Assembly (NCBI RefSeq): GCF_001427285.1
Contig: NZ_LMFV01000001.1
Coordinates: 145,001 to 209,000 of the forward strand
Direction: 5' to 3'
Source of the DNA: Mesorhizobium sp. Root552
GTDB taxonomy: Bacteria; Pseudomonadota; Alphaproteobacteria; Rhizobiales; Rhizobiaceae
Length of the DNA: 64,000 nucleotides
Shown here: one piece after another, positions 1-64,000 of the stretch
Numbering within the stretch: position 1 is the first letter of the stretch
Layout of the letters: each line of letters begins with the position of its first letter
Made by a program: the position numbers and the translations under genes
The notes under the pieces: model-generated
The model's database searches: none
Seen by the model: only the letters and a program-made list of their open reading frames with translations
What the model was told of the DNA's origin: nothing

Positions 1-1137
1 CGCGATGACAAGAACATTACCGATGCCTTCGCCGACTCCGGCTACACCGGCGAAGACGCCACTGGCATGGCCAATGCGATCAGCAAGCTTCTGAACGCAC
101 CTGCGCTGAAGGCCGGAACGGTGCTGCGTGTCGGCATCGAGGTTCGCGGCGATGTTGCGACCGTGGTGCGCACAGGCGTGTACGACCGGACACGCCACAT
201 CGTTACCATCGCCCGCGACGACCGCGGCCAGTACGTACCGGCACAGGAACCGGAGACGAATCCGGAACTGGCGACCGCTTTCGATGATTCGCCGCCGGTC
301 GTGGTCCGCGGCAACCTGCCCAGCGTTTACGACGGCATCTACCGCGCTGCCTATTCCTATGGCATGTCCAAGGAAATGACGCAGCGCCTGGTCCGGCTGC
401 TTGCCTCCAACGTCGATTTCCAGTCCCGTTCCAGTCCGTCGGATCGTCTTGAAGTGCTGTTTTCGCAGCCTGACGGCGAAGACGAGGCTTCGGACGATTC
501 GGAGCTTCTCTATGTATCGGCCACGATCGGCGGCTTTACCCGCAACTTCTACCGCTTCCAGTTGCAGGATGGAACTTTCGACTACTTCGACGAGAATGGC
601 AGCAGCGCGCAGCAGTTCCTGCTCCGCAACCCGCTGCCCAATGGCAGGTTCCGTTCCGGCTTCGGCGCGCGCCGGCATCCGATCCTTGGCTATGTACGCA
701 TGCACACCGGCGTCGACTGGTCGGCGCCCGTCGGCACGCCGATCATCGCGGCCGGCAACGGCATCATCGAAAAGGCAGGCTGGGCCGGCGGCTATGGCAA
801 GCAGATCATCATCCGTCATGCCAACGGCTATGAAACCTCGTACAACCACCAAAGCGCGTTCGCCAAGGGAATGGCACCCGGCACCCGCGTGCGGCAGGGC
901 CAGGTTATCGGCTATCTCGGCCAGACCGGCCTCGCCACCGGTCCGCACCTTCACTACGAGTTGATGGTCAACGGCACCAAGGTGGACCCGATGCGGGTCC
1001 GCTTGCCGGTCGGCAAGGTTCTCAAGGGCGACGAACTTGTCACCTTCAAGCGCGAGCGCGAGCGCATCGACGATCTCCTGAAACAGGAAGACAAGGACCA
1101 GTTGAAGGTCGCGAGCGCCACCAAGACCGAAGGCTGA
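1..1137 (+). CDS. M23 family metallopeptidase (5' truncated by window)
   Basis: Zinc endopeptidase of the LytM/M23 class, expected to cut peptidoglycan cross-links in the periplasm. The reading frame is open from base 1, so the true start and any signal peptide lie outside the window. The C-terminal third holds the lysostaphin-like fold: a first zinc ligand in ARRHPI, the HTGVD His/Asp pair, and the closing HLHYE motif. The roughly 200 upstream residues match the accessory region seen in rhizobial M23 peptidases. It faces away from the convergent exporter gene that follows. All zinc-site residues are present, so it should be catalytic rather than an EnvC-like activator; the exact substrate is unknown. 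Confidence 0.9.
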   Translation, partial: RDDKNITDAFADSGYTGEDATGMANAISKLLNAPALKAGTVLRVGIEVRGDVATVVRTGVYDRTRHIVTIARDDRGQYVPAQEPETNPELATAFDDSPPVVVRGNLPSVYDGIYRAAYSYGMSKEMTQRLVRLLASNVDFQSRSSPSDRLEVLFSQPDGEDEASDDSELLYVSATIGGFTRNFYRFQLQDGTFDYFDENGSSAQQFLLRNPLPNGRFRSGFGARRHPILGYVRMHTGVDWSAPVGTPIIAAGNGIIEKAGWAGGYGKQIIIRHANGYETSYNHQSAFAKGMAPGTRVRQGQVIGYLGQTGLATGPHLHYELMVNGTKVDPMRVRLPVGKVLKGDELVTFKRERERIDDLLKQEDKDQLKVASATKTEG

Positions 1138-1161
1138 TTCGCCAACTGAAGCGCGATCCGG

Positions 1162-2739
1162 CTAAGGATGGCGATCCTGCGCCCAATTTCGCCAAGGCAA
1201 GGCACTGCCCGGCACGCTGACCCAGGCGACAATGGCTGAGACGAAGCACAAGCCCGCCGTTGCCCACGCGACCGCCGAAAAAGCAAAATCGCTGGCAGCA
1301 ATCCGCGCCGCGTCGAGACTTTCCCCAATGGCAGCGGTCAAAGGTTCCCCGAAGCCCGGCATGCCGGCAACGCCTTGCGGTCCGAGCGCCCAGCCATAGG
1401 CCCAGGCCGCGACCGAGCCCATGGCCGCGACAGCCATCAGACCGCCGATACGCGAAACCGCATTATTGATGCCGGAAGCCGCACCCGTATCCCGATCTTC
1501 GACCGAGGTCATGATCGCCGTCGACAACGGCGACACCACCAGCGCCATGCCGATGCCCATGACGACCATGAAGGGGAAGATGCCGAGCCAGAAATCGCGG
1601 ATACCCATTCCAACCGTCACGGCCGAACCAGCAAATGCCAGTGCAACGAGCAGGCTGCCGGCAGCGATTGGAAAGCGTGGCCCGGCGCGATCCGACAGGT
1701 TCCCGACCGGACCCGACAGGATCGCAATTGCCACGGATAGCGGCACGAATGTGAAGCCGACCACGGCTGTGTTCAGCCCCCACCCGGCGATGAGAAGCAT
1801 GGGCAGGTAAAACAGGATGGCGGACAGCGAAAAATACAGGAAGAAAGTCGCGATATTGGCGCCCGAGAACGCGCGGTTGGCAAACAGGCCAAGCTCGATC
1901 ATCGGTTCGCGTTGGCGTCGTTCCCACCAGATGAATGCGATGAGCACGAGGAGCCCCGCCACCACCGCAGTGAGGCTATGGCTTGCCGCACCGCTTGCGC
2001 TTTCGCTGCTCATCGATGTCAGCCCGTAAGCCATCGAACCGAACGCCGCAGTCGCCAGCACCGCGCCGCCGAGGTCCAGCGAGCGCTTTTCCGTCGGCAC
2101 GTCGTCCGGCACTTTCGTCAACAAAAGGAAGATCGCCAGGCCACCCAAAGGCAGGTTGATGGCGAAGATGGCGCGCCAGATGCCATCGCCGAACGCCGAC
2201 AAAACCAGGCCGCCAAGGATCGGGCCGAGCGAAGTGGTCAAGGCCGAGGCGGCGGCCCATATTCCGATGGCCCTGCCCCGTTCCTTTTTCGGATACGCCT
2301 TGGCGATGATGGCGAGACTGCAAGGCACCATGATAGCCGCGCCGATGCCCTGAATGGCCCGGCATGCAATGAGCACGGCAGGATTGGGCGCCACGACGCA
2401 GGCCATGGACGCGGCAACGAAGAAGGCGATCCCCACCGAGAAAACGCGGCGCAGCCCGAATCGGTCACCTGCCGTGCCGCCTGCAAGAATGAGCGCCGAC
2501 AAGGTCAGCGCATAGGCGTTGGAAATCCACTGCGCCTCGACAAGGCTGGCCCCGAGGTCGGCCCGGATCGCGGGGATGGCGATGGCCAGTACGGAGCCGT
2601 CAATGAACCCGAGCGCCGATGCCAGGATTGCTGCAATTAGTACGAACTTGCGCTGGCTCTGCGGGCAAAACGACCGTTCCGCCGAACCGGTCGGGGGTGA
2701 AACCGCATCAGTTGCAGGGGTACCGATTGCATCCCACAC
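1162..2739 (-). CDS. MFS transporter, DHA2-like drug exporter
   Basis: Proton-driven inner-membrane exporter of the major facilitator superfamily, about 525 residues. The length and the regular hydrophobic segments fit the 14-helix DHA2 (EmrB/QacA-like) class. The loop 2-3 signature GDRFGLRR and the QWISNAYAL stretch after helix 1 are typical. I chose the GTG at 2739 because a GAGGGG ribosome site lies just upstream; the frame stays open further upstream, but that sequence would run into the neighbouring transpeptidase gene. The substrate cannot be told from sequence. There is no adjacent membrane-fusion protein or TetR repressor, so it probably works alone. Confidence 0.85.
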   Translation of the reverse strand: MWDAIGTPATDAVSPPTGSAERSFCPQSQRKFVLIAAILASALGFIDGSVLAIAIPAIRADLGASLVEAQWISNAYALTLSALILAGGTAGDRFGLRRVFSVGIAFFVAASMACVVAPNPAVLIACRAIQGIGAAIMVPCSLAIIAKAYPKKERGRAIGIWAAASALTTSLGPILGGLVLSAFGDGIWRAIFAINLPLGGLAIFLLLTKVPDDVPTEKRSLDLGGAVLATAAFGSMAYGLTSMSSESASGAASHSLTAVVAGLLVLIAFIWWERRQREPMIELGLFANRAFSGANIATFFLYFSLSAILFYLPMLLIAGWGLNTAVVGFTFVPLSVAIAILSGPVGNLSDRAGPRFPIAAGSLLVALAFAGSAVTVGMGIRDFWLGIFPFMVVMGIGMALVVSPLSTAIMTSVEDRDTGAASGINNAVSRIGGLMAVAAMGSVAAWAYGWALGPQGVAGMPGFGEPLTAAIGESLDAARIAASDFAFSAVAWATAGLCFVSAIVAWVSVPGSALPWRNWAQDRHP

Positions 2740-2810
2740 GATTAGCCCCTCAACGGTTCCCCGGCAATCAGGCCACATCCGGCAGGGGCCCGCATTTCCG
2801 GATAATTCGG

Positions 2811-4271
2811 TCAGTCCACGAACTCGACCGTAACGCCCGGCTTCACCAGCTTCGCCAGTTCCGTCGCATCCCAATTGGTCAACCGGATACAACCGTGGCT
2901 TTCGGTCTTGCCGATCTTGGAGGGTTCCGGCGTGCCGTGAATGCCATAGGTCGGCTTGTCGAGGGCAATCCAGATCGAGCCTACCGGGCCGTTGGGGCCG
3001 GGAGGAATGGTCAGGACCTTGTCGTTGTTGCCCTGCTTGAAATTGAGATTGGGGTTGTAGGTGTAGTTCGGATTCACGGCGATGCGCGAAACGGCGTGAA
3101 TGCCGGAAGGCGACGGCGTGTCGGTCGAACCGATGGTTGCCGGATAGGCCGCGACCAGACTGCCGTCTTCGCCATAGGCGAAAACCTGCTTCTTGGCCTT
3201 GTCGGCCAGAATCCTTGCCACCGGCTTGCTGACCAGCCTGCCGAAATTGGCCACCTTGATGATCGTGCCGGGCCTGTTGAAATTCACTCCCGGATTGATC
3301 GCCTTCAGATAATTCTCGTCCATGTGGAAGCGTTCGGCGATCGCTTCGGTAACCGAGGTGAACGCCATGCGCTCAAGCTTGGCCTTTTCACTGTAGTCGT
3401 CTGGAACCGAAGCGACATAGGGGCCGGCGGCATCTTCGGGCGTGATGGTGTAGGAGGCAAAGGCATCGCCGCCGCTATTTGCCAGCGCCTCGGTGATACC
3501 GACCGCATCGGTGGATTTAAGCTGGTTGCCGGTGATTTCACGGTAAGCGGCAAGTGCCTTGTCGACATTGGAGCCGAAACGTCCGTCGATGACGCCGGGT
3601 GAGGCGCCGGCGCGGTCGAGCAGGACTTGCAAGGCAGCGATTTCTTCTCGCGCGCCGATCGACAGAGAAGAATCGACCTTGGCCGCCGAACCCGGTGCGA
3701 TGGGCTCTGTTATTGTCTCTTCCGGTTGTGCCGGCTGGATGGATGCTTCTTCAAGCTGCTTCGGCTCGACGGGTTGCTCGCGCGTCACCTGAGGCTCATC
3801 AGGTTCCGTGGCATTTGGATAGGTCTGACGAGGCGCTTGCGGAAATACATCCACCGAGTCGTTGCCATAGGGATCGTATTCATCGACAGGCGGCGCGATC
3901 ACGCGCCCCTCTTCTTCCAATTGACGACGCCGGAACCGCGCCATGTCCTCCGGATCATCGAGATAGTAACGATCTTCTCCGGGAGGTTCCCGGTCGAGCT
4001 GCCTCGCCTGCTGGCGTCGCAACGCGCGCCGGTCGAGCCGCGTCTGAGGGGGTTGAACCGCTACAACTTCGCCGGTGACGGCATCGACGATGACGCGGTT
4101 TCCACGGCCGTCATAATAGACTTCATAGTCGCCGTTCTGGGCAACAACGATGGCGCCGCCAGAATTCACGGGACCTGCGGTGCGCGGGTCATCGGCATTT
4201 TGCGAGGCGGTCGCACTGGTCGAAAAAAGCGCCGCAGCCACTGCTGATAGCGAAAAGATCATGCGCAACAT
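2811..4271 (-). CDS. L,D-transpeptidase (ErfK/YbiS/YkuD family)
   Basis: Periplasmic L,D-transpeptidase that forms 3-3 peptidoglycan cross-links or anchors proteins to the wall, 486 residues. The catalytic YkuD signature is at the C terminus: YGIHGT, then SHGCIRLTN with the nucleophilic Cys. The N terminus is a clear signal peptide ending near SATAS. A long acidic, Pro-rich linker and a peptidoglycan-binding-like helix pair (around ALQVLLDRAGASPGVIDGRF) precede the catalytic domain. The ATG at 4271 is preferred over a TTG three codons earlier and an ATG three codons later. It is a monocistronic gene with the MITE-like element just behind its promoter side. Confidence 0.88.
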   Translation of the reverse strand: MLRMIFSLSAVAAALFSTSATASQNADDPRTAGPVNSGGAIVVAQNGDYEVYYDGRGNRVIVDAVTGEVVAVQPPQTRLDRRALRRQQARQLDREPPGEDRYYLDDPEDMARFRRRQLEEEGRVIAPPVDEYDPYGNDSVDVFPQAPRQTYPNATEPDEPQVTREQPVEPKQLEEASIQPAQPEETITEPIAPGSAAKVDSSLSIGAREEIAALQVLLDRAGASPGVIDGRFGSNVDKALAAYREITGNQLKSTDAVGITEALANSGGDAFASYTITPEDAAGPYVASVPDDYSEKAKLERMAFTSVTEAIAERFHMDENYLKAINPGVNFNRPGTIIKVANFGRLVSKPVARILADKAKKQVFAYGEDGSLVAAYPATIGSTDTPSPSGIHAVSRIAVNPNYTYNPNLNFKQGNNDKVLTIPPGPNGPVGSIWIALDKPTYGIHGTPEPSKIGKTESHGCIRLTNWDATELAKLVKPGVTVEFVD

Positions 4272-4328
4272 GCAGGCCAAGCTCTCCGGTGCATTTCGTG
4301 CCGCTCAACTTGAGCGGTTAAAGAACTA

Positions 4329-4530
4329 GGTCGTGAACTCATAAATCTGGTCGAAATGGTGTGAGGCCATCTGTTCGGATATGCGAAGAAAGAGCGCAGG
4401 AAATGTCATTCATTTTCAAGCTCTTTCGACAAAGTAGCCGGACAGATGGACCACATCGCCTTTCGCGACTCTCCTCGCATCTTTTCGCCGTTCCTGGCGC
4501 CATTTCGATCACATTTATGAGTCCACGACC
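4329..4530. mobile_element. MITE-like element with TA target duplication
   Basis: A 202-bp non-coding element bounded by terminal inverted repeats that begin GGTCGTGAACTCATAAA on the left and end TTTATGAGTCCACGACC on the right; pairing continues for about 31 bp with roughly four mismatches. A TA dinucleotide flanks each end (4327-4328 and 4531-4532), as expected for IS630/Tc1-mariner targets. A second inner pair (GCCATCTGTTCGG near 4366 and CCGGACAGATGG near 4440) makes the interior foldable. No transposase is encoded, so movement would need a transposase in trans. The family assignment is inferred from the TA flanks. It fills most of the 378-bp gap between the L,D-transpeptidase and clpB. 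Confidence 0.72.
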
Positions 4531-4649
4531 TAAGGTGAGCGAACACCTTAAAAACCAGCCATCCAGATTAAGGTTCCAACATGAACCGGGCATGAAGATG
4601 GCCGCATTGCTGCGGCCATCTGGTATGACATCACCTTGTTGCGCGGAGC

Positions 4650-7262
4650 TTACGCGGCCTTTTCGGCATCCTCGACCACGGTCGGCTTGGAACGGAAGTT
4701 CAGCCGGTCCGACCCCGCCGTCACCTTCACAGTCGAACCATCGAGGATATCGCCGCCGAGGATTTTCTCAGCGAGCGGGTCCTGCAACTCCTTCTGGAGG
4801 ACTCGCTTGAGCGGGCGCGCACCGTAGACCGGTTCATAGCCCTTGCCAGCCAGCCAATCGATCGCATCGGCATCGAGGTCGAGATGGATCTTGCGATCGG
4901 CAAGAAGCGCCTCCAGCCGCTTGAGCTGGATCTCGACAATCCTGTCCATGTCCTTGCGGCGCAGCCGATGGAACAGGATGATCTCGTCCACGCGGTTGAG
5001 GAACTCAGGCCGGAACGACGCCTTGACGACGTTCATCACGTCGTCGCGCACGAGATCGACGTCCTGGTCTTCGGTCAGGTTGACCAGATACTCCGATCCA
5101 AGATTCGAGGTCATGACGATCAACGTGTTGCGGAAATCGACCGTGCGGCCCTGCCCATCGGTCAGGCGTCCGTCGTCCAGAACCTGCAACAGCACGTTGA
5201 AGACATCCGGGTGCGCCTTCTCGATCTCGTCGAACAGCACGACCTGATAGGGCCGGCGCCGGACGGCTTCGGTCAAGGCACCGCCTTCCTCGTAGCCGAC
5301 ATAGCCGGGAGGAGCACCGATGAGACGCGACACCGAATGCTTTTCCATGAACTCCGACATGTCGATGCGCACCATCGCGCTCTCGTCGTCGAACAGGAAC
5401 GAAGCCAGCGCCTTGGTGAGTTCGGTTTTGCCGACGCCGGTAGGCCCGAGGAACATGAACGAGCCGATCGGCCGATTCGAGTCCTGCAAACCGGCGCGCG
5501 CACGGCGGACCGCCTTCGAAACGGCCTGCACCGCCTCGCCTTGGCCGACGACACGCTTGCCGATCTCGTCTTCCATGCGCAGGAGTTTGTCTCGCTCGCC
5601 TTCCAGCATCTTGTCGACCGGAATCCCCGTCCAGCGAGACACGATGTGGGCAACGTGGTCGGGCGTGACAACCTCCTCGACCATGCCGCCGCCCTGGCCG
5701 TCGCGCGCCTCGGCTTCCGTCAACTGCTTTTCCAGCTCCGGTATCCTGCCATAGGCAAGCTCGCCAGCGCGCTGGAACTCACCCTTGCGCTGGGCAATGG
5801 CCAGTTCGTTGCGTGCCTCGTCCAGTTCCTTCTTGAGATCGGCGGCAAGACCAAGCTTCTGCTTCTCCGACTGCCACTTGGAAGTCAGTGCGGTCGATTC
5901 TTCCTCAAGGCCGGCGAGTTCCTTTTCCAGCCGCACGAGCCGGTCTTTCGACGCCTCGTCCTTTTCGACCTTCAGCGCCTCGCGCTCAATCTTGAGCTGC
6001 ATGATGCGGCGGTCGACCTCGTCCAGCGCTTCCGGCTTGGAATCAACCTGCATACGAAGCCGCGAAGCTGCCTCATCGACAAGGTCGATGGCCTTGTCGG
6101 GAAGGAAGCGGTCAGCGATGTAGCGATTCGAAAGCGTGGCCGCCGACACGAGCGCCGAATCGGAGATACGCACCTTGTGGTGCTGCTCATATTTCTCCTT
6201 CAGTCCGCGCAGGATCGACACCGTGTCTTCGACAGTCGGTTCATCGACAAACACCGGCTGGAAGCGGCGAGCCAGCGCCGGATCCTTTTCGACGTGCTTG
6301 CGATATTCATCGAGCGTGGTCGCGCCAACGCAATGCAGTTCGCCGCGCGCCAGGGCAGGCTTGAGCAGGTTCGACGCATCCATCGCACCGTCAGCCTTGC
6401 CCGCGCCGACCAGCGTGTGCATCTCGTCGATGAACAGGATGATGCCGCCAGCCGCCGACGTGACTTCGGACAAAACGGCCTTCAGCCGCTCTTCGAATTC
6501 GCCACGGTACTTCGCGCCGGCAATCAGCGCGCCCATGTCGAGCGCCATCAACTGCTTGTCCTTGAGCGATTCAGGCACGTCACCGTTAACGATGCGCAGT
6601 GCGAGACCCTCGGCAATCGCCGTCTTGCCGACGCCGGGTTCGCCGATAAGAACAGGGTTGTTCTTGGTACGCCGCGACAGGACCTGGATGGTGCGGCGGA
6701 TTTCGTCGTCACGGCCGATGACCGGATCGAGCTTGCCCGCGCGGGCGTCGGCAGTGAGATCGCGCGCATATTTCTTCAGCGCATCGTAGCCCTGTTCCGC
6801 ACTTGCCGAATCGGCGGTGCGGCCCTTGCGCATATCGTTGATGACCTGGTTGAGCGCCTGCGGCGTCACCCCGGCCTTGGTCAGGATGTCAGCCGTCTTT
6901 GCCGACTTCTCCATGGCCAGCGCCTGCAAAAGGCGTTCCACGGTCACGAAACTGTCACCGGCCTTCTTGGCGAGATCCTCAGCGGTCGAGAAAACCTTCG
7001 CGAGCGGCTGCGCCAGGTAAAGCTGGCCGTTGCCGCCTTCGACCTTCGGCAACGAATCGAGCGCCGCATCGCCGCTGACTTCAACGTCGCGTGCGCGGCC
7101 GCCGGCCCGCTCGATCAGCGAAGCCGCGAAACCTTCGTCATCGTCGATCAGCGCCTTGAGGATGTGTTCAGGGGTAAACTGCTGGTGATTGCGGTTGAGC
7201 GCATACTGCTGCGCGGACTGGATGAAGCCGCGCACGCGCTCTGAATATTTCTCTAGATTCAT
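4650..7262 (-). CDS. clpB: ATP-dependent chaperone ClpB
   Basis: Hexameric Hsp100 disaggregase that threads aggregated proteins with help from DnaK, 870 residues, full length for the family. Domains in order: N-terminal Clp repeat domain (about 1-145), AAA+ module 1 with Walker A GEPGVGKT, a long coiled-coil middle domain (about 400-530) specific to ClpB, AAA+ module 2 with Walker A GPTGVGKT, and the C-terminal D2-small domain. Pore loop residues of the [12 protein letters not shown] and GYVGYEEGG type are present. There is no IGF/IGL loop for ClpP docking, so this is not ClpA. A candidate RpoH promoter lies at 7355-7383. Confidence 0.98.
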
Positions 7263-7354
7263 ACTTGTCTCCTTCCATCACCGGCCCGCTTTGCGGCACC
7301 GGATCAGATTGCGGTGACGAACCCGCCCAATGGGCCGGGTCCAGTTCTCGACTG

Positions 7355-7383
7355 ATATGGTACACGAACCCCGCCGCCTCAAG
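7355..7383 (-). promoter_or_regulatory. Candidate heat-shock (RpoH) promoter of clpB
   Basis: Reading the minus strand, CTTGAG is followed after exactly 17 bp by CCATAT. The published rhizobial RpoH pattern is CTTGAA-N17-CCANAT, so five of six -35 bases and all -10 bases match. It lies about 90 bp upstream of the clpB start, and clpB is a classic heat-shock gene. The call is by pattern only. Confidence 0.6.
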
Positions 7384-7431
7384 AAGCCGGCAGGCCCACG
7401 ATGTGAAAATCTCGCCTGCGGCCGCAATGAA

Positions 7432-7468
7432 GCCTCAAAAACAAAACGGCGGGGATTTCTCCCCGCCG
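7432..7468 (-). terminator. Rho-independent terminator after the DUF4167 gene
   Basis: On the minus strand an 8-bp perfect GC stem (CGGCGGGG with CCCCGCCG, 6-nt loop) is followed directly by TTTTGTTTTT. It sits 26 bp past the DUF4167 stop codon and separates that gene from clpB transcription. Confidence 0.85.
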
Positions 7469-7493
7469 GATACGCTGTGCATATGCACGAAAA

Positions 7494-8315
7494 TCAGGAC
7501 TCGGAAACCGCAGCTTCAGGCTCGGCTGAGTTGCCGGCGGCTTCATCCGCGCTCACGCGCGGGCGGCGCGGGCGACGCGGACGGCGCGGCGCGGCTTCCT
7601 CGACGGGAGCCGCGTCATTGAGTTCCGCCTGGGCGGCCAATGCCGCCGGCCCGAGGTCCTCGACCACGACCGCCTCAACCGGCTGGGTTTCTTCGCCGGG
7701 TGCCGCCTCGGCTTCAGGCTGGGCTGCACTGCGTGGACCGTCCTGTTCATTGCGCTGGCGAAATTCACCGCGCTGGCCATTCTGGTTGTATCCGCCCGGG
7801 CGGCGCTCGCGGTGGCGTCCGCCGCCATTTTCGCGATTGCCGCGATTTTCGGCGGCGTTCTCGGAGTTGAGCGCGACTTCTGCCGGCGTGCCTTCGATGA
7901 CGGGCTGAGGACCGGAACCGTTGTTGGCCGAAACCTGGGTTTCGTTGCCATTGACGTTGCCGTCGAATTCCTCGCGCTCATCTTCGCCGTCATCGTCGAA
8001 GTCGTCGCGGTTGTGCTGGACCTGCTGGATCGGCATCTGCGCCTGGGCAGCCGCGATGATGCGGTTGTAATGTTCTGCGTGCTGGAGATAGTTCTCGGCC
8101 ATCACCCTGTCGCCGGAGCTCATCGCGTCACGGGCAAGAGCGGCATATTTCTCGGCGATCTGTTGGGCGGAACCGCGGATTTTAACGTCCGGGCCGTTGC
8201 TCTCGTAATTGCGGCTGAGAGGGTTGGGACCCTTGCGATTGTTGTTGTTATTGTTGTTGCCGCCGCCATTGTTGTTGCGACCGCGCATGCGTCTGTTCTG
8301 CTGTTGTGGCCTCAT
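7494..8315 (-). CDS. DUF4167 domain-containing protein
   Basis: Conserved alphaproteobacterial protein of unknown role, 273 residues. The family core is residues about 40-95 (GSAQQIAEKYAAL through EHYNRIIAAAQ), predicted helical. It is preceded by a very basic, Asn/Gly-rich N terminus with a seven-Asn run. The rest is low-complexity: an acidic middle, and an Arg/Pro-rich tail with repeated PRRPRR units. The basic, disordered ends suggest RNA or ribosome association, which is inference. It lies in the conserved order prfA-prmC-DUF4167-clpB. The Asn run comes from an AAC/AAT trinucleotide tract that could be length-variable between strains. Confidence 0.85.
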   Translation of the reverse strand: MRPQQQNRRMRGRNNNGGGNNNNNNNRKGPNPLSRNYESNGPDVKIRGSAQQIAEKYAALARDAMSSGDRVMAENYLQHAEHYNRIIAAAQAQMPIQQVQHNRDDFDDDGEDEREEFDGNVNGNETQVSANNGSGPQPVIEGTPAEVALNSENAAENRGNRENGGGRHRERRPGGYNQNGQRGEFRQRNEQDGPRSAAQPEAEAAPGEETQPVEAVVVEDLGPAALAAQAELNDAAPVEEAAPRRPRRPRRPRVSADEAAGNSAEPEAAVSES

Positions 8316-8621
8316 CAGACTCTCTTCAGTTTGAATATCTTGAAAAATCCATCGCGAAAGGCGGCGCTCATGCAGCCAGCCGTTTCGTCATCCCGCCGGT
8401 GTTCGCCCGCATCGATTGCGTTGGCGCCACGTGCCATCCTGTCCTGGTCACATAACACTTGCCGGACGATTCCCGCACGAAGCTCTAGCGTCACTTGCAC
8501 AAGAGGGCAGCTATTTCCAAGGGAACCGAACCGCTAGGAGCACTGCCAGCTTCGTCTCATCCGGTTGCGGCGACCCTATATACATTCCCAAAGCTTGCCA
8601 AGCGTTATTTCGTCGCGGATA
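8316..8621. other. 306-bp intergenic region between prmC and the DUF4167 gene
   Basis: No coding sequence with family features, RNA gene or repeat was recognised here on either strand. It must contain the promoter of the DUF4167 gene and the 3' untranslated part of prmC, but no clear sigma-70 box or terminator hairpin stands out. Confidence 0.5.
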
Positions 8622-9515
8622 TCAGCCTTTTTGCGGACGGGTAAACACCAGCACGCGATCATTTCCGCCCAGGTCGGCAAGCGCCTGAAACCCGGCGAAG
8701 CCGGCCTGTTCGAACAGCCGGGTTACATCCGCCTTCTGCTTGCTGCCGATTTCGACCGCGACGATCCCGTCCGGTTCCAGATGGTCTGCACTTTGCCTCG
8801 CAATGACGCGATAGGCCTCGAGACCGTCCGTCCCGCCATCCAGCGCGCGAAGCGGATCGAAGGCGCGGACTTCCTTTTGCAAGGTTTCGATTTCGCAGGA
8901 CTCAATATAGGGAGGATTTGAGGCGATTACATGGTACCGCCCCGAGATTTCCTCAAACCAGTCGGACCTGACTGCCGTGAACCGGCCCGAAAAACCAAGC
9001 GCACTGGCGTTGGATCGGGCGGTTGCCAGCGCACCTTCGGAAATGTCCGCCGCGGTCGCTTCGGCCCGCGGTTCGGCGCTCAACAGCGCCAGCGCGATTG
9101 CTCCGGTGCCTGTGCCAAGGTCTAGAATGCGACACGTCCCCTCCCGCGCGGCAATCGCCTTCACGAACGGCAGCAAGGCATCGACAAGGGTCTCCGTATC
9201 GGGTCGCGGCTCCAGGGTGTCAGCCGACAACGAAAGACGAAGACCGTAAAACTCTCGAAACCCTAGTATGCGATGAACCGGCTCGCCTGCGATCCGTCGC
9301 TCCAGGGCATTATCGATCGCCGCAACGGCGTTCGCACCGATCCCACGATCGGGATCGACAATGGCGTCGGTGCGCGACGTGTCGGAAAAATGCTCGACCA
9401 GAAGCCGCGCATCCAGCGCCGCGTCATCGATCCCCGCAGCGGCGAGACGCGCGCGGGCCGCACGGTGGATCGCCGCCAGCGTCGCCGCGCTATTTTCGGG
9501 TAAGAACAGCGTCAG
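8622..9515 (-). CDS. prmC: Peptide chain release factor N5-glutamine methyltransferase PrmC
   Basis: Methylates the glutamine of the GGQ motif in release factors, using SAM. The Rossmann methyltransferase domain carries the glycine-rich [12 protein letters not shown] loop and the catalytic NPPY. The N-terminal helical PrmC domain is also encoded (for example [11 protein letters not shown] and [10 protein letters not shown]). No ATG, GTG or TTG occurs in frame before position 9230, which would cut off that domain. The best full-length start is a CTG at 9515-9513 that overlaps the prfA stop as CTGA, mimicking the usual ATGA coupling. Length from there is about 297 residues, normal for PrmC. Its substrate gene prfA lies immediately upstream. 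Confidence 0.88.
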
Positions 9516-10588
9516 CCCTCGGAAATATCGGCAAGAAGCCTCGATTGATGGTCGGCGATCAATGCATCGACGATTTCGTCGATCTCCCCCATCATCACCC
9601 GGTCGAGCTTGTAAAGCGTCAGGTTGATTCGGTGGTCGGTCACCCGGCCTTGCGGGAAGTTATAGGTGCGAATGCGCTCCGAACGATCGCCTGAGCCAAC
9701 CTGGGCCTTGCGCGATTCGGAGCGTTCCTCATCGGCCCGGCTGCGCTCCAGGTCGTAGAGGCGCGCACGCAGTATCTGCATGGCCCGCGCCCGGTTCTGG
9801 TGTTGCGACTTTTCCGCCTGCACGACCATGATGCCGGTCGGCAAGTGCGTGATGCGCACGGCAGAGTCCGTCGTGTTGACGTGCTGCCCGCCAGAGCCCG
9901 ATGCACGCATCGTGTCGATGCGGATATCCTCGGGCCGGATATCGATATCCACTTCCTCCGCCTCCGGCAGCACGGCGACGGTCGCAGCCGATGTATGGAT
10001 GCGGCCTTGCGCCTCCGTCTCGGGAACGCGCTGCACCCTGTGCGCGCCGGATTCGAATTTCAGATGGGCAAACACGCCCTTGCCTGACACCGCGGCAAAA
10101 ATTTCCTTGTACCCGCCAACCTCGCCTTCGCTGGCCGACACCGTCTCGAAGCGCCAGCCTCTGGATGCCGCATAGCGCTCGTACATGCGATAGAGATCAC
10201 CGGCGAAAAGCGCGGCTTCGTCGCCGCCCGTACCGGCGCGGATTTCCAGTATGGCGTTGCGGTCGTCGGCGGCGTCCTTGGGCAGCAGCAGGATCTGGAT
10301 GTCCTTCTGCAACGCCTCGATGCGCTCTCGGACGCCCGGCAAATCGGCTTCCGCCAATTCTCGCATCTCCGCGTCCGTCGCCTTGTCCGCCAGCATTGCA
10401 GACAGGTCGGATTCTTCCTGTTCGGCTGCCCGCAACTCCCGGATCTTGGCGACGAGGTCCTGTATGTCGGCGTATTCCGACGCCATTTTCACATAGGCAT
10501 CAGCCGCCGGGCCGGCAGCCATCTGCGCCTCGAGCATCTCCAAGCGCTTGACGACCTGGTCCATGCGGTCACGGGGTAGATTGGTCAT
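9512..10588 (-). CDS. prfA: Peptide chain release factor 1
   Basis: RF1 recognises UAA and UAG stop codons and triggers peptide release on the ribosome, 358 residues, full length. The GGQ motif sits in [16 protein letters not shown], and the tripeptide codon-recognition loop reads PET in [10 protein letters not shown], where E. coli has PAT; both occur in the family. The gene follows ptsP by 141 bp and overlaps the start of prmC, which encodes the enzyme that methylates its GGQ glutamine, so the two are translationally coupled. Confidence 0.97.
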
Positions 10589-10729
10589 GGCTTTGACATT
10601 TCGGCCAGATTCACGTCAGGGCGAGCCGAAAATGGCGAGTTTCGACAACCGGAGCGGAATGTACATGTTGGGTATATGAGCATCGGAAGCGCAGAAAGTC
10701 GCGATTTGCAGGCCGCCATCACGTGAATC

Positions 10730-13000
10730 TCAAAGAGGGATGGAGCGGTCGTCAGCGAAGGCCTGCAACAGCGCTCGCATCGGAATGCCATTTGCCGGTG
10801 CCGGCAGATTATCTTCGAAGAAGGCTTCCAGTTCGGCAATCGGCAATTCGCACAACATTGCCTTCACCGGGCCGATCGATGCCGGTGACATCGAAATCGA
10901 GCGGAAGCCCAGGCCAAGCAGCGCCATGGCCGAGATCGGCTTGCCCGCGAGTTCGCCGCACAGCGTCACCGGAGTATGGTTGCGCCGGCTGGCATCCGCG
11001 ATCTGCTTCAGAACACGCAGGAACGGTATCGACAACGGGTCGAACCGATCCGAAACCTGGGTATTGCCGCGATCGACAGCCATGATGAACTGGAACAGGT
11101 CGTTAGACCCGACCGAGACGAAATCGACCGCCTTCATCAACTCATCGAGCTGGAAAAGAAGCGACGGCACCTCCAGCATGGCGCCGAGCTTCAGGCTGGT
11201 CGGCAAGAGATGGGCGAAGCGCGACAGGTGCCGCACCTCGCGGTCGATAATCTCGCGCGCCTGCACGATCTCACCGAGTTCGGTGACCATCGGCAGCATG
11301 ACTTTCAATTCGCGTCCGCCGGCAGCCTTGAGAAGCGCGCGGATCTGCGTCCTGAGCAATCCCGGGCGATCTAGCGTGAGCCGGATCGCCCGCCAGCCAA
11401 GTGCAGGATTTTCCTCCTGCGCCGTGTTCTTGAAATAGGGAAGCACCTTGTCGCCACCGATATCGATGGTGCGGAAGGTGACCGGCTTGCCCCGCGCCGC
11501 ATCGAGCACGTCGCGATAAAGTTCTTCCTGTGCTTCCGCGCGCGGGAAGGTCGAAGCCACCATGAATTGCAGTTCGGTCCTGAACAGGCCGATGCCGCTC
11601 GCGCCCGATTCGGCCAACTGCGGCAGGTCGACCATCAGGCCGGCATTCATCAACAGATCGACCGGAACGCCGTCCGCCGAAACGGAAGGCTTGTTGCGCA
11701 GTTCCCGGTAGAGTTCCTGCCGGCGCGCCCTGAACCGCACCTTTTCGGCATAGGCCGCCTCAAGGTCGGGCTGCGGCCGAAGATGCGCGGTGCCCTCCTC
11801 GCCGTCGACGATGATGGCATCGCCATTTTCGGCCATCGAGACCGCGCCCTTGACTTGCCCTGCCACGGGAATGCCCATGGCGCGCGCCACGATCACGACA
11901 TGGCTGGTCGCCGCGCCGTCCTCCAGCACCAGGCCGCGCAGCTTGTCGCGCGGGTAGTCGAGCAGCTCTGCTGCGCCCATCGAGCGGGCCACGATGATCG
12001 CGTCCTTCGGCAAGGACGCGGCGACATCATCCGGCCCGCGTCCCATCAACTGGCGCAGCAGCCGGTTGGCGAGATCGTCGAAATCGCTCATCCGCTCGCG
12101 CAGGTACGGGTCGGTCATGTGCATCATGCGGGCGCGCATGTCGCTTTGCACTTTTTCCACCGCCGCCTCGGCGGTCAGGCCGTTGCGGATCGCTTCTTCC
12201 AGCCGGCGCACCCAGCCGCGGTCGTTGGCGAACATGCGGTAGGCTTCCAGCACCTCGCGATGCTCGCCCTCGAAGGCCACGTCGCGGCGTTCCAGCATGT
12301 CGTCGATGGAGAGCCTCAGCGAACCGAGCGCTGCCGCAAGGCGGCGCACCTCGTCTTCGCTGTCTTCGTTGAACAGGTTGGTGACGACGATGCGCGGCTC
12401 GTGCAGCACCACATGGCCAAGCCCGATCCCGTCGTTGAAGGAGACACCCCCAAAACTGGCCGGCCGCTTCAGGTCAAGTTCGAGTCCGGGCCGCGTCAGC
12501 CGGGCAAGATCGCCTGTGGCGATCATTTCCGCGATCACCATCGCAGTGGTTTCCAGCGCCTCGACCTCGTCGTCGCGATAGGTGCGCATGGTCTTGTTCT
12601 GGACGACCAGAACGCCAAGGGTGCGGCCAGCCCTCAGCACCGGAACGCCGAGGAAGGAGCTGTAAATCTCTTCGCCTGTTTCCGGCAGGTACGCGAAGGC
12701 CGGATGCTCCTGCGCATTGGACAGGTTGAGCGAACGGGCGCTGGCAGCGATGGTGCCGACAAGGCCTTGGCCGAGCCGCAGCTGCGCCAGGTGGACCGCT
12801 TTCGGATTAAGACCCTCGGTGGCGTAGAGTTCGAGCACGGAATCGGCGCGCAGCACATAGAGCGAGCAGACTTCGGCGACCATGTTCGAGGCGATGTCGC
12901 GGACAATCCGGTCAAGCCGCTCCTGCGGCTCGAGCGGCTCTTGCATGAGCTCGCGGAGCCGTTTCAGCAAAACGCGTGGGCCGACGGCCGTTTCACGCAT
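10730..13000 (-). CDS. ptsP: Nitrogen-PTS enzyme I (PEP-protein phosphotransferase PtsP)
   Basis: First kinase of the nitrogen-related PTS: it takes phosphate from PEP and passes it to NPr, then EIIA-Ntr. 756 residues. Domains: an N-terminal GAF sensor (about 20-165), the EI helical and swivelling domain with the phospho-His near 367 in GAATSHVVIVARAMGIP, and the PEP-binding TIM barrel with RTELQFM and the VTLCGE active-site Cys. In proteobacteria the GAF domain senses glutamine and 2-oxoglutarate. The ptsN and npr genes are not in the window. It lies between lysC and prfA on the same strand, a conserved rhizobial order. Confidence 0.96.
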   Translation of the reverse strand: MRETAVGPRVLLKRLRELMQEPLEPQERLDRIVRDIASNMVAEVCSLYVLRADSVLELYATEGLNPKAVHLAQLRLGQGLVGTIAASARSLNLSNAQEHPAFAYLPETGEEIYSSFLGVPVLRAGRTLGVLVVQNKTMRTYRDDEVEALETTAMVIAEMIATGDLARLTRPGLELDLKRPASFGGVSFNDGIGLGHVVLHEPRIVVTNLFNEDSEDEVRRLAAALGSLRLSIDDMLERRDVAFEGEHREVLEAYRMFANDRGWVRRLEEAIRNGLTAEAAVEKVQSDMRARMMHMTDPYLRERMSDFDDLANRLLRQLMGRGPDDVAASLPKDAIIVARSMGAAELLDYPRDKLRGLVLEDGAATSHVVIVARAMGIPVAGQVKGAVSMAENGDAIIVDGEEGTAHLRPQPDLEAAYAEKVRFRARRQELYRELRNKPSVSADGVPVDLLMNAGLMVDLPQLAESGASGIGLFRTELQFMVASTFPRAEAQEELYRDVLDAARGKPVTFRTIDIGGDKVLPYFKNTAQEENPALGWRAIRLTLDRPGLLRTQIRALLKAAGGRELKVMLPMVTELGEIVQAREIIDREVRHLSRFAHLLPTSLKLGAMLEVPSLLFQLDELMKAVDFVSVGSNDLFQFIMAVDRGNTQVSDRFDPLSIPFLRVLKQIADASRRNHTPVTLCGELAGKPISAMALLGLGFRSISMSPASIGPVKAMLCELPIAELEAFFEDNLPAPANGIPMRALLQAFADDRSIPL

Positions 13001-13081
13001 CGCGGCACATTCTCCAATGGCTTCAACCCAGCGGGCGCCCCTGCCCGCCGGTAGTCAACGCAACAACAGACTCCTACGCCC

Positions 13082-14335
13082 TTATTGCTTATCTAGACCG
13101 TATACGGAATGGAGCGTGCGAACTGCAAGCTCTGTATAAGGTCCGTCGATCAGGATGGAGATTTTGATCTCCGACGTCGTGATGGCCCGGATGTTGATCG
13201 ACTTCTCCGACAGCGCCTTGAACGCGGTCGCCGCAACGCCGGTGTGGCTCCTCATGCCGATGCCGATCACCGACACTTTCGACATGCCGTCGTCATGCTG
13301 GACAGCATCGAAACCGACCGTTTCCTTTACCTTTTCCAGAACGGCGAGCGCCTTGCCGATATCTCCCGACGGCACCGTAAAGGTCATGTCGGTCGATTTG
13401 CCGTCCTCGGAAATGTTCTGGACGATCATGTCGACATTGATGCCGGCATCTGCCAGCGGGCCGAATATGCCGGCGGCGACGCCCGGCCGGTCGGCCACGC
13501 GGCGCAACGAAATCTGTGCCTCGTCCTTGGCGTAGGCAATTCCTGTGACGACCTGCTGTTCCACGATTTCATCCTCGTCGCAAATAAGCGTTCCAGGCGG
13601 ATTGATCAGATCCCCCATACCGGGCGCGTCCGGATCGTCGAAAGACGAACGCACGAAGGTGCGCACCTTGTGCACCATGGCGAGTTCGACAGAGCGAACC
13701 TGCAGCACCTTGGCTCCGAGCGAAGCCATCTCGAGCATTTCCTCGAACGAGATTTTCGCCAGCCGGCGCGCCTTCGGCTCGATACGCGGGTCCGTCGTGT
13801 AGACGCCATCGACATCGGTATAGATATCACAACGATCTGCCTTGACCGCAGCAGCGATTGCGACGGCGCTGGTATCGGAGCCGCCACGGCCAAGCGTTGC
13901 GATACGATTGTCGGGGCCTAGCCCCTGGAACCCGGCGACAACCGCAACCTGCCCCTCGCCGAACCGCTTGATCAGGAAAGAGCCGTCAATATCGGTGATG
14001 CGGGCTGCGCCATGCGCATTGTCGGTCCGGATCGGGATTTGCCAGCCCAGCCATGAGCGGGCATGCACACCCATGTTCTGCAAGGTGATCGCCAGAAGTC
14101 CCGCCGTGACCTGCTCGCCCGAGGCGACCACGGCGTCATATTCACGCGCATCGTGCATGGGCGACGCTTCACGCGTCCAGGAAACCAGTTCGTTTGTCTT
14201 GCCGGCCATGGCCGACACCACGACGGCAACTTCGTGTCCGGCATCGACCTCGCGTTTGACATGGCGCGCGACATTGCGGATGCGGGCGATGTCGGCGACC
14301 GAAGTCCCGCCGAATTTCATCACGATACGCGCCAT
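13082..14335 (-). CDS. lysC: Aspartate kinase
   Basis: Cytosolic kinase that phosphorylates L-aspartate, the first step to lysine, threonine and methionine. 417 residues. The start is set at ATG 14335, so that the protein begins MARIVMKFGGTSVAD; an upstream extension has no family similarity. The catalytic amino-acid-kinase fold covers the first 240 residues (KFGGTSV, GRGGSDTSAVA, YTDVDGVYT). Two ACT domains follow for feedback inhibition. The gene stops 81 bp before ptsP on the same strand. ubiG is divergent upstream. Confidence 0.97.
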   Translation of the reverse strand: MARIVMKFGGTSVADIARIRNVARHVKREVDAGHEVAVVVSAMAGKTNELVSWTREASPMHDAREYDAVVASGEQVTAGLLAITLQNMGVHARSWLGWQIPIRTDNAHGAARITDIDGSFLIKRFGEGQVAVVAGFQGLGPDNRIATLGRGGSDTSAVAIAAAVKADRCDIYTDVDGVYTTDPRIEPKARRLAKISFEEMLEMASLGAKVLQVRSVELAMVHKVRTFVRSSFDDPDAPGMGDLINPPGTLICDEDEIVEQQVVTGIAYAKDEAQISLRRVADRPGVAAGIFGPLADAGINVDMIVQNISEDGKSTDMTFTVPSGDIGKALAVLEKVKETVGFDAVQHDDGMSKVSVIGIGMRSHTGVAATAFKALSEKSINIRAITTSEIKISILIDGPYTELAVRTLHSVYGLDKQ

Positions 14336-14545
14336 AGAAGCGGAATGCCTTTGGATGCTGGGCCACAACGGCCACAAACTGAAAAATTGAGCGCCCACAA
14401 ATCCGGACGCCGATGCGCGGCCTCCTTAGCCAAAACGGCCCCTGTGTGCAAGCGACAGGAGACCGCGCCCCGGACCTGAAAAATTGCTGCCTTGACTTTC
14501 GTCTTCTCACGCCCGACTTCCTATGGCTCCCACGGAGACCAGGAC

Positions 14546-15295
14546 ATGCCCGACACCCGACGATCGACCATCGATGCCGGTGAAGTGGAGCGCTTCTCGG
14601 CGCTTGCCGCCGAATGGTGGAACCCGAATGGCAAATTCCGCCCATTGCATAAATTCAACCCCGTCCGGCTTGCCTATATTCGCGATCAGGTCGCCCAGCG
14701 CTTCGGCCGCGATCCTCGCGAGGCAAGGCCGTTTGACGGTCTGCGCATCCTCGATATCGGCTGCGGCGGCGGGCTGTTGTGCGAGCCGATGGCAAGACTG
14801 GGCGCGGAGGTCGTCGGCGCCGACGCCTCGGCAACCAATATCGAAGTTGCAAAGCTGCACGCCGCCGAATCCGGTATCGATGTCGACTACCGCGCGACGA
14901 CTGCGGAGGAACTGGCGGACGCCGGCGAGAAGTTCGACGTCGTGCTCAACATGGAAGTGGTCGAACACGTGGCCGACGTAGACCTTTTCGTCAGCAAATG
15001 CGGCGAAATGGTCAAGCCCGGCGGCATCATGTTCGTCGCCACCATCAACCGCACCCTGAAGGCGCTCGGCCTCGCCATAATCGGCGCGGAATATGTGCTG
15101 CGCTGGCTGCCGCGCGGCACCCACCAGTTCGGCAAGCTTGTGCGTCCCGAGGAACTGGAGCGCGCTCTGACGAACGCCAGCCTCGCCATCACCGACCGAA
15201 CAGGCGTCATCTACAATCCGCTTGCGGACCGCTGGCAGCGCTCGAAGGACATGGACGTCAACTACATGGTGCTGGCTGAGAAGGCGGCTGCGTAA
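14546..15295 (+). CDS. ubiG: Ubiquinone biosynthesis O-methyltransferase
   Basis: SAM-dependent enzyme performing both O-methylations in ubiquinone synthesis. 249 residues from ATG 14546, which follows a GGAG ribosome site. Family hallmarks: [17 protein letters not shown] at the N terminus, SAM-binding [18 protein letters not shown], and the NMEVVEHV motif. The later stretch [11 protein letters not shown] is characteristic of UbiG rather than other class I methyltransferases. It is divergent from lysC and ends three bases from the convergent EamA gene. Confidence 0.96.
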
Positions 15296-15298
15296 CCT

Positions 15299-16198
15299 TT
15301 ACTCCAGGCCTTTGTCCTGGCCCTGCGCCTTGGTTGTGACGACTACTCCCGCCGTGATGACCACCGCTCCCACCCAGGTCAGCCACTGGTAGTGCTCGCC
15401 CAGGAAGAAAAGCCCGGAAAAAAGACCAATAGCTGCAGCTACATAGCCGATCTGGCTGAGATAGACAGGACCTCCAACGGCCTGCAGCCGGAAGAAGAAA
15501 ACGAACATCGTCGAGGCTGAAACGACCTGAGCGGCGACGACTACCGGAACCGCGGCCAACGAGGCAACTGCAGCGCCGCCGAGCAGGACAAGGATCGCAG
15601 CAAGCAGCATGACAGCGGCTGCGAGATGGCTGCCAACGGCCAGTTCGATCGGCCCGGTATCGCCCGGCCAGTCCCAGGTTCTGTAGATGTTTCCGATAGC
15701 CAGGCTGACCGGGATCAAAAGCCCGGCCGCGACCCAAAGCGGGTCGGCCGGCTGGCCCGCCTCTCCGCGCGTGACCGCCACCATGACGGCACCAGTAAAA
15801 CCGATGATAATCCCGGCGACTCCCAGAAGATTGGGACGTCGTACCCCAAGCATAATCGACAGGAGCAAGGTGATAACCGGCGACAGGGTAAACATGATGC
15901 CGGTATATCCGGCTCCCAGATGGCTGATGGCCGAGAACATCAGAAGATTGGGTATGGCGTAGGAAACAAATGCGGTGATCGCGAAATAACGCAACTTGTG
16001 AACGGTGATCTTGATCCGCTTTCTACTTAGCAGCAGTGAGCACAGAAGAACGCTTCCTGCCCCGGCCGAGATCACGAAGGCCCACAAGATACCTTGGATA
16101 CCCGCATCCGTCGCCGTCTTTCCAAACGGAAGCGCCAGGCCGAGCAAGGCACCCGTGATCACCAGCAAACCAGGTGCCGAATCCCAGATGGATTTCAT
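15299..16198 (-). CDS. EamA-family (DMT) transporter
   Basis: Inner-membrane permease of the drug/metabolite superfamily, 299 residues, two repeated five-helix EamA halves (about 7-140 and 155-290). The second half contains the usual YLSQIGYVAAAIGLFSG-type hydrophobic core. Such proteins export amino acids or other small metabolites; nothing here identifies the substrate. A single gene, convergent with ubiG. A second EamA gene at 35634-36524 belongs to the same superfamily but is clearly not a recent duplicate. Confidence 0.85.
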   Translation of the reverse strand: MKSIWDSAPGLLVITGALLGLALPFGKTATDAGIQGILWAFVISAGAGSVLLCSLLLSRKRIKITVHKLRYFAITAFVSYAIPNLLMFSAISHLGAGYTGIMFTLSPVITLLLSIMLGVRRPNLLGVAGIIIGFTGAVMVAVTRGEAGQPADPLWVAAGLLIPVSLAIGNIYRTWDWPGDTGPIELAVGSHLAAAVMLLAAILVLLGGAAVASLAAVPVVVAAQVVSASTMFVFFFRLQAVGGPVYLSQIGYVAAAIGLFSGLFFLGEHYQWLTWVGAVVITAGVVVTTKAQGQDKGLE

Positions 16199-16279
16199 GA
16201 TTGCTCCGCCATTTCCGGCGCGTACTAGGCAGGAAACGCGTTGCCACGCGAATGCGCCAGTACCGGTAAAAGCAGAGGG

Positions 16280-16705
16280 TCAGTTCTGCTCGTCGGGGAA
16301 AACCGGCACAGGCATGAAATCGACGCCATCCTCCGCCAGGCTTTTGGCTTCTTCGAGCGTCGCTTCGCCATAGATGCCGCGCTGATCAGCCTCGCCAAAA
16401 TGGATTTTGCGGGCTTCCTCGGCGAATTTGTCGCCGACATAGTCGGCATTGGCGCGGATCTTCTCGGCCATGGCCTTCATCTGCGTCATCATCCGGCGCT
16501 GTTCCTCGCCCATGGCAAGGGCAACCTTCTCCTGCTTGCGGGCAGTTGAAACCGCAGGCGCCATCAGCGCCTTCTCGACCTTATGCGAACCGCACGACGG
16601 ACAATCGACGAAACCACGCTTCTTTTGCGTTTCGAAGTCGTCGCTGGAACGGAACCAGGCCTCGAACTCGTGCTCGCTGTCGCAGATGAGGGAAAAGCGG
16701 ATCAA
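16280..16705 (-). CDS. DUF1178 family protein
   Basis: Small conserved proteobacterial protein, 141 residues, function unknown. It begins MIRFSLICDSEHEFEAWF and has a zinc-ribbon-like Cys pair in FVDCPSCGSHKVEKALM, typical of DUF1178. The C-terminal half is helical and charged. The start is a TTG at 16705 that overlaps the stop of the upstream amidohydrolase gene (TTGA), indicating translational coupling. This pairing with a nitrilase-superfamily gene and grxC is common in rhizobia. Confidence 0.88.
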   Translation of the reverse strand: MIRFSLICDSEHEFEAWFRSSDDFETQKKRGFVDCPSCGSHKVEKALMAPAVSTARKQEKVALAMGEEQRRMMTQMKAMAEKIRANADYVGDKFAEEARKIHFGEADQRGIYGEATLEEAKSLAEDGVDFMPVPVFPDEQN

Positions 16706-17565
16706 GAAGCCGCTCCTCTCAGTTTCACGTCGCTGCCTGCAACGCGCACGGAAAATTCCCGCGCGTTCTTCAGATTCGGGACCTTGCGCCGCACTGCAGC
16801 CGATTGCGACGGATCGATCTCGGCGACGACTACGCCCGGCTCGTCATGATCGGCTTCAGCAAGAATCCTGCCCCAAGGGTCGATGATCAGCGAGTGACCG
16901 TAGGTTTCGCGGCCATCCTCATGCAGTCCGCCTTGTGCGGCAGCAACCACAAACGCACCGTTCTCGATGGCGCGAGCGCGCAACAAGACATGCCAATGCG
17001 CTTCGCCGGTCTGGCGCGTGAAGGCTGCGGGAACTGTCAGCACTTCGGCGCCAGCAAGCGCTTCCGACCTGAAAAGCTGCGGAAAGCGCAGGTCGTAGCA
17101 GACGGCAAAGCCGAGCTTTGCCCCATTAACTTCCGAAACGACAGCCTGCGTGCCCGGTTCGTATGCGGCCGATTCGCGCCAACTCTCACCATTGTCGAGA
17201 TCGACATCGAACATGTGGATCTTGTCGTAGGAAGCGAGTGTCTTGCCTTCCGGCGAAAACAGCAGCGCACGATTGGCGATCTTACCGTCGGCGCGCAGGA
17301 TCGCGGTGGAGCCAATATGTACGAAGACACCGAGTTCACTGGCCAGCCGCCGCGCGGCCGAAACGACAAGATCGCGGTCTTCGGGCACGAACGAGGCAGC
17401 ACGCGCTTCCTTGTCGCGCAGCAGTGCACCGGTCATCTCCGGCGTCTGGATATAGGTCGCACCCTGCGCAGCAGCCTCGCGGATCAACCGCGCCATATCC
17501 GCTACATTGCGCTCAACACTTGTGCCGGAGCGCATCTGGACAGCGGCAGCCTTGAAAACACCCAT
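16702..17565 (-). CDS. Carbon-nitrogen hydrolase (nitrilase superfamily, Nit2/NadN5-like)
   Basis: Cytosolic amidase of the nitrilase superfamily, 287 residues. The catalytic triad is intact: Glu43 in QTPEMTG, Lys115 in SYDKIHMFD, and Cys156 in FAVCYDLRFP. Sequence features fit the omega-amidase / deaminated-glutathione-amidase branch, which repairs side-products of glutathione or glutamine transamination. Its position directly after glutaredoxin (9 bp gap) supports a glutathione-linked role, which is inference. The order is grxC, this gene, then DUF1178 in one operon. Confidence 0.9.
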   Translation of the reverse strand: MGVFKAAAVQMRSGTSVERNVADMARLIREAAAQGATYIQTPEMTGALLRDKEARAASFVPEDRDLVVSAARRLASELGVFVHIGSTAILRADGKIANRALLFSPEGKTLASYDKIHMFDVDLDNGESWRESAAYEPGTQAVVSEVNGAKLGFAVCYDLRFPQLFRSEALAGAEVLTVPAAFTRQTGEAHWHVLLRARAIENGAFVVAAAQGGLHEDGRETYGHSLIIDPWGRILAEADHDEPGVVVAEIDPSQSAAVRRKVPNLKNAREFSVRVAGSDVKLRGAAS

Positions 17566-17574
17566 GGTCGAACC

Positions 17575-17844
17575 TCAAACAAACGTCCCGTTGGCAAGCA
17601 GTGTATCAAGTCTGCCTTCAGCTTCCAACGAGTGCAGATCATCGCAGCCGCCGACATGGGTCGCCCCGATAAAAATCTGCGGAAAGGTCGTGCGGCCATT
17701 GGCGCGCGAAATCATCTCCCGGCGCAAATCAGGCGAGAAGGATGCATCATGCTCGGTATAGGCAACGCCCTTCTTCTCAAGAAGCCGCTTGGCTGCCGAG
17801 CAGTAGCCGCACATTGCACGTGTATAAATCGTCACGTCGACCAT
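17575..17844 (-). CDS. grxC: Glutaredoxin 3
   Basis: Glutathione-dependent dithiol oxidoreductase, 89 residues, single thioredoxin-fold domain. The active site reads CGYC in YTRAMCGYCSAAKRLL, where the common form is CPYC; the Pro-to-Gly change is seen in some alphaproteobacterial Grx3 proteins. The GSH-binding TFPQIFIG with the cis-Pro and the GGCDDLHSLE segment are intact. First gene after comF (30 bp gap) in an operon with the amidohydrolase and DUF1178. Confidence 0.95.
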   Translation of the reverse strand: MVDVTIYTRAMCGYCSAAKRLLEKKGVAYTEHDASFSPDLRREMISRANGRTTFPQIFIGATHVGGCDDLHSLEAEGRLDTLLANGTFV

Positions 17845-17874
17845 GGGTCAACAATCCTGTCTTTGTTACAGGGC

Positions 17875-18660
17875 TTATATAAGGGTTGTTTCGTCGGCTC
17901 GGAAGTCCCCGGGCAGAACGCGCGCAAAAGTGAGAACGTCAACGGTCGCCGCACCGCCCTTCCTCAGCGCTCTGGTGGCAGCCCCTACGGTAGCCCCGGT
18001 CGTGTAGACATCGTCGACCAAAAGCACGCGCCGACCGGCAATAGTGATTTCCGCTTCCGGCGGCACGCGAAAAGCCCCGCGCACGTTGTCCTCCCGCTCC
18101 TTGCGTTCCAGGCCCACTTGTTGCCGCGTCAGCTTCAGCCGCTTCAAGGCGGCAGGTGCAAGCGGCACACCACTCAATTTGGAAACGGCTCGTGCCAGCT
18201 CCGCTGACTGATTGAATTTGCGGCTGAAGAAGCGCCGCCGGTGCAGCGGCACTGGAACGATTACATCGGCATCGGCAATGAGCTCGCCGCCGGCCCTCAG
18301 CATCCACCTTGCCATCCATCGAGCGAGATCGGTGCGGTCGTGATATTTGAGACCCTGCACCATCTCTCGCGCAACGTCGCCATAGACGACCGAGGCGCGC
18401 GCACGCTCGAAGGGCGGTGGATCGGCAATGGCTTCAGCAGAAAGAAACCCCTCGCCCATCTCGTGCTGGAACGGTGTTCCCATCACCGGGCACCATGGCC
18501 GCTCCAGCAATTTGAGCTTCGACCAGCATGCACCGCAAAGCACGCCAGGCTCGAGAACATGCCTACGGCAGCCGGCACAGATCGGTGGAAACAGAATGCG
18601 CACCGGCCATTTCAAAACCGCGTGAGCAAAACTCTTGATCTCAGGCATCGGATCGGCCAT
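17875..18660 (-). CDS. comF: ComF family phosphoribosyltransferase-like protein
   Basis: 261-residue ComF-type protein. An N-terminal zinc finger (CAGCRRHVLEPGVLCGAC) is followed by a type I phosphoribosyltransferase fold with the PRPP loop VLLVDDVYTTGATV. In naturally competent bacteria ComF acts in DNA uptake; its role in rhizobia is undefined. Divergent from the methyltransferase gene (54 bp apart) and first gene of the comF-grxC-amidohydrolase-DUF1178 run. Confidence 0.9.
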   Translation of the reverse strand: MADPMPEIKSFAHAVLKWPVRILFPPICAGCRRHVLEPGVLCGACWSKLKLLERPWCPVMGTPFQHEMGEGFLSAEAIADPPPFERARASVVYGDVAREMVQGLKYHDRTDLARWMARWMLRAGGELIADADVIVPVPLHRRRFFSRKFNQSAELARAVSKLSGVPLAPAALKRLKLTRQQVGLERKEREDNVRGAFRVPPEAEITIAGRRVLLVDDVYTTGATVGAATRALRKGGAATVDVLTFARVLPGDFRADETTLI

Positions 18661-18714
18661 GCGACTTGGTACCGGCTTACCCTATAGCAGTCACCGGTTG
18701 AATCGAGACATTTC

Positions 18715-19593
18715 GTGCAGACGATCTTTGACATTCCGTTATGGCTGGCACGCAAACGGCGGGCCCTCGCTGCCCCCGTGTCCGGCGCCGACTTCCTCAT
18801 CAACCGCGCCGCCGAAGAGCTCGCCGACCGCCTCGCCGCCGTACAACGCGAGTTCAACAAAGGCGCAGCCCTGTTTTGCCAAACCTCGGCGGGCGCCCGG
18901 GTGCTGGCTAAAAGCCAGAAAGTTGCCGAAGTCGTGCGAGTGGAGGCAGACGCGGCCCTCCTGCTCGGCGAAACGGGGCTCGTAGCGCCGCCAGAAACCG
19001 TGCCGCTCGAACCGGCCAGCCTCGATATCGCTGTTTCCCTGCTCTCGATGCAGGCAATGAACGACATTCCGGGTTTCATCATCCAGGTCCGGCGAGCACT
19101 GAAACCCGACGGGCTTTTTCTTGGCGCAATGGCCGGTGCCGGAACACTCAACGAGTTGCGCGAAAGCCTGCTGGCAGCCGAAAGCGAACTTTACGGCGGC
19201 ATCAGCCCGCGCGTCAGCCCCTTCGTAGACGTGCGCGATGCCGGCGCCCTGCTGCAGAGAGCAGGCCTCGCCTTGCCGGTTGCCGATATCGAAACCGTGA
19301 CGGTGCGCTATGACAACCTGTTTGCGTTGATGGGCGACCTGCGCGCCATGGGCGAAACCAGCGTGCTCAGCGACCGGTCAAGGCGACCCGGAACACGCCG
19401 CCTGTTCGCGCGCGCGGCTGAAATCTATGCCGAGCGCTTTTCCGATTCGGATGGGCGCATAAGGGCCACTTTCGCGATAGTCTGGTTATCAGGCTGGGCG
19501 CCAGACCCTTCGCAGCGAAAACCGCTCAAACCGGGCTCGGCAAAGATGTCGTTGGCAAAGGCTCTGGAAAATCCGGGAAAGCTGCAAGATTAG
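18715..19593 (+). CDS. SAM-dependent methyltransferase (BioC/NDUFAF5-like)
   Basis: 292 residues. The first about 30 residues (FDIPLWLARKRRA) and the segment KPDGLFLGAMAGAGTLNELRESL match the BioC/NDUFAF5-type class I methyltransferases conserved beside comF in rhizobia. The SAM site is less canonical than in UbiG: the first glycine-rich loop is poorly conserved. Start is GTG 18715. Substrate unknown; mitochondrial homologues modify or assemble complex I, which is only suggestive. Its 3' end overlaps the convergent Flp pilin gene by four bases. Confidence 0.82.
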   Translation: MQTIFDIPLWLARKRRALAAPVSGADFLINRAAEELADRLAAVQREFNKGAALFCQTSAGARVLAKSQKVAEVVRVEADAALLLGETGLVAPPETVPLEPASLDIAVSLLSMQAMNDIPGFIIQVRRALKPDGLFLGAMAGAGTLNELRESLLAAESELYGGISPRVSPFVDVRDAGALLQRAGLALPVADIETVTVRYDNLFALMGDLRAMGETSVLSDRSRRPGTRRLFARAAEIYAERFSDSDGRIRATFAIVWLSGWAPDPSQRKPLKPGSAKMSLAKALENPGKLQD

Positions 19594-19766
19594 CGGAAGG
19601 CTTCGGCGAGTTTGCTGTTGTTGCCGTTCCAGAGCTCGGTCAAAGCATCCGCTGCATCACCCACGCCGGCTATGATGGCCAGCGAAAGAACCGCAACGAT
19701 CAGGCCGTATTCGATCGCCGTCGCGCCGGTCTCGTCGTTCAGGAACCTCTGAAGAATTCGTGCCAT
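19590..19766 (-). CDS. Flp/Fap-type pilin subunit
   Basis: 58-residue type IVb prepilin. It contains the diagnostic GATAIEYGLI sequence: the prepilin peptidase cut site before the hydrophobic helix, with the conserved Glu and Tyr. The rest is a single transmembrane/polymerisation helix and a short polar tail. ATG 19766 is chosen since residues upstream (to 19799) look non-coding. No tad/cpa assembly genes are in the window, so it is either an orphan copy or served by a tad locus elsewhere. Confidence 0.9.
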   Translation of the reverse strand: MARILQRFLNDETGATAIEYGLIVAVLSLAIIAGVGDAADALTELWNGNNSKLAEAFR

Positions 19767-19898
19767 AGCTGTCGATCCTCGTTGAACCGAACCTATCACC
19801 CAGCCATTAAGAAAGGTTAATGCAATACGCTTAATACCCAGTGAAGCGGCGGAGTAAAAATCGCGGACAATATTGCGGCTACAAAGCTGCGCAGGAAA

Positions 19899-20210
19899 TC
19901 AGCAGTCGCCGCTTCTAGCGCCATTCTCGCGGATGATGCAGACCGCATTCGGCGATGTCTGCAGCACGCTGCGCCTGACGGTGTAGGTATTCGCTCCGAT
20001 AGAACCCGTACTCATGAGATCGAGGCCGCCATATCTCGCCCCGGCAAACTGCTGGCGGTTTTGATCCGCCAGATATGGGGTAGCAAAAAGAGCGAGTGCG
20101 ATGGCGGCCGACCCAAAAAGCAATGTAATCCGCAACAGGCCCATGCCGGCCTTGACGACGCGAACGCCGCGTTCCGGGCGGTCCAAGTTCCAATCGCTGT
20201 CGAAATTCAT
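19899..20210 (-). CDS. Hypothetical single-pass membrane protein
   Basis: 103 residues, no family recognised. One transmembrane helix (about 25-47, LLRITLLFGSAAIALALFATPY) follows a short charged cytoplasmic N terminus. The periplasmic part ends with two cysteines (VCIIRENGARSGDC) that could form a disulfide. It lies 132 bp upstream of the Flp pilin gene on the same strand, so a link to the pilin or envelope is possible but unproven. Codon use looks like the neighbours. Confidence 0.7.
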   Translation of the reverse strand: MNFDSDWNLDRPERGVRVVKAGMGLLRITLLFGSAAIALALFATPYLADQNRQQFAGARYGGLDLMSTGSIGANTYTVRRSVLQTSPNAVCIIRENGARSGDC

Positions 20211-20326
20211 GTGAGACTTCCCGGAAATGCCGTTGCGCGGCCGATTCTGGCTTCGCTCAATTTTTCACGGCAAGATAAATCTTCCATTAACGCTCGTGGA
20301 CGATGGCATTCCCGAAGCGGCACAAC

Positions 20327-20749
20327 TCACAAGAGATCGATCAGGAAGGGAATGAGCGGCGCATCGGCCGGCGGCATTGGATAGTCGCGCAACTGGCGCG
20401 GCTTCACCCATTTCAGAGCCTGCGCCTCATGCGGCTGCGGAATTCCCGAAAAGCGCCGGCATACGTAGAGCGGCATCAACAGGTGGAAGTCGTCGTAGCT
20501 GTGGCTGGCGAAGGTGAGAGGCGCCAGGCAGTCGATTTTTGTGTCGATGCCAAGTTCTTCGCGCAGTTCACGAATAAGGCATTGCTCCGGCGTTTCTCCC
20601 GGTTCGACCTTGCCGCCGGGGAATTCCCATAGGCCGCCAAGCTGCTTGCCCTCGGGGCGTTGCGCGATCAGCACGCGCCCATCCGCGTCGATCAGGGCAC
20701 AGGCGGTTACCAGAAGAAGGCGTTTTCCCGCGGTTTCCGTAGTAGTCAT
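20327..20749 (-). CDS. mutT: 8-oxo-dGTP diphosphatase MutT (Nudix hydrolase)
   Basis: Nudix enzyme that clears oxidised nucleotides (8-oxo-dGTP to the monophosphate), 140 residues. The Nudix box GGKVEPGETPEQCLIREL followed by REELGI is complete, including the metal-binding Glu residues. Residues WEFPGG and the C-terminal LKWVKP segment match MutT rather than other Nudix classes. Its start overlaps the stop of the upstream GNAT gene by four bases; argJ-GNAT-mutT form one overlapped operon. Confidence 0.93.
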   Translation of the reverse strand: MTTTETAGKRLLLVTACALIDADGRVLIAQRPEGKQLGGLWEFPGGKVEPGETPEQCLIRELREELGIDTKIDCLAPLTFASHSYDDFHLLMPLYVCRRFSGIPQPHEAQALKWVKPRQLRDYPMPPADAPLIPFLIDLL

Positions 20750-21552
20750 GATCCGGGAGGCCGCCTGTAGTGGTAGTGGTAGACTTCACGAAAGCCGAGT
20801 TTCTTGTAGAGAGCGAGTGCCGCGTCATTGTTTGCCTCGACCTGCAGCCAGGCCTCCTTGGCGCCGCGCAGCCGCGCCCACTTCAAGGCCGACAGGACAA
20901 GCTGGCGTGCATGCCCCTGGTTGCGCACGGCTTCATGCGTGGCGATTTCAAACAGGCCGGCGAGGTCCCCTTCATGAACGCAGATCATCGTGGCCAGAGG
21001 ATCATCGCCGCTTTCCAGCGCAAACAGCCCGGCTTCCGGCTGTATCGCGCCAATGATTTCGGAAAGACCCGCGCGCAATGAAGGGTCGGCGTCATGCACC
21101 TTCATCGACGCTGTCACGAAGCGGCCAATGTCCTTCAGGGGGATCTGATCGATCGCCTCTTCGACCGGCGCATCCGACAGCGACATCCGCATGACCAGCG
21201 ATTCATCGAAGCGCGACCAACCCTGCGCGTCGAAATATGCCGAGAGCTCCGGTCCTGACAGCGGCGAGACGCGAAAGGTCAGCGGCCGTCCATAGGCCTC
21301 GAAGCGACGACCGGCACGAGCGATGCGTTCCGGAATATCGGCAACATCGCCGGGGTCGAGCGGATTGATCGAATTCAGCCGCTTGGCCGGATGGCCTGCG
21401 GTTAGTCTGATGACCCATGTTCCATCATAATGGACGGCAGCGGCCGGCCATGACCGGAAACCTGCCGCTTCGTAGCGGCGGACAGCTGCCAGTTGTTCTG
21501 ATGGATGGACCAAGGGCAAATCAGCTCCGATAATCGCCGTTGATGGCGACAT
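20746..21552 (-). CDS. GNAT family N-acetyltransferase
   Basis: About 268 residues; the C-terminal GNAT domain has the acetyl-CoA loop [14 protein letters not shown] and the final [17 protein letters not shown]. The N-terminal half ([16 protein letters not shown]) looks like a second, divergent GNAT-like fold, a layout known in rhizobial argJ-mutT clusters. Two starts are possible: ATG 21552, which overlaps the end of argJ by 32 bp, or TTG 21519 just after the argJ stop. Substrate unknown; no direct link to arginine synthesis beyond position. Confidence 0.85.
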
Positions 21553-22762
21553 ATTCCTTGGTGAGATCGCAGGTCCAGACAGTCGCCTTGCCGCGGCCGA
21601 TACCGATGTCAGCACGGATGCTGATTTCGTCGCGCTTCATATAGGCAGAAGTTTCCGCCTCCGAATAGGAGGGGTCACGTTCGCCTTCATGCGCCAGCCG
21701 ATTTTTGCCGAACCAGATCGAGAGACGATCCCGGTCTGCGGGTTCGCCGGCCTTGCCGACAGCCATGACGACGCGGCCCCAATTGGCATCTTCACCCGCT
21801 ACCGCCGTTTTGACCAGCGGCGAATTGGCGATCGCGAGCGCTATGCGCTTGGCCGAGCGCGCCGACTTTGCACCCGTAACCGTGACTTCGACCTGCTTGC
21901 GCGCGCCCTCGCCGTCGCGCACCACTTGCAGCGCCAGCGTCTTCAGGATTTTTCCAAGCGCCCGGCGCACGGCGGCAAGGCGCGGATCTTTTGGATCGTT
22001 GATCACCGGCACGCCGCGCTTGGCTGCAGCCCCAGTGGCAAACAGCAAAAGCGTGTCGCTGGTCGACGTATCGGAATCGACCGTTACCGCATTGAAGGTC
22101 TTGCCGACGCCACGCGACAGCAGGTCTTGCAAGACCGGTGCGGAAATCGGCGCGTCCGTAGCGACGAAGGAAAGCATTGTGGCCATGTCGGGAGCAATCA
22201 TGCCCGCGCCCTTGGCAATGCCGTTGATGGTGATGTCGGCATCGCCCAGCTTGACCGTGGCGGTGGCCACTTTGGGATAGGTGTCCGTGGTCATGATGGC
22301 CTTGGCGGCTTCCGTCCACTGGTCCGCTTTGCCGTCGCGGACAAGCCCGGCCAGAAGATGGCTGAACTTGCCGGCGTCGAGCGGCTCCCCGATGACACCG
22401 GTAGATGCCAGGAACACCTCGCCCGAGGTGCACCCTGCCGCCTTGGCAGCCGCTTCGCCGGTCATGGAGGTGGTTTCGCGGCCGCGCTTGCCGGTAAATG
22501 CATTGGCATTGCCGGAATTCACCACCAGCACGCGCGCCTTGCCGACGGGCAGGTTCTGGCGGCAGAAGTCGACAGGCGCTGACGGGCATTTCGAGCGCGT
22601 GAAAACGCCCGCGACGGTTGTTCCAGTATCGAACACCATGGCGAGGAGGTCCGTGCGGCCCTTGTACTTGATCCCGGCCTCGGCGGTCGCGATGCGTACG
22701 CCGTCGATAGATGGCATTTTCGGGTATTTCTTGGGAGCAAGCGGCGAAATGGTTTCGGACAT
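21521..22762 (-). CDS. argJ: Bifunctional glutamate N-acetyltransferase / N-acetylglutamate synthase
   Basis: Arginine biosynthesis enzyme that recycles acetyl groups from N-acetylornithine to glutamate, and may also use acetyl-CoA. 413 residues. It self-cleaves at the conserved ATML site (in [18 protein letters not shown]), where the Thr becomes the nucleophile of the beta chain. Other hallmarks: [10 protein letters not shown] and [13 protein letters not shown] 22762 gives the normal N terminus. The 3' end overlaps the GNAT gene; upstream lies the parvulin terminator. Confidence 0.96.
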
Positions 22763-22885
22763 GGGGGCCTCGGGCAGATAGCGCGGAATTGGCCCGGTTT
22801 GCCCCATACGGCCACGCCACGCAAGGCGTTTTGAACCAGCCCGGCGCACAGAGCTAAACCGGAGCTAGATCGCAAGCGATCCTCA

Positions 22886-22914
22886 AAGAAAAAGGCCGGT
22901 CTCAGCGACCGGCC
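22886..22914 (-). terminator. Rho-independent terminator after the parvulin gene
   Basis: On the minus strand the 8-bp stem GGCCGGTC/GACCGGCC with a 5-nt loop is followed by CTTTTTCTTT-like sequence. It lies 22 bp beyond the stop codon of the peptidylprolyl isomerase gene and isolates it from argJ. Confidence 0.85.
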
Positions 22915-22936
22915 CTGATTTTGAGATGATGCAGAC

Positions 22937-23851
22937 TTACTGCGCGCTGCTTTCAGCCGCGTCGATCGCCTTCTTCAGTTCGGCATCGGGGATATCCACC
23001 TTGGCGGCGGCACGGGCTTCCTTGACAAGGGCGAAGTACTTGTCGCGGATCAAAAGCAACTTGACCTGTTCCTTGACCTTGTCGAACGCCGGAGGCTGCT
23101 GCGCGCGCTTGTCCTCAACCTTGATGATGTGCCAGCCGAACTGCGTCTGCACCGGTTCCTTGCTATAGGCGCCGACTTCGAGCGCACTTGCAGCCTTTTC
23201 GAACTCCGGCACCATCTGGCCCGGACCGAAATAGCCAAGGTCACCGCCATTGGTCTTGCCGCTCGGATCGCTGGTGTGCTCGTTGGCAAGTTTCTGGAAA
23301 TCGGCGCCGCCGTCGAGCTGCTTGATGATGGCGTCGGCTTCTTCCTTGGTTTTCACGAGAATGTGACGGGCATGAACTTCGTTGACCGGCGGAGCTGCGG
23401 CGATCTCCTTGTCGTAGCGCGCCTGGATTTCCGCGTCGGTGATCTTGCCGACAACCTCCTTCTCGACCATCCAGCCATGCAGTGCACGCTGCTGGAGGAA
23501 GGCAGCGCGGCGCTGGAAATCCGGGTCCTTGTCGAGCCCTTCGGCGGCAGCCTTGTCGGCCAGAACCTTGATCTCGATAGCTGCGGAAAGTGCTGCAGCG
23601 CGGCGCTGTTCGGGCGGAAGTTGCGCAAATTGCTGCGAAAGCTCGCCCTCCGCCAACGTAAGGTCGGCCTCGGTGATGGTCTGGCCGTTGATGGTGGCGA
23701 CAACGGCATTCGGGTCGGCAGGCTTGGCAGCCTCGACGGCAGGTGTTGCCGGGGCGGTTTCCTGTGCCGCAAGCGGCGCCAGCGCAAGAGCCGACAGTCC
23801 GACTGCAATGCCGATACCGGCAAGCGAAACGCGGCGTGACGAAAATGACAT
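22937..23851 (-). CDS. Parvulin-type peptidylprolyl isomerase (PrsA/SurA-like)
   Basis: Exported folding factor, 304 residues. A signal peptide (MSFSSRRVSLAGIGIAVGL to LAAQE) is followed by a helical chaperone region and a parvulin domain with HARHILVKTKEEAD, SDPSGKTNGGDLGYFGPGQMVPEFE and the FGWHIIKVED closing motif. The C-terminal helix contains the usual LLIRDKYFALV. The start at 23851 places the signal peptide correctly; the frame is open further up. Divergent from secA (254 bp between the starts), a conserved arrangement that pairs a periplasmic foldase with the export motor. Confidence 0.93.
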   Translation of the reverse strand: MSFSSRRVSLAGIGIAVGLSALALAPLAAQETAPATPAVEAAKPADPNAVVATINGQTITEADLTLAEGELSQQFAQLPPEQRRAAALSAAIEIKVLADKAAAEGLDKDPDFQRRAAFLQQRALHGWMVEKEVVGKITDAEIQARYDKEIAAAPPVNEVHARHILVKTKEEADAIIKQLDGGADFQKLANEHTSDPSGKTNGGDLGYFGPGQMVPEFEKAASALEVGAYSKEPVQTQFGWHIIKVEDKRAQQPPAFDKVKEQVKLLLIRDKYFALVKEARAAAKVDIPDAELKKAIDAAESSAQ

Positions 23852-24105
23852 GAAAAAGACTCCAATGGAGATTGTGAGGAGAGCGCCGGCTTTCAGATCA
23901 GTGAGAATGTGGCGGAATTTGGCGTGTTCCAGCAAAAGAGCGCAGCGTTGACATCAGTGATGCCCCCTCTTATCTGTCCAACGACTTTGCGTCCAGAACC
24001 GTTTTCCGGGCGCTTTTTGGTGTTTTCTTCGCTCGAAGGCGGATAAGACGGGGCCATCCGGCTCCAGTCGCAAATGTTCAGGATTGCAATCGAAAGGGCC
24101 ATTAT

Positions 24106-26832
<2,727 letters not shown>

Positions 26833-26852
26833 GCAGTATTTCCTAACGTGCA

Positions 26853-26893
26853 AAAGCGGGTGGTACCTTCAGGGTCTCGCCCGCTTTTCTTTA
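26853..26893 (+). terminator. Rho-independent terminator after secA
   Basis: Inverted repeat AAAGCGGG / CCCGCTTTT with a roughly 19-nt loop, then TCTTT on the plus strand, starting 20 bp after the secA stop. A second short hairpin (GGCCTGT-TGAA-ACAGGCC, about 26895-26912) follows at once and may back it up. Confidence 0.72.
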
Positions 26894-27091
26894 CGGCCTG
26901 TTGAAACAGGCCCGCTACAAAAGCCCGCCAGCGGAAACAACCCGGGCACCGTTCTGAACGCACACTTTTCCTTAATCATGCCGCCAGATGTCGACATCCT
27001 GACGGCTCGTCGAACCTTGAGGGCAACTTTTCTTAAAGGCAGTTCCTGCACTGTCGAACCTCGTAGCTTTCGCTGACAATTCGGGGTTCTT

Positions 27092-29347
27092 GTGCTTTTT
27101 TTGGGGTTGAAGCCTTTTACATCGGGCAATTGGAGACGGACTGCTCTTCTTGCCGGTGGCTTCTTTGTAACGGGAGCAGCATCAATCCTGTTGTCGCGCC
27201 TGGGCGATGGCATAGCCGGCCTGTGGCTGCCGAACGCCTTCGCATTTGCCATGTTGGCGCGCCAGAAATGCACCATTTCCATTCATGACGCCGCCGTCCT
27301 GGTCCTGACCTCGCTGACGGTCAACATGGCCTTCGGATCAAGCCTGGAAATGGCGGCGCTCTACGCTGCGGCCAATCTGTGCCATATCGCCATCGCGATC
27401 CATCTCACCCGAAGGCTCGTCGGGAAGATTCGCCCTGAGAAGCTGGGCGCGCGCGATTTCGGCCTTGTACTGGGGACCGCTGGAGGAATTGCACCCCTGG
27501 TGGCAGGCTTTGCCTTTGCCGCCGTGACATTCTTTCTGAACGGGTGGCCTGTCACACCGACAGGCTGGGCCTGGTTTTCAGCCAACGCCTTGGGATTCGC
27601 GATTTTCCTTCCCGCAATGGCCTTCGCCACGCGAACCAAGCTTACCGCATTGCTCGATGTCGGCGCGCTCGCACGATTGCTGGCCATTTGCGCAGGTTGC
27701 ATCGCGATTACCTGCCTTTCCCTGACTTCGGGTCATTTCCTGTTCGCAATCGCGATGCTGCCGCTGATGGTGCTGACACCCCGGCTCAGTGTCTTCGAAC
27801 TGGCCTTGGTCTGCTCGGCAACCGGTGGCGCCGCCGTCGTCACGGCAATGTTAGGCTACGTCCCGGATCTTGGCGAAGGCATCGAAGCGTTCAGGAACGG
27901 CTTCCAGATCGCAGTTGCCATCACCGTTTCGACGCCATTTCTCGTCGGCCTTTTCGTCCGCCAGGTCATGGACGACAAGCAACGGATCGCCGAAACCGAG
28001 ACGCGTTGGAACTTCGCGCTGGCCAGCGCAAAGCAAGGCGTGTGGGACGGCAACCTGCAGGAAGGCACTACGACTTATTCCGACACATGGCTCGAGCTGC
28101 TTGGCTATCGCCGAGGCGATAAGAAGCTTGATTCTGACCTCTGGCTCAAGCTTGCCCATCCCGACGACATCGAACGCATCAAGGCGGCCGATCAGGCCCA
28201 TCTGGATGGAAAGGCCCCGTACTACGAGGTCGAGTACCGCATGCGCCACAAGAGCGGCAGGTGGATTTGGGTGCTTGATCGCGGCAAGGCAGTGTCGCGC
28301 GACGCACACGGCCATGCGGTGCGCGTCATCGGCAGCATCACCGATATCACCGCGCGCAAGGAAGTCGAACTGCGCCTTGCCCAATCCGCAGCCTTGCTGG
28401 CAGACGAGAAGGAACGGCTTAGGGTAACCCTACGCTCGATCGGCGATGCAGTGATCTGCACCGATGCCATGGGTACGATAACGTTCATGAACCCTCTGGC
28501 TGAAAAGCTGACCGGTGTGGATGGCACGACTGCGCTCGGCCAGCCACTGGAAGCCGTCTATTGCACCGTGGATGAGGAGAGCAGCCACGTTCTCGACCTC
28601 GCCCGCTCAATGGCCTCCGACCGAAAGTCGGCAGACCAGAACAACCGGGCCGTTCTGGTAAGGCACGACCGCACCCGCTGCAGCGTGCGGCAGGTGGTTT
28701 CGCCAATCATCAACGAGCGCGGCGAGTTCTCTGGCTCGGTCGTTGTCTTCCAGGACTTCACCGACGCCCGCGCCTTGCAGCGGCAACTTGCCTACGCAGC
28801 AACCCACGACGCCTTGACCGGGCTGGCCAACCGTTCGTTCTTCATCCAGAAAGTGACGGAACTGGTTGCGAAGACCCGTTCCGACACGGTCGGGCACCAC
28901 TTCATGTTCATCGATCTCGACCATTTCAAGCAGGTCAACGATACCGGTGGCCATGCCGCTGGCGATGCGTTGCTGAAGCGTGTCGCAGCCATCATTCGCA
29001 ATGGCTTCGGACCTGCCGACCTCGTTGCCAGGCTCGGCGGCGACGAGTTCGCGGTGGTCTTGCAGACGGGTTCAGCCGAGGCGGCGCAAGAGGCGGCAAG
29101 GGCCATCGTCACGGCCATCGCGGCATTGCAGTTCGAATGGAATGGCCGCACGCACTCCATCGGCACCAGCATCGGCGTCACTCCGATCGATGCCGGCTGC
29201 GCTGAAGTGGATGAGATCATCGCGCGGGCGGACATGGCCTGCTACGCGGCCAAGGCGGCTGGCCGAGGCTGCGTCTTCGTGGCGGCATCGCCAAAGACGT
29301 CAACAGAAGTCGAAACGAATTCGTTCAACGCCGCCAAGGCATCCTGA
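27092..29347 (+). CDS. MASE1-PAS-PAS-GGDEF diguanylate cyclase
   Basis: Membrane-bound c-di-GMP synthase, 751 residues. Domains: MASE1 with about eight helices (1-290), a PAS_3-type PAS with its PAC (about 300-430, including YRMRHKSGRWIWVLDRG), a second PAS (about 435-560), then GGDEF (about 570-735). The active site reads ARLGGDEF, intact. The inhibitory RxxD site four residues upstream is GPAD, so product inhibition is probably lost. There is no EAL domain. Start is GTG 27092; the ligand of MASE1 is unknown. Monocistronic, convergent with hbd. Confidence 0.92.
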   Translation: MLFLGLKPFTSGNWRRTALLAGGFFVTGAASILLSRLGDGIAGLWLPNAFAFAMLARQKCTISIHDAAVLVLTSLTVNMAFGSSLEMAALYAAANLCHIAIAIHLTRRLVGKIRPEKLGARDFGLVLGTAGGIAPLVAGFAFAAVTFFLNGWPVTPTGWAWFSANALGFAIFLPAMAFATRTKLTALLDVGALARLLAICAGCIAITCLSLTSGHFLFAIAMLPLMVLTPRLSVFELALVCSATGGAAVVTAMLGYVPDLGEGIEAFRNGFQIAVAITVSTPFLVGLFVRQVMDDKQRIAETETRWNFALASAKQGVWDGNLQEGTTTYSDTWLELLGYRRGDKKLDSDLWLKLAHPDDIERIKAADQAHLDGKAPYYEVEYRMRHKSGRWIWVLDRGKAVSRDAHGHAVRVIGSITDITARKEVELRLAQSAALLADEKERLRVTLRSIGDAVICTDAMGTITFMNPLAEKLTGVDGTTALGQPLEAVYCTVDEESSHVLDLARSMASDRKSADQNNRAVLVRHDRTRCSVRQVVSPIINERGEFSGSVVVFQDFTDARALQRQLAYAATHDALTGLANRSFFIQKVTELVAKTRSDTVGHHFMFIDLDHFKQVNDTGGHAAGDALLKRVAAIIRNGFGPADLVARLGGDEFAVVLQTGSAEAAQEAARAIVTAIAALQFEWNGRTHSIGTSIGVTPIDAGCAEVDEIIARADMACYAAKAAGRGCVFVAASPKTSTEVETNSFNAAKAS

Positions 29348-29374
29348 TTTGAAGCACCCGGCTTGCGTCGCCGC

Positions 29375-30253
29375 TCAGCGCGTCGGAACCGGGGTCTCGC
29401 CGCGGTAGTCGTAGAAGCCGCGGCCCGTCTTGCGGCCAAGCCAGCCTGCCTCGACATATTTCACCAGCAGCGGGCATGGGCGGTACTTCGAGTCCGACAG
29501 CCCGTCATGCAGCACCTGCATGATCGACAGGCAGGTGTCGAGACCGATGAAGTCGGCAAGCTGCAGCGGCCCCATCGGGTGGTTGGCCCCAAGCTTCATC
29601 GCCGTATCGATTGCCTCGACCGTGCCGACGCCCTCATAGAGCGTGTAGATCGCCTCGTTGATCATCGGCAACAGGATGCGGTTGACGATGAAGGCCGGGA
29701 AATCTTCGGAGACTGTGATCGTCTTTTCGAGTTGCTTGACGTAGGTCTTGGCCACGTCGAAGGTCTGGTCGTCGGTCGCGATGCCGCGCACCAATTCGAC
29801 CAGCTTCATCACCGGCACCGGGTTCATGAAATGTATGCCGATGAAGCGCTCCGGCCGATCGGTCTGCGCCGCCAAACGGGTGATCGAGATCGATGAGGTG
29901 TTGGTCGCGAGAATGGCGGTGGGGTTAAGCTGCGGGCAAAGCTGCGCGTAAATCTTGCGCTTGATGGCCTCGTCTTCCGTAGCCGCCTCGATGACGAGGT
30001 CGGCGGCAGCAAGGTCGGACATGGCGGGCGCGGCGGAAATGTGCTCCACCGCTGCCTTGCGCGCCTTCTCTTCGAGCTTGCCGGACGCCACTTGCCGGGC
30101 CAGGTTGCCGTTGATCGTGGCAAGGCCTTTTTCGATGCGTTCGGATGAGACGTCGTAAACCAGCACCTTGTAGCCAGCCAGCGCCGAAACATGGGCGATG
30201 CCGCCACCCATCTGGCCTGCTCCGACGATACCGATCGTACCGATCTTGCTCAT
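29375..30253 (-). CDS. 3-hydroxybutyryl-CoA dehydrogenase
   Basis: NAD(P)-dependent oxidoreductase interconverting 3-hydroxybutyryl-CoA and acetoacetyl-CoA, 292 residues. The dinucleotide fold begins GIVGAGQMGGGIA. The catalytic region has the GIHFMNPVPVMKLVE His signature and FIVNRILLPMINEAIY. ATG 30253 is the natural start. It is downstream of etfB-etfA on the same strand (103 bp gap), linking acyl-CoA oxidation with electron transfer. It could serve polyhydroxybutyrate or fatty-acid metabolism; usually named hbd, paaH or fadB2 in annotations. Confidence 0.94.
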   Translation of the reverse strand: MSKIGTIGIVGAGQMGGGIAHVSALAGYKVLVYDVSSERIEKGLATINGNLARQVASGKLEEKARKAAVEHISAAPAMSDLAAADLVIEAATEDEAIKRKIYAQLCPQLNPTAILATNTSSISITRLAAQTDRPERFIGIHFMNPVPVMKLVELVRGIATDDQTFDVAKTYVKQLEKTITVSEDFPAFIVNRILLPMINEAIYTLYEGVGTVEAIDTAMKLGANHPMGPLQLADFIGLDTCLSIMQVLHDGLSDSKYRPCPLLVKYVEAGWLGRKTGRGFYDYRGETPVPTR

Positions 30254-30356
30254 TTGACAATCCCGTCCGCCTGCTTTTGTGCAGCGCAAACTAAAAGGGC
30301 GAGGCGACTTAGTCTACCCCGCCCTCCGACTATTTAATACGCTTAGCGAAACAGCG

Positions 30357-31286
30357 TCAAAGCGCCTTTTCAAGCTCCGGCAGGATGGTGAACAGGTCGC
30401 CGACGATGCCGTAGTCGGCCACTTGGAAGATCGGCGCTTCCTCGTCCTTGTTGATGGCGACGATGACCTTGGAGTCCTTCATCCCGGCAAGGTGCTGGAT
30501 GGCGCCGGAGATGCCGCAGGCGATGTAGAGGTCCGGTGCCACGACCTTACCGGTCTGGCCAACCTGCCAGTCGTTCGGCGCGTAGCCGGCGTCGACTGCG
30601 GCGCGGCTGGCGCCAACGGCGGCACCTAGCTTGTCGGCCACCGGCAGGATGACTTCCTGGAACTTCTCCGAGGAGCCGAGCGCACGTCCGCCCGAGATGA
30701 TGATCTTGGCAGAGGTGAGTTCGGGGCGGTCGCTTTCCGACAGCTTGTTTTCGACAAAGGTCGACAGGCCCGGATTGGCGGCTGCCTTGATAGCCTCGAC
30801 CGGGACGGTGCCCCCTTCAGGCGTTGCCTGGAAGGAGGCCGTGCGAACCGTGACCACCTTCTTGGCATCGCCGGACTGCACGGTCTGGATGGCGTTGCCG
30901 GCATAGATCGGCCGCTTGAAGGTATCGGACGAGACGACTTCGATGATTTCGGAAACCTGCGCCACGTCCAGCAGTGCGGCAACGCGAGGCGACACGTTCT
31001 TGCCGGTCGAAGTGGCTGCCGCAATGATGGTGTCATAGGAGCCGGCCAGCGAAACGACCAGCGCTGCCAGCGGTTCGGCGAGACGCTCGGCCAGTTCGTC
31101 GGCCTCGGCCAGCAGGACCTTGCGCACGCCCTTCAGCTTCGATGCCGCATCGGCAGCGCCCTTGGCGCCCTTGCCTGCCACCAGAACGTCAACGTCGGAG
31201 CCGATTTTCAGGGCTGCCGACAGCGCCTTGGCGGTCTGGTCCGAGAGGCTTGCATTGTCGTGTTCGGCGATGAGGAGAATTGCCAT
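30357..31286 (-). CDS. etfA: Electron transfer flavoprotein subunit alpha
   Basis: FAD-binding subunit of the soluble ETF dimer that carries electrons from acyl-CoA and dimethylglycine-type dehydrogenases to ETF-quinone oxidoreductase. 309 residues. The C-terminal FAD domain contains [12 protein letters not shown], the [12 protein letters not shown] stretch and [16 protein letters not shown], all family signatures. Lies 27 bp after etfB in the usual beta-alpha order. Confidence 0.97.
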
Positions 31287-31313
31287 ATTTCTAACCCTTT
31301 CCCTGTCCGAACC

Positions 31314-32063
31314 TTAAAGCACGCCGGCTTCGTTCTTGAGTTTGTCGACCAGTTCCGCCACCGTCTTGACCTTCACGCCAGCCTTGCGGCCACCCGGTTC
31401 CTCGGTCTTGATGACCTTTAGCCGCGGCTTCACGTCGGCACCGAAATCGGCAGGCGCCTTCTCGTCCAGCGGCTTCTTCTTCGCCTTCATGATGTTGGGC
31501 AGCGATGCATAGCGCGGCTGGTTCAGGCGCAGGTCGACGGTGACGATTGCCGGCATCTTCAGCTCGACCGTCTGCAGGCCGCCATCGACCTCGCGCGTCA
31601 CCTTGGCCTTGTCGCCGGCAAGTTCAACCTTGGAAGCGAATGTGCCTTGCGCCCAGCCAAGCAGCGCCGCCAGCATCTGGCCGGTCTGGTTGCTGTCGTC
31701 GTCGATCGCCTGCTTGCCGAGAATGACGAGACCCGGCTGTTCGGCATCCACGACGCCCTTCAGCACCTTGGCGACGCCAAGCGGCTCGACCGCCTCGTCG
31801 GTCTTGACCAGGATCGCGCGGTCGGCACCCATCGCAAGCGCGGTGCGCAGTGTTTCCTGGGCCTGCTGCGGCCCAACCGAAACCACCACGATCTCCTCGA
31901 CCTTGCCGGCTTCCTTGAGACGGATCGCCTCTTCGACGGCAATCTCGTCAAACGGGTTCATCGCCATCTTCACATTGGCAAGCTCGACGGCAGAACCGTC
32001 CGCCTTCACCCGAACTTTCACATTCGCATCTACAACCCGTTTTACAGGGACGAGAACCTTCAT
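31314..32063 (-). CDS. etfB: Electron transfer flavoprotein subunit beta
   Basis: AMP-binding partner of EtfA, 249 residues. Family features: the start [17 protein letters not shown], the [16 protein letters not shown] motif, and the [32 protein letters not shown] signature region, which also holds the recognition loop for partner dehydrogenases. First gene of etfB-etfA-hbd. About 200 bp separate it from the rhomboid gene and should hold the operon promoter, though no clear box was seen. Confidence 0.97.
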
Positions 32064-32271
32064 CTCTTTTCACCTCTTGCGATGTTTCGGGTGCGCTATA
32101 GCAGCGCTTGCCCCTTCAGAGTTGTCGAATGCCGACATTTTCGCACAGAATTATGGTCTTCCACGGCCTGTTTGGTGGCGGGAAGGCTTCCGCAGGCGCG
32201 CGGAACCTAGTTGCGGGCTCCCGGAAGGTCAATATCCGTAAACGCGGGCTAATCGGTTGAATCGCTTTGTA

Positions 32272-33042
32272 CTAGTGTCGTCCCCATCGTGGCGCAGGCT
32301 GCGCCTCGATTGGCTCGACGGCGCTCTTCTGCTCTACCTTCACCGAACGCGGCGTTACCACTTCCCTGTCCAGCAGCGGCACATCGCGGCGCTTCAGCAA
32401 GACGACGAGCAGCGCGCCTGAGATGATGCCGCCGATATGACAAGCCCACGAGACCTGGTCCTCGCCGCCTGCGGCAAACATGAAGAATTGCAGCCCGATC
32501 CAGAACACCAGCACGATGTAGGCCGGAATGCGCAGCGGAATACGGCCAAAGGCGAGGATCCATATCTTCACCCTTGGATGCAGGATCAGATAGGCAGCCA
32601 CGACGCCTGCGATCGCGCCAGAAGCGCCGATCAGCGGCGCTTGCGATTCGGGGGCAACCATGCCGTGGAACAATGCCCCGCCTGCCGCGCACAGGAGATA
32701 AAAGATCAGATAGCGGACATGGCCGAGCGCATCCTCGACATTGTCGCCGAACACCCAAAGGAACAGCATGTTGCCGCCGAGATGGAAAATATCGGCATGC
32801 AGGAACGCATAGGTGATGTAGCTGAAATCTTCCGGAATGATCACGAACTGCGGCGAAAGCTCCGCCGTGTTGTGCACCACGGATGGAATGAAACCGAGGC
32901 CAAGCACGGCGGCATTGGAAAATGCCTCGCCGCCAAGCGCCGTCATGAAATAGCCGATGACATTTGCCGCGATCAGCCCGATCGTGACATATTGCAGCTT
33001 GATGTAGTGCAGGCTGTTGGAATCATGAAGCGGAATGAACAT
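32272..33042 (-). CDS. Rhomboid family intramembrane serine protease
   Basis: Six-helix membrane protease, 256 residues. The catalytic Ser141 sits in the IGASGAIAG motif and the partner His202 in WACHIGGIISGAL. The HLGGNMLFLWVFGDNVED loop region is also typical. The cytoplasmic tail is Arg/Pro-rich. Substrates unknown. It leads a same-strand run after PduO and the small HIG1-like protein (gaps about 30 bp), suggesting a shared transcript from the SDR side. Confidence 0.93.
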   Translation of the reverse strand: MFIPLHDSNSLHYIKLQYVTIGLIAANVIGYFMTALGGEAFSNAAVLGLGFIPSVVHNTAELSPQFVIIPEDFSYITYAFLHADIFHLGGNMLFLWVFGDNVEDALGHVRYLIFYLLCAAGGALFHGMVAPESQAPLIGASGAIAGVVAAYLILHPRVKIWILAFGRIPLRIPAYIVLVFWIGLQFFMFAAGGEDQVSWACHIGGIISGALLVVLLKRRDVPLLDREVVTPRSVKVEQKSAVEPIEAQPAPRWGRH

Positions 33043-33070
33043 CTTGCCCCTCCGCTATCCGTTGGAGAAT

Positions 33071-33652
33071 TCAGCGGTTCTTGCCTGGAACCCATAGCAC
33101 ATCGGCGTTTCCATTGTCATTGACCGCTCGCGCGGCCACGAACAGCAGGTCGGAAACGCGATTGATGTACTTGATGCCTTCGGCATTGACGTGCTCGTTT
33201 TCATCCTGCGCCAGCGCAACCATCGCCCGTTCGGCGCGGCGCGCCACCGTGCGCGCCAGGTGAAGGGCAGCCGCAGCAGGTGTGCCGCCGTTCAGCACGA
33301 AAGAGCGCAACGGCGACAGGTTCTTGTTGATGAGGTCGATGTCCTGTTCGATGCGCGCGACCTGGGACGCAATGATGCGCAGTGGTTCGTACTCCAGCGG
33401 CTTTCCCGTGTCCGGCGTCGACAGGTCCGCGCCAAGGTCGAACATGTCGTTCTGGATGCGGCCCAGAATTGCATCGATCTCGGGATGGCTTTCGGCTGTG
33501 TGGACGCGCGCGAGACCGATGCAGGCATTGGCCTCGTCGACGGTGCCATAAGCCTCCACGCGGGGATCGCATTTCAAGCGCCGCTCGCCGCTGCCGAGAC
33601 CGGTCGTGCCCTTGTCGCCGGTGCGCGTATAAATCTTGTTCAGCTTGACCAT
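33071..33652 (-). CDS. Cob(I)yrinic acid a,c-diamide adenosyltransferase, PduO type
   Basis: Adds the adenosyl group to cob(I)alamin using ATP, 193 residues, trimeric five-helix bundle family. The ATP-binding N terminus reads YTRTGDKGTTGLGSGER, followed by VEAYGTVDEANACIGLAR, then the LARTVARRAERAMVAL helix with the conserved Arg pair. No cobalamin riboswitch or cob gene adjoins it, which is common for PduO-type enzymes in rhizobia, where it sits next to a small HIG1-like gene. Confidence 0.94.
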   Translation of the reverse strand: MVKLNKIYTRTGDKGTTGLGSGERRLKCDPRVEAYGTVDEANACIGLARVHTAESHPEIDAILGRIQNDMFDLGADLSTPDTGKPLEYEPLRIIASQVARIEQDIDLINKNLSPLRSFVLNGGTPAAAALHLARTVARRAERAMVALAQDENEHVNAEGIKYINRVSDLLFVAARAVNDNGNADVLWVPGKNR

Positions 33653-33683
33653 AGGCCGCTCCCCTCGTCTCGAATATCGCCTG

Positions 33684-33875
33684 TTATTTGCGCGTGAAGT
33701 AGACGGCCAGCAGGATAAAGACCAGCGCCACGAACTGCAGCATCACGCGCGCCTGCATGAGCTTGTTCGACGTGTTGCTGGAGCCCCCTCGCATCATGTT
33801 GATGAGGCCTCGTATCAGCACCGCCACGACGGCGAGCATGAACGCGACGGCGAGAATATTGACAAAGGTTGCCAT
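33684..33875 (-). CDS. Twin transmembrane helix small protein (HIG1-domain-like)
   Basis: 63 residues: two hydrophobic helices (about 3-27 and 42-60) joined by a Ser/Asn-rich loop with the LMQARVMLQFVAL motif seen in HIG1/RCF1-type proteins. Mitochondrial relatives help assemble cytochrome oxidase supercomplexes; the bacterial role is unproven. ATG 33875 is chosen over a TTG two codons earlier. Same-strand neighbour of the PduO gene, 31 bp apart. Confidence 0.85.
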   Translation of the reverse strand: MATFVNILAVAFMLAVVAVLIRGLINMMRGGSSNTSNKLMQARVMLQFVALVFILLAVYFTRK

Positions 33876-33897
33876 GGGCAAAATCCGGTTTGGTTTC

Positions 33898-34767
33898 TCA
33901 GGCGGTCCTGGCTAGCAAGCGATAGAGCAGCGGCGCTGGCAGGAGTCGCTTCAACAGGATACCGATTCGGGCTGGAACCGTTACCACATAGTGCGGGCGC
34001 GGGCTCCGCGACACAAGCGCATGCCGCAAGGCCCGGTACACGATTTCGGGATTTGCGCGCCGCTTGGCTGGAGCCGCCCGCAACCCCTCCAGTTGCGCGC
34101 GATAGCCTGCGCGATGAACCGAGTTTCCATAGTCCACATTCTTGAGGAACCAGGTCATCCCGTTCTTGTGGATGTTGGATGCCACGGGACCAGGCTCGAT
34201 CAGTGACACATGGATGCCGCTCTCGGCCAACTCCTGCCGTAACGAAAGCATGAGGCCTTCGACCGCATATTTCGAAGCGCAGTAGGCGCCACGCAGCCCC
34301 GCAGGCATCAGCCCGAGTATTGACGAACAATGCACGAGGCGACCGTGGCCTTGAGCGCGCATGACGGGAATGACGCGGCGCGTAAGATCGTGCCAGCCGA
34401 AGAAATTGGCCTCGAACTGCTCGCGCAGCGCATCGACCGTCAGGTCTTCGACCGCACCCGCCTGGGCATAGGCACCGTTGTTGTATAGCGCGTCCAGCCG
34501 TCCACCGGTTCGCTCCAGCACCGCGGCAACCAAAGCCTCGATCGAGGCTGGCTCGCGATAGTCGAGATAAAAGCTTTCAATGCCGGCGGCTTCGAGTTCA
34601 GCAAGGTCGCTTTCCTTGCGGGCTGTAGCGAAGACCCTCCATCCGTCGGCCTTCAATGCGCGGGCACAATGTGCGCCGATGCCGGATGAGGCACCGGTGA
34701 CAATGATGGTGCGCAACTCATTCGGGGTCAGGATCGTTGCTCCGGCAAGGCTTGTTATTTGTCGCAA
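33898..34767 (-). CDS. Short-chain dehydrogenase/reductase (SDR)
   Basis: NAD(P)-dependent SDR of about 290 residues. Cofactor loop TGASSGIGAHCARAL, the NNGAYAQAG segment, catalytic Ser in HCSSILGLM and the YCASK Tyr-Lys pair are all present. The C-terminal part (PHYVVTVPARIGILLKRLLP) resembles the 17-beta-HSD-like subgroup. No in-frame ATG or GTG exists near the 5' end; TTG 34767 is chosen, with alternatives TTG 34797 and TTG 34716. The gene starts back to back with the YihY gene. Confidence 0.85.
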   Translation of the reverse strand: MRQITSLAGATILTPNELRTIIVTGASSGIGAHCARALKADGWRVFATARKESDLAELEAAGIESFYLDYREPASIEALVAAVLERTGGRLDALYNNGAYAQAGAVEDLTVDALREQFEANFFGWHDLTRRVIPVMRAQGHGRLVHCSSILGLMPAGLRGAYCASKYAVEGLMLSLRQELAESGIHVSLIEPGPVASNIHKNGMTWFLKNVDYGNSVHRAGYRAQLEGLRAAPAKRRANPEIVYRALRHALVSRSPRPHYVVTVPARIGILLKRLLPAPLLYRLLARTA

Positions 34768-34812
34768 ACCCTTCCCATATTCGCGACTGGGATACAATTG
34801 CAGGACGGGTCA

Positions 34813-35667
34813 TTGTTACGGAAGATCGTAGCCCTGAAGCGGGTGCTCTATGACGCACTTGGGCACTTCAATGCCGATGATGGCTGGGCAATGGCCAGTC
34901 ATCTTGCCATCACCGCCTTGATGGCGCTGTTTCCGTTCCTGATTTTCGCCACCACGCTTGCCAGTTTCCTCGGCGCGCAGGCCTTTTCCGACACTGCGGT
35001 TCACATCGTATTCGACACATGGCCCGAACAGATCGCCAAGCCGATTGCGCGCGAAGTGCTGAACGTCTTGACCGTGCAGCGCACCGACCTCTTGACCTAT
35101 GGCGTCCTTCTGGCAGCGTTTTTCGCCTCGAACGGCATCGAGGCGCTACGCACCTCGCTGAACCGCGCCTATCGCGTCACTGAGAACCGCGGCATCATCT
35201 ATCGCCGGGTGCAAAGCATCGGCTTCGTCCTCATCGCAACGGCCGGGTTCCTCGCCATCAGCCTGCTTCTGGTTTTCGCGCCGCTGCTGGCCCGATTGGC
35301 TGAAGCCTATATGGAATGGATCAAGCCCTACACCGGCACCATCACGTTGTGGCGCTACATCATCGCCTCGTCAGTTATCGTCGGTGGCCTGATTGCGGTC
35401 CACTTCTGGCTGCCTGCCGGAAAGCGCAGCTTCGTCTCGATCATCCCTGGCATCATCTTCACGCTGGTCGCGTGGCTTATCGGCTCGACGGTATTCGCCA
35501 CCTATCTCGACCATTTCTCATCCTACGTCACGACTTATGCCGGCCTGGCCTCGATCATGATCGCGGTCGTCTTCCTCTATATAGTCTCGGCGATCTTCAT
35601 CCTCGGCGGTGAATTGAACGCCGCGATCAGCCGCTATCTCGAAGCCCGCGCCCGCGTCGGCACCTGA
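34813..35667 (+). CDS. YihY/UPF0761 family inner-membrane protein
   Basis: Six-helix membrane protein formerly mis-named ribonuclease BN, about 284 residues. Features: DGWAMASHLAITALMALFPFLIF near the N terminus, SNGIEALRTSLNRAYRV in the middle, and LYIVSAIFILGGELNAAI at the end. Biochemical function not established; the family belongs to a virulence-factor-BrkB-like group. The start is uncertain: TTG 34813 follows GGACGG; TTG 34759 is also open. Its 3' end overlaps the convergent EamA gene by 34 bp. Confidence 0.85.
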   Translation: MLRKIVALKRVLYDALGHFNADDGWAMASHLAITALMALFPFLIFATTLASFLGAQAFSDTAVHIVFDTWPEQIAKPIAREVLNVLTVQRTDLLTYGVLLAAFFASNGIEALRTSLNRAYRVTENRGIIYRRVQSIGFVLIATAGFLAISLLLVFAPLLARLAEAYMEWIKPYTGTITLWRYIIASSVIVGGLIAVHFWLPAGKRSFVSIIPGIIFTLVAWLIGSTVFATYLDHFSSYVTTYAGLASIMIAVVFLYIVSAIFILGGELNAAISRYLEARARVGT

Positions 35668-36524
35668 GCCGTCGCCAGCCCCACGCCGAATGTCGTGATC
35701 GCCATGCCGACGATCTGGATGAAATTGAGTTGTTCGCCAAACAACGCCCAGGCCATGACAGCAGTCACCGCGGGCACGAGGTAGAACAGGGAGCCTACCT
35801 TGGACATCTCGCCGCCGCGGATCATGATCATCAAAAGGAAGATCGCGCCGATAGATAGAACCAGCACCAGCCAGGCAAGCGCGAAGATGAGGTCCCCGTT
35901 GATGACGACCTCCCGCGTTTCGAGCAGGAAGGCGGCCGGCACGACGATGATGGCGCCGCCGACATATTGCCAGAACGTTCCGGTGACCAGATCGCCGCTC
36001 GAGCCGGAATGCTTCTGCCAAACCGTGCCCGCGCTCATGCCGACGACGGAGATCAGCGAGGCCAGAAGCGTTTCGAACGTAATACCGCTGCCCAGCGCGC
36101 CCAGCTTCGGCCACAGCACGATGACAACGCCGACGAAGCCTATCGCCAGCCCCAGCCAATGGCGCGGCAAGATCTTCTCACCCAGCACCTTGCCGGCCAT
36201 CACCGCGGTGATCAGCGGCTGCAACCCGACGATCAAGGCGGAAAGACCTGCGGGCATTCCGCGATGGATCGCCCAGAACACGCCGCCGAGATAGACCCCG
36301 TGCATCAACATCCCGGCGATGGCCGCGTTGAGCGCTTCCTTGCGAGATGCCTTCTTCGAGCCAAGCACCACCATCAGCAGGATAAACAGGACTGCTGCAA
36401 TGACGAACCTCGTGCCGAGAAACGTGAACGGTTCCGCCCACGGCATTGCGTACCGCGCGCCGATGAATCCGGTAGCCCACAACACGACAAAGGTCGCCGG
36501 GATAAATCTCTTGATTTCATGCAT
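35634..36524 (-). CDS. EamA-family (DMT) transporter
   Basis: 296-residue permease with ten predicted helices in two EamA halves. It starts MHEIKRFIPATFVVLWATGFIGARY, a form common in rhizobial members, and holds the AGLSALIVGLQPLITAVMAG core of the first half. Substrate unknown. The last 11 codons overlap the 3' end of the convergent YihY gene, so the two transcripts must be antisense at their ends. Confidence 0.87.
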   Translation of the reverse strand: MHEIKRFIPATFVVLWATGFIGARYAMPWAEPFTFLGTRFVIAAVLFILLMVVLGSKKASRKEALNAAIAGMLMHGVYLGGVFWAIHRGMPAGLSALIVGLQPLITAVMAGKVLGEKILPRHWLGLAIGFVGVVIVLWPKLGALGSGITFETLLASLISVVGMSAGTVWQKHSGSSGDLVTGTFWQYVGGAIIVVPAAFLLETREVVINGDLIFALAWLVLVLSIGAIFLLMIMIRGGEMSKVGSLFYLVPAVTAVMAWALFGEQLNFIQIVGMAITTFGVGLATAQVPTRARASR

Positions 36525-36794
36525 GCTGATGGGTCGCCGCGCCTTGGTGAAATTTTTCCTAATGCGCTCGCTCTAATGCCGTGATCGCGTTCAAGCAAAA
36601 GGAAACGGCTGAATCATATACTAAGCCTAATTGAATGGCCGGCGGCCTCAGACCGGCGCCAGCAGCGCATGCTCCGTCCAATTCAAACAGCTCACTAGCC
36701 GGAACATGGGCAAATTCAAGACTCTGGAGCGCGATAGGCGAACCGGAATTCTCCGCCAAATCTGTCGCGCGCTGAACTCTTGAAGGGAACGGCC
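36525..36794. other. 270-bp divergent intergenic region
   Basis: Lies between the start of an EamA transporter gene and a small membrane protein gene. It is relatively AT-rich near 36550-36640 and contains a GGCCGGCGGCCTCAGACCGGCGCC-type imperfect palindrome near 36640. No family-like ORF or RNA recognised; it probably carries two divergent promoters. Confidence 0.45.
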
Positions 36795-37079
36795 ATGTGG
36801 GACATGGATATGGGCGGGTTGGCGATCGGCCTCACGGTCGTCGCCGCGATAGCATTCTTGTCGGGTACGGTGCTCGACGCGGTTGTGAAAGAAAACGGAT
36901 TCGGTCCAACCGGCAACGCCTTGCTCGTCACGGCCGGTTTCGTCACCGCCGTCTATCTGGCCAATCGCCAGGGGCTCATCTTTGCCGACCTGAAACTTGC
37001 GACTGCCTACGGCCTCGGCGGCGGCTTCGCGCTGTTCGCGGCGCTGGCGCTGATCAAGGCGGGACTGGCGCGCCGCTAG
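36795..37079 (+). CDS. Small conserved membrane protein, three predicted helices
   Basis: 94 residues, no named family recognised. Three hydrophobic segments: about 6-24 (GLAIGLTVVAAIAFLSG), 38-56 and 70-90. The polar N terminus is short and Met/Asp-rich. ATG 36795 follows a GAAGGGA ribosome site. The last 26 bp overlap the convergent gluQ gene. No catalytic motif is visible. Confidence 0.72.
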   Translation: MWDMDMGGLAIGLTVVAAIAFLSGTVLDAVVKENGFGPTGNALLVTAGFVTAVYLANRQGLIFADLKLATAYGLGGGFALFAALALIKAGLARR

Positions 37080-37959
37080 AATTGAAGCCGGCAAGGCGTT
37101 TCGCCTCAGCCGGCGTAATCCCCGCTTGCCGAAGATCGGCAAGACCCGTGTCCTGTTGGCTTTTCGACAGCTTGCGCCCATCCGGCCCCAGCACAAGACG
37201 GTGGTGGAAATAATGTGGCTGCGGCAATCCCAGCAATTCCTGCAACAGGCGCTGGATACCGGTGGCAAAATAAAGATCCATGCCGCGCACGACATGGCTG
37301 ATCCCTTGCAAGGCATCGTCGACCACGACCGACAAATGGTAGCTGGTCGGGATTTCGCGCCGCGCCAAAATGACATCGCCCCAGGCTTGCGGCTGGGCGT
37401 CGACCACCCGTATCTCCGACAGGGCTTCGTTTGAGTATTCCGCCCATGTCAAAGACCGGCCAATTCGCGCGACCGCAGCCTCCACATCGAGACGCCATGC
37501 GAAAGGCATGCCATCGGCAAGGCGCTTGCGGCGCTCCTTCGGGCTGAGCGTCTTGTCGAGAGCCGGATAGAGCGGCACGCCGTCAGGGTCACGCGGCCAT
37601 TTGCGGTCACCACCTTCGCTCGCGGCGATGAACGCACGGATTTCACCACGGCTCATGAAAGCCGGATAGACAAGCTCCTCTTTAATCAGCCGCGAAAGCG
37701 CCTGCTCATACTCGGCGAAATGTTCCGATTGACGCCGGACTTCGCCGTCCCACTCCACACCCAGCCAATGCAGATCCTCATAGATGCCTGCCTCGAAGGC
37801 GGGCGTGCAACGGGTCGTGTCGATGTCCTCGATACGCAACAGCATGCGCCCGCCATTTGTCTTCGCCAACGCATGATTGAGCAGCGCCGAATAGGCATGG
37901 CCCAGATGCAACCGGCCATTCGGGCTCGGAGCGAAGCGAAATGTCGGCAGTGTGAGCAA
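37054..37959 (-). CDS. gluQ: Glutamyl-Q tRNA(Asp) synthetase
   Basis: Truncated GluRS paralogue that attaches Glu to queuosine at the wobble base of tRNA-Asp, 301 residues, without an anticodon-binding domain. Class I signatures: RFAPSPNGRLHLGHAYSA and the KLSKS loop in GRKLSKSQQDTG. The zinc-binding Cys cluster of the E. coli enzyme is absent: the region reads VYPAFMSRGEIRAF with no cysteines. Start is TTG 37959; no ATG is available nearby. Divergent from the glycosylase gene. Confidence 0.92.
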   Translation of the reverse strand: MLTLPTFRFAPSPNGRLHLGHAYSALLNHALAKTNGGRMLLRIEDIDTTRCTPAFEAGIYEDLHWLGVEWDGEVRRQSEHFAEYEQALSRLIKEELVYPAFMSRGEIRAFIAASEGGDRKWPRDPDGVPLYPALDKTLSPKERRKRLADGMPFAWRLDVEAAVARIGRSLTWAEYSNEALSEIRVVDAQPQAWGDVILARREIPTSYHLSVVVDDALQGISHVVRGMDLYFATGIQRLLQELLGLPQPHYFHHRLVLGPDGRKLSKSQQDTGLADLRQAGITPAEAKRLAGFNSSGAPVPP

Positions 37960-38031
37960 GCAAGTTGTTTTCGGGTTGTGTGGCGCTTGCGCCGATTGCT
38001 ACCTTGGCGAGGCCCGCGACACAAGAAAGCC

Positions 38032-38673
38032 ATGCAGCGCATAGAAACACTCGACCACATTGCCCTTGGGCTCGATGCGCTTTGCAGTCTTGATCCAAGA
38101 TTGGAAAAAGTGCGCAGCATCGCCGGCGAGGTGCCACTGCGCCTATCCGAGCCGGGCTTCAGGAGCCTTGCCTCCATCGTCATTTCCCAGCAGGTTTCGC
38201 GCGCTAGCGCAGATGCCATTTTCGGCAGGCTGGTAAATCTGCTCGATCCATTGACGCCGCAAGCCGTTCTTGCTGCCGCAGAACAGGTGTTTCGCGAAGC
38301 AGGCCTGTCACGGCCCAAGCAGCGCGGTCTGCTCGCCGTCGCGCAAGCGGTGGAAGACGGCCTCGACCTGCACCACCTTTGCTCGCTCGACGCTACTGAG
38401 GCACTTCGCCTTTTGACGGCGGTGCCCGGCATCGGCCCATGGACAGCCGAGTGCTACTTGCTCTTCGCAGCAGGCCATCCCGACATCTTCCCTGCCCGCG
38501 ATGTTGCCCTGCAAAGCGCGGTTGGCCACGCGCTGGAAATCAGCCCGCGCCCCGGTGAAAAAGCGCTGATCAAATTGGCCGAATCATGGAGCCCGTGGCG
38601 GGGCGTCGCGTCGCGGCTTTTCTGGGCTTACTACCGCGAAACCAGGGGCCGGGACGCCGCGCCACCCGCCTGA
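38032..38673 (+). CDS. DNA-3-methyladenine glycosylase (AlkA/HhH-GPD family)
   Basis: Base-excision repair enzyme removing alkylated bases, 213 residues. The helix-hairpin-helix LLTAVPGIGPWTAECYL is followed by the catalytic Asp in FPARDVALQ. The N-terminal part has FRSLASIVISQQVSRASADAIF, typical of the short AlkA-like branch lacking the N-terminal beta domain. ATG 38032 gives the full fold; upstream sequence in frame is antisense to gluQ. Confidence 0.92.
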   Translation: MQRIETLDHIALGLDALCSLDPRLEKVRSIAGEVPLRLSEPGFRSLASIVISQQVSRASADAIFGRLVNLLDPLTPQAVLAAAEQVFREAGLSRPKQRGLLAVAQAVEDGLDLHHLCSLDATEALRLLTAVPGIGPWTAECYLLFAAGHPDIFPARDVALQSAVGHALEISPRPGEKALIKLAESWSPWRGVASRLFWAYYRETRGRDAAPPA

Positions 38674-38799
38674 CCGCAAAAAAGCGCTGAAATCATGCAG
38701 ATTTGAGGGGTCGCACAGCGGACAATCCGCTTCACATCCCTGTCATGTCGGGCTTACAGTATCCGTGCCGTTGATGCTTGGGCGAAGGAGGCCAGAAAC

Positions 38800-39357
38800 G
38801 TGACGGTTGGCGTATCTCCGGATGGGCTGCCTGCACTGGTGCTGAACGCGGACTACCGCCCGCTCAGCTATTACCCCTTGTCGCTCTGGTCTTGGCAGGA
38901 CGCCATCAAGGCGGTGTTCCTCGACCGGGTCAACATCGTGGCCGAGTACGAGCACGCCGTCTCCTCGCCGACATTCTCGATGAAGCTTCCAAGCGTGGTC
39001 AGCCTCAAGACCTATGTAAAGCCTTCGCGCTATCCGGCTTTCACCCGTTTCAACGTCTTCCTGCGCGATCATTTCCGCTGCCAGTATTGCGGCACGCCGG
39101 AGGACTTAACCTTCGACCACGTCATCCCACGTCGTTGCGGCGGCGCGACGACGTGGGATAATGTGGTTGCCGCTTGCTCGCCCTGCAATCTGCGCAAGGG
39201 GGGCCTTCTGCCCGCAAAGGCCAAGATGTGGCCGCTGCAGAAGCCGTACCAACCTACCGTACAAGATCTCCACAACAACGGCCGTTCGTTCCCGCCCAAC
39301 CACCTGCATGAAAGCTGGATGGACTATCTTTATTGGGACGTCGAACTGGAGCCTTGA
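38800..39357 (+). CDS. HNH endonuclease
   Basis: 185-residue HNH family nuclease. Domain order: an N-terminal segment (ALVLNADYRPLSYYPLSLWSW) that marks a widely conserved housekeeping type, then the zinc-dependent HNH core CQYCG, FDHVIPR, the NVV and CSPCNLRKG elements. Start GTG 38800 is preceded by AAGGAGG at good spacing. Not part of a restriction or phage module here; physiological role unknown, possibly DNA repair. Confidence 0.92.
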   Translation: MTVGVSPDGLPALVLNADYRPLSYYPLSLWSWQDAIKAVFLDRVNIVAEYEHAVSSPTFSMKLPSVVSLKTYVKPSRYPAFTRFNVFLRDHFRCQYCGTPEDLTFDHVIPRRCGGATTWDNVVAACSPCNLRKGGLLPAKAKMWPLQKPYQPTVQDLHNNGRSFPPNHLHESWMDYLYWDVELEP

Positions 39358-39376
39358 TCCCGGTTTTCCGGATTGC

Positions 39377-39895
39377 TCAGCGGCGCGACAGCGCTCCGCG
39401 AAACGCGACTGCCGCAAGGACCAGGCTGGCAATGGCGTTCCAGCCAGCCAGCGACAGGCCAAGGATGCGCAGCGCCGCCTTGTCGCAGGATGGCGGCACG
39501 AACTTGTCTAGCGCATCGAGCACGCCGTTGCCGCCGGTATCGACCGGACCAGCCACATTCGTGCAATCGGTAGGACCCGGCCACCAGGCCCATTCGACCC
39601 CGGAATGATAGATGCCGAGATAGAGACCGTAGGCCATCAAAAGGCCGACGATGATCAACAGCACGCGGGTCGTCCAGGCCGGCAACTTGATCAAAGAGGC
39701 CAACACGGCAAGCACCATCAAGGGAATGCCGACATAGTAGGGCATGCGCTGCTCGTAGCAGAGCTTGCAGGGGATGTAGCCGCCTATGTACTGAAAGCCG
39801 AGCGCCGAGCCGACGGTCACGGCCATGGCGACGCCAAGAAAAAGCGCCGTGCGCATCGGCCGGCGTCGGGTGTCGGGAACTGTAGTGTCGGTCAT
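39377..39895 (-). CDS. dsbB: Disulfide bond formation protein B
   Basis: Inner-membrane oxidase that re-oxidises DsbA using ubiquinone, 172 residues, four helices. First periplasmic redox pair is CKLC in GGYIPCKLCYEQR; the second pair is in the long loop (TDCTNVA and PPSCDKA). Start ATG 39895. It follows the yqaA-like gene by 27 bp on the same strand. The first motif CKLC replaces the common CVLC, a frequent variant. Confidence 0.93.
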   Translation of the reverse strand: MTDTTVPDTRRRPMRTALFLGVAMAVTVGSALGFQYIGGYIPCKLCYEQRMPYYVGIPLMVLAVLASLIKLPAWTTRVLLIIVGLLMAYGLYLGIYHSGVEWAWWPGPTDCTNVAGPVDTGGNGVLDALDKFVPPSCDKAALRILGLSLAGWNAIASLVLAAVAFRGALSRR

Positions 39896-39922
39896 CTTGT
39901 CGGCCTTTGTAGTTTGCAACCG

Positions 39923-40510
39923 TCAATGGGCATATCTGACCAGCGCATAAAGCAAAATCAGGGCGGCGGCGGCGGCGGCGGCAATAGTGCCGAGCCGCTT
40001 TTCGATAAACTCGCGGATCGGCTCGCCATACTTGCGCAACAGCCAGGCCAGGAACAGGAAGCGCGCGCCGCGTGCCACGATTGCCAGAATGATGAACAGC
40101 AACAGATTGACGCCGATGACGCCGGACAGGATTGTCACCACCTTGATGGGCGGCAGATGGGCCAAGCCCGAGGTCACGAGCATCAGGATGATGAAGCCGA
40201 CGCCCGAAGAAGTCCGCAGCGCCTCGAACTCGTCATACTTGCCGTAGAATTCGAGCACCGGCTTGGCGAATGCATCGTAGGCGTAGTGGCCAATGAACCA
40301 CCCGGCAATGCCGCCCAGGACCGAGGCAACCGTCGCGACCAGCGCATAGCGATAGGCGCGTTCAGGCCGGGACAGCGCCATCGGCAGGTAGAGCACATCG
40401 GCGGGAACCAGAAACACCGAGCTTTCGACGAAAGCGATGAAGGCAAGCCACCACTCGGCGGATTTCCTCGCCGCGAGCGACAGCGTCCAGTCGTAAAGTC
40501 CGCGAAGCAT
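39923..40510 (-). CDS. YqaA/DedA-type membrane protein (VTT domain)
   Basis: 195 residues, several helices. The VTT/SNARE-associated domain includes FIAFVESSVFLVPADVLYLPMAL and the GGIAGWFIGHYAYDAFAKP loop. Relatives act as lipid scramblases or flippases; the exact role of the short YqaA branch is unclear. The C-terminal helix is an Ala run encoded by a (GCC)n-like tract. ATG 40510 is the natural start. Operon with dsbB. Confidence 0.88.
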   Translation of the reverse strand: MLRGLYDWTLSLAARKSAEWWLAFIAFVESSVFLVPADVLYLPMALSRPERAYRYALVATVASVLGGIAGWFIGHYAYDAFAKPVLEFYGKYDEFEALRTSSGVGFIILMLVTSGLAHLPPIKVVTILSGVIGVNLLLFIILAIVARGARFLFLAWLLRKYGEPIREFIEKRLGTIAAAAAAALILLYALVRYAH

Positions 40511-40686
40511 GGGTCCCCCGAATTGCGTGCCGCCTGAATAGGAAGAGATTCGTGGCGGCACAATGACCGCTCGGTCACGAAACCGACAGATGGTGTTTTG
40601 CCCCATCTTTGGAAATAGCGAACTGGGCTGTTGACGAACCCCCCTTGGGCCGTATAGTCCGCGCCCATCGTGACCTCAGGGTCCGA

Positions 40687-40771
40687 GCCCCTATGGCGGA
40701 ATTGGTAGACGCGCTCGACTCAAAATCGAGTTCCGCAAGGAGTGCTGGTTCGATCCCGGCTAGGGGCACCA
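40687..40771 (+). tRNA. tRNA-Leu (anticodon CAA)
   Basis: Complete cloverleaf of 85 nt including an encoded CCA end. Acceptor GCCCCTA pairs with TAGGGGC. Anticodon stem CTCGA/TCGAG encloses the loop CTCAAAA, giving CAA, which reads UUG. The long variable arm expected for leucine tRNA follows, then the T loop GGTTCGATCCC. Confidence 0.95.
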
Positions 40772-41137
40772 ACGGACTTTACGAAGAGCCCGGTTTCCTG
40801 CCCGTCTCCAGAATTTCCTGACATTCGCGGCAGGCACACCCAGCAATCCTGGTTGCTCTAAGCCGCATCGTGAACCGCCGCCGTCGCAGCGGTGATGGGC
40901 GAAGCCGCCTCCATTAACCTTTTTGTTACCCCTTTCAACACCGCGATTGAAACCTTGATGTCATCCTGACGTTACTTTCATATCATCAACAAAATAGAAA
41001 AGTTCCATGTTCACTCAGGTAATCAAGGAGACAAATCGCCAACAAGACTAGCTTTTGCACTGATCCTGATCGGTACGGCCTATTCACACACAGACGTTTG
41101 CAGCCTCCCGGCCAGCTCGCTTTCACGCGCGCAACTT
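40772..41137. other. 366-bp region between tRNA-Leu and the Gly-rich repeat gene
   Basis: Contains no recognisable gene. The second half (about 40900-41040) is distinctly AT-richer than its surroundings, with CTTTTTGTTACCC and AAAATAGAAAAG runs. An AAGGAG ribosome-site-like sequence lies at 41025-41030, followed in the next gene's frame by a signal-peptide-like stretch that has no start codon (see the next feature). Confidence 0.5.
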
Positions 41138-41593
41138 ATGAATATTCTGGAAAATGGTTGTACCATACCGCTTTCGGCGAGTAATACTGCCAATGCAACA
41201 ACAGGCAGATCAAACGCTCCAGGCGGAACTTCCGGCTCTACTTCTCCCGGTAGTATCAATGTTGGCATTGGAGGCGCCACCCAAAACAACATGGGAGGTT
41301 TGAACCTCGGACTTGGCGGTAACGCCGCCTCTAGGAACTCCAGTGACATCAATGCAGGTGTCGGGACAGCGGCAGCCTCGAGAAACACCGGCGGTTTGAA
41401 TGTCGGCTTTGGGCGTGATGCTGCTACCAACAACACCGGAGGCATTAATGCCGACGTCGGCGGGCCAGGGGCAGGCAGCGACAACGGCAACGGGTTGGGC
41501 GTAGGCATTGGCGGGCGTGACGGTCTTGGTGTCAGCGCCAGTTCCCGTGGCATCGGCGCAAGTCTCGGCGACGCACAGATCGGCAATCCGTAG
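41138..41593 (+). CDS. Gly/Asn-rich tandem-repeat protein, probably exported; 5' end uncertain
   Basis: 151 residues from ATG 41138, no named family. Residues about 38-125 are five to six imperfect repeats of about 16 residues with the pattern [IL]NxG[VILF]GxxAASRNTGG. The frame is open upstream and encodes LAFALILIGTAYSH then TDVCSLPA, which looks like a signal peptide, but no ATG, GTG or TTG occurs between 40981 and 41137 in that frame. The real start may be non-canonical, or an indel may have broken the 5' end just after the ribosome site at 41025. Ends before a strong hairpin. Likely secreted or surface-associated; role unknown. Confidence 0.6.
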   Translation: MNILENGCTIPLSASNTANATTGRSNAPGGTSGSTSPGSINVGIGGATQNNMGGLNLGLGGNAASRNSSDINAGVGTAAASRNTGGLNVGFGRDAATNNTGGINADVGGPGAGSDNGNGLGVGIGGRDGLGVSASSRGIGASLGDAQIGNP

Positions 41594-41616
41594 CCACTTG
41601 TCTGAACTTCAGTGCA

Positions 41617-41652
41617 GACGACCCAGCTCAACCGCGGTCGAGCTGGGTCGTC
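41617..41652 (+). terminator. Strong stem-loop after the Gly-rich repeat gene
   Basis: A 13-bp perfect inverted repeat (GACGACCCAGCTC and GAGCTGGGTCGTC) with a 10-nt loop, 23 bp after the stop codon. There is no long T run on either strand, so it may act as a weak intrinsic terminator or an mRNA 3' stabiliser between convergent genes. Confidence 0.6.
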
Positions 41653-41676
41653 CTCATTTGGTGATCTTCCAAAGCA

Positions 41677-42324
41677 CTAGGTTGCACGATTTGCTCTCAG
41701 CCATCCGATCTGCCGGTAGGCGCGGCGAAGCGCAGTCAGGCCAGCGCCAATCACGATGATCCACAAGGCGAGCATCAGGATTTCGCCGTTGCCGTTCCAC
41801 AGGAACTCGACCGATGACAGCAAGGCAGCAGTCGTCAGCAAAGCCATGCGATGCTGCTTGGCCATGGGTCCTGAGAAGTCGCTCGGCGCCCCGTTCGCAC
41901 GCCCAAGCTCCCGCACATAGGCGGTCAGCAGCGCGAAGGTGGCTGCTGCCCAGCCGAGAGCCGGAAAAGCGATACCATATCCAAGTCCGGCCAGGATCAT
42001 CATGTCCGCAATCCGGTCTGGAAACTCGTTCCAGAACGGTCCGTCGGCCTCCGCCTTGCCGCCTTCGACGGCCACCATCCCGTCAAGCAGATTGCAAAGC
42101 AGGCGCAGCTGGCAAAAAAGTGCTGCCGCGATCATCAGCAGGCTATGCGCCCCACCGCTTACCTCCCCCGCCGTCCAGAAAGCTATGGCAGCCAGCGCCG
42201 CCATCACCATGCTGGCCTGAGAAATCGCATTCGGCGTAACCGATAGCGCTGCCATGCGTCCGGCAATCGCCCGCGCCCATCGCGTGTCCCGGCTTGCCAG
42301 CGGCCTGCGGTCACCCTCTCCCAT
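41677..42324 (-). CDS. CDP-alcohol phosphatidyltransferase family protein (atypical motif)
   Basis: 215-residue membrane enzyme with about six helices. The CDP-OH-P signature region is recognisable but altered: canonical DxxDGxxAR...GxxxDxxxD reads here NLLDGMVAV, then GPFWNEFPD, so the first Asp is Asn, the Arg is Val and the third Asp is Asn. In its operon with plsC and cdsA it should act on CDP-diacylglycerol, but the head-group acceptor and even the activity are open. Last gene of a four-gene overlapped operon. Confidence 0.82.
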   Translation of the reverse strand: MGEGDRRPLASRDTRWARAIAGRMAALSVTPNAISQASMVMAALAAIAFWTAGEVSGGAHSLLMIAAALFCQLRLLCNLLDGMVAVEGGKAEADGPFWNEFPDRIADMMILAGLGYGIAFPALGWAAATFALLTAYVRELGRANGAPSDFSGPMAKQHRMALLTTAALLSSVEFLWNGNGEILMLALWIIVIGAGLTALRRAYRQIGWLRANRAT

Positions 42325-42715
42325 GGCTGTCCTCTCCCCTCCGGTAAATCGCGTAGTTGTATGTCGCTGCATATGTGGTGGAAACGGCAAGCGGCACCGC
42401 AATAGTGCGCAGGATTTCCGGCGTCCCGCTCACGGCATGCAAAGCAACAAGAATTCCAGACGTCGCAAGGCACGCCATTAGTGGGGGAGCCCAAAGGCGC
42501 AAACTCCCTTTGAAAAGGCGCGACAGGGCATCGACAATGGATTTCAGGCAGAGCGTCAGGATGGCCGATATGGAGCCTTGGACCAACCCAGCCAAAAGGG
42601 GCAACGGCATCGGATGCGAATAGTTTGCGAAAACGGCCCAGCCGCCCATCGCCACGAAAGCGAACGCGACATGCACGATGCCGCTGCCGGCAAGAGCGCG
42701 CAGCCGTTCGATCAC
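42311..42715 (-). CDS. Uncharacterised four-helix membrane protein in phospholipid operon
   Basis: 134 residues, four predicted helices (first: GIVHVAFAFVAMGGWAVFANY). The layout and the C-terminal TTYAATYNYAIYRR resemble GtrA-type small membrane proteins, but I do not assign a family. The start is GTG 42715, overlapping the cdsA stop as GTGA, and its end overlaps the next gene by 14 bp, so it is translated with its neighbours. The frame is open far upstream, but that part is an antiphase shadow of cdsA. Confidence 0.75.
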   Translation of the reverse strand: MIERLRALAGSGIVHVAFAFVAMGGWAVFANYSHPMPLPLLAGLVQGSISAILTLCLKSIVDALSRLFKGSLRLWAPPLMACLATSGILVALHAVSGTPEILRTIAVPLAVSTTYAATYNYAIYRRGEDSHGRG

Positions 42716-43668
42716 GAAGCCGACCACCAGTAGCGGATGAGGTGGAAGAAGACCGGCGCCGAGAAGACCACGGAATCCAGCCGGTCGATCAGGCCGCCGT
42801 GGCCAGCGATGAGATGCCCCCAGTCCTTCACGCCGCGATCCCGCTTGATTGCGGACATCACCAGCCCTCCGAAGAAGCCCATCATGGTGATGACGAGCGC
42901 CATCAGACCGGCCTGAACCGGCGTGAAGGGCGTGATCCACCACAGCGCGGCACCGACCAGCGTTGCGCTGGCGACACCTCCGACAAACCCTTCCACGGTC
43001 TTCGACGGCGAAAGATTGGGGGCAATCTTGGTCCGCCCGAACAGCTTGCCCCACACATATTGAAGCACGTCGCTCGACTGAACCACGATGACGAGGAAAG
43101 CTATCAGAAGCACGTTGCGGTCTTCGTAGCCGGGAATTTCCAGGGTCAGCAATGCCGGCACGTGCGAGGCACAGAAGACGCAGATCATCAGCGCCCATTG
43201 CACTTCCGCGATGCGCACCAGGAAGTGCTGCGTGTCGCCACGCACCACAGCGATGATCGGCATCAGCAGGAACGCATAGACCGGTATGAAGATCGAAAAT
43301 ATGCCGTAGTTTTCGGTCCACAGCAGCACGTATTGAGCCGGCAGGACGATGAAGAAGGCGGTTGCGAGCGCCCAGTGGTCGGCGCGCCGCGTATTGGTGA
43401 GCGTCACGAATTCCCGCAGTGCCGCAAACGAGCAGAAGGCAAACAGGACAAGCACGCCGATACGCCCGGCGACACAGGCGAGTGCAATGAGGATCGCCAT
43501 CACCCACCACGCCTTGATACGCGCATTCAAGTTCTCGATTGCCGCGTTCGAGCCTTCCGGGGACAACTTCAACTGCAGGATGTAGCCGGCGAGCGAGGCG
43601 ACGAGCAGAACGCCGGCTATGCCGAGTAGCAGAAGAAGCATATCCGACTGGGTTGCGCTCATCTTCAA
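42712..43668 (-). CDS. Phosphatidate cytidylyltransferase
   Basis: Makes CDP-diacylglycerol from phosphatidate and CTP in the inner membrane, 318 residues, about eight helices. The CDS signature is intact: SAIKRDRGVKDWG followed by HGGLIDRLDS. Also present: QSSDVLQYVWGKLFGR and NLSPSKTVEG. The gene overlaps plsC (4 bp) upstream and the small membrane gene downstream. As an operon copy with plsC it may be a second, dedicated cdsA-type enzyme rather than the housekeeping one, which in rhizobia lies between uppS and dxr. Confidence 0.93.
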   Translation of the reverse strand: MKMSATQSDMLLLLLGIAGVLLVASLAGYILQLKLSPEGSNAAIENLNARIKAWWVMAILIALACVAGRIGVLVLFAFCSFAALREFVTLTNTRRADHWALATAFFIVLPAQYVLLWTENYGIFSIFIPVYAFLLMPIIAVVRGDTQHFLVRIAEVQWALMICVFCASHVPALLTLEIPGYEDRNVLLIAFLVIVVQSSDVLQYVWGKLFGRTKIAPNLSPSKTVEGFVGGVASATLVGAALWWITPFTPVQAGLMALVITMMGFFGGLVMSAIKRDRGVKDWGHLIAGHGGLIDRLDSVVFSAPVFFHLIRYWWSAS

Positions 43669-44303
43669 CCACCCGCCTGTCTTGGGGCAAGCTCAAGCAG
43701 CGCCGCTTGCGCCCGCGCGAGGAATGCTTCCTTGCTTTCACCGCTCCCAAGGCGTGTCGGCGCACCGAAGGTCACGGTGCAAATCAACGGAATGGGAACG
43801 AACTCACCCTTCGGCATCACCCGGTTGAGATTGGCGATCCAGACCGGCACGAGATCGACCTTCGGGCAAGCCGTCGCCAGATGGAAAAGGCCGGACTTGA
43901 AGGGTTGCAGAGGCAAATCCGTCTGGTTGCGCGTGCCCTCGGGAAAGAAGATCAGCGAAGAGCCGCCACTCAGCGCCTTGGCCATGATCGTGACCGGGTC
44001 GTCCTCGCGCTCGTCGCAAACCCGCTGGATCAAAACGGCGTTGAAAACGTCTTTCCCGATGAAGCTCCTGAGCTTGGACTTGAGCCAGTAGTCGGCGCCC
44101 GCAACCGGCCGCACCCGTCGGCGCAGGCGGGGAGGCAACACCGCCCAGATCAGGATGAAGTCGCCATGGCTGGAATGGTTGGCGAAATAGATCGCCTGCC
44201 GGCGTGGCAACCCGCTTTCATCCCAGATAGCCCTGACAGCCGTAACCGCGCGTGCAAACAGCAGGACGACCGCTGCCACAAGCTTTGCAATGAAAGCCCT
44301 CAT
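43665..44303 (-). CDS. 1-acyl-sn-glycerol-3-phosphate acyltransferase family protein
   Basis: PlsC-type acyltransferase, 212 residues, one N-terminal membrane helix. The catalytic HX4D motif is in FANHSSHGDF and the substrate-binding motif is FFPEGTRNQTD. ATG 44303 is the natural start. First gene of the operon plsC-cdsA-membrane protein-CDP-alcohol transferase, so it would feed phosphatidate to the next enzyme. Whether it acts on lysophosphatidate or another lyso-lipid is not evident. Confidence 0.9.
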   Translation of the reverse strand: MRAFIAKLVAAVVLLFARAVTAVRAIWDESGLPRRQAIYFANHSSHGDFILIWAVLPPRLRRRVRPVAGADYWLKSKLRSFIGKDVFNAVLIQRVCDEREDDPVTIMAKALSGGSSLIFFPEGTRNQTDLPLQPFKSGLFHLATACPKVDLVPVWIANLNRVMPKGEFVPIPLICTVTFGAPTRLGSGESKEAFLARAQAALLELAPRQAGG

Positions 44304-44451
44304 CCAGCTCCCCGCACTATATTCTCGTGCGAATTCCCCGTTCCAATCGAGTATCGCAAAGCGCACCAAAAGAACACTGCCCTAGGCAATCAGGCTCGAT
44401 AAACTGACGCCAGTATTGCGCGAAAATGCAGGGTAATTTTACGGCCAAATA

Positions 44452-44465
44452 TTTTGTATACAAAA
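44452..44465. promoter_or_regulatory. Palindromic operator candidate TTTTGTATACAAAA
   Basis: A perfect 14-bp palindrome about 100 bp upstream of the ABC substrate-binding protein gene. A second GTATAC core lies at 44491-44496, inside the spacer of a TTGACA-like -35 box (44480-44485). The TTGTATACAA core fits the operator style of FadR/FCD-type GntR regulators, and such a regulator is encoded at 50326-51030 at the far end of this gene cluster. The pairing is inference. Confidence 0.6.
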
Positions 44466-44566
44466 CTACCGCTGATATGTTGACAGAAATGTATACCCGT
44501 GTTTTCGTTACGTCACTCGCGCAGCCATAGAGCCGAAAAAAGCGCGATCATAAAAAGGGGAGTGAA

Positions 44567-45763
44567 ATGATTAACAGACGCACTGCTTTGAAGTCCCTGG
44601 CACTCGGCGCGGCCTCCACACTTGCCATTGTCGGCGCTCTCTCTTCGGCACACGCCGAAAACAAGACCCTCAAGATCGGTTTCGTTGGCGTCACCAGCGG
44701 TCCGGCCGCTGCATGGGGAACGTCGAACGTTCGCTCCATGCAGGTTCGCGCCGACTGGATCAATGAAAAGGGCGGCGTCAAGATCGGCGACGACACATAC
44801 AACATCGAACTGGTGACCTTCGACGACCAGAAGGACCCGAAGCGGGCCATCGCCGGCATGGAAAAAATGGCGCAGGAAGGCATCCACTATGTCGTCGGCC
44901 CGAACGTCGACGACGGCGCGGCCGCTGTCCGCCCGGTGGCGGAAAGCAAGGGAATCATCTACTTCCCATATGCATTCCCCAAGGCGCTCTACACACCGCC
45001 GGCCTCGAATGCCGTTCTGGGCATGGTCGCCAACTACCAGTCCGCCCCCGCGATCTATAAGTACCTCAAGGAAAACAAGGGCGTTAAGAAGATCGCCTTT
45101 GTTGCGGCCAATGAATCGGATCCGCTAAGCCAGCGCGACGGCGGTGTTGAAGCTGCCAAGGCGCTCGGGCTCGAAATCGTTGCGCAGAACGACACCTACC
45201 CGAACGATACCCGCGATTTCACGCCCGTGATGACGCCGATTGTCCAGCAGAAACCTGATCTTCTCGTGCTTTCGGGCGTTGCGCCGGCCAACGCGCCGCT
45301 GCTCATTCGTGCAGCGCGCGAACTTGGTTACGAGGGCCTGATTTCTGCTGAAACGGCACAGGACGCCACCGTGCTTCAGGAAGGCGCCGGCGAGCTTGCC
45401 AACGGCTTCATCTCCGTCGGCGGTGCGTCAACGCCAGAAATCAGATCGGCCGAGATGGAAGAATTCATCGACCGCTATACGAAGAAGTACGGCGAATACA
45501 ACGATGAATCGAACACCAAGGTGTATGCACTCGACTACATTGTCGAAACACTGAAGGCCAATCCGGCGGCTATCGACAATGTCGAGGAATACAAGAAGAC
45601 GATGGACACCTTCTCCGCGCCCAATCCTTTCGTGAAGGAAGGCACGTTGAAGTATGTCGGCCAGACCTCATTCACCCAGAAGCGCCAGATTTCGGTGCCG
45701 ATGGTGGTGACCGAGTTCAAGGACGGCAAGTTCGAAACCCTGTTCGTCGGTGAAGTCGACTGA
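44567..45763 (+). CDS. ABC transporter substrate-binding protein (LIV/urea-type)
   Basis: Periplasmic receptor of the type I branched-chain amino-acid/amide family, 398 residues. The signal peptide RRTALKSLALGAASTLAIV ends at SSAHA. The mature part has the Peripla_BP_6 fold: KIGFVGVTSGPAAAWG, YVVGPNVDDGAAAVRP, then the VVTEFKDGKFE end. The neighbours are a full LIV permease and a racemase, pointing to an amide, hydantoin or ureide ligand rather than leucine; that is inference. Separated from the permease genes by a long stem-loop. Confidence 0.93.
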   Translation: MINRRTALKSLALGAASTLAIVGALSSAHAENKTLKIGFVGVTSGPAAAWGTSNVRSMQVRADWINEKGGVKIGDDTYNIELVTFDDQKDPKRAIAGMEKMAQEGIHYVVGPNVDDGAAAVRPVAESKGIIYFPYAFPKALYTPPASNAVLGMVANYQSAPAIYKYLKENKGVKKIAFVAANESDPLSQRDGGVEAAKALGLEIVAQNDTYPNDTRDFTPVMTPIVQQKPDLLVLSGVAPANAPLLIRAARELGYEGLISAETAQDATVLQEGAGELANGFISVGGASTPEIRSAEMEEFIDRYTKKYGEYNDESNTKVYALDYIVETLKANPAAIDNVEEYKKTMDTFSAPNPFVKEGTLKYVGQTSFTQKRQISVPMVVTEFKDGKFETLFVGEVD

Positions 45764-45814
45764 TCGACCGATACCGAAGCCTGAACCGGTTTCGGCAGAC
45801 ATGTTGCGCAACGA

Positions 45815-45859
45815 TGCTTTGGAGCGCCGCCACCCGTAGCAACGGGGCGCTCCAAAGCA
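45815..45859 (+). terminator. Long stem-loop between receptor and permease genes (attenuator or mRNA stabiliser)
   Basis: A perfect 14-bp inverted repeat, TGCTTTGGAGCGCC with GGCGCTCCAAAGCA, and a 17-nt loop, about 50 bp past the receptor stop codon. No T run follows. Such hairpins protect the 5' segment of the mRNA from 3' decay or partly terminate, so the receptor is made in excess over the permease. Confidence 0.65.
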
Positions 45860-46026
45860 GCACCTGATTGCCGCGCGTCCTATGAAAGGGGCGGCGGCCA
45901 TGCACAGGCGCAGCGTTCAAGAGTGCGATCAAGCGCAAGACCGCATGTCATTTCTGCTGGTTGCACCGTAGAGTTTTCGAGACCTGGGACTTGGCCCAGT
46001 TCTCTTTCCGAACCGGATTCGACATC

Positions 46027-46893
46027 ATGGAACAGGTAATTGCCAACGGGCTTTATCTCGGAGCCCAGTACGCTCTTATCGCGCTCGGTCTCACCTTGAT
46101 CTTCGCGCTGATGAACGTGCTCAACTTCGCCCACGGGCAGATGTACGTGCTTGGCGGCTTCGTCACCTATGCCATCTATGGGCAATTGGGTCTGCCGTTT
46201 CCAGTAGCGCTGGCTGCCTCGAGCATAACCCTTGCCGTGGTCGGGGCGCTGATCGAAAAATTCCTGTTTCGCCCTGTCGTGCGACGAAGCGAGCGGGAGG
46301 AAAGTACCATGCTGCTTGCAGCGGCGGTCGCTTTCTTCCTGGACGCGGTCATCCTGCTTGCCTTCGGCGAGAAGCAGCGCGGCGTGCCGAAAATTGTCAG
46401 CGGCGTCTTTGTATCCGACGGCCTGATCATGCCCTATGATCGCATGGTCGTCGGCATTGTTGCGCTCGCCATGATCGCCGCCTTCGTTCTTTACATGCAG
46501 TACAGCAAGCCGGGGCGCGCCATGCGTGCGCTCGCCCAGGACCGCGTCGCCGCCCAGTTGATGGGCGTCAAGGTCGATCGCTACTCGATGATCGGTTTTG
46601 CGCTCGGCGCGCTTCTGGCCGGAGCGGTCGGCGGCCTGCTCGTTACCATCACCGGCGTCAATTCAGGCATTGGCGGCCCGATCTCGATAAAGGCCTTCCT
46701 CATGGTCATGATCGGCGGCGCGGGCGTGGTCGGCGGCGCAATCGCCGGCGGCTTCATCCTCGGCATGATGGAATCGGTCGGCCTGACCGTGCTGCGTGAA
46801 TACGGCGACATCACCTACCTGGTGATCTTCGCCCTCCTGATGGTGTTCCTCAGCATCCGCCCGAACGGGCTGATGGGCAAGCCGTGGGGTTGA
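46027..46893 (+). CDS. Branched-chain amino-acid-type ABC permease LivH
   Basis: First membrane subunit of the importer, 288 residues, about eight helices. The start segment MEQVIANGLYLGAQYALIA and the NFAHGQMYVLGGF motif are family hallmarks, and the EAA-like loop is in the VDRYSMIGFALGALLAG region. ATG 46027 is used. Next gene livM starts 4 bp after its stop. Confidence 0.94.
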   Translation: MEQVIANGLYLGAQYALIALGLTLIFALMNVLNFAHGQMYVLGGFVTYAIYGQLGLPFPVALAASSITLAVVGALIEKFLFRPVVRRSEREESTMLLAAAVAFFLDAVILLAFGEKQRGVPKIVSGVFVSDGLIMPYDRMVVGIVALAMIAAFVLYMQYSKPGRAMRALAQDRVAAQLMGVKVDRYSMIGFALGALLAGAVGGLLVTITGVNSGIGGPISIKAFLMVMIGGAGVVGGAIAGGFILGMMESVGLTVLREYGDITYLVIFALLMVFLSIRPNGLMGKPWG

Positions 46894-46897
46894 GGCC

Positions 46898-47881
46898 ATG
46901 ACCATGACAAAGAAAGCCACCCTTGCCGGAGCGTTCCTGCTCGTGCTGCTCATCGTGGTACCGCTGGCGATCGGCGCCAGCGGTCGCGAAGACCTCTACT
47001 ACACGCTGACATCCGTGGCGCTGCTCAGCATCATCAGCGCCGGGGTCTGGATCACCTTCTACATCGGACGCATCAACATCGGTCAGGGCGCCTATGCCTT
47101 GATGGGCGGATACGTCTCCGCGGTGCTGGTCACCGCCTACGGAGTATCGTTCTGGTTGACCCTGCCATTGGCCGGTTTGTTCTGTGCGGTAGCCAGCATC
47201 CTGATCGGCCTGCCGATCCTCAGGTTGCGCGGCGTCTATTTCGCCATGGTTACGCTGGTCCTGACCGAAGTGGTGCGCCTCCTGGCGCTGGCGCTTCCGA
47301 TCACCAATGGCGCCAAGGGCATCGTCAGCATCCCGCAGCCGGGCGGCATCAGCCTGTTCGGCATCACGCTGCTGCCCGACTTTGCCACGCTTACCAACCC
47401 GCGGCTGGCCTTCTACATCGTGTCCGTACTTTTGATGGCGCTGTGCTTTGCCGGGCTTTACCGGCTGAAGAACTCTCGCATCGGACAACTCTGCCAATCG
47501 CTGCAGCAGAACGAGGAACTGGCGTCTTCGATCGGCGTCAACATCACCTACCTACGCGTCCTCGCCTATGCGATCTCCTCATTCCTCGGCGGTGTCGGCG
47601 GGGCGATGTTCGCGGCCATCTCGCAATCGATCTACCCTTCGAGCTTCACCGTGGCGGATTCGGTCAACTTCATGCTGAACTGCTTCCTCGGCGGCTTGAG
47701 CTACGTGTTCGGACCGATCCTCGGCACCTTCGTGCTCTACTTCGGCTGGGACGTGCTGTTCCAGACCGGTGAGTTCCAGTTGCTCATCTTCTCCTCGATC
47801 CTCATCGCACTGATGCTCCTGCTGCCCAACGGCCTCTTGAGCCTCAGGTTCTCCAGCAAGGCGAAGGGAGCGGGCCGATGA
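46898..47881 (+). CDS. Branched-chain amino-acid-type ABC permease LivM
   Basis: Second membrane subunit, 327 residues, about ten helices. Contains NIGQGAYALMGGYVSAVL (LivM counterpart of the HGQ loop), RLRGVYFAMVTLVLTEVVRLL and the cytoplasmic coupling loop NEELASSIGVNITYLRVLAYAISS. It overlaps livG by four bases (ATGA). Confidence 0.94.
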   Translation: MTMTKKATLAGAFLLVLLIVVPLAIGASGREDLYYTLTSVALLSIISAGVWITFYIGRINIGQGAYALMGGYVSAVLVTAYGVSFWLTLPLAGLFCAVASILIGLPILRLRGVYFAMVTLVLTEVVRLLALALPITNGAKGIVSIPQPGGISLFGITLLPDFATLTNPRLAFYIVSVLLMALCFAGLYRLKNSRIGQLCQSLQQNEELASSIGVNITYLRVLAYAISSFLGGVGGAMFAAISQSIYPSSFTVADSVNFMLNCFLGGLSYVFGPILGTFVLYFGWDVLFQTGEFQLLIFSSILIALMLLLPNGLLSLRFSSKAKGAGR

Positions 47882-48657
47882 GCGACATTCTCACCGTCTC
47901 GGGTGTCACCAAGCGCTTCGGCGGCCTGGTGGCGGTCAATGACGTCTCGTTCGCCGTTCGCGACCGGGAGATTCTTTCAGTGATCGGGCCGAACGGCGCG
48001 GGTAAATCCACGCTGTTCAAGCTGATCTCCTCGTTCCTTCGCCCCACAGAAGGCGAAGTCCGCTTCAAGGGCGAACGCATCTCGGGCCTTGCCGCGCACA
48101 TCGTGGCGCGCAAGGGCGTGGTGCGCACGTTCCAGGAAACCACCATCTTCAAGGGCATGACGGTGCGTGACAACGTCATCACCGCGCACCATCTGCGCTC
48201 CAATGCCAGCCTCGCCGGCTTCTATTTCGGCAGTGCCACCGCCCGCCGCGATCAGGAAGAGTTCGGGCGCTCGGCAGACGAGATCATCAACTTTCTTGGC
48301 CTTGGCGAACTGGGTGGGGAAGTTGCATCGACCTTGCCGCACGGCCATCTGAGGGCGCTCGGCATCGCCATCGGCCTCGCCACCAATCCAACGGTACTCC
48401 TGCTCGACGAGCCCTTTGCAGGCATGAACCACGACGAGACCAAAAAGGCCGTGGAGATGGTCCGCAAGGTGCGCGATCGCGGCATTACCGTGCTCCTGGT
48501 CGAGCACGACATGCCTGCGGTGATGAACATCTCGGACCGTATCGTGGTGCTGAATTTCGGCCAGAAAATTGCCGAAGGCACGCCCTCGGAAATCCAGCAA
48601 AACCCCAAGGTCATCGAAGCCTATCTCGGCGCCGAAGACGAATCGATCGGGTTGTAG
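47878..48657 (+). CDS. ABC transporter ATP-binding protein LivG
   Basis: First ATPase of the importer, 259 residues. Walker A GPNGAGKST, Q loop, Walker B VLLLDEPFAGMNHDE and the H loop in LLVEHDM are intact. The ABC signature is LPHGHLR, with His at the usual Gln. The C-terminal extension QNPKVIEAYLGAEDE is typical of LivG. Three bases before livF. Confidence 0.94.
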   Translation: MSDILTVSGVTKRFGGLVAVNDVSFAVRDREILSVIGPNGAGKSTLFKLISSFLRPTEGEVRFKGERISGLAAHIVARKGVVRTFQETTIFKGMTVRDNVITAHHLRSNASLAGFYFGSATARRDQEEFGRSADEIINFLGLGELGGEVASTLPHGHLRALGIAIGLATNPTVLLLDEPFAGMNHDETKKAVEMVRKVRDRGITVLLVEHDMPAVMNISDRIVVLNFGQKIAEGTPSEIQQNPKVIEAYLGAEDESIGL

Positions 48658-48660
48658 GCC

Positions 48661-49383
48661 ATGGAACAACTGCTCAAATTCGACGATGTCGAGCTCTACT
48701 ATGACCATGTTTATGCGCTGAAGGGCGTATCGCTGGAAGTCAACGAAGGCGAGACGGTCGCACTGATCGGCGCCAACGGCGCCGGCAAGTCTTCGATCCT
48801 TCGCGCGATCACTGGGCTGAAAAAGCCCCGCAAGGGCACGATCCATTTCAACGGCAAGCGCATCGATGGCGCCGGTCCAGACGAGATCGTGCGCATGGGC
48901 ATCTCGATGGTGCCGGAAGGCCGCCGCGTCTTTCCCTACATGACCGTTCGCGACAACCTGCTGATGGGAGCCTTCACGCGAACCGACAAGGGGGAAATTG
49001 CCCAAAGCCTTGAAATGGTGATGACGCGCTTTCCCCGCTTGAAGGAGCGCTATTCCCAGCAGGCAGGCACGATGAGCGGCGGCGAGCAGCAGATGCTGGT
49101 GATTGGCCGTGCCCTGATGTCGCGGCCGAAGTTGCTGCTTCTGGACGAGCCGTCGCTCGGCGTCGCGCCGAAACTGGTCCAGGACATCGCCCGCTCCATC
49201 GTCGCCATCAACCGCGACGAGAAGGTAAGCGTCCTTCTTGTCGAGCAGAACTCGCGCATGGCGCTGCGCATTTCACAGCGTGCCTATGCGCTGACCACCG
49301 GTTCTGTCGCGCTTAGTGGAAACTCGCCCGAATTGCTGACGGACGAGCGCGTCAAGCGGCTCTACCTCGGCGGAGAAGTCTAG
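48661..49383 (+). CDS. ABC transporter ATP-binding protein LivF
   Basis: Second ATPase, 240 residues. Walker A GANGAGKSS, signature MSGGEQQML, Walker B LLLLDEPSLGVAPK and the LVEQNSRMAL His-to-Gln switch of LivF proteins are all present. It completes a receptor-LivH-LivM-LivG-LivF importer in which all five genes point the same way. The racemase gene begins 10 bp later. Confidence 0.94.
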   Translation: MEQLLKFDDVELYYDHVYALKGVSLEVNEGETVALIGANGAGKSSILRAITGLKKPRKGTIHFNGKRIDGAGPDEIVRMGISMVPEGRRVFPYMTVRDNLLMGAFTRTDKGEIAQSLEMVMTRFPRLKERYSQQAGTMSGGEQQMLVIGRALMSRPKLLLLDEPSLGVAPKLVQDIARSIVAINRDEKVSVLLVEQNSRMALRISQRAYALTTGSVALSGNSPELLTDERVKRLYLGGEV

Positions 49384-49392
49384 GATTATCGT

Positions 49393-50148
49393 ATGCGTAT
49401 CCTTGTCATCAATCCAAACACCACCAGATCCATGACCGGCAAGATCGGCAAGGCAGCCTCCTTGGCTGCCGGTGCCGGCACCGAGGTAATGGCGGTCAAT
49501 CCAGAGGACGGACCGCCCAGCATCGAAGGCTATTTCGACGAAGTTTTCGCTATTCCCGGCATCATCGCCGAAATGCACAGAAACCCGGGGATGGATGCCT
49601 ATGTCATCGGCTGTTTCGATGACACCGGTCTGGATGCCGCGCGCTGCGCCACGGAAGCGCCGGTCATCGGCATCGGCGAGGCAGCCTTCCATATGGCCAG
49701 CCTGATTTCCGGCAAGTTCAGCGTCGTCACCACGCTTGCCCGATCCGTTCCTGCCATCGAGCACAATCTGGTCAAGTACGGACTTTCGTCGCGCTGTGCC
49801 AAGGTCAGGGCCTCCGACGTGCCGGTACTCGATCTCGAGAAGCCGGATTCGGATGCACGCCACAAGATTTCCGACGAGATCGCCCGCGCGCTGCATGAAG
49901 ACAAGGCCGAAGCCATTGTGCTCGGCTGTGCTGGGATGGCCGATCTTGCCAACCAGCTCGCCCATCAGCATGGCGTGCCCGTGCTCGACGGCGTCGTATG
50001 CGCCGTGAAGCTCGCCGAATCGCTGCATATGCTGGGGCTCAGGACCTCGAAGGTCGGAAGCTATGCTGCCCCCTTGGCAAAGCGTTTCTCCGGCTTTTAT
50101 GCACCGCTATCCCCTTCCGGACATATCAAGGACAGTTCTGCAGCATAG
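49393..50148 (+). CDS. Aspartate/glutamate/hydantoin racemase family protein
   Basis: 251 residues of the Asp/Glu racemase superfamily, closest in form to hydantoin or allantoin racemases (HpxA-like). It begins MRILVINPNTTRSMT. The two catalytic cysteines are in VIGCFDDTGLDAAR and VLGCAGMADL. Co-transcription with the importer suggests that the transported compound is a chiral 5-substituted hydantoin, allantoin or similar amide; no hydantoinase or allantoinase gene is nearby. The stop precedes an AT-rich gap of 177 bp before the regulator. Confidence 0.88.
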   Translation: MRILVINPNTTRSMTGKIGKAASLAAGAGTEVMAVNPEDGPPSIEGYFDEVFAIPGIIAEMHRNPGMDAYVIGCFDDTGLDAARCATEAPVIGIGEAAFHMASLISGKFSVVTTLARSVPAIEHNLVKYGLSSRCAKVRASDVPVLDLEKPDSDARHKISDEIARALHEDKAEAIVLGCAGMADLANQLAHQHGVPVLDGVVCAVKLAESLHMLGLRTSKVGSYAAPLAKRFSGFYAPLSPSGHIKDSSAA

Positions 50149-50325
50149 TTGGCCTCAATAGCCGAGAATCGAAACAAACTGCTTTTTCCTCCACCTTTGT
50201 GCGCAAATTGGAGGGATTGACCAATACGCGGGCAATGTGAGATTTCAGACTGAATTGGTTGGATTGGCCGGCTTGTAGTCCCATATCGGTGGGGAGCTAA
50301 AGAGCTATCGCCGGAAAAGAAAAGA

Positions 50326-51030
50326 ATGCTGACTGTACTAAGGCCGGTTGATGAAGGGGAAAAGCCGGCGTCGCGCTGGACCAGCCTCCATCAGGGCCTC
50401 AAGGACGCCATCATCGGTCGTCGCCTTATGCCGGGTACCAAGCTGCCCGAGGACGAACTCGCGGCCATCTATTCGGTGAGCCGTACGGTCGTGCGCGCGG
50501 CGCTCCAAGCCCTGTCACATGAACGTCTTGTTCGCCTGGAACCCAATCGCGGCGCGTTTGTCGCGCATCCGTCGAAGAAGGAAGCCCTCGACGTCTTCCA
50601 GGCGCGCGCGCTGATCGAATCCGAGGTGGCAGCCATCGCCGCGATGCGCGCGAAGCCGGAGGACATCGCGCTGCTGCGCCAGCATCTGGAGCGCGAGCAC
50701 GAGGCGCTGCATGCTGGACGCGACAGCGAGGCCATCATCCTGTCAGCCCGTTTCCACGTCGGCCTGGCAGAAATCGCCGACCAGTCCGCGCTGATCAACA
50801 TCGTCCGCGATCTCGTATCCCATTCCTCGCTCATCATCACGCTTTACTGGTCACGGCGGGAAACCACCTGCCACACCCATGCGCACAACGAATTGGTCGA
50901 TGCGATCGAAGCGCATCGCGCGAGCGAGGCCTCGGAACTTATGAAAAGCCATCTGGCTGATCTTCTCGCCGGCCTCGACCTCAGCCTCGGCGACAAGAAA
51001 CCGAACAAGCTCTCGGATATCCTCCGCTAA
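50326..51030 (+). CDS. GntR family transcriptional regulator (FCD domain)
   Basis: 234 residues. N-terminal winged helix (LHQGLKDAIIGRRLMPGTKL with PEDELAAIYSVSRTVVRAAL) and a C-terminal all-helical FCD ligand domain with metal-binding His residues (FHVGLAEIAD, HTHAHNELVDAI). Members sense small acids or amides and usually repress. It is the natural candidate for the TTGTATACAA sites upstream of the ABC receptor gene. It has its own promoter region and lies convergent to the PAP2 gene. Confidence 0.92.
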   Translation: MLTVLRPVDEGEKPASRWTSLHQGLKDAIIGRRLMPGTKLPEDELAAIYSVSRTVVRAALQALSHERLVRLEPNRGAFVAHPSKKEALDVFQARALIESEVAAIAAMRAKPEDIALLRQHLEREHEALHAGRDSEAIILSARFHVGLAEIADQSALINIVRDLVSHSSLIITLYWSRRETTCHTHAHNELVDAIEAHRASEASELMKSHLADLLAGLDLSLGDKKPNKLSDILR

Positions 51031-51060
51031 GAGGCAGGCTCACGCCATGCCCCACGCACA

Positions 51061-52083
51061 TCAAGCATCACGGTCTGCGGCCGATGCGGGTCGAAGAATG
51101 AAGCGTCCGGTCAGCCACCAGATCAGCGAGACCACGGCAATCGAAACATAACCGTCCATTGCGTAGTGCATTCCGGTATAGACCGAGCTGAACAGTATGA
51201 ACGCGGCATAGGTCCAGCCAAACGCACCAAGCCAGCGGTTGAGCGACGACAGGAAGTAGGCGTTGAGCACCACCAGTGCCACATGAACGCTCGGCATTGC
51301 CGAAATGCCGCTGCCGAGATCCGTCTTGTCCGCCCGATAGAGCATCAAAAGATAGTCCGAATATTCACGGATACGGTAGCTGTATTCCTGGTTGTCGAGA
51401 GCCATCTGTAGGCCGCGGAAACGATCGCCGCCAAGGATCTGATCATAGAAAATCGGGCCGACCGAAGACAACCCCATGGCAAGCATGCTTCCGATGATCG
51501 CGAATGTCAGAAGCAGCGCCCACAGATATCTGATCCGTTCGATGTGCCGTGGCCACATCGCAACGAAAAGCACAGTCCCGAACCACAGGCCAAACCAGAC
51601 CTTCTTGTAGCTTTCGAAGATGACAAGCCCGAATATATCGCTGTCGTACCAGTGAGCCAGCTGCCAAGGCTGGATGCCATGCAGCCATTCGTCCAGGCTG
51701 GCGAGCCAGGGATCGGCATAGAATGGCACCACCGAGGGAATGGCCGTCTTGTAGGTCGAAAAGGCCGTCAGGCCGAGGAAGAAGAAAAAGAAGACGGGCG
51801 CATAGAGCCGCCAGCGCTGGGTCAGCATGTTGATGGCGTAGCGCGTCGGCTCGGAACCGCCATAAATGAGCCCGGCTGAAAAGATTCCCAGCGTCAACAG
51901 GATAGGAACGTTGACGGCAAACTTCATGCCGTACATTTGGCTCAGCGTCAGGAACGACCCCGGCCAGAAACAAAACGCCCCGGCAACGTATAGTCCGGTA
52001 GCCCAAACCAGCCTGATGGACCATTTGTATGCATGGTCCGAACGCGGCACCGCAAAAGGTGCAGCGGCATTCACCAGCGTCAT
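51061..52083 (-). CDS. PAP2 family membrane phosphatase/phosphotransferase
   Basis: 340 residues, about seven helices. The PAP2 motifs are PSVH in SAMPSVHVALVVL and SVYTGMHYAMDGY (SxxxGxHxxxD). The first motif (KxxxxxxRP) is not obvious. The form resembles the inositol-phosphoceramide-synthase-like/PAP2_3 branch that transfers or removes lipid head groups. Downstream of, and on the same strand as, the acyltransferase and flippase genes, so possibly part of an envelope polysaccharide or glycolipid module. Confidence 0.85.
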   Translation of the reverse strand: MTLVNAAAPFAVPRSDHAYKWSIRLVWATGLYVAGAFCFWPGSFLTLSQMYGMKFAVNVPILLTLGIFSAGLIYGGSEPTRYAINMLTQRWRLYAPVFFFFFLGLTAFSTYKTAIPSVVPFYADPWLASLDEWLHGIQPWQLAHWYDSDIFGLVIFESYKKVWFGLWFGTVLFVAMWPRHIERIRYLWALLLTFAIIGSMLAMGLSSVGPIFYDQILGGDRFRGLQMALDNQEYSYRIREYSDYLLMLYRADKTDLGSGISAMPSVHVALVVLNAYFLSSLNRWLGAFGWTYAAFILFSSVYTGMHYAMDGYVSIAVVSLIWWLTGRFILRPASAADRDA

Positions 52084-52193
52084 TGCTACCCCCACTTCAA
52101 ATCAATCATGAACGACTGGAGCCGCATGGTTGTCCTTGCCATAGCAGACAATGGTTTCCGTACGGATAACGCGGACACCCTTGCTGCGCGCCG

Positions 52194-53477
52194 CTACCGG
52201 CGCTTGAGAAGACCGCGAACACGGTTGCGCAGCACCTTCGCCATGTTGCGGGTTTCCCGATAGAGATGCAGTTGAGATGCGGCCTGGCGCGCTGCCCGGT
52301 CGGCATCCGGCGAGAGCCCGATGACGAAGGTTCCAACCGTCTTGCGTTCCGACCACAGGCGGCTCATCACCGGGTGGTCCGGCACTGCACAGGAATCGGT
52401 GAAGAGAATGTTGGGGTCTTCGAGATGCTGTCTCGTTACCTCGATCATCAAAAGCGTGCCGGGCGAGAAAGCCGCCAGGCTCTCGTCATAGGCAGTCTTC
52501 CAGGTATAGGCGACGCCCTGCTCGACAAAGACGATCAGGCTGGCGATGGTGCGCCCATTGAGCGACAGGGTGTGGATACGGCACATGTCCTGCTCGGCCA
52601 GCCGATGCACCGCCTCGCGGGCAAAGGGCGCCTGGAAGCGGTCGATGGCCATTGCCGTGCGCTCGCGGCCTTTCCAGCCATCCGCTTCAAGCGCGAGAAA
52701 GCTTTCGGTGGCCTCGCGGATCTCATTCGCGCTTCGCGCCACCGTGTGTTCCAGCTTGCCCGTGTCTGCCAGCCTGCGCCATAGCCGTCGAAACTCCCGA
52801 TAGTGGTGGGACCGTAGCGACGCCTTCAGGTAGGCGTCGCCGTCGAGATCGCTCTCGAGCACCGGTCGCTCCAGCTTGCCGGTCGTAACCAAGGTGAGAT
52901 GCCGTGCCTCGGCAACGGCGGTGAGCAGGCTCGCCATACCGCCGTCAAGCCAAAGATCCGGCAATACCAGCACCTTCGGCAGCTTGAGATGCGGGCGTGA
53001 CATCATGTCGAGGAAATCTTCGAGCACCCCCAGCGGATCGTCGCGGTCGATAAGCGGAGTGCCGGTCGGTCCAAACGGGTTCGACCAAGTCCGCATGATC
53101 GACTGGCCGAGCGGCACCGTCGAGCGCTCGACGGAAAACGGCACCAGAAGCCGCAGCCGCGAGCGGTATTCATCGCCGTCGCGAATGACGGCCAGCCGCA
53201 CTTCGCGATCTTCCAGGCGCGGCATGGCGGGCGCCAGGAAACGCGGATTGAAGAAGATGTTCGGCTCGACGGTGCGCACGCACAAATGGTCAAGTTCCTC
53301 GACCAGGTCGAACCCTGCGGAAGCCGGATAGATGGCAAGCCGCCGCTCCGGCCGCCCGCTTGCCAAAAGTTCCATCTCGGCAAGTTCGGCGGGGTCGCGC
53401 GCCAACCCGGCAAGGCCGGACACCATCGCGCCGGCAGGGCCGCCGCTGGTTTCCTGGATCAATGGAACGGCGGCCAT
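52194..53477 (-). CDS. GNAT acyltransferase, CelD/BcsL-like
   Basis: 427 residues. The second half is a GNAT fold of the Acetyltransf_6/CelD type (FLALEADGWKGRERTAM, RIHTLSLNGRTIASLIVF, SPGTLLMIEVTRQH). Such proteins acylate cellulose or other exopolysaccharides or act in FemAB-like reactions. The start ATG 53477 shares its A with the TGA of the flippase gene (TGATG), so the two are translationally coupled. The frame continues upstream only as a shadow of the flippase. Confidence 0.88.
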   Translation of the reverse strand: MAAVPLIQETSGGPAGAMVSGLAGLARDPAELAEMELLASGRPERRLAIYPASAGFDLVEELDHLCVRTVEPNIFFNPRFLAPAMPRLEDREVRLAVIRDGDEYRSRLRLLVPFSVERSTVPLGQSIMRTWSNPFGPTGTPLIDRDDPLGVLEDFLDMMSRPHLKLPKVLVLPDLWLDGGMASLLTAVAEARHLTLVTTGKLERPVLESDLDGDAYLKASLRSHHYREFRRLWRRLADTGKLEHTVARSANEIREATESFLALEADGWKGRERTAMAIDRFQAPFAREAVHRLAEQDMCRIHTLSLNGRTIASLIVFVEQGVAYTWKTAYDESLAAFSPGTLLMIEVTRQHLEDPNILFTDSCAVPDHPVMSRLWSERKTVGTFVIGLSPDADRAARQAASQLHLYRETRNMAKVLRNRVRGLLKRR

Positions 53478-54931
53478 CAGGCAGCACTCCGAACCGGGAT
53501 GAGTATCGACATGACGATGCCAAGCCGCCGCCACACCGTGAAGGAAAGCGCTACGGCTTCGAACATCATCGCCAACGCCGTTGCAGCGGCCGCACCCCAC
53601 AGTCCGAACAGCGGCAGCAAAAGCATGTTGAGCCCGATGTTGAAAGCCAGCGTCGTCGCATTGACGGCGGCACAGACATTCTGGTTGCCGCTCATGGTGA
53701 GCAGGCTTTCGCATGGGCCGACCGACGCACGCGCCACCACGCCTACGACGAGAACGAACAATAACGGGTAACCGTCGACGAACTCTTCGCCGAACAGGGC
53801 CAGCATGGGCTCGCCGAGGATCAACACGACCGCTGCCATCGCGAGCGATGGCCAGAATGTCCATGACACCGTTTCACGGGCAAAGCTGGCCAGCCGGGAA
53901 GCATCGCCACCATGCATGAACTGGGCGTAGCGCTGGGCGACGCCTGCTTTCACGGCAAAATAGACGAAATGCACCAGCGCCAGCGTCTTGACCGTGGCGA
54001 AATAGACCGCCACCTGGTCGGGGTCGAGATAAAGGCCAACCATCAGCACATCGGCGTTGGTCAAAAGGTAGAAGAACCCGTCGACAAGAAAGATGGGCAG
54101 CGAGACAGCGAGCCAGTAGCGCAGATTCACCCGCATCGGTCCTGTCGGGATCAACGTGTCCAGCCGCGCAGTCAGGCTGGCCAGTTGCAGCACCGCTGTC
54201 AGGTATGTTGCCGCAATCGCAGACAGGATCGCGGTCTTGGCGTCAGGCGGGAAACCGAACCAGATCGCCAACGCCATGAAGACGAGGATCAGGATCGGCC
54301 GCGTGATGAAGGTCGGAAACAGCGCCGACAGCGCCCATGAATAGGCTCGCGACATGCCTTGCATCAGGTCGGTCAAGGCAATCATCGGTATGCAGAAGAT
54401 GCCGAGCAGGAACGGCACGAAGTAGTAGTCTTCGATCCATGGTGAAAACAGCCAGGCGCCGAGTGCGCCAACACCTGCAATGGCCGTAGACGCGGCAAGC
54501 ACGAAATAGCGGCTGGACAAGACGATGCCGCGCAATTCCTCCAGCATCGCCCGCTCGCGAAATTCAGGAATGAAGCGGATGACCGAGGTGCTGAAGCCGA
54601 GGCAGGAGATGCTGCCGATGATCAGCATCGTCACCCACACCAGCACGAAGATGCCGTACTCGAAGCTCCCCATCCAGCGGGCCATCATGACCTGGCTGAT
54701 GAAGGCGATGGCGGCGCTGATGACACGTATCGTGAACGCGATCAGCGACATCCGCCCGGCTTCGCCCCGCTCGTCCGCGCTGAAAAGAATGTCGTCGATG
54801 CGCACAAACAGCGGGCGCACGCGCGATGCCAGACGCTGCGGCAAAATCCGGTCGGCGGTCGCGGCCGCGGAAAAGCGCACCCTGTCCGTCTCCGTGTTTG
54901 CGCAAAACTCGCTCTTGTCTAGCCAAAACAC
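53477..54931 (-). CDS. Polysaccharide flippase (Wzx/MurJ-like, MOP superfamily)
   Basis: About 484 residues with 12-14 helices from residue 60 on; SLIAFTIRVISAAIAFISQVM starts the first and MARWMGSFEYGIFV is a conserved loop. Members flip lipid-linked sugars across the inner membrane. The start is uncertain: GTG 54931 lies after the upstream GNAT stop and gives a 60-residue cytosolic lead; ATG 54751 is the shortest option. Coupled to the CelD-like acyltransferase, suggesting that an acylated exported glycan is made here. No glycosyltransferases are in the window. Confidence 0.87.
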   Translation of the reverse strand: MFWLDKSEFCANTETDRVRFSAAATADRILPQRLASRVRPLFVRIDDILFSADERGEAGRMSLIAFTIRVISAAIAFISQVMMARWMGSFEYGIFVLVWVTMLIIGSISCLGFSTSVIRFIPEFRERAMLEELRGIVLSSRYFVLAASTAIAGVGALGAWLFSPWIEDYYFVPFLLGIFCIPMIALTDLMQGMSRAYSWALSALFPTFITRPILILVFMALAIWFGFPPDAKTAILSAIAATYLTAVLQLASLTARLDTLIPTGPMRVNLRYWLAVSLPIFLVDGFFYLLTNADVLMVGLYLDPDQVAVYFATVKTLALVHFVYFAVKAGVAQRYAQFMHGGDASRLASFARETVSWTFWPSLAMAAVVLILGEPMLALFGEEFVDGYPLLFVLVVGVVARASVGPCESLLTMSGNQNVCAAVNATTLAFNIGLNMLLLPLFGLWGAAAATALAMMFEAVALSFTVWRRLGIVMSILIPVRSAA

Positions 54932-54974
54932 CTTAAGAAACGGTGGGAGATGCGGACGCTCAAGCTGCCGCCAT

Positions 54975-55271
54975 CTATCGCGCCAGCACGTCGGCCCACT
55001 CGCCGTGTCGTCGGAATTCGGCGGCAACATAGCCGCACACGGGCGTAATCCTTGTGCCGGTATCACGCGCATCTTGAACTGCGTAGGCGACGAGCCTTGC
55101 CGCCACACCGCGCCCACGCGCCAATGGCGGCACAAAGCTGTAGTCGATCACGATGTGCGATGGACTGGAGCGCACGAAGGTCAGATAGGCCTCTTCGCCG
55201 CCCGGCATCCCAAGCACGTAGCGGCCCCTGCCCTCGCGCTCCTCCTTGCGGATATCGACATGCGCGTCCAT
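54975..55271 (-). CDS. GNAT-like N-acetyltransferase, YjdJ/NATD1 type (copy 1)
   Basis: 98 residues, the small N-acetyltransferase fold DUF2316/NATD1-like. Features: IDYSFVPPLARGRGVAARLV for acetyl-CoA binding, then TRITPVCGYVAAEF and the HGEWADVLAR end. Target unknown. It is a paralogue of the gene at 55338-55637 (same end WADVL, same core GxGxxxRLV), separated by 66 bp that include an 8-bp perfect hairpin (55305-55323). Confidence 0.88.
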   Translation of the reverse strand: MDAHVDIRKEEREGRGRYVLGMPGGEEAYLTFVRSSPSHIVIDYSFVPPLARGRGVAARLVAYAVQDARDTGTRITPVCGYVAAEFRRHGEWADVLAR

Positions 55272-55337
55272 TAGCGTCCTCGATAAAAAACTTCGTCCAA
55301 GATACTGGAAGCGTAGCTTCCAGGACCAGCCGTGCCG

Positions 55338-55637
55338 CTACTGCTTGAGCACGTCAGCCCATTCCGGGTGACGGCGAAACTGCGCCGCAGCGAATGGGCA
55401 AAGCGGAATGATCTTCTTGCCGGAAGCGCGCGCATCTTCGATCGCCCTTGTCACCAGCCTCAGGCCGGCGCCCTGGCCGCGAAAGACATCCGGCACTTCG
55501 GTATGATCGATGATGATCTGCTTTTCGCCGACCTTGGTGAATGTCATTTCGGCTTCCGCCCCGTCCGGGCCGTGCAGGACGTAGCGTCCCTTGGTGCCCT
55601 TGTCCTCGAGTTGCACTTCCGGCAATTGCTCGTTCAT
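55338..55637 (-). CDS. GNAT-like N-acetyltransferase, YjdJ/NATD1 type (copy 2)
   Basis: 99 residues. IIIDHTEVPDVFRGQGAGLRLV carries the acetyl-CoA site and KIIPLCPFAAAQFRRH the conserved Cys-Pro-Phe segment. The ATG overlaps the stop of the upstream hydrolase gene by four bases, so it is the third gene of the dioxygenase-hydrolase-GNAT operon. Tandem with copy 1; the two have diverged well beyond a recent duplication. Confidence 0.9.
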   Translation of the reverse strand: MNEQLPEVQLEDKGTKGRYVLHGPDGAEAEMTFTKVGEKQIIIDHTEVPDVFRGQGAGLRLVTRAIEDARASGKKIIPLCPFAAAQFRRHPEWADVLKQ

Positions 55638-56263
55638 TTCGCTATTTCCTTTCCAGATACAGTCGCGAGGAACCGGCGCGCCGCCTCGATTTCATTGGGG
55701 CGCACCTCATGGCCGCCTTCATGCCATTCAACGGTCACCTCGGCCCCAAGATCACGCAAATACGCTTCCAGCCGCGTGGTCAAGTTGGGCGGACAGATCG
55801 GATCGCGCCGCCCCGCCGTGACAAGAACCTGCCGACCGGCAAAGCCGCCCGCCACTTGCGGTTCAAACGGGATCAGCGGATGCATCAGCACGGCCGCGTT
55901 GAACAAATCAGGCGCGCCGAACAGCACCGAGGCCAATATGTTGGCGCCGTTTGAATAGCCGAGGCCCATAACCCGCGATGGCTTGGCATCGGTGATGTGC
56001 GCCTGCACGAAACCGGTCATCTTTTTGGTCGCGCGCGCCAAATCAGCCATGTCGTAGACACCTTCGCCTGTGCGGCGGAAGAAGCGCGCTGCGCCCATTT
56101 CCGATACGTCGCCGCGCGGCGAAACGATGGTGGCGTCAGGCACGAGATCACGTCCGAGCGACAAAAGCTGCGTCTCGTCCGCTCCCGTACCATGAAACAC
56201 GAAGAGAAGCGGCCCACCCGGCGTTCCAGGCACGACTTTGTGGATGTAGGCATCCCTGGTCAT
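55634..56263 (-). CDS. Alpha/beta hydrolase, MhqD-like carboxylesterase/phospholipase
   Basis: 209-residue serine hydrolase. Nucleophile Ser104 in GLGYSNGAN, Asp154 in TAGRRDPICPP and His185 in EGGHEV form the triad; the oxyanion region is FVFHGTGADE. It matches the YpfH/MhqD branch. The gene lies 10 bp after a ring-cleaving dioxygenase gene, the same partnership as MhqD with MhqO-type enzymes in Bacillus quinone resistance. Soluble, no signal peptide. Confidence 0.9.
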   Translation of the reverse strand: MTRDAYIHKVVPGTPGGPLLFVFHGTGADETQLLSLGRDLVPDATIVSPRGDVSEMGAARFFRRTGEGVYDMADLARATKKMTGFVQAHITDAKPSRVMGLGYSNGANILASVLFGAPDLFNAAVLMHPLIPFEPQVAGGFAGRQVLVTAGRRDPICPPNLTTRLEAYLRDLGAEVTVEWHEGGHEVRPNEIEAARRFLATVSGKEIAK

Positions 56264-56273
56264 GGCTCGCTCC

Positions 56274-57206
56274 TCATGCGCTCAACGGCTGCAGATGCTG
56301 CTCGAGATAGGGGCGCAGGTGTTCGTGCTGCTTGGGCAGCTTCAACACTTCGCCAAGGTGCGCAGTGTCCTCATCCCGATCGAAGCCCGGCTCGTTGGTC
56401 GAAACCTCGAACAGCACGCCGCCCGGCGTGCGGAAATAGATCGCCCAGAAGTAGTCGCGGTCGATCACCGGCGTTACCTGATAGCCGGTATCCATCAATG
56501 CCTTGCGAACCTCGAGCTGGCGCGCGCGGTCTTCCACCGCGAAAGCGACGTGATGCACCGATCCCGCCCCGAGATTGGCAGAGGCCGCGCCGGGAAGCGT
56601 TTCGATATCGACAAGATCGGCGCCGTTGCCGCCTTCGATGGCCAGCCGCCTGACATTTCCGGCCCTGTCGATTTCCTTGTAGCCCATGAACTTGAGAAGT
56701 TCCTCGGTCGCGCCGCCGTCACGTAGCCTGAGCGACACGGAGTGAAAACCGCGGATCGCCTCGTCTGCCGCGACATCGGCCTTGGACCACGGCGCGCGGG
56801 CATCGTCCTTGGCTTCCACCAGTGCAAACCCGTCCCCGTCGGGCCCGGCGAAGGTCAGGCGCTTTTCGCCGAAGCTTTCCTCGCGGCCAAGTACCCTGAC
56901 GCCTTGCTCCGCAAAGCGCTGTTGCCAGAAATCAAGCGTTCCTTCCGGAACGGAAAAAACCGTGGTGCCAACTTCGCCCACGCCCGGGCGGCCCTGTCCG
57001 ATGTTCGGGAAGGGAAAATAGGTCATCACCGAGCCGGGCGTGCCGAACTCGTCGGCATAGTAGAGGTGATACACGTCAGGCGCGTCGAAATTGACCGTCT
57101 GCTTGACCCGGCGCAGGCCAAGCTTTTGCGTGAAGAACGCATTGTTGGTGCGGGCGTCCTTCGCCATCGACGTGACGTGATGCAGGCCTTTGATCTGGGT
57201 GAGCAT
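56274..57206 (-). CDS. VOC family ring-cleaving dioxygenase (MhqO/LinE-like)
   Basis: 310 residues with two glyoxalase/VOC modules. The start MLTQIKGLHHVTSMAKDA, the middle GFHSVSLRLRD and GSVHHVAFAVED elements supply metal-ligand His residues, and a final FEVSTNEPGF supplies the Glu. Members open hydroquinone or catechol rings with Fe(II). ATG 57206 is chosen; upstream sequence is non-coding in type. First gene of the operon with the hydrolase and small GNAT. Confidence 0.9.
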   Translation of the reverse strand: MLTQIKGLHHVTSMAKDARTNNAFFTQKLGLRRVKQTVNFDAPDVYHLYYADEFGTPGSVMTYFPFPNIGQGRPGVGEVGTTVFSVPEGTLDFWQQRFAEQGVRVLGREESFGEKRLTFAGPDGDGFALVEAKDDARAPWSKADVAADEAIRGFHSVSLRLRDGGATEELLKFMGYKEIDRAGNVRRLAIEGGNGADLVDIETLPGAASANLGAGSVHHVAFAVEDRARQLEVRKALMDTGYQVTPVIDRDYFWAIYFRTPGGVLFEVSTNEPGFDRDEDTAHLGEVLKLPKQHEHLRPYLEQHLQPLSA

Positions 57207-57363
57207 GATAATTGCCCCTTTCTGCGGTGCTTGCCGCTGTCGAGGCCAATATGGCCCCACCATGGATCGGAGCAAAGGCGGCAAACTCAGAATGATCCGT
57301 GCTGAATAAGTGAACAATCACGGCGCTATTGTTTACCGATTAATCCTGGATGAGGCGGATACA

Positions 57364-57399
57364 GAAACAAAAACGCCCGCGCCATTGCCGGCGCGGGCG
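57364..57399 (-). terminator. Rho-independent terminator after the PRC-barrel gene
   Basis: On the minus strand a 10-bp perfect GC stem (CGCCCGCGCC with GGCGCGGGCG, 6-nt loop) runs into TTTTTGTTTCTGT, 22 bp after the stop codon. Confidence 0.88.
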
Positions 57400-57420
57400 A
57401 TCCTCCAGGGCGATGCGGGA

Positions 57421-58821
57421 TTACTGCAACATCAGACGCTGCTCATCTCGCTTCTGTGTATAGCTGCCCTTGTCGTAGGCGGCCTGTGCTTCGAGCTGCT
57501 CCTTGGTGAAATCGGTATAAAGATACTTCTTGCCGTCCTTGTCGGTCATGATCTTAAGATTATCCATCCCGACCGCGACCTCCTTCTCACCGATGCCGAG
57601 GAAGCCGCCGACATCGACGATAACGGCGTCGACCTTGCTGTCGGCAGTCAGCGCCACATCGCCGATCTCACCAACCATGGCATCATCGGCCCCGTAGACG
57701 GTCGTGCCGACGAGATCCTCGGAACGGATTTCGCCCGTCATCGGCATTGCCGTCAGCGTCGACTTGTCGATGGCCGCGGTCTGGGTCTGGTCAGGCTCAG
57801 CCGCCGCATCGGGAGCTGGCTTTTCGGCCGCCATCTCTCCGGCGGGGGCTGTGGAGTTCGCTTCCGGCTCAGCCTGCGTGCTGGCGGCCGTGTCCGTGGT
57901 CGGCGTCACGGTTGCAGGCGTTTCCGCGCCCGCTGCCGCCACCGCCGGAGCCGGATCATAGGCGCGGCGATCAAAGTCAGGCAGTGCCTCTAGCGATTCC
58001 TTGTTCGCCTCGACCACCAGCCAGCGGTCGCCATTCTTCTCGGTCCAGCTCGTCTTGCCATAGTCGAAGGCCACGTTTTTCTGGCCGAGCCCCAGGAAGC
58101 CGCCCACGCCGATCACCAGCGACTCTGCCTTACCGGCCTTGGACAACACGATATCGTTGACGGAGCCGATGTTCTGGGCGTCATCGCCAGTGCCGTTATA
58201 GACATTCTCGCCAATGATCTGCGTCGCGATACTGCCGTCGGCCCGCTCTACCGGTGGAGCCGGCTCAGCCGGTGCCGTCTGCATTTCGGTCGCAGGCGCC
58301 ATTGCCGTGCTGTCGGCAGGCGCAGAAGTTCCGTCGGCGGGCGCGGTCGTCGTCGCCGGCACGTCAGCCGCGGCCTGCGGAGCAGGAGCCGGCTCAAAAG
58401 GTGCTGGATCGAATGCCGGCTGGGCCGTCAGTTCTTCCTTGGTCGATGCGGCGATCAACCAGCGGTCGCCATTCTTTTCGGCCCATTGCAGCTTGTCGAA
58501 ATCGAAAGCCACGTCCTTGGCGCCTATGCCAAGGAAGCCGCCGACGCCAATCACGACCGAAGTCGCATTGCCGTCCTTGTCGAACACGACGTCGCTCACG
58601 TTACCGATATTCTCGGCATCGTCGCCGGGGCCGTTGAACACTGACTCGCCGATGATGTTGGTAACGAGACTGCCGTCCGACTGCGCAACGGGCGCGGCCG
58701 GAACAGCGCTGTCGGTCATCGGCGCCGGCGCGGTTGGTGCAGGCGCAGTGGTATCCTGCGCCATGGCGCCGGAGGCAAGAAGCGTCGCAAGGGCCGTCGT
58801 AGCCAAGAGTGTGCGGATCAT
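57421..58821 (-). CDS. Exported triple PRC-barrel protein
   Basis: 466 residues with a signal peptide (MIRTLLATTALATLLASGAM). Three PRC-barrel repeats, each about 85 residues and each containing GVGGFLG[IL]G or DVGGFLGIG, start near residues 48, 195 and 355. They are joined by Ala/Pro/Thr-rich linkers of 50-70 residues. Each repeat pairs a NIG[SN]V element with a GDRWL or GKKYLY strand. PRC barrels are small adaptor folds; stress-induced exported versions are common in rhizobia, but function is unknown. A perfect EcfG-type promoter lies 78 bp upstream. Confidence 0.9.
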   Translation of the reverse strand: MIRTLLATTALATLLASGAMAQDTTAPAPTAPAPMTDSAVPAAPVAQSDGSLVTNIIGESVFNGPGDDAENIGNVSDVVFDKDGNATSVVIGVGGFLGIGAKDVAFDFDKLQWAEKNGDRWLIAASTKEELTAQPAFDPAPFEPAPAPQAAADVPATTTAPADGTSAPADSTAMAPATEMQTAPAEPAPPVERADGSIATQIIGENVYNGTGDDAQNIGSVNDIVLSKAGKAESLVIGVGGFLGLGQKNVAFDYGKTSWTEKNGDRWLVVEANKESLEALPDFDRRAYDPAPAVAAAGAETPATVTPTTDTAASTQAEPEANSTAPAGEMAAEKPAPDAAAEPDQTQTAAIDKSTLTAMPMTGEIRSEDLVGTTVYGADDAMVGEIGDVALTADSKVDAVIVDVGGFLGIGEKEVAVGMDNLKIMTDKDGKKYLYTDFTKEQLEAQAAYDKGSYTQKRDEQRLMLQ

Positions 58822-58898
58822 GATGTGTCTCCTCGTATGCTGTTCGTTTCCACCGCGGCCAGGTCTTGGGAGGACGACCGCGGCAATGACAGATCGAC

Positions 58899-58923
58899 AA
58901 CGCCTCCATCACTTTGAAGTTCC
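58899..58923 (-). promoter_or_regulatory. EcfG general-stress promoter of the PRC-barrel gene
   Basis: Minus strand GGAAC, 16 bp, CGTT: an exact match to the alphaproteobacterial EcfG consensus. It is 78 bp upstream of the start codon and faces the gene. The divergent copy at 58971 lies 48 bp away. Confidence 0.85.
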
Positions 58924-58970
58924 GAAATTTTTCTGCAAAACGCCTTTGACGGGGATTGCCCCGACAACCG

Positions 58971-58995
58971 GGAACCATTTGCGATAATTGACGTT
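58971..58995 (+). promoter_or_regulatory. EcfG general-stress promoter of the lipid kinase gene
   Basis: Plus strand GGAAC, 16 bp, CGTT, 72 bp upstream of the kinase ATG. Exact consensus; back to back with the PRC promoter. Confidence 0.85.
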
Positions 58996-59066
58996 TTGCG
59001 TGGGAAGGCCGGCCGATCCCGAAATGGCCACGCAAGCTCGCCACTGACCATTCGAAGGGATTTCAC

Positions 59067-59969
59067 ATGCGCTTTGCAGCGGTGCTGAACAGCGAGGGCG
59101 GCACCTTGCGAACCACCGACCTCGATGCATTTTCCAAGCGCATGACAGGGGCGTTGGCGAAGGCCGGCCACAAGATCGATATCGACATCGTACCGGGAAA
59201 GGACGTGGCCGCCGCGCTGGACAAGGCCGTCGGCCGGCGAAACATCGACGTTGTTCTGGTTGGCGGCGGCGATGGCACCGTTTCGGCTGCCGCTGCACGG
59301 CTGATGGGCACCAAGAAGGCGCTGGCCATCTTGCCGGCAGGAACGATGAACCTGTTTGCCCGCGGCCTCGGGATTCCACAATCGCTGGATGCCGCGATCG
59401 CCGCCTTCGCCGATGGCCGCGTCACGTCCGTCGACATGGCCAGCGCCAATGGCGAGCCATTCGTGCATCAGTTCTCGGTCGGCATGCACGCCAGGATGAT
59501 CCACCTGCGCGACAAGATGCAGTTCGGCTCACGGCTGGGCAAGATGCGCGCTTCGGCGCGCGCCGCCTATGACACGCTCGCCAATCCACCCAGGATGGAT
59601 GTGGCGCTAACCATCGGCGAGGCCGAGGTCATCACCCGCGCCAGCGCCATCGGCGTCACCAACAATCTGTTTGGCGAAGGCCATCTGCCCTATGTCGACA
59701 ACCCTGCCGGCGGCGTTCTGGGCATCTATGTCACCGTTGCGCGGCAGAAAGGCGAACTGATGAAGTTCATGCTCAACGTGGCGCGTGGCAAATGGCGTGA
59801 CAACGAGCATGTCGAAATCCACCAGACCGACAAGGTGAAGCTGAAAATCCGCTCAAGACGGCGCAAACTCTATGCCGCCATGGACGGCGAACTGGTCGAT
59901 CTCGATCCCGAAACGTCGATCGAAATCCACCCCAAGGCGCTCAAGGTGCTCATTCCTGCAACGAAATAG
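59067..59969 (+). CDS. Diacylglycerol kinase catalytic domain protein (YegS-like lipid kinase)
   Basis: 300-residue cytosolic lipid kinase family protein. The ATP-binding motif GGGDGT is at residues 66-71 in VLVGGGDGTVSAAA, followed by LAILPAGTMNLFARGLG. The C-terminal half holds the lipid-binding fold and a final KLYAAMDGELVDLDP region. Members phosphorylate diacylglycerol, sphingosine-like lipids or phosphatidylglycerol. The EcfG promoter suggests that it remodels lipids in stress. It ends 5 bp from the convergent holin-like gene. Confidence 0.92.
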   Translation: MRFAAVLNSEGGTLRTTDLDAFSKRMTGALAKAGHKIDIDIVPGKDVAAALDKAVGRRNIDVVLVGGGDGTVSAAAARLMGTKKALAILPAGTMNLFARGLGIPQSLDAAIAAFADGRVTSVDMASANGEPFVHQFSVGMHARMIHLRDKMQFGSRLGKMRASARAAYDTLANPPRMDVALTIGEAEVITRASAIGVTNNLFGEGHLPYVDNPAGGVLGIYVTVARQKGELMKFMLNVARGKWRDNEHVEIHQTDKVKLKIRSRRRKLYAAMDGELVDLDPETSIEIHPKALKVLIPATK

Positions 59970-59974
59970 GCTGA

Positions 59975-60439
59975 TCAATTGCCGCCCTTGTCGGCATCGT
60001 CGCCGTCGCCGTGCTTGGTGTTTTCGCGGTAGATGGCATAGGCAACCAACGCGGCGGCCGGACCGAGCACCGCGCCAAGCCCGCCCTTGCTGCGCAACAG
60101 AACCGGCAAGGCGGCAAGCGCTGCGGTCACGCCCACCGCCGTCAGGTCGGCATTGCGTTTGCGCGCGCGGCGAACGACACGCGATTCGGCGCTCACGCGG
60201 AAGATGAGAAGGATCAGCCCGGACAACACCAGGAAGCCGATGCCGAAGCCAAGCGCAGCCTCCAGGAAACCGTAGCGCGCCGCCACCCAGATATAGCCTG
60301 CCCCGACGAGGAACCCGACCCCGCACAGGGCAGCGAGGCCAGCCAGCGCATAGGCAATTGCTGCGCCGCGCGCGCGGCGCAGCGCAGCAACTGTCTCACC
60401 CGATGCGAAGCCCGCAATCAGCGATGCAATGAAGCCCAT
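59975..60439 (-). CDS. Phage holin-like/DUF1469-type membrane protein
   Basis: 154 residues. Two central hydrophobic hairpins (about 27-75) follow a short helix FIASLIAGFASGETVAALRRARG, as in YqjE-like proteins, and a further hydrophobic segment precedes the acidic tail. In enterobacteria elaB/yqjD and yqjE genes are also neighbours. Despite the family name there is no lysis gene nearby. It follows the DUF883 gene by 12 bp and so shares its EcfG promoter. Confidence 0.82.
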   Translation of the reverse strand: MGFIASLIAGFASGETVAALRRARGAAIAYALAGLAALCGVGFLVGAGYIWVAARYGFLEAALGFGIGFLVLSGLILLIFRVSAESRVVRRARKRNADLTAVGVTAALAALPVLLRSKGGLGAVLGPAAALVAYAIYRENTKHGDGDDADKGGN

Positions 60440-60451
60440 GGCGCGCTGCCG

Positions 60452-60778
60452 CTAGCGACGTGACAGAAGCGCGAACAGGAAGCCGACGCCGGCGGCAATC
60501 GCCAGCGATGTCACCGGCTTCTCGCGCACATTGGCGATGACCTGCTCTTCAAGGTCGCGCGCGTTGGAACGCAAGCTGTCCATTGCCGCCTCGCCCTGTG
60601 CCCGCAACTGCTCGACGCCTTCGCTCGCTGCCCGCCGCGCCGTGCCAACGCCATGCTCGCCGGTCTTCGCCAAAAGCTTGGCAAGCTTGTCGATATCCGC
60701 CCGCAATTGCCTGATATCGGCTTCCAGGTCGGGTGTGGTCTTGGCGTCGTTGGCGGTTTTTCCGGTCGCGGTGGCCAT
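60452..60778 (-). CDS. DUF883 (ElaB/YqjD) family membrane-anchored protein
   Basis: 108 residues: a long charged helix/coiled coil (about 15-85, with LEADIRQLRADIDKLAKLL) and a C-terminal glycine-rich anchor AIAAGVGFLFALLSRR. E. coli YqjD and ElaB are stress-induced inner-membrane proteins that bind ribosomes in stationary phase. ATG 60778 is 32 bp from the CGTT of an exact EcfG promoter. First of a two-gene operon. Confidence 0.9.
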   Translation of the reverse strand: MATATGKTANDAKTTPDLEADIRQLRADIDKLAKLLAKTGEHGVGTARRAASEGVEQLRAQGEAAMDSLRSNARDLEEQVIANVREKPVTSLAIAAGVGFLFALLSRR

Positions 60779-60809
60779 TCTCAACTCCTTGAATTCGTGT
60801 CGTATCGGG

Positions 60810-60834
60810 AACGCGCAAAAAACCTCAAGGTTCC
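60810..60834 (-). promoter_or_regulatory. EcfG general-stress promoter of the DUF883-holin operon
   Basis: Minus strand GGAAC, 16 bp, CGTT, ending 32 bp before the DUF883 start codon. Exact consensus. Confidence 0.87.
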
Positions 60835-60894
60835 GGGTTAGCCCTTATTGGAAGGCTTTTCCTTGCCGGAGTCCACAGCAAGCAGGCGCAGCCA

Positions 60895-61653
60895 TCACAC
60901 AAGCGGCCGGCGGCCTTCGCCTAACCCATCCCACCCGGCGATGGATTGCAGGCCATCGGCATCGATCACCTCGCAGCCGCCGTCGCGCCAGTGGATCAAC
61001 TTGCGGTCGATGAGCTTGCGCAGCGTCTTGTTTGTGTGAACCAGTGACAGGCCGAGCGTGTCGGCGACATGCTGCTGCGTGATCGGGATTTCGACCGGCG
61101 CCTTGCCGTTCAGCCCGACCACCTTGGCCCGCGCATGAATGAAGGCGATGAGATAGGCGGCACGTTCAAGCGCGGTGCGACGCCCCACGCTCAGCAAATT
61201 CTCGTCGAGCATGCGTTCCTCGCGCGACGCCAGCCAGGTGATGTCGTAGGCGAGTCCTGGATGTTCGCGATAGAGACCGTGCAGGTTGTCGCGCTCGAAA
61301 ACGCAAAGCAGTAGTTCCGACAGCGCCTCCACCGAATGCTGCATCTCGCCCATCACGCTGCCTTGCAGGCCGATCAGGTCGCCGGGCATGACGTAGTTGA
61401 GGATCTGGCGGCGACCATCGTCGAGCAGTTTGTAGCGGAACCCCCATCCGGAAAGGACCGTATAGAGGTGGGCGCTGTGATTGCCTTCGACCAGCACCGT
61501 CGCGCCACGGTCGACAGCCAGTTCGCCTTTCTTGAAAGTGCTGATATAGGCGAGTTCCTGCGGCTCGAATTCACGGAAGGCGGGCAGCGGTCGCAACGGG
61601 CACTTCTCGCAAGGATAACGACGCGCCGAACGACTTCCGTGCTGTTCCGCCAT
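60895..61653 (-). CDS. Crp/Fnr family transcriptional regulator
   Basis: 252 residues. The cyclic-nucleotide-type sensor fold spans about 35-150 (VLVEGNHSAHLYTVLSGWGF, MPGDLIGLQGSVMG); the C-terminal helix-turn-helix is ITQQHVADTLGLSLVHTNKTL. The N terminus has PCEKCPLRPL with two Cys, but the full four-Cys set of oxygen-sensing FNR is not present, so an iron-sulfur cluster is doubtful. Ligand unknown. An exact EcfG promoter 33 bp upstream makes it a probable second-tier regulator of the stress response. Confidence 0.92.
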   Translation of the reverse strand: MAEQHGSRSARRYPCEKCPLRPLPAFREFEPQELAYISTFKKGELAVDRGATVLVEGNHSAHLYTVLSGWGFRYKLLDDGRRQILNYVMPGDLIGLQGSVMGEMQHSVEALSELLLCVFERDNLHGLYREHPGLAYDITWLASREERMLDENLLSVGRRTALERAAYLIAFIHARAKVVGLNGKAPVEIPITQQHVADTLGLSLVHTNKTLRKLIDRKLIHWRDGGCEVIDADGLQSIAGWDGLGEGRRPLV

Positions 61654-61685
61654 TTTGGACCCCTCTCCCCAAGCTGTTCAATACA

Positions 61686-61710
61686 AACGCATTTCCCTTG
61701 CCGAAGTTCC
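61686..61710 (-). promoter_or_regulatory. EcfG general-stress promoter of the Crp/Fnr gene
   Basis: Minus strand GGAAC, 16 bp, CGTT, 33 bp upstream of the Crp/Fnr start; a strong GGGGAGAGGGG ribosome site lies between. Confidence 0.87.
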
Positions 61711-61797
61711 GAGAGCCGTTTTCTGAAGCTATGTCTTTTTTAAATGACAGGGTAGGAAAATACGGCCATGACTGCGCCCCCACTCCAAAGGAGAGTC

Positions 61798-62202
61798 ATG
61801 GCGTTGTCAGCTTCGCTCGATGGACTGCGTATTCTCATCCTTGAGGACGAGTATCTCATTGCCATGGATGTCGAGCAGATTTGCCGCGACGCCGGTGCAG
61901 CCGATGTCGCTATCGTCGACAATCTTGCTGGCTTCGACACGCCGGCAGCGTTCAGCTTCGACGCTGCGATCCTCGACCTGATGTTGAATGGCGCTTCGAC
62001 GCTGCCCTTTGCCGCCCGCTTGCAACGCGAAGGCGTCCCCTTCGTCTTTGCCTCGGGCCACGGCATCAGCGACGAATTGAACCGCGATTTCCCCGGCGTC
62101 GCGCTGGTCGAAAAGCCCTATTCGGGCGGCGATCTCATTGCGGCCGTGGCGGCTGCGCTAAAGGTTCCGCCTCTTCAATCCGCCGGAGACGTCATCACCT
62201 GA
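61798..62202 (+). CDS. Single-domain response regulator, FAT-GUY-like
   Basis: 134 residues, one receiver domain and no output domain. Acidic pair in LEDEYLIAMD, phospho-acceptor Asp60 in AILDLML, Lys106 in VEKPYSGG. The beta-4 region reads PFVFASGHG, close to the FATGUY motif of alphaproteobacterial single-domain receivers (SdrG, MrrA, Sma0114), which relay phosphate in the general stress response. ATG 61798 follows AAAGGAG; ATG 61768 is open but lacks that site. Ends convergent with, and overlapping, ecfG by 28 bp. Confidence 0.88.
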   Translation: MALSASLDGLRILILEDEYLIAMDVEQICRDAGAADVAIVDNLAGFDTPAAFSFDAAILDLMLNGASTLPFAARLQREGVPFVFASGHGISDELNRDFPGVALVEKPYSGGDLIAAVAAALKVPPLQSAGDVIT

Positions 62203-62723
62203 GCGGAAATCGCATCGGGTCCGAAATCGTCCTCGCCCGAAATCTGCAGGATTTCCTGTAGCCTGCTGCGAGCGCGGCTGACCCGGCTCTTGATCGTGCC
62301 GACGGCGCAGTTGCAGATTTCCGCTGCCTCCTCATAGGAAAAGCCCGACGCACCGATCAGGATGATCGCTTCACGCTGATCCTCGGGAAGTTTTTCAAGC
62401 GCCCCGCGGAAATCCTCGAGGTCGAGTTGTCCGTGCTGGGCCGGATGGACTGCAAGCCTTGCCGTCATGATTCCGTCGCTGTCCTGCACCTCGCGTCCGC
62501 GCTTGCGCATCTGCGAATAGAACTCGTTGCGCAGGATGGTGAACAGCCATGCTTTCAAATTGGTGCCCGGCTGGAAGCTTTCGTGCTTGTCCCAGGCCTT
62601 GACCAGGGTTTCCTGCACGAGATCGTCGGCCTTGTCCGCATTCTGCGACAAGGACACGGCAAACGCGCGCAAGCTCGGGATGGACCCGAGCAGATCGCTC
62701 TTGAAGCCCGCTGATACGGCCAT
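62175..62723 (-). CDS. ecfG: General stress sigma factor EcfG
   Basis: ECF sigma factor of the EcfG (ECF15) group, 182 residues, which directs RNA polymerase to GGAAC-N16/17-CGTT promoters. Region 2: ADDLVQETLVKAWDKHESF and LKAWLFTILRNEF. Region 4: LPEDQREAIILIGASGFSYE, then EAAEICNCAVGTIKSRVSRA. It is held by the anti-sigma factor NepR until PhyR is phosphorylated. The gene begins 3 bp after the nepR stop, so the two are co-translated. Confidence 0.96.
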   Translation of the reverse strand: MAVSAGFKSDLLGSIPSLRAFAVSLSQNADKADDLVQETLVKAWDKHESFQPGTNLKAWLFTILRNEFYSQMRKRGREVQDSDGIMTARLAVHPAQHGQLDLEDFRGALEKLPEDQREAIILIGASGFSYEEAAEICNCAVGTIKSRVSRARSRLQEILQISGEDDFGPDAISAQVMTSPAD

Positions 62724-62726
62724 GCG

Positions 62727-62927
62727 TCAGTCCTTCTTCAGTGCGGATTCAGCCTGCTCCAGCTGGCTAAGCAAATCGCTGAACCGATCAGGCACCTCGT
62801 CGGAGACCAAGTCGTTGTAGTATTGCTTGAGTTTGCGGCCAATTTCAGAATTCGCGCCGAGTGGGTCGCCTTCACCGGCCTGACGCCTGCCTGCCGCGGC
62901 GGCGCTGCTTCTGTTTTGATCTTTCAT
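62727..62927 (-). CDS. nepR: Anti-sigma factor NepR
   Basis: 66 residues. The NepR signature runs from residue 29: IGRKLKQYYNDLVSDEVPDR, then FSDLLSQLEQAE; two helices that clamp EcfG. The N-terminal 28 residues are disordered, rich in Ala, Gly and Arg. ATG 62927 is the natural start. The upstream exact EcfG promoter makes nepR-ecfG self-activating, with the anti-sigma factor made in the same transcript. Confidence 0.94.
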   Translation of the reverse strand: MKDQNRSSAAAAGRRQAGEGDPLGANSEIGRKLKQYYNDLVSDEVPDRFSDLLSQLEQAESALKKD

Positions 62928-63010
62928 AATGCCTTCTGCCCCATTCCCTGCCGCCTTCCACTCGAAACAAGAGGCAAAGCGGTGCCCCTCTAAGCTCTGA
63001 TTCCGTTGCA

Positions 63011-63035
63011 AACGCCGTGGATCAGCATTGGTTCC
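63011..63035 (-). promoter_or_regulatory. EcfG promoter of nepR-ecfG (autoregulation)
   Basis: Minus strand GGAAC, 16 bp, CGTT, 84 bp upstream of nepR. Exact consensus. Divergent from the phyR copy, whose -35 box is 23 bp away. Confidence 0.87.
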
Positions 63036-63057
63036 AGTGCTCGCTAAAATTTTTCAC

Positions 63058-63082
63058 GGAACTTTTCATTCGTCGGCGAGTT
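63058..63082 (+). promoter_or_regulatory. EcfG-type promoter of phyR (near consensus)
   Basis: Plus strand GGAAC, 16 bp, AGTT (consensus CGTT), 72 bp upstream of the phyR GTG start. The single -10 mismatch may lower its strength relative to the nepR side. Confidence 0.75.
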
Positions 63083-63153
63083 TGTGTGATCGGGGCTTGC
63101 AACATTCTAGCCTGTCTGTTCATGCAAACACGTCATTTGAGGGAGACGTAACC

Positions 63154-63948
63154 GTGAGTCTGTCTGCTAAAATTGCACCGCATCTTCCCTACCTGCGCAG
63201 GTTTTCGCGCGCCGTCTCCGGCTCACAGGAAAGCGGCGATGCCCTGGTCGCGGCGATGCTGGAGGCCATTATTGCCGACATCGGCATTTTCCCGGCCGCC
63301 TCGAACGACCGCATCGCGCTCTACAAGATTTTCGCCAGGATGTTCACATCCATCGCCATTCGCATTCCGCAGGAGCAGTCCGTTACGGATTGGGAACAGC
63401 GCGCCGCCGCGAACCTCAACGCATTGGCGCCGCGACAACGCCAGGCCTTCCTTCTTGTGGCGGTCGAAGGCTTCGACGAGGACGAAGCAGCCGAGATCCT
63501 GGATGTCGACGAAGCCGAGTTTTCCAACCTGCTGTCACAGGCGAGCGGCGAGATTTCGCGGCAGGTGGCAACCGATATCCTGATCATCGAGGACGAACCG
63601 TTGATCGCCATGGACATCGAGGAGATGGTGGAGAGCCTTGGTCATCGCGTCGTCGGCACCGCCCGTACGCACACGGAGGCAGTGGCCATGTTCGCCAAGT
63701 CGCGGCCCAAGATGGTGCTGGCCGACATTCAACTCGCCGACGGGTCCTCGGGCATCGATGCTGTCAACGAGATACTGTCCTCGACATCCGTGCCGGTCAT
63801 CTTCATCACCGCCTTCCCGGAGCGCCTGTTGACCGGCGAGCGTCCCGAGCCGGCGTTCCTCGTCACCAAGCCGTTCAGCCCCGACATGGTCAAGGCATTG
63901 ATCAGCCAGGCGCTGTTCTTCGACCGTCAGGCCAAGGCAGCCGCCTGA
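63154..63948 (+). CDS. phyR: General stress response anti-anti-sigma regulator PhyR
   Basis: 264 residues. An N-terminal sigma-factor-like domain (1-130; LPYLRRFSRAVSGSQESGD and LAPRQRQAFLLVAVEGF) mimics EcfG and captures NepR. The C-terminal receiver (140-258) has acidic Glu146-Asp147-Glu148, phospho-acceptor Asp191 (VLADIQLADG), Thr219 and Lys239 (VTKPFSP). Phosphorylation opens the protein. GTG 63154 follows GAGGGAGA; upstream in-frame sequence is intergenic. The cognate HWE/HisKA2 kinase (PhyK-like) is not in the window; it may lie beyond the right edge. Confidence 0.97.
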   Translation: MSLSAKIAPHLPYLRRFSRAVSGSQESGDALVAAMLEAIIADIGIFPAASNDRIALYKIFARMFTSIAIRIPQEQSVTDWEQRAAANLNALAPRQRQAFLLVAVEGFDEDEAAEILDVDEAEFSNLLSQASGEISRQVATDILIIEDEPLIAMDIEEMVESLGHRVVGTARTHTEAVAMFAKSRPKMVLADIQLADGSSGIDAVNEILSSTSVPVIFITAFPERLLTGERPEPAFLVTKPFSPDMVKALISQALFFDRQAKAAA

Positions 63949-64000
63949 CCAGATTTTTCGCCGGCGGGGGAACCAATGCAGCCGGCTCTCGTTTTTCCTG

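Follow-up and report, generated by a model that had tools for sequence, protein, structure and literature searches.

Genes and regulators at the phyR locus

The window, which is the whole 64-kb stretch of Mesorhizobium DNA analyzed here, carries the genes of a sigma-EcfG stress switch close to its end. Inspection of Pfam and NCBIfam matches together with gene coordinates reveals the features of such a locus, where an EcfG-type sigma factor gene (ecfG, 62175..62723, minus strand; Pfam Sigma70_r2, r4_2 and PhyR_sigma2, NCBIfam NF009199 over cut-off) lies beside the gene for the anti-sigma factor NepR (62727..62927, minus strand; PF18557), and phyR, encoding the anti-anti-sigma response regulator (63154..63948, plus strand; PF22029, PF22233 and PF00072, NF006623 over cut-off), is divergent from both. 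The neighboring nepR and phyR suggest that ecfG is of the ECF15 type, an assignment made from context and sigma-factor matches rather than by ECF15-model scoring. A receiver-only response regulator gene (61798..62202, plus strand) overlaps the 3′ end of ecfG with its own 3′ end in this genome; its Response_reg match is below the Pfam cut-off, and the nearest NCBIfam models, PRK13435, are likewise below cut-off.

To the left of these regulators lie the genes for a protein with three PRC-barrel domains (57421..58821, minus strand; PF05239 in three stretches), whose signal peptide was judged by eye, a YegS/DAGK-type lipid kinase (59067..59969, plus strand; PF00781 and PF19279), for which a search of plasmids returned distant copies only, none above 60% identity, a DUF883 protein (60452..60778, minus strand; PF05957 over cut-off) and a Crp/Fnr-type regulator (60895..61653, minus strand; PF00027 and PF13545). 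A membrane protein gene (59975..60439, minus strand), named holin-like in the first-pass annotation and matching no Pfam or NCBIfam model, follows DUF883 after 12 bp. To the right, outside the window, a DUF1328 gene starts at 64039 (14039-14203 in the 19.9-kb locus L001). Two HWE/HisKA_2 kinase genes (PF07536) follow at L001:14351-15382 and L001:16175-17842; one is directly downstream of DUF1328, and the CHASE-type one is ~3 kb downstream of the phyR start.

An array of EcfG-type promoter sites

A motif scan of the window recovered in place all six GGAAC-N16-[C/A]GTT sites of the first-pass annotation. Exact GGAAC-N16-CGTT sites precede the PRC-barrel gene (58899..58923, minus strand), the lipid kinase gene (58971..58995, plus), the DUF883 gene (60810..60834, minus), the Crp/Fnr gene (61686..61710, minus) and nepR-ecfG (63011..63035, minus), with 77, 71, 31, 32 and 83 bp, respectively, from the end of the -10 element to the called start. 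The phyR site (63058..63082, plus) has AGTT as its -10 element, which by coordinates ends 71 bp before the start. A further exact site at the window end (63969..63993, plus), absent from that annotation, precedes the DUF1328 gene, and another lies at L001:15405 (genome C1:210405), 1.4 kb beyond the window. The island originally proposed thus keeps its sites and their orientation; its extent was drawn too small, and the array continues past the window end. Two other matches stand apart. A GGTT-box reading at 60808(+) overlaps the 60810 site on the opposite strand with no gene behind it and looks accidental, and an exact site at 11681 is intragenic and distant from the cluster.

Conservation was read from 80 related phyR loci, 75 of them titled Mesorhizobium; these are close relatives, so the counts are not independent. 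A GGAAC-N16/17-CGTT promoter before nepR-ecfG and phyR characterizes sigma-EcfG loci; nepR-ecfG carries an exact site in 80/80 loci and phyR in 77/80, and the AGTT variant recurs in one relative (L053). DUF1328 has an exact site in 78/79 loci, the PRC-barrel gene in 73/74, and DUF883 has a site in 73/77. Fewer loci have an exact site before the Crp/Fnr gene (48/66, or 54/66 with spacers of 15-17 bp), and the exact 16-bp form precedes the gene for a 107-aa protein in 35/75. The spacer, described as always 16 bp, is so in the window; among relatives, the lipid kinase promoter has 16 bp in 55/75, 17 bp in 20/75 and 15-17 bp in 75/75. No exact site precedes the HWE kinase gene here, although 62/80 relatives have one. 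Genes lacking the signal also recur: the receiver-only gene has no EcfG site here and an exact one in 0/79 related loci (relaxed motif, 4/79), and the holin-like gene has its own site in 0/76. Without a promoter of its own and 12 bp from DUF883, the latter is probably co-transcribed with it, which would need read-through.

The 80 loci together hold 661 exact sites, of which 645 are intergenic and 623 have a called start within 250 bp; the downstream genes form ten families and one singleton. Full-length loci have a median of 9 sites in a sharply bounded array of ~53 times the genus background. With phyR and its promoters omitted, density inside the array is 0.70 sites/kb, whereas 771 kb of flanking DNA contain a single site. 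Gene order hardly varies among Mesorhizobium loci, and spacers are 50-75% alike between distinct copies in rows picked for exact boxes. That is to say, the stress-switch genes sit inside a tight, conserved cluster with a matching promoter, and the annotated promoters therefore look real; their orientation is supported as well.

Within the genome, 7 exact sites fall in 6.5 kb where 0.09 are expected (Poisson P ~7e-12, or ~5e-9 allowing for all positions). The 64-kb window contains 7 exact sites, the one at 11681 included, against a mean of 0.49 and a maximum of 3 in shuffles. Linked targets are indeed packed more tightly than a scattered regulon would suggest, at a density far over background and with defined ends; similar motif density in unrelated regions, the outcome named beforehand as counting against an island, was not seen.

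Sites beyond the locus

The locus had also been called self-contained, which the genome does not support. If a site counts as promoter-like when it lies between genes and no more than 200 bp from a called start, 31/69 exact sites qualify, with 7/31 in the island and 24/31 elsewhere. Those 24 are drawn from the other 62 genome sites, where random placement in the same DNA gives ~3.6. Several precede stress-type families. Pfam scans of 14 of the 24 downstream proteins identified three Ku matches, two of them over cut-off and the third under it, together with CsbD, DUF892, DUF3008, DUF378, DUF3309, DUF1236/SH3, BA14K, MgtC and topoisomerase IB; two were unmatched.

By co-occurrence, the small DUF1328 protein, whose function is unknown, is associated with PhyR. 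It is present in 70/81 genomes with phyR versus 2/69 without, counts not corrected for kinship, with phyR cut at ~E 1e-45 and two DUF1328 matches below cut-off dropped. In 30 loci of 93 matches over cut-off, the exact site lies upstream of 7/12 linked and 1/17 unlinked copies, and the relaxed motif upstream of 8/12 and 7/17; one unlinked copy counted as lacking a site (L218) was at a contig end and read at the wrong position. The thirtieth locus, which adjoins a second PhyR-like gene in genome G017, has no site and is outside the 12 and 17; for co-occurrence, the G017 pair was taken as linked. The DUF883 model matched in only 6/150 genomes, too few to serve as a test of unlinked copies, and was dropped. 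Small proteins controlled by sigma-S in Salmonella include the small DUF1328 protein YtjA and CsbD-like proteins, according to an excerpt of the published account (PMC5437024).

Clustering around phyR extends past the genus. In 40 loci from other genera of the order, 97 sites were observed against 7.8 expected with phyR and its promoters omitted, a 12-fold enrichment, and 17 loci sampled from the rest of the class gave 7.6-fold. Among the downstream proteins of the other genera, 78/153 match Mesorhizobium island families and 75 do not. The unmatched proteins, under cluster labels given by eye, are CsbD-like (13), AI-2E-permease-like (8), Dps-like (6) and 34 clusters of 1 to 4.

Interpretation and known systems

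From the site positions, their conservation, the array boundaries, the site-free genes and the scattered sites, we infer transcription at each site: these are very probably real sigma-EcfG promoters, and the locus a conserved, densely packed local section of a larger regulon that is scattered over the genome. Both the partner switch and the consensus of its promoters are established knowledge. Under stress, the HWE kinases would presumably phosphorylate PhyR, and PhyR-P would remove NepR from EcfG. RNA polymerase with EcfG could then fire its own nepR-ecfG promoter and that of phyR, as well as the adjacent ring of PRC-barrel, lipid kinase, DUF883 (with holin-like), Crp/Fnr, DUF1328 and 107-aa protein genes.

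Published heat-shock data are consistent with this. Table 2 of an M. loti array study, available in excerpt (PMC3989490), lists mll3685 (PRC-barrel) at 6.08, the third strongest, with mll3694 (a regulator) at 4.98, mlr3707 at 4.25 and mll3692 at 4.14, and the excerpted text gives 2.4 for the rpoE2-like mll3697. Four of the 50 strongest heat-shock genes and the ecfG-like gene thus appear to map to the island, where matching is by gene order and description only and heat shock is not equivalent to an ecfG mutation. The same excerpt counts 25 putative sigma factors in M. loti, four of them heat induced, which would suit a reading in which the sites are real and served by a sigma of similar specificity, either an EcfG paralogue or an ECF26 type. 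We regard this as improbable, given that the motif stands before nepR-ecfG in 80/80 loci and before phyR in 77/80, and that these units have stress-response-dependent promoters in known systems, as an excerpted source describes (PMC8103513). Chance or composition, whereby a short motif merely recurs in intergenic DNA, deserves almost no credence. The 4.62-Mb genome does hold 69 exact sites against 111 for a reversed-pattern control, so that a single match means little, and the motif exceeds that control in 2/41 genomes of one sample and 20/40 of another. However, the reversed control yields 17 sites versus 661 in the 80 related loci and 5 versus 143 in the 40 other loci, and two site-free genes within the island and the sharp array ends contradict composition; chance and composition were both rejected.

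Why the targets are clustered is a separate matter. We lean modestly toward the view that ordinary stress genes have simply inherited their synteny and gain nothing from nearness to the regulator; this is compatible with sigma-EcfG promoters and opposes selection for nearness. Near-constant Mesorhizobium gene order favors it, as does the general tendency of bacteria to keep related genes together. Against it, many different families carry sites around phyR in the 40 other-genera loci, which suggests repeated recruitment of genes beside phyR without thereby proving an advantage. Rather doubtful is a reading in which nearness is selected because newly made sigma factor, while scarce, would meet the promoters closest to its own gene before any others. 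Different stress genes would then have been recruited beside phyR-nepR-ecfG across alphaproteobacteria, so that a local wave of expression precedes that of the dispersed regulon. The tendency of the alphaproteobacterial stress regulator to sit among its own targets (~53-fold, 12-fold and 7.6-fold) makes an effect of regulator-target distance testable, and the array turns what began as a guess from sequence into a clearly delimited list of candidate targets of the stress response in Mesorhizobium.

The RpoS regulon of enterics shares DUF1328 and CsbD-like proteins with this one and uses another sigma factor and promoter; RpoS targets are not known to be clustered around rpoS. Closer likeness is found in sigma-EcfG (ECF15) regulons such as those of R. 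etli EcfG1 and S. meliloti RpoE2, where phyR is divergent from nepR-ecfG with a promoter for each, an HWE kinase is nearby, the motif is GGAAC-N16-CGTT and targets are scattered. An excerpted R. etli study gives an EcfG1 motif identical to ours and a linked target, the ReC64 ncRNA downstream of phyR-tcrY (PMC3892343). For a comparable non-coding RNA at one of the sites here, Rfam at its gathering score gave no match in L001; since ReC64 itself may be absent from Rfam, such an RNA keeps some probability. Sphingomonas melonis has linked targets #1442, #1446 and nepR2 (#1448) beside ecfG (#1447) (PMC6599016), and the excerpts of three further papers (PMC11387232, PMC12772402, PMC3616915) hold nothing on clustering. 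EcfG-regulated genes adjoin the regulators in R. etli and S. melonis, as they probably do here. Promoter class and regulator are known, and the Mesorhizobium locus is an unusually dense member: in contrast to the one to few linked genes of those two species, it presents a string of separate promoters, ~nine in 10 kb, denser than in the other genera sampled.

EcfG-type sites at the stress locus and in the genome

Inspection of the stress locus by motif scan located all six EcfG-type sites of the first-pass annotation with the positions, strands and spacing it had given: exact sites (GGAAC-N16-CGTT) at 58899(-), 58971(+), 60810(-), 61686(-) and 63011(-), and one with AGTT at 63058(+). A seventh cluster site, exact, lies at 63969(+), 45 bp ahead of a DUF1328 gene (54 aa, L001:14039-14203 in the surrounding genome stretch) whose start falls 39 bp beyond the window end; another exact site, at L001:15405, stands before a 107-aa gene whose product matches no Pfam family. 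L001 denotes C1:195001-214900 of the genome, and adding 50000 converts its coordinates to those of the window. A shuffled window yields 0.49 exact matches per 64 kb. Genome-wide, the exact sites (69) are fewer than matches to a reversed-pattern control (111), so that the motif alone shows no enrichment and an isolated match carries little weight. The seven exact sites occupy 6.5 kb where 0.088 are expected from the genome's other 62 (Poisson P 7e-12), and the claim that motif density here exceeds background therefore stands.

The surroundings of all 69 sites were taken, and genes were called in them by a model fitted to the window's codon usage. Of these sites, 31 lie between genes with a called start no more than 200 bp away, seven being the island's exact sites and 24 lying elsewhere, a count that is an estimate because the gene caller is crude and that takes the exact consensus only, leaving out deviating sites such as phyR's own AGTT here. 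Random placement in the same DNA was promoter-like in 171 of 2920 trials, predicting 3.6 among the other 62 sites. With 24 promoter-like sites found beyond the island against 3.6, the EcfG regulon is therefore local plus scattered, and "self-contained", with 24 of 31 promoter-like exact sites outside, is the sole earlier claim to be dropped.

A Pfam scan of 14 of the 24 scattered downstream proteins returned Ku three times (two over the cut-off, one weak), CsbD, DUF892, DUF3008, DUF378, DUF3309, DUF1236/SH3, BA14K, MgtC and topoisomerase IB, with no match for two. Among the ten outside the scan, one appears by eye dUTPase-like (L183) and another substrate-binding-like (L193); such proteins look unrelated to stress, and their sites may be chance. 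Three of the scattered promoter-like sites lie inside 30 kb of contig C20 (L012, L188, L189), preceding DUF3309, topoisomerase IB and DUF378 genes, possibly as a second small target cluster. Near-identical EcfG-type promoter sequences precede two Ku-type genes on separate contigs, C23:173208 (L194) and C45:367647 (L204), as though by duplication of a Ku region; the frame called for L194 is short, at 61 aa, and scores below the cut-off for Ku.

Clustering around phyR in other genomes

Relatives were sampled as the best 80 of 372 phyR loci, titled Mesorhizobium (75), Aquamicrobium (1) or by higher rank only (4), the closest being Mesorhizobium sp. 61-13 (protein 96% identical). Exact sites in these loci number 661 (control, 17), and all but one fall in the interval from -7 to +3.5 kb around the phyR start (660 sites; beyond it, 1 in 771 kb). 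The 74 loci covering the whole interval carry 5 to 10 sites each (median 9); some of the 80 end early (e.g. L051, L076, L121), and a missing gene there does not equal loss. Anchored by gene, an exact upstream site with 16-bp spacer occurs for nepR in 80/80 loci, phyR in 77/80, DUF1328 in 78/79, PRC-barrel in 73/74 and DUF883 in 73/77. Allowing spacers of 15-17 raises the counts from 62 to 63 of 80 for the HWE kinase, 55 to 75 of 75 for the lipid kinase, 48 to 54 of 66 for Crp/Fnr and 35 to 69 of 75 for the 107-108-aa protein. The holin-like gene has no exact upstream site in 76 loci, nor has the receiver gene in 79 (4/79 with any base before GTT at 16-17 spacing).

For other genera of the order, we hand-picked 40 phyR loci from 81 genomes with a strong phyR match in a 150-genome draw, spanning 21 families, to which the family of the window contributes one locus. 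Within about 10 kb there are 143 exact 16-bp-spacer sites (control, 5); once the phyR gene and promoter region are set aside, 97 remain, against 7.8 predicted from the site density of each genome, with at least one site in 36/40 loci, at least three in 18/40 and none in four. Spacers of 16-17 give 199 sites; 174 are intergenic, and 153 have a start no more than 250 bp away. In 78 of these 153 cases the downstream protein matches a Mesorhizobium island family; of the 75 others, two look nepR-like by eye. The most interesting residue of the analysis is that the stress genes collected beside the regulator differ from lineage to lineage.

Outside the order, 17 loci, some cut by contig ends, were obtained from 18 genomes with a clear phyR match (the window's own aside; G215 left out) in a 115-genome class draw. 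They contain 20 sites against 2.6 expected (7.6-fold; control, 4), five from a single genome (G276). A site lies in the 400 bp before phyR in 8/17, and three loci lack sites altogether; these orders may have a different consensus.

Single genes of the island

The receiver-only response regulator (61798-62202) stands tail to tail with ecfG in 79/79 relatives having both, overlapping it here, and may modulate the PhyR relay. Ahead of the HWE kinase, L001:14300-14351 contains a GGAAC, but by eye no correctly spaced -10 box follows it. The Crp/Fnr protein (60895-61653) carries, by eye, a CxxC pair at its N-terminal start, as in Fnr proteins; its best NCBIfam model, FnrL, is far below cut-off, and the protein may be an iron-sulfur sensor. 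A gene for a 57-66-aa membrane protein, found in 74/80 relatives with an exact 16-bp-spacer site upstream in 71/74, lies between the lipid kinase and holin-like genes in three relatives inspected; it is absent from this genome's 19.9-kb locus, where the corresponding gap is 59969-59975. DUF1328 tracks PhyR, present in 70/81 genomes with phyR versus 2/69 without, and in 43 genomes a phyR-type gene is no more than 12 kb away from it. Its relative YtjA is entered as sigma-S controlled in Salmonella (PMC5437024).

Expression and known systems

In a heat-shock study of M. loti MAFF303099, the 50 most induced genes include mll3685 (PRC-barrel, ranked third), mll3694 (transcriptional regulator) and the hypothetical genes mlr3707 and mll3692, and the rpoE2-like sigma gene mll3697 has an M-value of 2.4 (PMC3989490). 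Because order and descriptions fit the layout of the island in M. loti CJ3sym (L086), mll3685, mll3694, mlr3707 and mll3692 would correspond to the island's PRC, Crp/Fnr, 108-aa and DUF883 genes. Four of these top 50 genes inside 23 consecutive tags have a nominal chance of 1.6e-5, for an interval chosen after the fact and a gene total that we take to be 7281.

No description of a Mesorhizobium array or of class-wide clustering was found in the literature covered, and since most subscription papers lay outside the search, this silence is weak evidence of novelty. The promoter class, a kinase close by and, for both regulator units, promoters that depend on the stress response are standard (PMC8103513); in R. 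etli the exact motif is published, preceding 19/56 units, and the EcfG-regulated neighbour ReC64 is already known (PMC3892343), as are EcfG-regulated neighbour genes in S. melonis (PMC6599016). The locus is ordinary in kind and unusual in degree, with good support from its sequence.
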